Below are positions 1 through 32,239 of a DNA stretch of 32,239 nucleotides, in pieces. Position 1 is the first letter of the stretch. Each line of letters begins with the position of its first letter. The stretch is from Haloquadratum sp. (GTDB taxonomy: Archaea > Halobacteriota > Halobacteria > Halobacteriales > Haloferacaceae). A program made the position numbers and the translations under genes. The stretch covers positions 1 to 32,239 of the forward strand of contig JAQCNF010000181.1 of the NCBI GenBank assembly GCA_028275165.1, written 5' to 3'. Below the pieces are notes generated by a model. It did no database searches, was not told the origin of the DNA, and worked only from the letters and a program-made list of their open reading frames with translations.

Positions 1-71
1 CGATTCGATGATCTGGTGAAGTGAAACGGCACTGCGAATAAGAATGAAAATGAAACTGAAGATGAAAGTCA

Positions 72-190
72 AAGGCGGCCAAAGCGGCAGGGAAAGACCC
101 GTACCCATCCCGAACACGGCTGTGAAGTCTGCAAGCGTCACCGGCGGTACTGGAGTAAGAGATTCTCTGGGAGTGCGGTGTCGCCGCCTA
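72..190 (+). rRNA. rrf: 5S ribosomal RNA
   Basis: The stretch has the length and conserved blocks of an archaeal 5S rRNA. The terminal helix is formed by GGCGGC at 74-79 and GCCGCC at 183-188. The hallmark loop CCCGTACCCATCCCGAACAC lies in the first half, and GGTACTGGAGT followed by CTCTGGGA in the second half matches helices IV and V. Helix II keeps pairing (GCAG with CTGC) although its bases differ from those I recall for other haloarchaea, which suggests compensatory change and a working gene. The exact ends are uncertain by a few bases. In haloarchaea 5S normally follows 23S, so the rest of the operon should lie left of the window. I found no tRNA-Cys downstream. Confidence 0.88.
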
Positions 191-217
191 TTTATTCATA
201 TTCGCATGTCAATCGAC

Positions 218-236
218 GTGAGTTGAGTCAACTCAC
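218..236. terminator. Palindromic hairpin after the 5S gene
   Basis: Two perfect 9-base arms, GTGAGTTGA and TCAACTCAC, flank one central base about 28 bases past the 5S end. It could end the rRNA transcript or act as a processing site. No T-run follows it directly. Confidence 0.35.
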
Positions 237-295
237 ACACCGCAGGAAACTGCACCGGAACGCGAGATAACATAATATACGACGCGGTAGTAAAG

Positions 296-351
296 AGCCA
301 CTGTCCACGCCAAATCTCACCGAGGCTGGACAGTGGCTTTCTTTCTTTATT
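296..351 (+). terminator. Strong stem-loop with T-rich tail (terminator or small RNA)
   Basis: A perfect 12-base inverted repeat (AGCCACTGTCCA at 296-307, TGGACAGTGGCT at 327-338) encloses a 19-base loop and is followed by TTCTTTCTTTATT. This resembles a transcription terminator for the rRNA unit. A TATA-like ATAATATA at 272-279 lies about 24 bases before the stem, so a short independent transcript starting near 300 is an alternative. The sequence does not decide between them. Confidence 0.5.
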
Positions 352-374
352 ACATTGGTGAGTGATGACTCAAT

Positions 375-740
375 TCAGCGCGTTGATGTGAACTCATCAC
401 AGTCAGTATCAAGGACGACTGAGCCATCGCTCTGACGGCTAAATGCGCTCAAATCAAGATCAGTTCGGATCGCTGTAGTCCGAATACCTAAGTCGAGTAA
501 GTCTGATCTACTGGCTGCTGGGACCCAAGCACTTGGATTGAGTGAGGCTGTCCCAGAGTGGTGAACTTGAGATGTCATAATCAAAGTAATTAATACCGGT
601 GTCGGCAGCACCGCTTTCTCACTGTGAGTGCTTAGGTATGTGAGAGCACCGACAATGAGTAGGTGAAGAGTCGGGTCAGATTCTGTAAGCACCGCTCGTT
701 CAATCGCCGCATCAATGATTGAATCAACGTAGTCGGTCAT
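375..740 (-). CDS. Hypothetical protein
   Basis: This is a 121-residue open frame with an ATG start at 740. An AT-rich TATA-like stretch (TTATAATT, read on the minus strand) lies just upstream near 755-765. I do not recognise the family. The first 65 residues are mostly hydrophobic or helical (TLHLLIVGALTYLSTHSEKA, then PTPVLITLIMTSQ) without a clear signal peptide. The tail is acidic and soluble in character. The segment around GALTYLS resembles part of the short minus-strand frame at 10844-11086 at a similar distance from the start, so the two may belong to one small family. It ends just right of the 296-338 hairpin. Function unknown. Confidence 0.5.
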   Translation of the reverse strand: MTDYVDSIIDAAIERAVLTESDPTLHLLIVGALTYLSTHSEKAVLPTPVLITLIMTSQVHHSGTASLNPSAWVPAASRSDLLDLGIRTTAIRTDLDLSAFSRQSDGSVVLDTDCDEFTSTR

Positions 741-1007
741 AAGTCGAATTGGAATTATAAATTAATTTGTATAACCATTTTATCATACATAGACGTCTTT
801 TTTCGAGTGATTGATTGCATATTGGCAACGGTGCGTGACAACGCCTCATCGCTCAGGGACTTCACACCGTGTGCCCAGTATGTGTTTGGACTCATGTTTG
901 ATCTGATTATCCATTGCCAATCGAAAGCTGAACGATAGCCATGAGTTCAGACTCGGGAGTATGTCAGTAGTCATCTGGATTGTGTGATAGCTAGTATCAA
1001 TGGTCAC

Positions 1008-2297
1008 TCAGTCACTGGGAACCGGGGTTTCAGGTGTGGGCTCGGTTGACTCTCCGACCTGCGTGTATACAAGAACCAGACCTCCAACGGAGAGCAATGT
1101 TGCTGTAATGAACGGGACAGCGTATCCAAACCCAACCAAAATGCCTGAGAATAGTGTTCCAAAGGCGATGCCCAGACTAAATCCCATCGTAAGCAACGAC
1201 AACGTCGAGCCTGACTGGCCCTCTTTAGCCAGATCGCCGGCGAGTGCTAATGATGGAGCGAAGACAGCAGCGACTGCAATCCCCTGGATAAATCTGGCTG
1301 CAATCATCAGAATAGAAGATTGAACGAAGCCTTGGGCAAGTGTAGAAGGAACCAAGACAATGAATCCTCCAATGAGGAATGGGCGCCGACCATATTGGTC
1401 GCTAAGACGGCCGATTGGTAGTTGGAAAAATACGTTTGCAAAGACAGTGGCGCCAAATTGGATAGAGAACAAGAACGTCCCTTGGTCAAGACGAGCATTA
1501 ATAATATTAGCCAAAGGGGCGTATATCGCTAACCCAAGGGCCATCACGACAGTAGCGATGCCTAAGGCAAATACCGAATCTAACCCGTTCCCATCCCTAT
1601 CTCGAATGCGGATAGAAATATCCTCTGCTGCGGTGTCATCTGTGCGTTCCGGATCACTGATGAGAACAGAAATGAGAAGGAAACTGACAGTTGCCCCGAT
1701 GACAGCAACTAAAAACGCCGCATCAAAGCCTGAAATGCTCAGTGTGCGAAATTGGTACGGACCGGCCGCAACGACTCCACCAGCGACTAAAGGGCCAGTT
1801 CCGAAGCCGAGGAGTCGAAATGTATTGAATAGGCCGAAATTACCTCCTCTGTCTTCCGCACCGGATAACTCATTTACCAGCGCCACGGTGATTGGGATTG
1901 TAAACGCAGCTCCAATGCCTTGGAGTGCCCGCATGAAGAGCACAGCAATGTAACTAGTAAAGAAGATATATCCTGCACTGCCGACAGCAACAAGGGCTAA
2001 TCCGGTCAATAAGAATATTTTCCGCTTCCCACTTCGATCCGATACTGCACCAGTAAACGGTTGGCCAAATGAATTGAGGAACCCAAATAAGGAGAGAACT
2101 AACCCGATGAGCAATTCAGGTGTGAGTGTGAACGTCACCGAACCAAGGGCGATTTCTGCTCCGATGAAATTTGGGAGAGCGACAACTTGGCTTCCGATGT
2201 AGAGGGGTAAGACAACAACGAGAAATGAGTTTGCAAGCGCGTCAACCATTCGAGCTACTGCAAGAGCGAGAATACGAGAGTCTATCTCATAATCCAT
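1008..2297 (-). CDS. MFS transporter, drug-efflux type
   Basis: A 429-residue integral membrane protein with about twelve hydrophobic helices in two six-helix halves. Both halves carry the MFS cytoplasmic-loop motif: AVSDRSGKRK after helix 2 and GRLSDQYGRRP in the second half. A proline/glycine-rich helix with RALQGIGAAFTIP follows, the pattern seen in proton-coupled exporters of the multidrug type. An acidic linker of charged residues (DPERTDDTAAED) separates the halves. The ATG at 2297 is preferred over the GTG one codon upstream. The probable role is proton-driven export of an unknown small molecule across the cell membrane. There is no neighbouring regulator or operon partner to suggest the substrate. 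Family is secure, substrate unknown. Confidence 0.88.
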   Translation of the reverse strand: MDYEIDSRILALAVARMVDALANSFLVVVLPLYIGSQVVALPNFIGAEIALGSVTFTLTPELLIGLVLSLFGFLNSFGQPFTGAVSDRSGKRKIFLLTGLALVAVGSAGYIFFTSYIAVLFMRALQGIGAAFTIPITVALVNELSGAEDRGGNFGLFNTFRLLGFGTGPLVAGGVVAAGPYQFRTLSISGFDAAFLVAVIGATVSFLLISVLISDPERTDDTAAEDISIRIRDRDGNGLDSVFALGIATVVMALGLAIYAPLANIINARLDQGTFLFSIQFGATVFANVFFQLPIGRLSDQYGRRPFLIGGFIVLVPSTLAQGFVQSSILMIAARFIQGIAVAAVFAPSLALAGDLAKEGQSGSTLSLLTMGFSLGIAFGTLFSGILVGFGYAVPFITATLLSVGGLVLVYTQVGESTEPTPETPVPSD

Positions 2298-2606
2298 CAC
2301 TAACCCTAATACCGACCGAGATAAGTATTTGTCCGCTCCTCAACGGTCATCTAACATTGGTGTATAGGACCAGGTCACTCAAACAGAAAAGTCAACAAAT
2401 AAGTATATATATTATGATATGATATATATCAACAACGCACAATCAACACTTTGTGAGGAACGTGAATCGTGAATACCAGCATATTCGCACCTAATTATGC
2501 GAGAAGGAGGAGTGAAAGTAGGTGTTCAATCAGCCAATTCATACAGTTGGCTCTATTACAGAGTGTATATGCAATTATCATTCCACAATCAATTCGTGAG
2601 TTAATC

Positions 2607-3236
2607 ATGTCTGAAATAGCTGAATATATTCCCCGCACAACGGCGCGCAAAGAGAGAAGTCCAACGGTGGAGACAGCATTAGTACTGTGTGTTGTTTTTT
2701 TAATTCAGTATCCACTCACATTAGCTGGACTCGGCGGGTTGTTCGCGCTGAGTCCACTTGTGGTGGTTGAGCCATGGACTTTGGTGACAAGCATCTATGC
2801 TCACGCAGGTCCAGCACACCTTCTCTCAAACCTTGTTGTGTTGATCTTTGTTGGACTGGTGGTTGAGCGGGTAACGACTCGACGACGATTCCACACGTTC
2901 TTTGTTGTCTCAGGAGTAATTGCAGGAGTCGCAGAGCTGGTAATTGGAAGTGTATTGTCGTTTGAATTGCGTGCAGTCATTGGGGCTTCAGGCGCAATTT
3001 TTGCGCTCCTGGGTTATGTGATCACAGCAAACCCAGTTAGCGGTGGTATTCTTTCAGAAATACGGGCTCGAACTGATTCTGAACTCACCGTGCCGATTGT
3101 TCTTTTTAGTAGTGCAGTTGTCTTGTCAATTGTTCTAAGTGGCCCGCAAAGTGCAGTGGTTGCACACTTCACTGGCTTATTAACTGGAATGGTGAGTGGT
3201 CGTTGGCGTCTACTCAAGGTCATACGCCGGCAGTAA
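2607..3236 (+). CDS. Rhomboid family intramembrane serine protease
   Basis: A 209-residue, about six-helix membrane protein. The rhomboid signatures are present. HLLSN at residues 71-75 supplies the oxyanion-side His and Asn. GASGAIFAL at 126-134 holds the nucleophile Ser128 in the GxSG motif. AHFTGLLTG near the C-terminus supplies the catalytic His187. All members of the Ser-His dyad are therefore in place and the protein should cleave transmembrane substrates within the bilayer. The frame is open upstream to 2469, but that extra 46-residue segment is not rhomboid-like. The ATG at 2607 fits the family length, so I chose it. An AT-rich promoter-like tract (AAGTATATATATTATGATA) lies near 2401-2430. 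Substrate unknown. Confidence 0.85.
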   Translation: MSEIAEYIPRTTARKERSPTVETALVLCVVFLIQYPLTLAGLGGLFALSPLVVVEPWTLVTSIYAHAGPAHLLSNLVVLIFVGLVVERVTTRRRFHTFFVVSGVIAGVAELVIGSVLSFELRAVIGASGAIFALLGYVITANPVSGGILSEIRARTDSELTVPIVLFSSAVVLSIVLSGPQSAVVAHFTGLLTGMVSGRWRLLKVIRRQ

Positions 3237-3410
3237 GAAGTATATGATACAGAGAATCAAACGAAGAAACTAAATCATATTCTGAAGTATGCACAAATGG
3301 AAGGATTATCACACGCTCCTTCCCCCCATTTGTGATCTACCTGAAATACAGTTGACAAAAGTAGTGGTTGACCTCGTTCCACAGCATCCACACATACAGA
3401 TTAGCTCTAA

Positions 3411-3644
3411 ATAGGGTTCTCTCTTATTTCGATACACTCAGAGTCTGCGTCATCTGGAAGTCGTAATCATAGAAATAAGATTGATGTCGGGTATCTCAGC
3501 CATGATCCAAGTGTGGCTGACGAGGACACGTGGGGTGAAATTGAAGCCGGGACATCGAGTGTGGATGGGGAGTACTCTTTTAGTTCGGTTGGGGTTAGTG
3601 GGGCAATTCGCCCAAATCCAACAGGTCATGTAGTGATAGTTTAA
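3411..3644 (+). pseudogene. Start-less coding remnant (3' end of an unknown gene)
   Basis: A reading frame of about 78 codons has haloarchaeal-looking acidic composition (VGYLSHDPSVADEDTWGEIE, then GTSSVDGEYSFSSVGVSG) and ends in a clean TAA. It has no ATG, GTG or TTG near its beginning, where an in-frame stop lies at 3408. I read it as the C-terminal piece of a lost, probably surface-type, beta-rich protein. It fills most of the otherwise gene-free gap 3237-3683. The family is not recognised, and chance openness is possible. Confidence 0.35.
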
Positions 3645-3683
3645 GAACGGAATTAACAATGCGTGCAGCATTACGACATTTAT

Positions 3684-4181
3684 ATGAATAAGCAAAACAC
3701 GACGGTGTTGATTGTAGAGGATGAGCCGAATTTGGCGGACCTCTATGCAACATGGCTCACAACAGAATATACAATTGAGGTTGCCTATGGGGCTGAGGAA
3801 GCCTTAGAAAAAGCGGGTGACTCAATCGATGTAATGTTGTTAGACCGACGAATGCCGAAACTGTCCGGTAATCAGGTGTCAGAACGAGTTCGTGAAGCAG
3901 GTCATCAGATACGGGTCGCAATGGTAACCGCCGTTGAGCCAGACTTTGATATTCTTGAGTTGTCTTTTGATGACTACATAGTCAAGCCGGTATCACGTGA
4001 AGACTTGCTTGACACCGTTTCAGAGCTGAGCGCTCGTGACCCACGTGATGAAGAGGGAAATACGCTGTACGAACTATCACGCAAGAAAGCTCTGCTTGAG
4101 GATCAAAAAAGTTCACATGAATTACAGACTCATGAGACGTATCAAAAGTTTCTCAAAGATCTTGAATCACTACAGGGCTGA
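3684..4181 (+). CDS. Response regulator with receiver and HalX domains
   Basis: A 165-residue protein starting at the ATG at 3684 (a GTG seven codons upstream is in frame). The receiver domain covers about residues 6-115. The acidic pocket is Glu12/Asp13, the phospho-acceptor is Asp54 in LLDRRMP, the conserved hydroxyl is Thr82 and the conserved Lys101 lies in YIVKPV. The remaining 50 residues match the HalX output domain of haloarchaeal regulators (YELSRKKALLEDQKSSHELQ), a helical and probably coiled-coil segment. No histidine kinase is nearby, so this is an orphan regulator. HalX has no known DNA-binding activity, so output is probably by protein contact. Function beyond phosphorelay is unknown. 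Confidence 0.88.
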   Translation: MNKQNTTVLIVEDEPNLADLYATWLTTEYTIEVAYGAEEALEKAGDSIDVMLLDRRMPKLSGNQVSERVREAGHQIRVAMVTAVEPDFDILELSFDDYIVKPVSREDLLDTVSELSARDPRDEEGNTLYELSRKKALLEDQKSSHELQTHETYQKFLKDLESLQG

Positions 4182-4616
4182 ATTAGATAGTGTCGAAAAT
4201 AAACTCTTTAGCGTGCCAACAGGTGCTTGTTCCATTGGGAAAGGCAAATGAGCCTCAAAGTTGAAACTCCTGTCGGTAGTTCATCTTTGATACCCTGAGT
4301 CTGCCATTTGCTCAAGCCAATCAGCGAGTGCGTCAATACCACGATATTGTGTAAACTGTGAGCCGAATCAACACAATTTCGATGATTGCATGACGTAAGG
4401 GTAACAACATAATTCGAAGCCTCTAGCAGTTTCAGCTTGGTAACGTCGTCAGCTTCGAAAGCGTTCGACCCTTTCCATGGGCTCGTGGCTTGACTGGTCA
4501 ACACTGGGAAGCTCACAGTCCGTTTGAGCATGTCACGATAGTTCTATCAGTACTGATAGTTGAAGCCGGCATCCTATGAACAGAACAGTCATTTTCTTGA
4601 GTCATCTATTCATAAT
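4182..4616 (-). pseudogene. Gene-free gap with decayed minus-strand coding traces
   Basis: No intact gene is visible. On the minus strand between about 4190 and 4450 a short frame reads FTQYRGIDALADWLEQMADS between stop codons. It is followed, after another stop, by a further open stretch containing PFPMEQAPVGTLKSLFS. This looks like the wreck of a small gene that converged on the response regulator. The original family is not recognised, and the call rests on protein-like composition only. Confidence 0.2.
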
Positions 4617-4895
4617 ATGGCCAGATCTGACGACGATGATATCGGTGAGTATCTTGATCCTGAATTAGACCCGACTACAAGCACGGCATCACAAAGGGAT
4701 ACAGTCCCTGGCCCATTTTCTTTCACTCAGTATGTTGGTGGGCTGCATGTTTTGTTCGCAGCGATGGTCATTCCATTCGTATGGATGGCATATCAGGGAG
4801 GAAATACTCCTCAGCTGATGACATTAATTATTCTGATCGGACTGATATTGATTACCGGTGTCGCAGCAGCACGAATTGCGCGACGACGTGAGTAA
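4617..4895 (+). CDS. Small membrane protein, hypothetical
   Basis: A 92-residue protein starting at the ATG at 4617, chosen because the preceding 19 in-frame codons look like leader DNA. An acidic soluble head (residues 1-38, beginning MARSDDDDIGEYLDPEL) is followed by two membrane helices, about YVGGLHVLFAAMVIPFVWMA and a second ending at GLILITGVAAARIARRR. The basic tail after helix 2 suggests both termini face the cytoplasm. The next gene starts eight bases after the stop, so the two are probably co-transcribed. Family not recognised. It could be a partner or anchor for the downstream lipoprotein. Confidence 0.6.
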   Translation: MARSDDDDIGEYLDPELDPTTSTASQRDTVPGPFSFTQYVGGLHVLFAAMVIPFVWMAYQGGNTPQLMTLIILIGLILITGVAAARIARRRE

Positions 4896-4903
4896 AGACT
4901 GAG

Positions 4904-5371
4904 ATGCCTCGTGTGCAAGAGCGATTATTCGCGATGGGTATAAAATACCAGCTACTGATTGCGGGGATTGTCGTCCTGAGCGGGTGTATTGGTAACGCTG
5001 GCGATGTGAGTGTTTCAACAATACAGGTTGAGAAAGATGCACCCTGTGGAGAAAAATTTGAGATAGTTGGGGGTGAGACGATGTTCAGCGACGGTTCGCG
5101 ACCCGAGGTGACACTCGTTGTAACGAATAACAATCAAGTACCTGTTAGATATCATATTCAGCTGTCGTTTTTACAACGGACCTCCACGGGTCTGGATATA
5201 ACGACAGAAACACGTCAACTCAACGGAGCTATTTCTGGAAAGACAACCAGTGAATTGGAAGTCCAAGCAAATTCCTCAGACAGCAAAAACAGCTATCGGT
5301 ATGAAGTAACCGGTTCAATAGACTGTGATAATGTTACGGAGAGTGAAAATATGATGCGCCAATCGAATTGA
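4904..5371 (+). CDS. Secreted lipoprotein, hypothetical
   Basis: A 155-residue protein with a lipoprotein signal. The hydrophobic stretch YQLLIAGIVVLSGC ends in a lipobox with Cys28. An in-frame ATG at 4934 would give a shorter but also valid signal peptide. The mature part (about 125 residues) reads as a beta-sandwich, with alternating strands such as PEVTLVVTNNNQVPVRYHIQ, a pattern seen in small extracellular Ig-like domains, and two further cysteines. It follows the preceding small membrane protein by eight bases and probably shares its transcript. It should be anchored to the outer face of the membrane. Function unknown. Confidence 0.6.
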   Translation: MPRVQERLFAMGIKYQLLIAGIVVLSGCIGNAGDVSVSTIQVEKDAPCGEKFEIVGGETMFSDGSRPEVTLVVTNNNQVPVRYHIQLSFLQRTSTGLDITTETRQLNGAISGKTTSELEVQANSSDSKNSYRYEVTGSIDCDNVTESENMMRQSN

Positions 5372-5392
5372 TCGTGCATCGTCTTTCCCTCT

Positions 5393-5845
5393 TCACTCAG
5401 CTTCGTCTTGATCGGTGTCCTGAGCCGCGTCAGTAGAATCTGCTTCCACAGAGTCATCTTCAGACGTGTCAGTAGAATCTGCTTCCGCGGAGTTGTCTTT
5501 AGTCGCGTCGGTAGAGTTTGTCCCTGCGGGGCCGTCTTCAGTGTCTTGGTCTTGACCCACGGGAGATTCATCTTCCGTGGACTCGTCCTGGCTATCGTTA
5601 TCGATCTCGACAGAGACCGGTTCAGTTGCCGGTTCAAACTCATCAGTCTCTTCACCTGAGTTCCCAGCCGCCGCACCAGCAACGTAGCCAACTGAACCGC
5701 CGATGATTCCTCCGACAAGTGCTTTCGAAAGTCCACCCTCTTGAAGTCCAGAAATGGTTCCTAAAGCGCCACCAATTGCTGATAGAGCCACCGGATTGAT
5801 CGTATCATCCATGCCACCAGTATCTGTTGTTGTCTCATCTTTCAT
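5393..5845 (-). CDS. Glycine-zipper protein with acidic repeat tail
   Basis: A 150-residue protein starting at the ATG at 5845. The first third contains two Gly/Ala-rich hydrophobic helices (ALSAIGGALGTISGL and LVGGIIGGSVGYVAGAAAG), the glycine-zipper pattern that packs in membranes or oligomers. The remaining 80 residues are almost entirely Asp, Glu, Ser, Thr and Ala and are surely disordered, with near-perfect 13-residue repeats. It converges on the lipoprotein gene, with 21 bases between the stops. The overall plan is a membrane-associated head with an extended acidic tail, but no function can be assigned. Confidence 0.55.
   Translation of the reverse strand: MKDETTTDTGGMDDTINPVALSAIGGALGTISGLQEGGLSKALVGGIIGGSVGYVAGAAAGNSGEETDEFEPATEPVSVEIDNDSQDESTEDESPVGQDQDTEDGPAGTNSTDATKDNSAEADSTDTSEDDSVEADSTDAAQDTDQDEAE
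5424..5541 (-). repeat. Three tandem copies of a 39-bp coding repeat
   Basis: Three consecutive units of about 39 bases encode variants of ADSTDTSEDDSVE inside the acidic tail of the gene above. The first two units are very similar and the third has drifted. The unit length keeps the frame, so copy number could change by slippage without breaking the gene. Confidence 0.6.
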
Positions 5846-5977
5846 ATCCACCAGTTAACGTTGGAATTACAAAGGCTATCCGAAACTGCGATACGCTCAG
5901 ACAGTATAATGTGTGTTGTATTCGCACAGTTGATGATGATATACACTTGTTGAGTCGAAGAATAATGTGGTGAAGTG

Positions 5978-7303
5978 CTATCTAAGCCAGCGGGATATTC
6001 CCTCACGAATTCGCGATCGGTAGGTGATGACTGTGAGAGTAAGTAGAAGTCCTCCAGAGCCGGCCCCAAGCACAGAGGCAGTTTGTCCAACTCCCGAGAG
6101 CCAAAGTGGTGTCACGAATGCAACTGAATTCACGAATATATCTGGGAGCATGGATGCACCCACAAGTTGACTTTCTCGGACCGATGTCTCCGGATTCCTC
6201 GGTTGTATGGATGCTTTCTGAGCACTCGGTCCATTCGTACTTTCATCACCCGTTCCTAACCGTTCAACATCGTAACTTGGTATACCTTCGATACGCCAGA
6301 CCACCGAGCCGTTTGGTGCAACCTCAAGAACACGGCCACTATTCGTATCTCCAATAAGCGTGTGCCCATTTGGGAGTCGGTCAGCATCACGTGGCCATGA
6401 CATCTCGGTATCATACCATATCCATGTCTGCTTCCATTCTTGCCCCTGTCTTTGATACTCAACGATGCGATCATTCTGCGAGTCAGCGACGATGATGGCT
6501 GGACCCCCAGATTCCTGTGGAATGAAATCCGGGTTATGTTGTTCATTCAATGTTTGATATGCGTCGTCGCTCCCAAGCGTCCATGATTGGTTGAGCTGCC
6601 CATTCGGTTCGATAAATACAACAGAATCTTGATTGCGCAGGCTAACCATGAGCGTGCCATCTCTGAGGTATTCGACATCATTGATGTGCGTCCAGTCACG
6701 AGGAAATGGACCACCTGAACTCAAATCATACGCAGACTGTGCATTCCACTCAAATTCCCGTACATTAGATGATGTATTGATGATAAACACACTATCGTCG
6801 CGGATATCTGCGATTGCATACCTGGATTTATCAATTCGATCCGCGTCATGCCACCGATGGGGGCGTGTCGTCCGAGCAACAGTATGACGATACTGAGTGC
6901 TGATCTGATTCGTTGAAATATTGAGTTGCTGGATAATGAGGTGAGTTTTGTCGTCTTCATATTTCGCACCAATAAACTCAACCGTTGATGATGTGTTTGC
7001 TACTGGGTCGACGTCGTGATATCGGTCTAAACTGTTATTATAATACTGTAGTCTACCTTCGGTGCCAAAGACAATTAATGCATCCCAGCCGAATTTCTGT
7101 GTGCTGATTACTGTTGGATTCTCTCTCGGTTCAACGAGTTGGGTTCGCTCCTCAACTGGAACGCCAGCTGAATCTTCGATACGGTCACGCATCGTCCCGT
7201 TTTGTTCTGCAGCGACATACTCAGCGGTGACGACGCCACTCGACATCACACTGAGAGCAAGCAGAATAAAAATTGCCTGATAACGTTTCGATCTTTTTCG
7301 CAT
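5978..7303 (-). CDS. Arylsulfotransferase-like secreted beta-propeller protein
   Basis: A 441-residue protein starting at the ATG at 7303. The open frame continues upstream for 65 codons, but a basic, hydrophobic signal peptide begins at MRKRSKRYQAIFILLALSVM. The body contains repeated propeller blades of the arylsulfotransferase (ASST) type: HINDVEYLRDGTLMVSLRNQ, the blade with PNGQLNQSWTLGSDD, and LPNGHTLIGDTNSGRVLEV with VVWRIEG. A single membrane helix near the C-terminus (GGLLLTLTVITYRSRIREG) ends in a basic tail, so the propeller is displayed outside the cell and tethered. Sulfotransfer activity is not shown. The family also includes propellers of unknown activity. No partner gene is adjacent. 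Confidence 0.7.
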   Translation of the reverse strand: MRKRSKRYQAIFILLALSVMSSGVVTAEYVAAEQNGTMRDRIEDSAGVPVEERTQLVEPRENPTVISTQKFGWDALIVFGTEGRLQYYNNSLDRYHDVDPVANTSSTVEFIGAKYEDDKTHLIIQQLNISTNQISTQYRHTVARTTRPHRWHDADRIDKSRYAIADIRDDSVFIINTSSNVREFEWNAQSAYDLSSGGPFPRDWTHINDVEYLRDGTLMVSLRNQDSVVFIEPNGQLNQSWTLGSDDAYQTLNEQHNPDFIPQESGGPAIIVADSQNDRIVEYQRQGQEWKQTWIWYDTEMSWPRDADRLPNGHTLIGDTNSGRVLEVAPNGSVVWRIEGIPSYDVERLGTGDESTNGPSAQKASIQPRNPETSVRESQLVGASMLPDIFVNSVAFVTPLWLSGVGQTASVLGAGSGGLLLTLTVITYRSRIREGISRWLR

Positions 7304-7744
7304 CACAGATAGATATTCGTATAACAGATTTTCCTTCAGGCGCAGACGTATATGTATCGAAAGACGCCAACGATGACGTGTCAAAGTGCCAGTCGCATTT
7401 CTGGATCGATGATGGGGAGTACAATCAAATAGTTCCATTTTAATGACGTGCTGCCACGAGTCGTGAGCTTGCCACTCTGTGTCAGGCGGGCAGGTCAATC
7501 TTGACGGTTGAGAATCGAAGCATTACCACCGATGGTGCTGTCTCCGCCGCGTAGCCAATGTTCGTCCTCGGAGGCTTCTATCTTGTTTTGTGTCAGTCGG
7601 CTCACTTATTTGGTACCGGATTTCGCCGTGGCAGACACCGATTCAACTGCCCGGTTTCCACGCGCGGAACTCACGACAGTCAGTTGCTTACACAAACTGA
7701 CGGCGCACGACGAAAGCTGTGGGTTTTGCGCTTGTACTCCGCTA

Positions 7745-7985
7745 TGACCATCAGCCGCGATAATTCAGGGATTGTGGGCTCTCCCGTCTAGCTCAGCCGT
7801 TAACGCGGCTTGGCTTCCTCTCTCATGACCGGGACCTTCTGGTTCAACGATAGCCTTTGCAAACTGTGCGTCCCGATGATGCCTACCCGCAGCGACACCA
7901 ATCTCTACAGACATCCGAACTGTCCCAGCCCTTACTCCGGGTGCTTGGACTCCATTCACGATTCTCTCACCTCGCACTTCGGTAA
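7745..7985 (-). pseudogene. Decayed 3' end of an IS1341-type TnpB transposase
   Basis: On the minus strand the frames around 7780-7985 carry pieces that resemble the C-terminal tail and right end of haloarchaeal TnpB genes (for example MSVEIGVAAG and IVEPEGPGHERG). They end in a GATGGTCA close to the usual GGATGTCA terminus. The segment also aligns with the remnant at 9545-9770 (both contain GCTGGGACAG and a HHRDA-encoding stretch). Frames are broken and no RuvC or zinc-finger motif survives. The remaining DNA from 7304 to 7744 shows no supportable gene. Confidence 0.4.
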
Positions 7986-7995
7986 TGGACAGTTG

Positions 7996-8355
7996 TTAGA
8001 GCGTGTGCCTGCGTATCGTTTCAATCTCATTTGTATCTGTCACATGGACGATAGTTGGGACCGGCCGATTATTAGCTGGAGTCAAGGTGTAGGCAATGAT
8101 AATAATGGTGTCACCGACTTTCGCGCGATGAGCTGCCGCTCCATTCAACTCAATAACTCCAGAATCTCCTTCAAGTGTGTATGTTTCTAAACGAGCACCG
8201 GTATCGACGTTCACGACTTGTACTCGCTCAAACGGCTTGATCGATGCTGCTGTGAGAAGTTGGTCGTCGATCGTGATGCTCCCATCATAGTCTGGATTCG
8301 TCTGAGTGACCGTCGCGCGATGAATTTTCGCGTAGAAAAACTGGCGCTGGCTCAT
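7996..8355 (-). CDS. panD: Aspartate 1-decarboxylase, pyruvoyl type (PanD)
   Basis: A 119-residue protein that matches bacterial PanD through the active site. Lys10 and His12 lie in the start block [11 protein letters not shown]. The self-cleavage site Gly25-Ser26 lies in [11 protein letters not shown], where Ser26 becomes the pyruvoyl group. Arg55, Thr58 and Tyr59 lie in [11 protein letters not shown], and the core continues with [20 protein letters not shown]. The enzyme converts L-aspartate to beta-alanine for pantothenate and coenzyme A synthesis in the cytoplasm. It is made as a proenzyme that cuts itself into beta and alpha chains. The tail after residue 95 is slightly extended. No other pantothenate gene is in the window. 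Archaea usually make beta-alanine with a PLP-dependent decarboxylase, so transfer from bacteria is likely. Confidence 0.93.
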
Positions 8356-8446
8356 TGATGACAGAGATTAGCTTCATCGACGTATAGGCAGTTCGAATAT
8401 GTTATGCTGTAGGCAGAGTGATTAAAGAGAAAGAGAACTCGCAACG

Positions 8447-8680
8447 ATGCCCTCTGGGAAGAAACACGCTCGGCATCACGACATGACAAAACAAGATGCT
8501 GTCTTTCGAGCAAATTTGACTGAGAGTAGCAGTGACTACATTGTCTGGAATTCTTTGACCTGCACGTGCAGTCGGGTTCAATTAGAACCTGGCCAGTTTT
8601 GTCACACTCTTGTTTGCTATGATACTGGAGAGTGTTTGTATATTGTACAGGCGGTACAAGGTGACCGCCCCGAAGCTTGA
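8447..8680 (+). CDS. Small cysteine-containing protein, hypothetical
   Basis: A 77-residue frame divergent from panD, 91 bases away. The ATG at 8447 follows a purine-rich tract (TTAAAGAGAAAGAGAA), and a second ATG at 8483 is in frame. Five cysteines lie in the C-terminal half (CTCSRVQLEPGQFC, then C further on), which could bind a metal. The spacing fits no ribbon that I know. Family unknown. It could be a real small protein or a chance frame. Confidence 0.4.
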   Translation: MPSGKKHARHHDMTKQDAVFRANLTESSSDYIVWNSLTCTCSRVQLEPGQFCHTLVCYDTGECLYIVQAVQGDRPEA

Positions 8681-8813
8681 CCTCAGGGTAGGTTCACTGA
8701 GAGTAGTGACTGTAGCATAGAGTATATGTTCATGTAATTGAACCGTGGTCGGTGAAGGGCACAGCCAGAGTCAAACTGGTCGTAGACGATTAGGTATTCC
8801 CCTCGTTATACGA

Positions 8814-9335
8814 TTACTCCTCTTGACTCTTGGTTTCAAACAATAGGGTTGTGACGAAATTCTGTTCCTTTTTTTCGCGAAGTGTAACTGGGGGGGCAGG
8901 AAGCTCAACCGTCGTTGAAGATTCTTTGTATGAAAGGTCGATGCTCGTATCACCCTCTTCAAATTCTACGTCAACAGGGTGTCGGTCGATCATCACCTCC
9001 ACTCTGTCTGCTTGTGGTTGAGAGATGTGTATGCTGGGGTCTTCATCCGAGAGAAGGTCAGTGATATCTTCACCATTCCGCTCTGCCTGTTTCAATAATC
9101 GATTTAGCCGTTTTATTTTTCGCTTTCGAGCGAATTTCTCTCGCCCACCCGTGTTTTTTGATTTCCCGCGATTTGTTCGATTCTTGTGACTCTTTCGAGA
9201 CGACTGGTTACGTCTCTCCCGAGACCGGATATGGCGTGCAGTCACTCTTGAGGAGCGTTCAACGTCAATATCCATTTCATCTAAGTCGATTTCTCCGAGC
9301 AACTGTAGTAGTTCGCGAATACTGTCCAGTTTCAT
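8814..9335 (-). CDS. Hypothetical protein with basic linker and beta-rich C-terminus
   Basis: A 173-residue protein with ATG at 9335. Three zones are visible. Residues 1-30 form an acidic helix (LLQLLGEIDLDEMDID). Residues 31-90 are strongly basic and Arg/Lys/Ser-rich, unusual for a halophile and suggestive of nucleic-acid contact or disorder. Residues 100-173 alternate hydrophobic and charged residues (DRVEVMIDRHPVDVEFEEG), as in a beta-sandwich, loosely like HSP20-type domains. No diagnostic motif allows a family call. It stands alone, with gene-free DNA on both sides. Confidence 0.5.
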   Translation of the reverse strand: MKLDSIRELLQLLGEIDLDEMDIDVERSSRVTARHIRSRERRNQSSRKSHKNRTNRGKSKNTGGREKFARKRKIKRLNRLLKQAERNGEDITDLLSDEDPSIHISQPQADRVEVMIDRHPVDVEFEEGDTSIDLSYKESSTTVELPAPPVTLREKKEQNFVTTLLFETKSQEE

Positions 9336-9478
9336 GATTCTAAATATCTGATTATTAGGTATCTATGTAAACCTTTGCACGGTTAACCAGAACAGGTGAG
9401 AGAGGAAGTTGATTTCATCAAATGACAGGTTGATCGGGCAAGTGTAGCTAACTAGCGTGAGTTGTTCGCTCATTGGGC

Positions 9479-9553
9479 ATGAAGCTCCCGTGGCTTCATA
9501 TTGGATTTCTTATCCTGATCATAGTGTTCGTGAACTACCTTGAGGACAAGTGA
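9479..9553 (+). CDS. Possible 24-residue membrane micropeptide
   Basis: A short frame encodes a single hydrophobic helix (LHIGFLILIIVFVNYL) with a charged end (EDK). Its stop codon lies inside DNA that resembles the neighbouring transposon remnant, so it may be a truncated leftover rather than a true micropeptide. No ribosome binding site is evident. Confidence 0.2.
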   Translation: MKLPWLHIGFLILIIVFVNYLEDK

Positions 9554-9770
9554 TTCAGGAGACAGAGCGTCTCATTATCATGGAAACTCGCATAATCAAT
9601 TTCTGACTGACCTGGAGCTACTCGCCCTGCCCAGCCTGTAGAGAGTGCATCTCGGTGGTGACTCCCAACATAGATCCCATTCCGTAGGGATTCATTTGGG
9701 CTGTCCCAGCGCTCACTCTGACTGTTCAAATTCCACTCACAACTGAATTCGTGTCGGTGGACCTCTCATG
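9545..9770 (-). mobile_element. Right-end remnant of an IS1341-type element
   Basis: The hairpin GAGAC-AGAGC-GTCTC at 9559-9573 and its flanks (AAGTGATT on one side, CTCATTATCATGGAAA on the other) align with the right-end hairpin of the TnpB relic at 28838-28905. Further in, a block with GCTGGGACAG and an HHRDA-encoding stretch aligns with the remnant at 7745-7985. A 64-codon minus-strand frame (9535-9729) is just a surviving open stretch. No transposase motif remains. Confidence 0.4.
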
Positions 9771-10221
9771 ACATGTCATAGCTCAGAATTGACTATACCC
9801 TTAAACTCTGCTCAGTGTTGAGTGGCTTTTCTCCTCGGCTGTGGAGGTGGATGCCCCGAGGCCGTTGATTCCCCGATTACTTAGTAGTATAAAACCCAGT
9901 CATGTTTTTATGACATCCAGTATGCCAGGCAGCTGTCTCTCACTTCTTCGTTCTGTTTGCTTTTGAGTAAGACCACCTGGGTCGTAGAAATTGACACGGA
10001 CTCAAACTCATCTGATTGGTAATTGTCTTATCAAAACCAATCAGCTCCATTCAGGTCAGTAATCGAAAAATTCTGTTTCAACACCTGTGCCAGTCGCAGA
10101 AAAATACAGGCAGCTGTCATATCAGGTTAAGCGATTGTCTAACACCGTGACATTGATTTCATTGTAATGAACATGAAAGAGAGAGTAGACATTCATTTGT
10201 CTGGAACTCAAAGGCACTTTC
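9771..10221. other. Intergenic DNA without a supportable gene
   Basis: About 450 bases. An inverted repeat (CCTCGG at 9833, CCGAGG ending near 9861) could be another element-end hairpin. A plus-strand frame from about 9805 stays open for 53 codons (it includes VEVDAPRPLIPRLLSSIKPS) but has no convincing start. A TATA-like AGTATAAAA lies near 9886. Nothing here can be called firmly. Confidence 0.3.
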
Positions 10222-10695
10222 ATGAGTAAAGAGCGTCAGGAACAGCGAACGAATACAACGAGTCAGAACGATGGTGGGAGGCTCTCAGAATCGGGGTCTA
10301 CTGTATCCTCCAAACCGGTTTCGAATCGAACGAGTTGGTCTGGTCTACTCAAACGGACGTATAACGTGCTCAACTCAAAAAGCGGGAGCACTCGTGCGAC
10401 AGATTCCAGTAGTTCAGCCGTCCTTGGTGGACTCATGTTCGTCGGTGCACTCATTGCTGGGGCAATTCCACTCCCACTAAGTTGGATCGCCGGTGTCGGT
10501 ATCGGGTCAATCGTTGGGAAGAAGACGGGAAACGGTTCACCAATTTTAGCGACAGGAGTTGGTGCACTCATTGGACTCGTTTTTGGATTAACGTTTGCCC
10601 CCAGCTTTTTTGGCTTAGGCATTATCCTGACACTGTTGTTGACAGTTGTCAGTGCAGTCGTTGGCGGAGTTGGTTTTCTTGTCCTTGAGGAGTAA
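10222..10695 (+). CDS. Membrane protein with Ser/Thr-rich cytoplasmic head, hypothetical
   Basis: A 157-residue protein with ATG at 10222. Residues 1-68 are polar, Ser/Thr/Asn-rich and probably disordered. Residues 69-157 form about four membrane helices rich in Gly (SAVLGGLMFVGALIAGAIPL, then GSIVGKKTG and GVGALIGLVFGLTFAP). The Gly-rich helix pattern with a central GKKTGNGSP loop resembles small DUF456-like or Gly-zipper membrane proteins, but I cannot assign it to a family. It has no partner gene and the function is unknown. Confidence 0.6.
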   Translation: MSKERQEQRTNTTSQNDGGRLSESGSTVSSKPVSNRTSWSGLLKRTYNVLNSKSGSTRATDSSSSAVLGGLMFVGALIAGAIPLPLSWIAGVGIGSIVGKKTGNGSPILATGVGALIGLVFGLTFAPSFFGLGIILTLLLTVVSAVVGGVGFLVLEE

Positions 10696-10843
10696 CACTT
10701 GGGGTCCCCTCAGGAAGACGAGCGGGTCACTGGAGTTGTCGCCACTGTCATGATGACGTAGGAGTACAGACATCGATAATTTCCATACCGGATCATGCTG
10801 AGTGCTCAATCCAGTCGTCTGCAAGGGAGATGGAGAAGTGAAT

Positions 10844-11086
10844 TCACTCCGGCTTGCTCACTGCTCTGGGGGGTGCCTGACTGAGGATTGTGCTCCGTGC
10901 GGTAGCGGTTCCAAAACACTCGCACATAGCGAGTTCAGTCTCTGCAAAGTTTAGTTCCCTTAGTTTCAGCTTGCGTTGCTCGCTGAGGCATGTGAGTGCG
11001 CCGATAATGTTTCTATGAGCCACATACTCACACATCAGCCTATCGAGTAAGCAAACGTTGAATTTCGCATGCTCAGATCCAAACAT
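10844..11086 (-). CDS. Small hypothetical protein, possible relative of the 375-740 product
   Basis: An 80-residue frame with ATG at 11086, about 45 bases from a shared TATA-like element at 11128-11140. The segment NIIGALTCLSEQ resembles LLIVGALTYLSTH in the 121-residue product at 375-740. It sits at nearly the same distance from the start, and the underlying bases are similar. The C-terminal half differs, so this may be a truncated or decayed paralogue. No function can be given. Confidence 0.35.
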   Translation of the reverse strand: MFGSEHAKFNVCLLDRLMCEYVAHRNIIGALTCLSEQRKLKLRELNFAETELAMCECFGTATARSTILSQAPPRAVSKPE

Positions 11087-11127
11087 TCGATTGAGATGAC
11101 AATCACGACTCAGTTGTCTCAGGATGG

Positions 11128-11140
11128 CTTATAAATATTA
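11128..11140. promoter_or_regulatory. TATA-like element in a divergent intergenic region
   Basis: CTTATAAATATTA is a good archaeal TATA box between the minus-strand frame ending at 11086 and the plus-strand gene at 11209. Its near-symmetry means it could serve either direction. The plus-strand gene would have a leader of about 45-50 bases. Confidence 0.4.
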
Positions 11141-11208
11141 TGCCTACTGGAACCTGTGGTGAAAGTTCGCATGAGTGATTTCCATACACCACTCAAATCG
11201 CTCATTGT

Positions 11209-11679
11209 ATGTCATCAGTTACAGAGCGTCATCCAACAGTGAAGCGAATTCGCAATCAAGGTGATTGGAAGAGAGCCTCCGGCTCGGGCATCATTGGTGC
11301 AGTAGTGATGGCTGCTGCAATCCTCGCGATGAAGACACCTACACTGGCTGTTGCAATTCCTTCACTTTATGGATTGACCCCCCCTCCAAATATCGGATTT
11401 GGGTTCATCGTACACCTGTCTCATGGGGCAGTGCTTGGGGTGTTATACGGTGGGATTATCGCTGCGTTTGATATACAGACCCGGATTCAACGAATCGCGG
11501 CAGGCGTCGCGTGGGGAGTCGCAACGTGGGTTGGACTTGCAGCAATTGTGATGCCAGTCTGGCTGAGCGTTATCGGGTCACCCGCGAATCCACCATTCCC
11601 GAACTTCGCTCCACCATCTCTTCTCTGGCATTTCCTATATGGAGTCATTACTGCGGTCATATACGATGCGGTCGTATAG
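11209..11679 (+). CDS. Four-helix membrane protein, hypothetical
   Basis: A 156-residue protein with ATG at 11209. After a 25-residue basic head come about four membrane helices: GIIGAVVMAAAILAM, FIVHLSHGAVLGVLYGGIIA with a membrane-embedded His pair, GVAWGVATWVGLAAIVMPVW, and a last helix WHFLYGVITAVIYDAVV. Histidines in helix 2 (VHLSHG) and helix 4 (LLWHFLYG) are reminiscent of small haloarchaeal membrane proteins, some of which are labelled histidine kinase without any kinase domain. The arrangement could bind a haem or metal, but this is a guess. The gene ends just before an IS1341-type element. Confidence 0.6.
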   Translation: MSSVTERHPTVKRIRNQGDWKRASGSGIIGAVVMAAAILAMKTPTLAVAIPSLYGLTPPPNIGFGFIVHLSHGAVLGVLYGGIIAAFDIQTRIQRIAAGVAWGVATWVGLAAIVMPVWLSVIGSPANPPFPNFAPPSLLWHFLYGVITAVIYDAVV

Positions 11680-11735
11680 TATAATCACTGGACCTGATAT
11701 TCCCTTACTGCACCGACCCGCTTGCCAAGCGGTGG

Positions 11736-12594
11736 TTGTTGTTGGCGGGAAATTCGAGGCGAAAACCTCGCGGTTTAGGACTTTTTAACCAGTCACCGCA
11801 CCTGATCTGGATTCACGGAAAACGCCTCGCGTTTTCGAAATTCACCACTCGCTTCTCACGAAGCTACCCTCGATGTTGGCGCACACACCCTCGTCGCCTG
11901 TTCCACGACGACTGGGAACCAGTACCTCTGCGACGGGGGGAGTTGTTCGGGCGGTTCCGCAAGACGACCGACGAAATCGTCCGTCTCCGGTCGGAATTCA
12001 CCGTTACTCTTCGAAACGGATTCGATGGCTGTACCGACAGTGGACGAAGCGACGTGACCACGCACACGACGCGCTGGCGCGTGATCTCGTTGAACGGCTA
12101 TAGGACGAGGGCGTGGCGACGGCATGGGCGAACTAACCGACGTGCTGGAAACGCGCTGGTCAGTCAGGGTGAACGAGAAAACACACAACTTCTGGGGTTC
12201 AACAGATTCAGCAAATGTCTCGCGTGCGTGTGTGAAGAGTACGGTATCAGCCTCAAAGTCGAGTCGGAAGCGTGGACGTGTCAGGCGTGTCCCGACTGTG
12301 GCGACCACGAGAAGACGATTCGCCACAAGGATACACTGACGTGTCTGTGTGGACCCGAAGAAAACGCCAACCTCAGGCCGTCAGAGACGTTGCTTCGAGA
12401 ACACAGCGAGACGGAACTCAGGCCGATGGCACGGCCCGTGCGGTTCGAGTTGGACGACCGCGACTGGTCGGAGAGACCACACCCTCACGAAAGTCCTAGA
12501 AAGGTGCGCACGAGCCCACAGATTGGCTTCGTGGAATCGGCATATCCGACCACAAACGGAGCAATCCCCGCGCTTCAGCGCGGGAGGATGTCAA
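11736..12594 (+). pseudogene. tnpB: Frame-broken IS1341-type TnpB transposase with its right end
   Basis: TnpB (OrfB, RuvC-fold nuclease of IS200/IS605-family elements) pieces appear in order but in changing frames: [20 protein letters not shown], then [19 protein letters not shown], then [20 protein letters not shown], then [18 protein letters not shown], then the zinc ribbon [19 protein letters not shown] and the tail MARPVRFELDD. At least three frameshifts are needed to read through. The N-terminal 150 or more residues are missing or unrecognisable. A short inverted repeat (CGAGG/CCTCG near 11755) may mark the left end. The right end carries hairpin CCCGCGCTTCAGCGCGGG (12567-12584) followed by AGGATGTCAA. 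The element cannot make active TnpB. Confidence 0.85.
12567..12584 (+). repeat. Right-end hairpin of the TnpB element
   Basis: A perfect stem CCCGCGCT/AGCGCGGG-type palindrome sits ten bases from the element end, matching the hairpin at 32150-32169 in the other TnpB relic. In this family the right end is bound by the transposase as single-stranded DNA and overlaps the guide (omega) RNA. Confidence 0.7.
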
Positions 12595-13112
12595 TCATTA
12601 CTCATCGATTCCCATGCTGGTGTCCGACCGTCCGGATTTGCAATTTCTTCGACTTTCGCCCGCTGGAGTTTCCCAACTTGTGCCGTAGCACCGGCTGCCC
12701 ACTCAAGAAACTGACGTTGAAGCTGGGATCGAACAACTGACACATCCACTGGAGAGTACACATATACTTCTCCGCCTGTCCCCAGTAACTTCCGACGTCT
12801 CTCAATCACTCCAATCGAGATGAGATGATTGAGGTGCCGATTGATGAGACTTTGATCGTATCTCGTCTGCTTTTCCAGCTCTGCGACAGTCACTTCAGTC
12901 GTTTCCATCACACATAGGCAGATCTCAAACTCGCTTTGGGAGATATCAAAGACCGTTGATAAGACATCTTCTAACGAGACGTCATGATCACTTTGTTCAG
13001 TGGCGATTCCAGTCATCGAGTCATCACAGCAACTGAGAGTATTCTCTCCAATGACGATGTTTCCACATTCTTGACACGCAAAAATGCCAGCAGGTCCATC
13101 TGTATCGCTCAC
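12591..13112 (-). CDS. Transcriptional regulator, zinc ribbon plus winged helix
   Basis: A 173-residue protein from a GTG start at 13112. An N-terminal metal ribbon uses Cys13, Cys16, Cys28 and Cys29 (CQECGNIVIGENTLSCC). A winged-helix domain follows at about residues 60-135. Its recognition part is TVAELEKQTRYDQSLINRHL and its wing is VIERRRKLLGTGGEVYVYSP, in the TrmB/MarR-like manner. The rest is a helical dimerisation tail. It should bind DNA in the cytoplasm and may sense metal or redox state through the ribbon. Its TGA stop lies in the terminal TCAA of the adjacent transposable element, so the original C-terminus was probably altered by that insertion. Confidence 0.78.
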   Translation of the reverse strand: MSDTDGPAGIFACQECGNIVIGENTLSCCDDSMTGIATEQSDHDVSLEDVLSTVFDISQSEFEICLCVMETTEVTVAELEKQTRYDQSLINRHLNHLISIGVIERRRKLLGTGGEVYVYSPVDVSVVRSQLQRQFLEWAAGATAQVGKLQRAKVEEIANPDGRTPAWESMSND

Positions 13113-13450
13113 ACCGAATTGACGCCCTGGCCGTAATTGAATCTAACTTCGTATCTCGTCGTGAGAGATCAGTTTAGAACTCTCTTTACGAAGACTCACG
13201 CGGTGCGCTCTCATTGACCAGTGATACCAGCACGATTCTGATCAGCGAGCCTCGTCAATCCCAAAAACCAAATCAAAGGCGGAAGATAGGAGCACACTGC
13301 AAACATCATCTGAAGTCCATATACCATCCCACTAATTTATTTCACTCTCACCCTCAACGTATATATGCCATGCGCAGTTCACAGTTCTATCGTTCAATTC
13401 TTGTGACGGGAGAGAAGAGGCCCGAAGATATCTATTTTATCAAGCCACTT
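13113..13450. other. Intergenic DNA without a supportable gene
   Basis: About 340 bases between the regulator start and the 3' end of the ADP-ribosylglycohydrolase gene. A plus-strand frame (13214-13516) overlaps the neighbouring gene and has no protein-like features. AT-rich patches such as ACTAATTTATTTCAC and ACGTATATATGCC are present, but no gene follows them. It may hold the regulator's promoter and the 3' end of the ECF operon transcript. Confidence 0.3.
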
Positions 13451-14842
13451 TTATTCCATTTTTATCCGTCGAGAGGCAGCAATTGCTCGCTGAGTGAGTG
13501 CTTCGATAGAAGTTGAGTGCTCACTTGAAAGACCTGATAGAATTGGACTGCTAAATGGACTCCGCCACTGTGAGGGAATAGACGCTGCACCAATGTGTGC
13601 GCCGTAGACTGCGCCGACGACTGCCGCATGTGAATCGGTATCAAATCCACTTTGAACGACGGTTCCGAGCGCTTCGGTTATCGAGTCGGCGTGATCCAGT
13701 GCAATAGCAATGAGTGCTGCATTGGGAAGAGCATGAGACCATTCTCTCTGGATGGATTCGTCCCACTGCTGGTGTATCCTCTTAATCTGGGTATGTGCTG
13801 AGGCGTCTGAGTTACATATCGAACGAAGAGATGCCGCAAGACGGCTCTCCGCTGGAAGAAACGAAAGCGACAATCTTAGTGCTTCTGTGAGATCTCCAAC
13901 CAAAGGCGCGATTGCAGTCAGAACAGCGACCCATAGTTCGGCATATATGCCGTTTTTGACGTGGCTGAGCAGAGCATCACGAACTGCGAATGTAGCTGCG
14001 TGAGTCGGTTCGCCGAGGCAGAGAAGTCCCCAGATCGGACCACGAATGAGCGCACCAATATGCTCACGATACGGGTTGTCCCGCAGTCCGGTCTCTGGTG
14101 GTGAGATACCATCGAGGAGATTTCGATATGCGACTCGCTCAGCAGTGTACGTTCGCAACGCTGGGAGCTGTTTAATCCATGTCGTTCCGATATCCTCTGT
14201 CTGCAATTCAGCACCACACGTTTCGACAGTCCGAATGTTGACGAACGTGTAGTCGATATCATCATCTGGCGGTATCTTTTCAATATGATTAATAAATGTG
14301 CTTGAGTCGCGACCTGTTGCCTCGATATTGTGAAAGATATTGTACTGATTAATCACACTATCAGCAACATCTGCATGAAGAAACCGTTCGATCGGATACT
14401 GATTACTCTCCTGTAGAAATCCGTGAATGCGCTCTCGTGACCACCCCTGCACTGGGCTGCCCAAGAGACATCCCGCAATGGCACCCATTAGCCCGCCTTG
14501 AATTGTGTCTTTCTCTGAGATCGTGCCTGGGTCGCCAATATGTGGGGACTCAAAGCTTGGCGCTGCCCGCTTGATTTTATCCAGCGTTGAAGGCTCTGAG
14601 TACGCATAATTTGTTCGAAGTGGAGATGAGCGTGCACGAGCGGCTAATGTCCGCACTGCATCAGGATCTGGATTCTCGCGCATGAGTAACTCATCAAACC
14701 TGGATTGAAGATGCTCAATATCTCGTCCCGCTGTGCGACTCTGATGACGCTCAGCCGCTAACCACTTCGTATCTGGGGTGAGAAACAACGGGTGTGGAAG
14801 TCGGTCACCATCTGGATTATTCACGGGGTCTGATTCGTTCAT
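13451..14842 (-). CDS. ADP-ribosylglycohydrolase family protein
   Basis: A 463-residue protein from the ATG at 14842 (a GTG three codons upstream is in frame). The all-helical ADP-ribosylglycohydrolase fold begins near residue 110 with GGLMGAIAGCLLGSPVQGW. A metal-ligand segment follows (PPDDDIDYTFVNIRTVE), and the second metal motif GFDTDSHAAVVGAVYGAHIG, which usually reads GxDTDTxAA, lies near the C-terminus. About 110 N-terminal residues precede the domain and look unique. Relatives remove ADP-ribose from proteins or hydrolyse related ribosides using two magnesium ions. It lies 38 bases after the ECF ATPase gene on the same strand, so it is probably the last gene of that operon and may cleave the imported riboside. 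Substrate unknown. Confidence 0.83.
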   Translation of the reverse strand: MNESDPVNNPDGDRLPHPLFLTPDTKWLAAERHQSRTAGRDIEHLQSRFDELLMRENPDPDAVRTLAARARSSPLRTNYAYSEPSTLDKIKRAAPSFESPHIGDPGTISEKDTIQGGLMGAIAGCLLGSPVQGWSRERIHGFLQESNQYPIERFLHADVADSVINQYNIFHNIEATGRDSSTFINHIEKIPPDDDIDYTFVNIRTVETCGAELQTEDIGTTWIKQLPALRTYTAERVAYRNLLDGISPPETGLRDNPYREHIGALIRGPIWGLLCLGEPTHAATFAVRDALLSHVKNGIYAELWVAVLTAIAPLVGDLTEALRLSLSFLPAESRLAASLRSICNSDASAHTQIKRIHQQWDESIQREWSHALPNAALIAIALDHADSITEALGTVVQSGFDTDSHAAVVGAVYGAHIGAASIPSQWRSPFSSPILSGLSSEHSTSIEALTQRAIAASRRIKME

Positions 14843-14880
14843 ACCTGACACATATCCTGTTTACCTATTGGTTCTATGTA

Positions 14881-16575
14881 TCAATCTGTGCGAGGCGACG
14901 CGGAAAGATGACGCTCGATTTCGCCAACACTGGTGACGTGCTCTATTTGAAGCTCCTCAGCTATCTGTGCAGCGACTGGCCGTTGAACACCTGCCTTGTC
15001 CATCACCCTCGGCTTATTGAAGACTTTCGTGGGTGTTCCGTCTGCAATAATCTCACCGTCAGCTAATGCGATGATTCGATCACCGTGTTGCTGTGCAAAC
15101 TCCATATCATGTGTAATACAAATCACGAGGCGATCTTCTGAAAGCGTATCAATCACTGAGCCGATTGTGTCTCTCCCACGACGATCTTGCTCGCCAGTCG
15201 GCTCGTCGAAGACCAGTATCGACGTATCCATCGCAATGACGCTCGCCATGGCGACGCGCTTGCGTGTTCCCCGGCCGAGTTCGTAACTATTCATGTCTCG
15301 CACCTCCTCAAGATCAAGCAGATTAATGACTGTGTCTACCTGCGCATCAACGGCGGTATGTCCAATATTCTCTGGCCCAAACCGAATTTCCTGACCGACC
15401 GATGACTGAAACAGTTGTTCATCTGGGTCCTGAAAGACCAGTCCGACGGTCTCTGCAAGCTCGGCGACGCTCGTCGACTCTGTGAGCGTTTCACCAATCT
15501 TGATTCTCCCCTCTGTCGGGGTAAGCAACCCATTGAGTAGCTTAGCAAACGTGGTTTTGCCAGATCCGTTTTCACCTATTAGCATCACGCACCCATCATA
15601 TAGACGCGTGGAGACATCTGAAAGTGCCTGAATATCATTATCGTATCGGTATGAGACTGAATCGAAGCTAACGCGTGGCGTCCCTGTCTCCTGATTCATC
15701 GACTGTTCACCACCGTTACTCGAACTGATAACGTCGTGCTCTTGGCAGAACTGAGTCGCTTCCGCGGTCGTGAGTGGGAGTGTCGTTTCGCCACTTAGGC
15801 TCTCCTGTGATTGCAGGTTTCGAGCTAATTGTGCTGTCGGAGGGATTGTAACCAGTTCGTCTACAGCTTCCGACGCGAGAACACGACGTGGAGTATCGTC
15901 CATAACGCAGTGACCATGATCAAAAACCACTAGCCGGGAGGCACGTGGTGCAAGACGGTGCATATCCTGAGTAATAAAAATGACTGTCAAGCCCCCCGCA
16001 GCAAGTCGTTGGGCAATATCAAATACCGCCTCGCTTCCGTCAGGATCTAATTGCCCAGTCGGCTGGTCAAAGACAACAATATTTGGTTCGAGCACCAATA
16101 CACTAGCAATGGCAACACGCTGAAGTTGTCCACCTGAGAGCGTTGCTGGGTCCCTCTTCTGAAGATGAGAGATATTCACCGCTGAAAGAGCATCATTGAT
16201 TGCTGTTTCCATATCGGACGGTGTCACCGCTCGTTGCTCGAGGCCGAACGCGATTTCGCCTTCGACAGTCATAGCCGCTCCACTTAGCTGCTGTGTCGGA
16301 TGTTCAAACACATAACCTACCTCTGTACCGAGCGTTGCAATGTCGGCTGTTGTGCTGGTGACTTCATTGATTCGAATTTCGCCTCTGAGAGTGCCATCGT
16401 AGAAATGCGGAATAAATCCGGGAAGCATTTGAGCGAACGTCGTCTTGCCCGCCCCCTCGGGTCCGCTCACCCCAACGAATTCAGCTGATTCAATAGACAG
16501 TGTAAGATCCTGTATGGCTGGGTCGTGTGCGGTATCATAGGTGAATGAAACGTCTTCGTATTGGATTTGACTCAT
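14881..16575 (-). CDS. ECF transporter ATPase, two fused ABC domains
   Basis: A 564-residue fusion of two ABC ATPase domains (about 1-240 and 298-530), the counterpart of EcfA plus EcfA' of energy-coupling-factor importers. Domain 1 has Walker A GPEGAGKTT (38-46) and signature LSGGQ (146-150), but the Q-loop residue is Glu91, the catalytic Glu is Gln171 (VVFDQPTG) and the switch His is Gln203 (FITQDM). Domain 2 has Walker A GENGSGKTT (334-342), Gln382, Glu458 (VFDEPTG) and His489, but its signature reads LGRGT (433-437). The altered positions therefore all meet in one composite site, leaving the other canonical. Its ATG overlaps the ecfT stop codon by four bases (ATGA). It powers substrate uptake with the two membrane proteins upstream. 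Confidence 0.92.
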   Translation of the reverse strand: MSQIQYEDVSFTYDTAHDPAIQDLTLSIESAEFVGVSGPEGAGKTTFAQMLPGFIPHFYDGTLRGEIRINEVTSTTADIATLGTEVGYVFEHPTQQLSGAAMTVEGEIAFGLEQRAVTPSDMETAINDALSAVNISHLQKRDPATLSGGQLQRVAIASVLVLEPNIVVFDQPTGQLDPDGSEAVFDIAQRLAAGGLTVIFITQDMHRLAPRASRLVVFDHGHCVMDDTPRRVLASEAVDELVTIPPTAQLARNLQSQESLSGETTLPLTTAEATQFCQEHDVISSSNGGEQSMNQETGTPRVSFDSVSYRYDNDIQALSDVSTRLYDGCVMLIGENGSGKTTFAKLLNGLLTPTEGRIKIGETLTESTSVAELAETVGLVFQDPDEQLFQSSVGQEIRFGPENIGHTAVDAQVDTVINLLDLEEVRDMNSYELGRGTRKRVAMASVIAMDTSILVFDEPTGEQDRRGRDTIGSVIDTLSEDRLVICITHDMEFAQQHGDRIIALADGEIIADGTPTKVFNKPRVMDKAGVQRPVAAQIAEELQIEHVTSVGEIERHLSASPRTD

Positions 16576-17336
16576 AGAACACTCCAGAGTATCATTCCCG
16601 TTACCCCTCCAACAGCAAGGCCCCGAGTTGCCCAGTCAGCACGAGAGGCAGTGACGCCATGGATCGAACTTCGAGGTCCAGAAATGGAGAATCCTCGAGC
16701 TTCAAGCGCGAGTGACCGAGTTTGTGTCGTGATGAGTGCCCCGATAGTGAGTGGGGTGAGCAGTGCAACGAGTCCGCGGATACGCCCACGTATCGACCCA
16801 GAGGTATCTAATCCTCGCGAGCGCTGAGCATCGCGAATCTGGACGGCACGTTCCTGGAGTGTCGGAACAAGCTGTAAAGCCGTGACGAATACATAACTCA
16901 GTTTGTATGGAATACCAACTTCGTACAGTGCCGTTGCTAAACGCCGTGGATGTGTGACTGTGATGAACAAGAGGCCAGCACCGACGAAGACGGACAAAAT
17001 AGAAAAAAACTGTAAGCCAGAGCGAACACCCGACTCGAAGATCACTATGGGACCAATCTGAAACAGAATCCCACCTGCATTGAAAATAAGACCACGGATT
17101 ACGACAAGTCCAATTCCGAGTGGGAGGAGTGCAATAACTGCCGCTCGTGCCACAGTCGAGAACACCTTTGCAACGAATGAAGCGCAGACAAGAAGGGTGA
17201 ATAGTCCAAGTCGAATCGTCAGCGGTGCGATATATGCTGCTACGATGAAGCACCCAACGAGCAAGAGTTTGGTCAATGGGTGCAGTCGATGGAGTGCTGA
17301 CTTTCTGTGCTGATATCGAATAAGACCATAACTCAT
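16572..17336 (-). CDS. ECF transporter transmembrane protein EcfT (CbiQ family)
   Basis: A 254-residue membrane protein with about five to six helices. The start RYQHRKSALHRLHPLTKLLL is the typical CbiQ/EcfT N-terminus (small cytoplasmic head with HRLHPLTKL). The long cytoplasmic coupling region carries the two Arg-containing motifs that contact the ATPases: AQRSRGLDTSG, and LALEARGFSISG. EcfT joins the S component to the ATPase pair. The ATG at 17336 is six bases past the stop of the S-component gene, and the 3' end overlaps the ATPase start by four bases, so the three are surely co-transcribed and translationally coupled. Confidence 0.92.
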   Translation of the reverse strand: MSYGLIRYQHRKSALHRLHPLTKLLLVGCFIVAAYIAPLTIRLGLFTLLVCASFVAKVFSTVARAAVIALLPLGIGLVVIRGLIFNAGGILFQIGPIVIFESGVRSGLQFFSILSVFVGAGLLFITVTHPRRLATALYEVGIPYKLSYVFVTALQLVPTLQERAVQIRDAQRSRGLDTSGSIRGRIRGLVALLTPLTIGALITTQTRSLALEARGFSISGPRSSIHGVTASRADWATRGLAVGGVTGMILWSVL

Positions 17337-17342
17337 AGAGCT

Positions 17343-17975
17343 CTACTCGTCGGATTTGTCTTCACCACTAAAAACAGGTGCGGCAGTCGATGGTCGATAT
17401 CGGGCAGGCACCCGCTTAACGATCAACGCAGCGAGCACAGCACTCGTGATCTTATCTATTGGTTCAACCACGATCGTCTGGCCAATAACGGCCTCCCAGA
17501 CATTTGCGCCAGTCGCAGCAAAGAACCCAGTCACTGCATCAGAGCCGGTTCCAGTCACACCTCCGAAGGCCAACACTGTAATTGGTGCACCAGCGACGAT
17601 AGATATCACTGCAATGACGAGACCGACCACGACGATTTTTTGTATGTTTCGAAACCATCCAGTAATAGCCATATATCCTGCTGCCAATCCAAACAAGATT
17701 TGTAGTGGAGTGTAGAACCAGAATGTTGGATTCACGATGAATCCTTGCGCAATGTTAACAAATAGACCTGCAACCGCAGCCGCCCACGGTCCAATCAGAA
17801 TAGCGATTATGATGACCCCTAATGCATCAAGATAGAGGAATGGGACGCGGACTGCATTAACTGCATATGCAGCGACAAGACTAATTGCAATCCCAATCGG
17901 AAGTAGCACCCACGTTTGTGTGGTGAATTCTTTTTGAATACGAGTAATAAGCGATTCCGTTACACCAGTTGACAT
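17343..17975 (-). CDS. ECF transporter S component, substrate unknown
   Basis: A 210-residue membrane protein with about six helices, first in the operon. Helix 1 carries small residues at regular spacing (AISLVAAYAVNAV), as used to pack against EcfT. A following segment, VPFLYLDALGVIIIAILIGP, with WAAAVAGLFVNIAQGF is the usual S-component pattern of a conserved aromatic/Asp loop followed by a Gly/Asn-rich helix. A Gly/Thr-rich loop (GGVTGTGSDAVTGFFAATG) probably closes the binding pocket. It does not match signatures I know for biotin, riboflavin, thiamine or cobalt. Neighbouring hydrolase and deaminase genes suggest a nucleoside or base-like ligand. The ATG is at 17975, about 25 bases past a TATA-like element, hence a leaderless transcript. 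Confidence 0.85.
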   Translation of the reverse strand: MSTGVTESLITRIQKEFTTQTWVLLPIGIAISLVAAYAVNAVRVPFLYLDALGVIIIAILIGPWAAAVAGLFVNIAQGFIVNPTFWFYTPLQILFGLAAGYMAITGWFRNIQKIVVVGLVIAVISIVAGAPITVLAFGGVTGTGSDAVTGFFAATGANVWEAVIGQTIVVEPIDKITSAVLAALIVKRVPARYRPSTAAPVFSGEDKSDE

Positions 17976-18139
17976 AGATTATCTTTATTTTTAATAAACT
18001 TAAATCTTCGACCTCCAGTATTGAACAATTATATTTGACAAAGCAGAAAAATTATTATTCAGTTATCACAAATCAAACGTTGTCGACACGCCATGCGGCG
18101 ATGGAATATTTATTCCTCACAAATTAGATACACATCACG
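17976..18139. promoter_or_regulatory. Divergent promoter of the ECF operon and the deaminase gene
   Basis: The 164-base AT-rich spacer separates two start codons. Read toward the ECF operon, a TTTAAGTTTA element lies near 17995-18005, 22-30 bases before the ATG. Read toward the deaminase, TATTTATT near 18107-18114 lies 25-30 bases before its ATG. Both transcripts would be leaderless or nearly so. The middle (AAATTATTATTCAGTTATCA and AACGTT) could hold a shared operator, but no clear palindrome stands out. Confidence 0.5.
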
Positions 18140-18601
18140 ATGTCTCCCCCAGATACTGAGCGTTCACACGAGGCACATATGACTGAGGCGATAGAGCTTG
18201 CACGAGAGGCAGCTGACCGCGGAGATGACCCCTTTGGGTCTGTGCTGGTTCGAGATGATACAATCGTAATGCGGGAGTCAAATCGCGAACATACCGAATC
18301 TGATATTCGGCGACATCCAGAACTCCATCTCGCCTATCGTGCCTGTCAGGCATATTCACCTCAAGAACGTGCGATGATGGCGATGTATACCAGCACTGAG
18401 CCATGTCCAATGTGCGCGGGCGGAATGACCACTGCTCATTTTGGGTCTGTCATATACAGCGTCGGAACCGACGAACTTGCGCAGTTTACTGGGTCACAGT
18501 CACCGGTTCGTGCTGAAGATATCCTCAGCGGAGTAACTGAGGTACATGGACCGGTATTAAACGATGACGGACGTCGCATTCATCAAGAGTTCGATTGGTA
18601 G
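18140..18601 (+). CDS. Nucleoside deaminase (cytidine/guanine deaminase superfamily)
   Basis: A 153-residue zinc hydrolase. The first zinc and proton-shuttle motif is HPE at residues 59-61 (RRHPELHLAYRACQ), where most relatives have HAE. The ligand His59 and the catalytic Glu61 are kept. The second motif is PCPMC (88-92), giving Cys89 and Cys92. The N-terminal ADRGDDPFGSVLVRDD is the substrate-binding block of the cytosine, guanine and tRNA-adenosine deaminases. It would deaminate a free base or nucleoside in the cytoplasm. The short length and lack of a tRNA-binding tail argue against TadA. It shares a promoter region with the ECF uptake operon, so it may process the imported compound. Confidence 0.87.
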   Translation: MSPPDTERSHEAHMTEAIELAREAADRGDDPFGSVLVRDDTIVMRESNREHTESDIRRHPELHLAYRACQAYSPQERAMMAMYTSTEPCPMCAGGMTTAHFGSVIYSVGTDELAQFTGSQSPVRAEDILSGVTEVHGPVLNDDGRRIHQEFDW

Positions 18602-18717
18602 CTCATTCATATCATTTTTCCGATAGTCGGAGCATAAAATTTCGATATCTCGAGCAGAGAAAACAAGGCCACAGTGTATAATGCCGCTATTGAGAAGCTT
18701 GTTCACGACCGAAATTG

Positions 18718-19026
18718 TTAGTGCCGGGTGAGATCGACGCTGTGCACTGTATCTCCGGTTTTTTTGTTCATTCGCCTGTCAAGCAATGTTTCTAATGGCT
18801 GTTTTGCATCAATATTCATATCTAAGCCGTCGATTTCTAACCGAACAGTAGCCGTCGTAGGTAGAGAAGCGGTGTATTCATTTATCATATCTTCCTTTGT
18901 CACGGAGACTGAGTCGTATTGAATTTCTATCTCGGTAGCAACATCTTTAAACATGCTTGCGACGAGGCCCTGAGGGTGACTTATCTTTGAGCTGTCAAAA
19001 TCAACCGTACAAAAATACACGATCAT
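18718..19026 (-). CDS. Hypothetical protein
   Basis: A 102-residue acidic protein starting at the ATG at 19026. The frame is open a further 39 codons upstream, but those are basic and Cys/Arg-rich and unlike halophilic coding sequence. Residues 1-50 read as strands and a helix (IVYFCTVDFDSSK, then ASMFKDVATEIEIQYDSVSV). The remainder ends in KTGDTVHSVDLTRH. The family is not recognised and no signal peptide is present. It lies downstream of the 881-residue surface protein on the same strand, 135 bases away, and might be the end of that transcript. Confidence 0.45.
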   Translation of the reverse strand: MIVYFCTVDFDSSKISHPQGLVASMFKDVATEIEIQYDSVSVTKEDMINEYTASLPTTATVRLEIDGLDMNIDAKQPLETLLDRRMNKKTGDTVHSVDLTRH

Positions 19027-19161
19027 GATGATAGTACGGAACGTATGCGGGTTTTGAGCGCGTGAAAAAACACATTGAGAACGGATGCTCCAGTCTTGTA
19101 TTCGACGGATTTGTACAAACAATCGGAAGCCAACTTGTGCCACAGGTTCAACCGCATGCGG

Positions 19162-21807
19162 TCACGTGACTCCATTCCCATCGCTATTCAGCTGGGAGCC
19201 AGCAGCACGAACACTACCGTTTATTTCTGCAATCTTAACCTGATTATTATTGTTCCCATCTGCAAAGATGATTTCGAATTGCCCATCATCGTCAATGTCC
19301 ACACTTCCCATACCGCCAGTCGGTTGCCCAGATGTGGTCACTGTGGTCGTACTATTAGCTCCAACACGGACGATTTCATCATTTGTGTTGATTGCAGGAA
19401 CCCGAGGAATCCCATCACCATTGAAGTCGACAGGTGACCCAATCTGGATCTTATTTTTCGTGCTAAATCCGTTCGCACTTTCTATGGAATCTACACTCCG
19501 ATCGTAGTAGCGTACGTTTTTATTCGCATCAGTTATGACAATATCATCACTGTTTCCATCGGTGTCGAAGTCAGCTATGCCACCGACGCTGTGGATATTA
19601 ATATTTCCGTTGAATACGGTCCGCGTCTCGTCGGTGGACACTTCGTGCCGACGTAATCGGCCATCGTTATCACTGAAGAGGATTGCTGGATCACCATCGT
19701 CATCAATGTCGGCGACACCCAGCCGGGTTGATTGTTTGAGGTCAGTACCTCCATTTTCAGACTTCGTTAGAACCGTCGTGACAACTCCAGAGCTATTGAC
19801 AACATTTAATTCTCCATTGTTGCCGACGTATGGGACCTCCGTTCTCGAATCGCCGAACAGATCCGCCTCTGGACCGAGCGACTTTGTCTTGACAGCAGCG
19901 TATTGCTCAGGCGAGCCACTCGAATCAAGCGACTTGAGAGCATCTCGATTTTTTTCATTGTACACGATAGTCTGCTCTTCTAACCGACCGTTACTCGGTT
20001 CATCGACGTCACGGTATGCCGCAACCCCATCGTTATCTGCGTCTGTGGTTCCCTCCTGTTGGTCGGACTGTCCGTCGTCATCACTGTCAGTATCTAGTGC
20101 ATCGATTGTTCCATCGGCATCAGTATCCACGGGCTCCCCAGGGCCCGTCCCATCTGTGCGGGTCGTCTCAACTGTATCGCTAATTCCATCACCATCGGAA
20201 TCCGCTGTCGTTGGACTCGTACCCAACTGAGCCTCTTGATCAGCAGTGAGACTGTCACCGTCGAAGTCAACGAACTGCCCGGCGACAATCCCCACATCAT
20301 CGCTCACGCTCAGTGACCCGTTGATAGACCGTTCTGTCGGCGAAGTATTAATATTGTCAACGAACTTCGCCTTGCCAGAGGTGTCTGTAAACAGGATTTC
20401 CGTGCTGGAGTCCTGATCAATGTCAAGACCCGCAACTGGACTCTTGCTGGCTGCACCTGTGAGAACTGTCTGTGTCCCCTGCGTCGTTGCAATCTTGATA
20501 TTACCACTGCCATCAACGAATGGCACGTCAATATTGCCGTCTCCGTCAACATCCGTTGGTTGCGATGTGATTCCAAATCCAACACCATCATTGCTTCCAA
20601 CACCAACTGCACCCGTATTTGGAAGCGGCTGAACCGTCCTGTTATTATCAAGATACCGGAGGCTCTGTGAGCCATCGGCGAACACTATCTCTGACGCTCC
20701 ATCGCCATCGATATCTCCCACTGTCCCAACTGCATCGATATTATTGCTTGGCTGTGCAACTATCTGCGGGGTCGGATTCTCCGTTGCACTGACTCGGTAG
20801 AGTGTATCGCCACCGTTGTTCTTGTTCGCATAGTATATCGATTCCGGACTCCCGTTGAACGACCCGACTCCAAGAAGGCTCTTACTACCGGCTGGAGCCG
20901 CAGGTCCGTCTGTATCTACCAGCGTCTGTATTTCCCCATCTAGATCAGCAGCTTTGAGCCGGTTCTGCCCATCCACGTATGGAATCTCAGTCCGTGAATC
21001 GCTATCGACATCAGCCAATGCTGTCCCAATAACCTGCGCGTCTGTACCCGAGATTTCAGCGACAGTGCTACCATTATCAGTGACAGCACGCAGTTCTCCA
21101 GATGGGCTCGTATCGGCGAAAATGAAGCTTTGCGTCGTTGAGGTTGAACCCCCCGTCTGTCCCCCATCCCCGTCAGAGGATGACCCGCCTGGGGACGACT
21201 CGGAGGTGCCATTCGCTGATCGTAAGTCGACATCACCACTAACAGGCTCAAGGGCAAAATCAACGCTTAATGGATCACTTGGTATCTCATCATAGTTCAG
21301 AGTCACATTGATCCCACCGGCTGTACTCTCGTTTGTCTGTGGAAGTTCAACGAGCGCTTCTTTTTGACCACTGACGGTATGTTCATCGAGCCGAAGAAGC
21401 GAGCTATTGTTTGCAAAGCTGCTTGAAATCGTCTGAGTGTCAATGTTAAATGATGACGTTGATGAGGAGGCAAGCAGTCGCGTAACGCCGCGCTGGTCAG
21501 CATTATTCTGGATTGGGACCGTGACGGTCAGCGAACTGCTGTTGATCGACTCTTGAATAACAGTGAGTTGAGTTCCATTGGCTGACCGGAGGATGCTTTT
21601 TCGACTCGTCTCCGATGTTCGAATTTCTGTTTGATTTATTTGTGGATACTCAAACCGGGAGTCTACTTGCACACCGACATCAGATTGAACTGGCCGGTCA
21701 GCAAACGAAGCGGTGAGCGCGAGCCCGCCGGAGGCTATCACGAGTACCGTAACTCCAACGGCAACAAACCGAATGAAACTATCTGATTCAGTGGGTTGCT
21801 GACTCAT
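19162..21807 (-). CDS. Surface protein with FG-GAP/VCBS-like and thrombospondin-type-3 repeats
   Basis: An 881-residue exported protein. Residues 14-35 form a single hydrophobic helix (FIRFVAVGVTVLVIASGGLA) that can act as signal or anchor. Residues 55-220 are an adhesion-like beta region ending in a Gly/Ser-rich linker. From about 225 on, FG-GAP/VCBS-like blades repeat with Asp-rich calcium loops (TALADVDSDSRTEIPYVDG, VGDIDGDGASEIVFADGSQ, DVDGDGNIDVPFVDG). Near 535-610 lies a block of thrombospondin type-3 calcium repeats (DTDADGTIDALDTDSDDDG). A second run of blades ends the protein. It is likely a calcium-stabilised propeller on the cell surface. It lies third in a minus-strand row after two membrane/secreted genes, 181 bases downstream. 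Confidence 0.83.
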   Translation of the reverse strand: MSQQPTESDSFIRFVAVGVTVLVIASGGLALTASFADRPVQSDVGVQVDSRFEYPQINQTEIRTSETSRKSILRSANGTQLTVIQESINSSSLTVTVPIQNNADQRGVTRLLASSSTSSFNIDTQTISSSFANNSSLLRLDEHTVSGQKEALVELPQTNESTAGGINVTLNYDEIPSDPLSVDFALEPVSGDVDLRSANGTSESSPGGSSSDGDGGQTGGSTSTTQSFIFADTSPSGELRAVTDNGSTVAEISGTDAQVIGTALADVDSDSRTEIPYVDGQNRLKAADLDGEIQTLVDTDGPAAPAGSKSLLGVGSFNGSPESIYYANKNNGGDTLYRVSATENPTPQIVAQPSNNIDAVGTVGDIDGDGASEIVFADGSQSLRYLDNNRTVQPLPNTGAVGVGSNDGVGFGITSQPTDVDGDGNIDVPFVDGSGNIKIATTQGTQTVLTGAASKSPVAGLDIDQDSSTEILFTDTSGKAKFVDNINTSPTERSINGSLSVSDDVGIVAGQFVDFDGDSLTADQEAQLGTSPTTADSDGDGISDTVETTRTDGTGPGEPVDTDADGTIDALDTDSDDDGQSDQQEGTTDADNDGVAAYRDVDEPSNGRLEEQTIVYNEKNRDALKSLDSSGSPEQYAAVKTKSLGPEADLFGDSRTEVPYVGNNGELNVVNSSGVVTTVLTKSENGGTDLKQSTRLGVADIDDDGDPAILFSDNDGRLRRHEVSTDETRTVFNGNINIHSVGGIADFDTDGNSDDIVITDANKNVRYYDRSVDSIESANGFSTKNKIQIGSPVDFNGDGIPRVPAINTNDEIVRVGANSTTTVTTSGQPTGGMGSVDIDDDGQFEIIFADGNNNNQVKIAEINGSVRAAGSQLNSDGNGVT

Positions 21808-21988
21808 CTCACGAGCTACTTGAGCGCGCTACGGAGCTGGCCTCTTGTAACACGCTTGCAATCCTGAGTAAGTTCACAAGCGAGGGTTCGTTGGAATACG
21901 TACCTCATCGCTGTGTACGCCAGTGCAGTATCTTTCATCCAATGGTTACCTAAGACATTCACATATCTATCAGTTATCATTGATGATC

Positions 21989-23461
21989 TTAACGGCTGGA
22001 TTCGTTCCCAACACTTGAGACAGGTTTGCTAAACTGGTAATTCTTGAGCTTGTTTCCAGCAAGTGGCAGTCCTTCATACAATGCGACTGTCGCGCCTCCA
22101 GCAATCCCGACAAAGATGATTGTGAGCAGCACGTACGGGATCATTGATCCATTCAAATTCTGGAGATTCACGAACGTCCCATACCCCCCGATCGCAGTGA
22201 GAACCGTTGGGATCAAGATCGCAATCTGATCATCAACTGAAAGGTATGATTTCGACGCCATGCTATCTGCGAGCTTAAACAATCCACCGAGGATAGCGAG
22301 TTTCACGATAAGCATCACTACTGGGTGGATGTTAATCGCTGCACGAATGATCGGGTTGGTCTCAACGGCAACGCCAGAGGCAAGCGCATATATCGTCGTG
22401 ACCGTGTCACCGGCGCCATACATACCAACAGCGAGTGCCCAAACAATAATGTATATTCCAATAGAGAGATTCCAACCGGGCGTGAGTGTATTGGCCTCGT
22501 TCGCTGTCTCCTCAACGGCACGGCGCTCACCACGCGCCTCACGTGATTGTTGCGGCGTCATCTGCTCACCGTTGGTGTCGTTGTTGCTGTTTGCACCGCC
22601 TTCGGTGTGTGCTTTCTTCTGAGTGTCGGCGCTGGCATCGTCTGACCCCTCATTCGACGTCTCTCGAGTACGCTGGGACTCAGGTGTCTTGTGCTTCTGA
22701 CTTTGGGTGTCGCTTGAGCGAGCGCCCCTTTCAGGATCACGGCGCTGCCGATGTCGGTCAACCCCGGTGATAGTCGTCGTTCCCTCGCGGCGAAACGCAT
22801 GTTCATCTTGACTCTGGCTCTGTTGACCGTCTGGCCTTGCAGTCGATTTCGTGTCTGACTGCGGGGGCGAGAACGAGGTCCCACGCCCTGGTGTTGAACG
22901 TGAGCGGTCTTGTTTGAGTGGTGATGATTCGCCGTTTCGTTTTGTTTCGTTTCTGTTCGGAGTGTCACGGTGTAAATTGCCGAATGACCCGACAGTCGGT
23001 GACGAACGGGTCTGTCTCGGAGCGCCAAAGTAGACCTCGTCGCCTGCACCCTGTGGTGTCTGATCCGCGTGAGTGCTGGGGCCAGTGACCACGTCGTGGT
23101 CAATCGTCGTCCCACCATCTGATGATCGAGAGCGACGTTGATTCGTGCCACGTGAGTGTGGTGACGATGTCTTGCTCGCTGTTTCGTCTTGGATATCGTT
23201 GAGATCTGGCGCAGCGTCTGCGACAGCATTTGTGTCTTCACTATCGACTGTGGATGCTGTAATGCGGGAGGAATGCTCGTTCGCAATCTGTAGTTCATTT
23301 TCCTGCGTCTGCTTGAACAAGAGCCTGATATACTCGCTCCGTGAGAGCCCGTCGCGAGCGCTATCGATTTCGGCGACGATGTCACGCTGAATCGGAATTA
23401 ACGCATATGATGTCTTCTCATCAGGCGTGTCCTTCGTCTCGGGCCCGCTATTGTTCGACAT
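21989..23461 (-). CDS. Membrane protein with N-terminal ribbon-helix-helix segment
   Basis: A 490-residue protein in three parts. Residues 15-52 resemble a ribbon-helix-helix DNA-binding unit: a strand YALIPIQRDIVAEI, then a helix containing LSRSEYIRLLFKQ. Residues 55-330 are low-complexity, polar and charged, surely disordered. Residues 335-475 form about four membrane helices, including GAGDTVTTIYALASGVAVET followed by NPIIRAAINIHP, the pattern of DUF5658-like membrane proteins. The ATG at 23461 overlaps the stop of the gene above by one base (TGATG), so translation is coupled. A membrane-tethered transcription factor is the literal reading of the domains. The N-terminal unit could instead serve oligomerisation. 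Confidence 0.72.
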   Translation of the reverse strand: MSNNSGPETKDTPDEKTSYALIPIQRDIVAEIDSARDGLSRSEYIRLLFKQTQENELQIANEHSSRITASTVDSEDTNAVADAAPDLNDIQDETASKTSSPHSRGTNQRRSRSSDGGTTIDHDVVTGPSTHADQTPQGAGDEVYFGAPRQTRSSPTVGSFGNLHRDTPNRNETKRNGESSPLKQDRSRSTPGRGTSFSPPQSDTKSTARPDGQQSQSQDEHAFRREGTTTITGVDRHRQRRDPERGARSSDTQSQKHKTPESQRTRETSNEGSDDASADTQKKAHTEGGANSNNDTNGEQMTPQQSREARGERRAVEETANEANTLTPGWNLSIGIYIIVWALAVGMYGAGDTVTTIYALASGVAVETNPIIRAAINIHPVVMLIVKLAILGGLFKLADSMASKSYLSVDDQIAILIPTVLTAIGGYGTFVNLQNLNGSMIPYVLLTIIFVGIAGGATVALYEGLPLAGNKLKNYQFSKPVSSVGNESSR

Positions 23462-23976
23462 CAATTATCTGTGCTCATTGGTTCGAAATCAATACTTATA
23501 TCTCTAGCACCTGGCTGAGCGACATCAGAGATTTCAAATGACAGTTCAAATGTCGTCTTGTTCGGTTCTATCTTTGTGACGTAGGCATCCGTATCCGACT
23601 GGACAACAGAGTCACTGTTGCCGTCTGGACTGTCATCAACGTTGGTAATACTGATTGCATCTGGCGTGTTCACAATAATCCGTATGGCGAGTTTGTCTGC
23701 ACTCGAGTTTTCAATCGTTGGCTCAATCTCGAAGGCATCACTATTGTTTGCCTCAACAGCGACCTGAATTGTGGTGTTGTCGTCTCCGACACGACTGAAT
23801 GATGCGTCACCCCCCTCCACTGAAACATCAGTTACTGTCAGCGCCTGTTCGGACTGTACATCAACGTCTCCAGACACAGATGCGGCGTCCAGCCCCTGCG
23901 CTGCCGTTAGGCCGGCACCACCAGTCGCTATGACTGCCGTTGACGCCAGTATTTGTCTCCGTGTCATGTCGAGCAT
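23461..23976 (-). CDS. Tat-exported small surface protein, hypothetical
   Basis: A 171-residue protein starting at the ATG at 23976 (another at 23967). The start MLDMTRRQILASTAVIATGG has the paired arginines, hydrophobic core and Ala-rich end of a twin-arginine signal, with cleavage probably near AAQG. The mature region is acidic and beta-rich (AISITNVDDSPDGNSD, then TFELSFEISDVAQPGARDIS), like small TasA- or SipW-dependent matrix proteins, though no family motif proves this. It is the first gene of a coupled pair with the membrane protein that follows. Its promoter region is the gap to the right. Confidence 0.62.
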   Translation of the reverse strand: MLDMTRRQILASTAVIATGGAGLTAAQGLDAASVSGDVDVQSEQALTVTDVSVEGGDASFSRVGDDNTTIQVAVEANNSDAFEIEPTIENSSADKLAIRIIVNTPDAISITNVDDSPDGNSDSVVQSDTDAYVTKIEPNKTTFELSFEISDVAQPGARDISIDFEPMSTDN

Positions 23977-24846
23977 TGATCTATCCCTAAGTTTGGAAAC
24001 GATAATTGATATGAGCGAGTTTTTCCATATCTTCAAAGGCTTCTATTCCCGCGCTCAGCCGGTTTATACCGACACCGACGTCATCCGAGTCGAGTGAGCA
24101 GCGTCGCAAGCCCTCTGGCGATAACCGCTCGCCAGTATAACCCGTTGATCTTGGTTTCATCTACGATATTCATACATATAACATATCTGTAACAAAATTG
24201 GAAGTGGTTACTTTCAATATTCACAATGATTCCCCCGTAGACGCCGACATGTATTCACGCTTATATTACTGTTAGAAGCTTTGTATATGAACTTTTGATG
24301 ATTTTGAGCTCCTCAGCGACTATAATTGCTCAAACATACGCTCAGTCATTTCGAATGTGGAATACTGGTGACTATTGTCTCAAAATATACCGAATCACAG
24401 TTAATCGATTGTTCGATACACATTGAGCTGATTGCTAGCAAATATAATGTCGCCAATCGCTCGAATGTGTCTTGATATCTCCTCTGGCGTAGCTCAAGCA
24501 CTTTTCGAGATGAGTAGTTCTCTGGACGAAGACATCTCAGCTCAAACCGACATCGCAGGTCGAAATTTGATACCGAGAATTATACGCTCCGACTACGAGC
24601 CAGCGGTGGTGTCAGGCAAAAAAATGCCAATGTAATCGGTGTCGTCATTCGCGCTGGCCATACCGACCCTCTTGCAATGAAGCTTTTTTCGCCAGTCTTG
24701 ACAGCACCACCGGTGGTCCCTATCGGCACCTGAGTTAACATCTTCACTACGATTGATACGACCCCTGCTATTACCCTCTACGTTGATATCGCTTCGCTGT
24801 TACTGGTATATACACCAACGTGGACAATACTACCCTCACAGGTCAC
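23977..24846. other. Long gap with no supportable gene
   Basis: About 870 bases. Short frames are present, such as the plus-strand one from 24432 and a stop-limited stretch reading NVIGVVIRAGHTDPLAMKLF near 24630-24690. None has a convincing start or family resemblance. Protein-like stretches on both strands suggest a decayed gene between 24430 and 24740. A TATA-like GGTATATACA at 24804-24813 should serve the lipoprotein gene that follows. Confidence 0.3.
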
Positions 24847-25236
24847 ATGATCAGTAGACGAATGAATGAATCCAGCGAACTGACACGACGAACGGCACTT
24901 GGACTGAGTCTCGGAGTATTGACCTCCCTCGGTGGATGTCTCTCTCAGTCGCTCTCAATCCAGGAGATTGAGGACGACACGACCGAGGCAGGCACGATTA
25001 CTGCGCTCGTCGCTGTCGCGAACGACGGAAGCAGTGCAACGTCAGCACAATTAACTGTTCAGTGTAACGTCATTTCGGGGGATACGTACACTAAAACCCG
25101 CCAGATCACCGTAGTTGGAAGTCGGACTAACACATACCGTTTTGAATTCGATGTACAGGACTCAGAGGTAGATAACCGATATGAGATTGCTGCAAGTATT
25201 TCGAAAGACCGGCTGAGCTTTCTCGGTCAGCTCTGA
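24847..25236 (+). CDS. Tat-type lipoprotein, hypothetical
   Basis: A 129-residue protein. The start at 24847 lies about 35 bases after a TATA-like box. An in-frame ATG at 24862 and a GTG at 24820 are alternatives. The signal ELTRRTALGLSLGVLTSLGG ends in a lipobox with Cys31, the usual combination of twin-arginine export and lipid anchoring in haloarchaea. The mature 98 residues form a small beta-sandwich (TITALVAVANDGSSATSAQL, then TNTYRFEFDVQDSE), resembling the single-domain lipoprotein at 4904-5371. It converges on the large stalk protein, with 17 bases between stops. Function unknown. Confidence 0.65.
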   Translation: MISRRMNESSELTRRTALGLSLGVLTSLGGCLSQSLSIQEIEDDTTEAGTITALVAVANDGSSATSAQLTVQCNVISGDTYTKTRQITVVGSRTNTYRFEFDVQDSEVDNRYEIAASISKDRLSFLGQL

Positions 25237-25253
25237 CTGTTGAATATTCGGTA

Positions 25254-26939
25254 TTAAAATCGGAGCAGCAAAAAAATGCTTATACCAAGTATTCCAGCGA
25301 GGAGTGCCATACCAGCCGGGCTACTCTCCCCAGCCGAGACTGAGTCTAAGACTGATCCCGACCCCAGCATATCGAAATCTGGAAGCCACCCAAACAGACT
25401 CCCATTGTTGGCACTGGCTGGCGGGGTCGCCTGACTGGACGTGGTGCTGGCCGGACGCGTTGATGGCGGTGTCCGTTGCGTAGTCGTTGACTGCGGAGTG
25501 ACCGTCTCCACCTGTGTTTGAGTGACCGAGGACTGTGAGAGTGATACTGAATCGAGATGTTCCGTCCCGGTAGCGTCCAGTGTTCGCACACGAACACGCA
25601 CCGGGTATATATTCGTCCCGGCCCGCAAGGTCTCGTTCATTTCAACATGCGAGACCACAGTACCGTTGTGGACCGTCTGAATATCGAGGACTGTTCCGTT
25701 CGCAGCAACGGTCTCAACGCGAACACGCTCTATCTTTCCTTCAGTTATATTTCCAACCGCTCTAACTCGGCGCTCACTACGGAATCGGGTGCGCTGTACG
25801 TCAATCCGTGTGTCTGGCGTAATTAACGACGAATAGTTGAGTTCACGACGAATCACTCGCTGCTGCCCGCTTGTGTCGACGGCAACGAGGGTAATTGTCG
25901 ATGCGCCTTTGCCCACGCTGAGGGTATGTGTAAATTCGGCTTCCACCGGCTGCTGTTCAGGGTCACGTGAGAGTAAAAGATGACGTCCCAGGTTCGGATT
26001 GTCAGTTTTGGTCACTCGAACGGACCGAATGCCAACAGCGTCACCGACAGAAAAGTCCACTTGCACTTTAGACGTCGGATAAAGTGCCTCAATATCGGTG
26101 ATGTCGATCTCAGGTTGAGCGTCGTCAGTCACGTCCAACTCAAACTCGTACCGTCGAACCTGACCGAATCGGTCGTGTAGCGTGATCGCAATTTGATTCG
26201 TCGTTTCGGTTGATGTCTGTTGTGGAGGAATGAGGTGAACCGGGACCGAAACTGAGTCGTTAGGGTTCCGAATAACCACCTGCTCCTGTCCTCCCTCGGT
26301 TTCCCCAGCATAACTGTATTGATACGTATGTTTTATACTCACTTTTGTTACGTTTGAGCGATCCTGAAGCGTGCCGGCAATCTCGACTCGGGAACGATCA
26401 ACATCATATGAGTCTCCGAACGGTCTTCCGTCGACCGATATTGGTTCGGTGAGCTGTATGGTTGGTGGGGCACTGTCCTCAATCACCGTGAGATTGTATT
26501 CGCTCACGTTATTCTGTGTCTTCGTGACGACGGCAACGGCGTGTGCTCCTTGCTGTAATTCAAGTGTGGCTGATTGTGAATAATTGGTTGCGTTCGGAGT
26601 GTAAGACCGGTATGTGCGGCCGTCGATACGAAGCACAATCAGAGTGATTTGGGACTGAGCAGTGACATTGAACGAGAGACGTGGGTCATCAGTTGTCGTA
26701 ATATTCCCTCCTGAAACGACGTGTTTCCCATCGACGCTAACATGAACTCGGCCCACAGAAGTCTCGTTTGTCTCTGAGACAGGTGTGGATTGAGTGACGA
26801 ATGAGTTATTCACAGTGAACGGGCGTATTTCACTTGCTGTTGGGTCTGTAGTGACGGCTCCTCCTCCAAGAGTGGATCCAACGAGGAGTATACACATACA
26901 CAGGCGGCTGATCGGTAATGATAGTCCAGTGGTATTCAT
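25254..26939 (-). CDS. Membrane-anchored surface protein with Ig-like domains and Thr-rich stalk
   Basis: A 561-residue protein from the ATG at 26939 (GTG one codon upstream). The signal peptide is LPISRLCMCILLVGSTLGGG. Residues 40-460 consist of several Ig-like beta-sandwich units (for example TIQLTEPISVDGRPF, then IDITDIEALYPTSKVQVDFS, and TLVAVDTSGQQRVIRREL). A stalk of Thr, Ser, Pro and Gln follows (TTTQRTPPSTRPASTTSSQA), probably glycosylated. A C-terminal membrane helix PAGMALLAGILGISIFLLL ends in RF. There is no PGF motif, so archaeosortase processing is not indicated. It should stand off the cell surface in the manner of an adhesin or S-layer-associated protein. Confidence 0.72.
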   Translation of the reverse strand: MNTTGLSLPISRLCMCILLVGSTLGGGAVTTDPTASEIRPFTVNNSFVTQSTPVSETNETSVGRVHVSVDGKHVVSGGNITTTDDPRLSFNVTAQSQITLIVLRIDGRTYRSYTPNATNYSQSATLELQQGAHAVAVVTKTQNNVSEYNLTVIEDSAPPTIQLTEPISVDGRPFGDSYDVDRSRVEIAGTLQDRSNVTKVSIKHTYQYSYAGETEGGQEQVVIRNPNDSVSVPVHLIPPQQTSTETTNQIAITLHDRFGQVRRYEFELDVTDDAQPEIDITDIEALYPTSKVQVDFSVGDAVGIRSVRVTKTDNPNLGRHLLLSRDPEQQPVEAEFTHTLSVGKGASTITLVAVDTSGQQRVIRRELNYSSLITPDTRIDVQRTRFRSERRVRAVGNITEGKIERVRVETVAANGTVLDIQTVHNGTVVSHVEMNETLRAGTNIYPVRVRVRTLDATGTEHLDSVSLSQSSVTQTQVETVTPQSTTTQRTPPSTRPASTTSSQATPPASANNGSLFGWLPDFDMLGSGSVLDSVSAGESSPAGMALLAGILGISIFLLLRF

Positions 26940-26979
26940 CACCCCAATATTGAATTAGGTATAGGGACGTCAGTAATGT

Positions 26980-27861
26980 TCATTGGGTGACAGAGGGAAC
27001 GTTCGATTCGAGTGTATTCTTCGTCGCTTCATCAAGTGGTAGACGTTCGATGATCTCATTGAGGAGTCGATACTCCGGGCGCGACTCCGCTGTTCGTCCG
27101 TAAGCAGTAAGAAGTGCGACTTGTTTCGACCGAGCTGCCAAGTATTCTTTTTTCAGATCTGTGAGTCCCCGTCGGCCCTCGACTGATTCGATGTGGGCGG
27201 CCAACTCATCTCTGCTCACCGGTTTGACAACGTAATCATCGATATCTAGTTTGACTATTTCTCGATCAGGCGTCACTCCAGACACGATCAGAATAAAACA
27301 TGATTCACACTCGGCCCGGACAAGACGTGTGAGTTCAGCACCTTGCTTCCCATCCGGTAACCGCCGATCCAATAGAACATAATCCAACTCCGCGCTGACC
27401 TTTGATTTCGCCTGTGCCACGGTGGACTCTTGATGCAGTGTGTATCCATCAGGGATAATGTCGTCAACTTGTCGAGCGATGAGTTCAGCAGCCATCTTAT
27501 CATCTTCAACAAGCAAAATTTCCAGGTTATCGTTTCGCTGTCTTTGCCAGCGTATAAGATCTTCCAAATGATGAACAAGCTCTCCACCTTCCGGTGATAT
27601 TGTGTATATCACGCGCCCCTGTTCTTCATCCTCGCGCCGAATGATTAAATCCCGTTCAAGCAGCTCAGAGAGCGTCTTCGAGAGCATTTTTGAAGAAATA
27701 TTGATATGATTAGTAATGTCTCTATATTCTACGGGATCTTTGTGGTATACAACGTATAGAACTTGTGAATTCCACTTTCGTGAGAATATATCTACAGCAT
27801 CTTCAAGATAGTAGAGGTCATTATTCAATCCAACTGCTTCATCAGAACGAAACGACCTCAT
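26980..27861 (-). CDS. Response regulator with HxlR winged helix, receiver and HalX domains
   Basis: A 293-residue protein from the ATG at 27861, 24 bases after a TATA box (GAATATATATATG on the minus strand), hence probably leaderless. Residues 18-105 form an HxlR-type winged helix (FSRKWNSQVLYVVYHKDPVE; SSKMLSKTLSELLERDLI; wing RREDEEQGRVIYTISPEG). Residues 113-225 form a receiver with Glu119/Asp120/Asp121, phospho-acceptor Asp165 in LLDRRLP, Ser194 and Lys213. The C-terminal helical region DLKKEYLAARSKQVALLTAY is HalX. Most haloarchaeal regulators lack a DNA-binding domain, so this one is an unusually direct phosphorylation-controlled repressor/activator. It has no adjacent histidine kinase and is an orphan regulator. 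Confidence 0.9.
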   Translation of the reverse strand: MRSFRSDEAVGLNNDLYYLEDAVDIFSRKWNSQVLYVVYHKDPVEYRDITNHINISSKMLSKTLSELLERDLIIRREDEEQGRVIYTISPEGGELVHHLEDLIRWQRQRNDNLEILLVEDDKMAAELIARQVDDIIPDGYTLHQESTVAQAKSKVSAELDYVLLDRRLPDGKQGAELTRLVRAECESCFILIVSGVTPDREIVKLDIDDYVVKPVSRDELAAHIESVEGRRGLTDLKKEYLAARSKQVALLTAYGRTAESRPEYRLLNEIIERLPLDEATKNTLESNVPSVTQ

Positions 27862-28299
27862 CAATAGTGTAAGCTACTTTTTCATATATATATTCTACGA
27901 TGGCATGGGGACAGCGTCATCCTGCCCTACTTGCTCACTGCTGATGCGGGTCGCTGTATGACACTGAAACCTCCTGTTGCGACCGCGCTACGTATATGGC
28001 CGGGACTGGAGTTCTGACGCTTGAGATCGATATAAAGCTCGTCGAAGAACCAGGTATGCTCGCTGCGTCCTGTTCGACCGCTCTTGTACTCATCTCACCA
28101 GCGTTCCAATCTAAAATGAACGTTCCAAACACCCGCCACCCCAGTGCAGCGTCTGTATCACTTCGGATGGTCACTCCACAATCTCCCGCGTTGTCACTTC
28201 TTCACCGGAGAAACGAGCCCACTCACGTGAGCTGACACAGAGTATACACATCTTACACAACAGCAAAGACCCTCTAATTCTTTGACACAGGTACGACAC
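27862..28299. other. Intergenic DNA, one weak minus-strand frame
   Basis: The left end holds the promoter of the response regulator. A minus-strand frame (28174 to 27935, GTG start, 79 residues, with AALGWRVFGTFILDWNAGEM) has plausible composition but no family resemblance and no promoter that I can see. I do not call it as a gene. Confidence 0.25.
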
Positions 28300-28815
28300 A
28301 TGAACGAAGGCACATCAGGGGATACTGGATCAAACACGACCGAGGCGAATCAATGCGTGATATGTGAATCGACCCAAAATCTCGCGCTGTATCCTCTTGA
28401 CGTCTCGTTAGACCAAGTGATGGATCCCCCTGAAAAAGCCACACTGTGTACACAACATTACCGCATAGCGACTCTTTGTACTGACAAAAATCCAGATCTT
28501 TTACACAGTGATAATAAATTTGATGACCCAGAAACGCAGAAAATTACAGTTCGAGTGCCACGGGCACTCGTTGACGCAACAGATAATACTGCAGAAAGTC
28601 AAGAGGTAACCCGTAGCGAGTTCGTTCGCCATGCGCTTGAGTTGGCGATGACTGTTGATACCACAAATAATGGATTTGATGATATTCTTGCGTTAGCGAT
28701 ATCGCAGAAGCGCTCACGTCCTCAAACTCAAGCGGAGTCTGGCGCTGACACAGAGTTTCTTAAAGAGCGAATTCGACGACTCGAGTCGCTGCTGGAAGAG
28801 AGCATGCGTAGGTAA
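28300..28815 (+). CDS. Zinc-knuckle plus ribbon-helix-helix protein
   Basis: A 171-residue protein starting at the ATG at 28300 (a TTG six codons upstream is in frame). A metal-binding unit uses Cys19, Cys22, Cys50 and His53 (CVICESTQ, then TLCTQHY). Residues 86-118 form a ribbon-helix-helix DNA-binding domain: strand KITVRVPRALVDAT and helix VTRSEFVRHALELAM. The C-terminal LKERIRRLESLLEESMRR is a coiled coil. It is probably a dimeric DNA-binding regulator. The stop lies 23 bases from a transposon right end. Target genes are unknown. Confidence 0.75.
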   Translation: MNEGTSGDTGSNTTEANQCVICESTQNLALYPLDVSLDQVMDPPEKATLCTQHYRIATLCTDKNPDLLHSDNKFDDPETQKITVRVPRALVDATDNTAESQEVTRSEFVRHALELAMTVDTTNNGFDDILALAISQKRSRPQTQAESGADTEFLKERIRRLESLLEESMRR

Positions 28816-28837
28816 ATGAACCGCCTAAGATCAAGTG

Positions 28838-29215
28838 AAGTGGTTTGAGACGCAGAGCGTCTCATCACCACGGGAACAGAAATCTGTAATTTCCAATCAA
28901 GCCGAGACATCCTGTTTCGACGACGGTGTCAGACGGCGATGCTCTCTCATGAACGCGCTTTGCAGACACTGAAACAGTGTCCGTAGCGTAGGGAGCGCAG
29001 TCTTCACAGGCGTTGATTCGGGCCATCCCGGCCCTCGTTCAGGAAACTCTCCCTGCAAAACATTCAACGAAGCGTCACAGTCACGCTCGAATCAACACGC
29101 TGGATATGAGTGTCTCTTGACGCGAGTGGGCTTCGAGTTTCCACACCGCGCGATGCACACTTCTTCGTCGCCCCCCGAGCTTCGACCTGCAGTGCGTTCC
29201 GCGCAGGTCGCCGTT
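28838..29215 (-). pseudogene. tnpB: Degraded IS1341-type TnpB, C-terminal part with right end
   Basis: Read on the minus strand, the zinc-ribbon region is recognisable as RCGNSKPTRVKRHSYPAC, then a stop where Gly is expected, then FERDCDASLNVLQGEFPERG and GWPESTPVKTALP. The third RuvC acidic position lies in the CDASLNVL block. A different frame restores a tail like TDTVSVSAKRV, so at least one frameshift is present besides the stop. One ribbon Cys has become Tyr. The right end has the perfect hairpin GAGACGC-AGA-GCGTCTC (28847-28863). The N-terminal two thirds are gone. The nuclease cannot be made. Confidence 0.8.
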
Positions 29216-29550
29216 ATATTTGAAAGGAGTGATGACTATCCAGCTGGGTCGCCGTCAGCTAATTATCGAGACGTCTCAATATACTATTTAGTTGATATGA
29301 AACAGCGTTCGATGTATCTTGTCACTACCGTGAGTGCCGCGTGTGCGAAAAGATCATATATGATAGTAACTACCTCCAGATAGTCACACTGAGAGGAGAT
29401 GTATACTCAGTCGACAGGGTCAGTATCAACCGCATCTCGCAAATAGGTCGGTATGTTCGTCATCGGAAATCGGGCGGCGACGTATGGCCTTATCGCCGAA
29501 ACCAGTGCTACGATATGACGAGATTCACAGTATTCACGCAAATAAGGATA
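29216..29550. other. Intergenic DNA without a supportable gene
   Basis: About 335 bases between the TnpB relic and the dehydrogenase stop. A plus-strand frame from 29341 (GTG) reads through into the dehydrogenase on the other strand and has Arg-rich, non-halophilic composition, so it is a shadow. Nothing else is visible. Confidence 0.3.
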
Positions 29551-30495
29551 TCAGGAAAATTCAAACGAAACCCCAGTCAGGGTTTCACTTCGTCTCCACA
29601 GTCGCTGTGCGGTTTGGGTATCATATGATTCCTGACTCGAGGATTGTTCTTCAGGTGCCCCACGCATATTCAAAAACCCATTCGGTCCATAATACTCACT
29701 CCCCTGTACGTCGGTGGCAGTCGATGCATATAGTAATGGCAAGACACCGTCCGCAGCAGATTGTCCGAAGATTCTATTGGCGACCTTCATCATCCGTAAT
29801 CGGAGTGCTGACCCAGATTGCTTTGGGCCGCGGTACTGAAGATTCGTTGCAGCGTATCCTGGATGACACGCGACACTGATTGTCTGTGTAATCTCCGCGG
29901 TTTCGAACCGACGCTGTAATTCGTACGCGAACAATAGATTAGCTAATTTGCTCTGTCCATAGGCTTCCCATTTTCCATATGACTGCTTGCGCTGGAGGTC
30001 ATCAAAGTTGATTTTGCCAAACTCGTGAGCCCCACTTGAGTGTGTAACGACCCGACTTTCGTCGTCGCCACTGATCATTAGCTCTAAGAGGTGGCCAGTC
30101 AATGCAAAATGACCCAAGTGATTCACACCAAATTGCTTCTCAAATCCATCCTCAGTTTCTTGCCGCGGAATCGCCATCACACCCGCGTTATTCGACAGAA
30201 TATCGATGCTGTCATACTCACGACTGACAGCGGCAGCAAATGACTTGATTGACTCAAGCGATGCAAGATCACACTGTCGGACCGTTAAATCTCCACTGGC
30301 CGTATCAACGTTGTTTCGAATATCTGTGGCTGCTTGCTGGCCTCGCTCAATGCTTCGACAGGCCATGATGACAGTCGCACCCTTGGTTGCGAACGCCTTG
30401 GTCGCCTCGTACCCGAGGCCGCTGTTTGCGCCGGTAATAATAATCGTTTTGTTTGCACACTGAGGCATTTGTTCTGTACTCCAAGAAGGTACCAT
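29551..30495 (-). CDS. Short-chain dehydrogenase/reductase
   Basis: A 314-residue classical SDR starting at the ATG at 30495 (another ATG one codon upstream, and a GTG eleven codons upstream that would add a hydrophobic stretch). The nucleotide-binding motif TGANSGLG is at 21-28, then NNAGVM in the structural core, the catalytic Ser in THSSGAHEFG, and the YGQSK active-site Tyr/Lys pair. CRS after the second strand suggests NADP preference. The overall pattern, with NHLGHFALTGHLLELM and a PGYAATNLQ block, resembles the retinol-dehydrogenase/WW-oxidoreductase-like SDRs. It reduces or oxidises an unknown carbonyl or alcohol. It lies alone between two TnpB relics. Confidence 0.88.
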   Translation of the reverse strand: MVPSWSTEQMPQCANKTIIITGANSGLGYEATKAFATKGATVIMACRSIERGQQAATDIRNNVDTASGDLTVRQCDLASLESIKSFAAAVSREYDSIDILSNNAGVMAIPRQETEDGFEKQFGVNHLGHFALTGHLLELMISGDDESRVVTHSSGAHEFGKINFDDLQRKQSYGKWEAYGQSKLANLLFAYELQRRFETAEITQTISVACHPGYAATNLQYRGPKQSGSALRLRMMKVANRIFGQSAADGVLPLLYASTATDVQGSEYYGPNGFLNMRGAPEEQSSSQESYDTQTAQRLWRRSETLTGVSFEFS

Positions 30496-30689
30496 CATGA
30501 AAACTAACAGGGCAAGCCATAGAAACACACTGTTTTTCTGTTCTATATACCATTGAGCGTATCATGGCTTACAGCGGGTCGAGGCGAAAGCCCACGACTC
30601 GTGGGATGAAGCCGACGACATGGAATCATCAGACTGTTTTCTGCCTCATTGCAACCCCAACAGTTAGATTTTTCAAAGTCCTCATGAAA

Positions 30690-32120
30690 TGTGAGTGAGC
30701 GACCTGCCACAACGAACGAACGAGTATACTGCCACACCTGTCAGCGAACGGTACCGAGAATGCTTGTTCGAGTGGCTGGCCGCCCCCGCCCACGCTCCTC
30801 TGTGGAATCAAATCACGTACCGACGCCGCCAAGCCCACTTTGACAGCGAGAAAGACGTATGGGACGGTGTAGAGTATACCGACCTCTACGGTGACTACGC
30901 ACCCATCCTCGGCAAAGCCGCCTGCCAACAGGTCGCTCGCAAGAACTCTGAAGTGTGGCGGTCGTTCTTCACGCTTTGAGACCAATACAACGCAGGCGAC
31001 CCGTCTGTCCAAGAGAAACCCAGTCCGCCTGGCTTGGCTACTGGGGCAACCGAACCGACGGATACGACCTGCATGGCCTCGTCCGCAACGACCTCTCCGA
31101 GTTCGACTGGGACGAAGACAAGAGTACGCTTGAATTTGGTGTTGGAGATGCGCTCGAAGAGAAGTCCAATTTCGAGGACAACGAGCGCGTCACGCTCGGA
31201 GTACGTGGGAATCCACAATGGAATGGTGACGATACGATGCCAGAGTTGAACTCATCTACGACGAGACGGCAGACAGGCTTCGTGTCAAGCATCCTGTTCG
31301 CATTCACCCAGATAAGTTGAAAGAACAGCGGCAGGATGGCTTCACTCATACACTCGATACCGAGAACACGACGCACGCTGCAGCTGTCGACGTAGGTGCG
31401 AACAACACGCTGGCTCTCGTCACCAGCACTGGTGAAACAGCGGTTTATCATGCTCGCCCACAGTTCAGACAGTTCCAACGGTACTCGGAGGAAATTGCGC
31501 TGCGACAATCAGCGCTGCCCGCAGACAGGTATTCGACTCAACTCAGCGAATTCGGAAGTTGTCCGAGAAGCGTTCCCGAAAGCGTGACCACAGTCGACGT
31601 GCTGCTGTCAAAAACGCTGCAGAGTGGCTGCTTGAACAAAACGTTGATACCGTGCCGTGTACGTTGGTGACCTGTCACAGGTGATGTATTGAGCACGCAT
31701 TGGTTGTCTGCGGTGAACGAGAAGACGCACGCATTCTGGAGTCACGGGCAGCTGACGGAGCGGATGAAACTCACATTCGGTGATGGTGATGTCGGCATCA
31801 CTGTCGAAGAGCGAAGTGAGGCCGATTCGAGCAGCGAATGCCCAGAATGTGAGTCTGAGAACGTGCGGCGAGATGGTGATGGGTTCCGTTGTCACGAGTG
31901 CGAACTTGACGCGCATGCGGATGTAGCTGGAGCGTGGAATATGTTGCAGTCAGAACGAGGGCCGATGGCTCGGCCTGCTGCCCTATTTGCTGGCCGCAAT
32001 AGGGACGCACACGGAGCGTACTGGGAATGGGATGAACACGAGTGGATACTCAGTCGTTTTGAGGCGTGTTCACTTGACCAAATGAGCATCAGCAAACCCG
32101 CAAGTTCACAGCTGGGGTAA
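30690..32120 (+). pseudogene. tnpB: TnpB transposase with frameshifts
   Basis: All parts of TnpB are present in order but in several frames. The N-terminal domain contains ERYRECLFEWLAAPAHAPLW and ends at a stop at about 30979. The middle continues in another frame (YDLHGLVRNDLSEFDWDED). The first RuvC motif AAVDVGANNTLALV is near 31380-31430. A disrupted stretch lies around 31500-31690. The end is STHWLSAVNEKTHAFW followed by the zinc ribbon CPECESENVRRDGDGFRCHE and the last RuvC Asp in DAHADVAGAWNML. At least two frame changes and one stop block translation. Otherwise the catalytic residues are kept, so the decay is recent compared with the other relics here. Confidence 0.87.
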
Positions 32121-32149
32121 CCGACTGGTTGGGTTGCCCACAGAGGAAT

Positions 32150-32169
32150 CCCACGACTTCAGTCGTGGG
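32150..32169 (+). repeat. Right-end hairpin of the TnpB element
   Basis: Perfect stem CCCACGAC/GTCGTGGG with a four-base loop (TTCA), ten bases from the element terminus. Same position and loop as the hairpin at 12567-12584 but with a different stem sequence, so the two elements belong to different subgroups. Confidence 0.75.
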
Positions 32170-32239
32170 AGGAAGTCAAAGAGAGCCATTTCCTTCGAGA
32201 AGCCTTATTCTGACGATATCGGATATGTCATTCACTCTT

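Follow-up and report, generated by a model that had tools for sequence, protein, structure and literature searches.

A fused ECF transporter ATPase of Haloquadratum with one degenerate and one canonical ATP site

The window, a stretch of 32,239 nucleotides from a Haloquadratum sp. genome, encodes an asymmetric two-domain ATPase which, judging from sequence comparison, very probably drives a dedicated ECF importer encoded in an S-T-AA' operon; site 1 of this ATPase is predicted to be non-hydrolysing, site 2 is predicted to be the working site, and the importer is probably one for nucleosides. Under the composite-site rule, head-to-tail nucleotide-binding domains (NBDs) share each ATP site (PMC7756269). 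Site 1 consists of the Walker, Q-loop and switch His elements of domain 1 plus the domain 2 signature and D-loop and is degenerate; site 2 is the reverse combination and is canonical and invariant. Degenerate sites are well known in exporters, but as far as our search terms reached in the open-access literature, none has been described for an ECF importer, in agreement with the first-pass annotation of this locus; the only paper retrieved for ECF together with a degenerate site concerns yeast Pdr5, and an E. coli Dpp paper mentions degenerate sites in a figure legend only.

How many hydrolysing sites an ABC importer needs, one or two, is an open question of mechanism, and the models of ECF transport in which ATP binding expels the S component were derived from modules canonical in both sites. 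A naturally occurring ECF module with a single working site, accompanied by half-decayed relatives and canonical outgroups, would permit direct comparison of the roles of the two sites, the ATP stoichiometry and the release of the S component. The same systems would provide a stepwise series for the evolution of degenerate ABC sites, so far known mainly from exporters, as well as a candidate ECF importer for nucleosides.

Operon and architecture of the ATPase

The ATPase is encoded on the minus strand (Table 1), stop codons being abundant on the plus strand of the same interval, and both halves of the protein match ECF ATPase models (TIGR04520, 410.5 bits with a cut-off of 315; TIGR04521, 377.2 bits with a cut-off of 330; two stretches in each case). 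The start of the ATPase gene shares 4 bases with the EcfT gene, which is preceded by the S component gene. The latter has no Pfam match; the AF2 model of its product (pLDDT 90.4) retrieved ECF S components as all of the top 16 Foldseek matches, with probabilities of 0.87-1.00 and weak E-values (0.04-0.33). Given that two ECF ATPase domains, an EcfT gene and an S-component-fold protein are encoded on one strand, this locus is an S-T-AA' ECF operon, and its sequence predicts an ECF importer mediating uptake of a micronutrient-type substrate.

Table 1. Genes and ATP-site residues of the ECF operon and its downstream neighbor in the window
Feature	Coordinates	Strand	Match or remark
Fused ECF ATPase (EcfA-EcfA'), 564 aa, one degenerate and one canonical ATP site	14881..16575	-	TIGR04520
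Glu91 (GAA), Q-loop Gln position, domain 1	16303..16305	-	Glu in 23/23 haloarchaeal orthologues
Domain 1 signature L146-S-G-G-Q150, intact	16126..16140	-	Predicted to serve working site 2
Gln171 (CAG), catalytic Glu position, domain 1	16063..16065	-	
Gln203 (CAG), switch His position, domain 1	15967..15969	-	
Domain 2 signature L433-G434-R435-G436-T437 instead of LSGGQ	15265..15279	-	Serves degenerate site 1
Gln463 (CAA), domain 2 D-loop, usually Leu	15187..15189	-	Gln in 23/23 orthologues
Domain 2 Walker B D457-E458, intact	15202..15207	-	Site 2
Domain 2 switch His489, intact	15109..15111	-	Site 2
EcfT transmembrane component, two x-R-G motifs (QRSRG, EARG)	16572..17336	-	PF02361 1e-26; EcfT PDB chains 2.9e-18
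S component (substrate binding), 210 aa, CD3073-like	17343..17975	-	NF045596 110.9 bits, below cut-off 180
ADP-ribosylglycohydrolase-fold protein	13451..14851	-	PF03747 1.6e-40; 29 bases downstream of the ATPase

Domains 1 and 2 align with EcfA1 (6e-39) and EcfA2 (1e-39), respectively, of the group II EcfA1/EcfA2-EcfT modules (5jsz, 4huq, 9kym), the T gene product aligns with EcfT, and the fold of the S model is that of S components. Unlike the window ATPase, the wild-type EcfA chains in these alignments are canonical (Q, LSGGQ, DE, H); furthermore, in the window the ATPases are fused and dedicated to a single S component, and one site is degenerate. The nearest named family of the S component is CD3073 (NF045596), on which no paper was found in the open-access literature. 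Assignment of the window protein to this family was rejected in view of the curated cut-off, and none of 197 genomes searched from the window's phylum encodes a protein scoring above it; the members above the cut-off with adjacent ATPases (L132, L133), in contrast to the window, carry a canonical LSGGE in both ATPases. Compared with the nearest clade, the S component of the window is 67-72% identical, versus only 47-54% for T and both ATPase domains, so conservation within the system is highest in the binding subunit.

All four alterations reported in the first-pass annotation, Glu91, Gln171, Gln203 and LGRGT, are present when residues and codons are read on the minus strand, which that annotation had left unstated. 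Domain 1 retains K44 and also G41, the second Walker A glycine, and domain 2 retains K340 and Q382. The AF2 model of the ATPase (pLDDT 91.3, pTM 0.90) matches over the whole chain fused NBD pairs of importers, namely those of the M. tuberculosis systems DppABCD (DppD, TM 0.69) and OppABCD (OppD, 0.72) (8wdb, 8j5s), the best whole-chain structural matches, which likewise have two NBDs per chain forming a sandwich but are peptide importers with 20-24% identity to the window ATPase. When compared to P-gp, the model scored 0.67 with the ATP-bound form and 0.36 to 0.45 with several inward-facing or apo structures. The model supports the usual canonical two-NBD sandwich, which would place the altered residues in one site. 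Pairing of like domains in homodimers (D1-D1 or D2-D2) can be ruled out on logical grounds, as no complete site would result from either.

Distribution of non-canonical residues between the two sites

The comparison covered 60 A/A' pairs, with eight residues scored in each site. The haloarchaeal set, assembled from genome searches and a search for related loci, comprises 23 fused orthologues including the window; broken or partial copies (L028, L040, L084/L094) were excluded. Among these 23 orthologous pairs, 130 of the 184 site 1 residues are non-canonical, compared to 0 of 184 in site 2, a positive outcome of the co-occurrence test proposed in the first-pass annotation; because the rows of this table are related by descent, approximately 10 events, rather than 182, underlie these counts and those for the bacterial pairs below. 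The orthologues in which the same site is affected come from several genera and families.

The individual changes are not equally widespread. The first-pass annotation had grouped four of them, and this grouping is borne out for Glu91 and the broken domain 2 signature (S434 and/or G436 lost), which are found in all 23 orthologues, and largely for the switch His of domain 1, which is lost in 20, but only in part for the catalytic Glu of domain 1, which is lost in only 10; 9 of these 10 also lack the Walker B Asp (QQ or RQ). Two site 1 features can be added to those already described, namely the D-loop Gln463 of domain 2, which replaces Leu in 23/23 orthologues (alignment columns are on average 57% identical), and the absence of the second Walker A Gly from domain 1 in 21 of the 23 haloarchaeal proteins (the window not among them) and in 11 of 19 bacterial pairs, a loss never seen in domain 2.

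That the window encodes a sick copy or pseudogene from a single MAG is extremely unlikely. Its branch in the tree is long and broken copies exist among its relatives (L028, L040), but the 564-codon frame and the S-T-AA operon are intact, site 2 is fully conserved, the S component is close in sequence to those of the nearest relatives (see above), and the site 1 changes are common to 22 further orthologues. Homologues with the same domain layout and canonical residues do exist, but are confined to other subfamilies at ~30% identity: 16 other haloarchaeal fused ECF ATPases, one of them (L002) encoded in the genome of the window itself, are likewise two-domain proteins and are canonical in both sites, with 2/128 versus 0/128 non-canonical residues, the two deviations being in the D-loops of L082 and L083. 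That the altered codons stem from faulty assembly or base calling is also very improbable, as Glu91, the signature loss, Gln463 and Gln203 recur in independent genomes; such an error would be easiest to envisage for Gln171, which is one nucleotide away from Glu, is known from a single assembly, and is not shared by the nearest relatives, the window being alone in its 6-member clade in having lost the catalytic Glu.

Several haloarchaeal copies (L040/L163, L028/L165) contain frame breaks or lack part of domain 1, with domain 2 intact, and could be pseudogenes or assembly errors; the broken copies L028 and L040 also show the lost domain 2 signature.

S components of this type were searched for with NF045596 in Bacilli and Clostridia and in the phyla of a Methylomirabilota MAG and of the window, and the surroundings of the matches were examined. 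This search yielded 19 S-T-A-A' operons with separate ATPase genes, from Bacilli, Clostridia and Methylomirabilota. The A' signature is broken in 19/19 of these operons (e.g., FDLPPATRKFVA and HDLSLSEKKLLC) and the D-loop Gln is mostly present as well; the A protein keeps LSGGQ and, mostly, Q, DE and H. In these pairs, 52 of 152 site 1 residues are non-canonical versus 1 of 152 in site 2, the single case reflecting an A' frame cut short (L151). In the same locus, A has Glu at the Q-loop position, an independent further decay. In three pairs from Bacilli (L152, L154, L155), the catalytic Glu of A is replaced by Asp and its switch His by Ser, and its Walker A motif contains a His; these pairs form a branch of their own and represent an independent second decay of the same site.

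Order of decay and a possible mechanism

In a tree built without the trait columns by a quick method, with many open forks and long branches including that of the window (1.31), the degenerate pairs form one group (support 97) and the haloarchaeal fused proteins form a group nested inside it (support 100). The fewest changes on this tree are 1 for the A' signature, 2 for the Q-loop, 1 for the Walker B Asp, 3 for the catalytic Glu and 4 for the switch His, all within the degenerate clade. With L151 set aside, approximately 10 changes in domain 1 compare with 0 in the matching residues of domain 2 (sign test by hand, p ~0.002); the single A' signature change leaves an independent-pairs test of signature loss against domain 1 losses uninformative.

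The A' signature is already gone in the separate-gene relatives, in which A is still mostly intact, and this, together with the parsimony count, suggests that loss of this signature was the oldest step and preceded the fusion. The loss would have occurred when the ancestor still had separate genes, leaving the catalytic residues of A free to decay stepwise from then on. Fusion as the cause of the asymmetry is ruled out by the same separate-gene bacterial pairs. The original reading of the window thus needs two additions: the feature predates the fusion and is common to bacterial separate-gene systems, and the decay was stepwise.

Known exporters with a degenerate site (TAP, CFTR, TM287/288, MRP1) resemble the window ATPase in combining one canonical and one degenerate composite site, with changes in the NBD2 signature and in the NBD1 catalytic Glu or switch His (PMC7756269); NBD2 signature changes are present in all human degenerate sites (PMC7756269). 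The window protein differs from them in its ECF importer architecture, without exporter TMDs, and in the fixed Q-loop Glu and D-loop Gln.

Two other scenarios need to be considered for site 1. The first is neutral decay, whereby site 1 lost its function along with the A' signature and drift then altered the rest of its residues, so that the asymmetry brought no advantage and the importer simply ran on one site. The stepwise and lineage-specific character of the losses, with 3 changes for the catalytic Glu and 4 for the His, is compatible with this scenario, as is the variety of residues found at one place (Walker B DE kept, DQ, QQ, RQ, DD). We nevertheless consider it doubtful: fixation of Glu91 and Gln463 in every haloarchaeal orthologue, against the mean column identity given above, does not resemble drift, and K44 and the remainder of domain 1 are as conserved as domain 2. 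In the haloarchaeal set, the mean pairwise identity is 53.8% for domain 1 and 55.7% for domain 2, with 49 and 51 invariant columns, respectively, and with conservation equal to that of domain 2, domain 1 is not a dying domain. Moreover, K44, G43, T46 and Y13 are invariant in 22 aligned orthologues, and in view of the invariance of K44 and Y13, ATP binding at site 1 is likely to be retained.

The second scenario is that both sites hydrolyse ATP and the altered residues merely tune the kinetics, site 1 being slow rather than dead. The catalytic Glu of site 1 is kept in 13/23 haloarchaeal orthologues and 16/19 bacterial pairs, and for the many orthologues that keep it slow hydrolysis at site 1 may be possible. 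As a general account this scenario is unlikely given that the trans signature is broken in all pairs and that the window additionally lacks Q, E and H. Furthermore, a study on group II ECF ATPases reports that E-to-Q replacement of both Walker B glutamates together abolishes transport, the share of each single site being left unsettled there (PMC7755397).

Under the favored model of an asymmetric ATPase, site 1 would still bind ATP and serve chiefly as a fixed half of the sandwich formed by the NBDs, and site 2 would hydrolyse approximately one ATP per cycle; this hydrolysis would drive closure and opening of the dimer, movement of EcfT and release of the S component, and would reset the module. 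This scheme draws on published work on group II ECF transporters (PMC10368641, PMC7755397) and on degenerate-site exporters (PMC7756269). A more inclusive scenario, to which we assign an even chance, is that these systems comprise an undescribed ECF subfamily (S-T-A-A', from Bacilli to haloarchaea) importing nucleosides, in which a non-hydrolysing site became fixed once the A' signature was lost and one ATP is spent per cycle; the bacterial members with separate genes would then be intermediates that have survived from the evolution of a degenerate ABC site.

Substrate and gene neighborhood

A nucleoside substrate is proposed because many of the loci have nucleoside hydrolase or phosphorylase genes next to them; for the family the substrate is likely to be a nucleoside or a related ribosyl compound, and for the window this is less certain. 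Of the operon loci, 11 of 21 in haloarchaea and 9 of 19 in bacteria have a gene for a PF01156 hydrolase or a PF01048 phosphorylase as a neighbor. In all 11 haloarchaeal cases, as well as in the bacterial loci L136, L138, L146 and L192, the operon is adjoined by the nucleoside hydrolase; uridine/purine phosphorylase genes are found beside S in L144, L145, L150, L151 and L194, and a PfkB kinase gene by L139. In the 16 genomes searched with PF01156, 19 of the 30 matches lie within ~8 kb of the operon by coordinates, the loci of one clade being related. None of the probed nucleoside genes is present in 9 of the 19 bacterial loci. A literature search on ECF and nucleoside hydrolase or phosphorylase returned no paper on such a transporter (titles and abstracts, open-access literature).

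The genome of the window encodes a single nucleoside hydrolase, and does so on another contig; next to the operon, the window has only the PF03747 gene, whose link with nucleosides is weak, and a deaminase gene. The PF03747 gene is found near the operon in the window and in eight related haloarchaeal loci, mostly upstream of S in those eight; it stands in the place of the nucleoside hydrolase, except in one relative that has both. The deaminase gene (18140-18601, plus strand), divergent from the S component gene, encodes a TadA/cytidine-deaminase-like protein (PF14437, PF00383) that could act on a nucleobase or nucleoside.

One genome (G008) has two copies of the system from two clades (L021, L043), one beside an ADP-ribosylglycohydrolase gene and the other between two nucleoside hydrolase genes, possibly for two substrates. 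Solitary S-like proteins are encoded next to a nucleoside hydrolase in several Clostridia (L193, L195, L196, L198), where no ECF module was detected in the vicinity; members of the same S family probably work there with a shared (group II) module. In two Bacilli, a gene for a Crp/Fnr-type regulator (cNMP_binding, HTH_Crp_2; 3459-4169 in L144 and 6349-7101 in L151) adjoins the phosphorylase-S-T-A-A' cluster.
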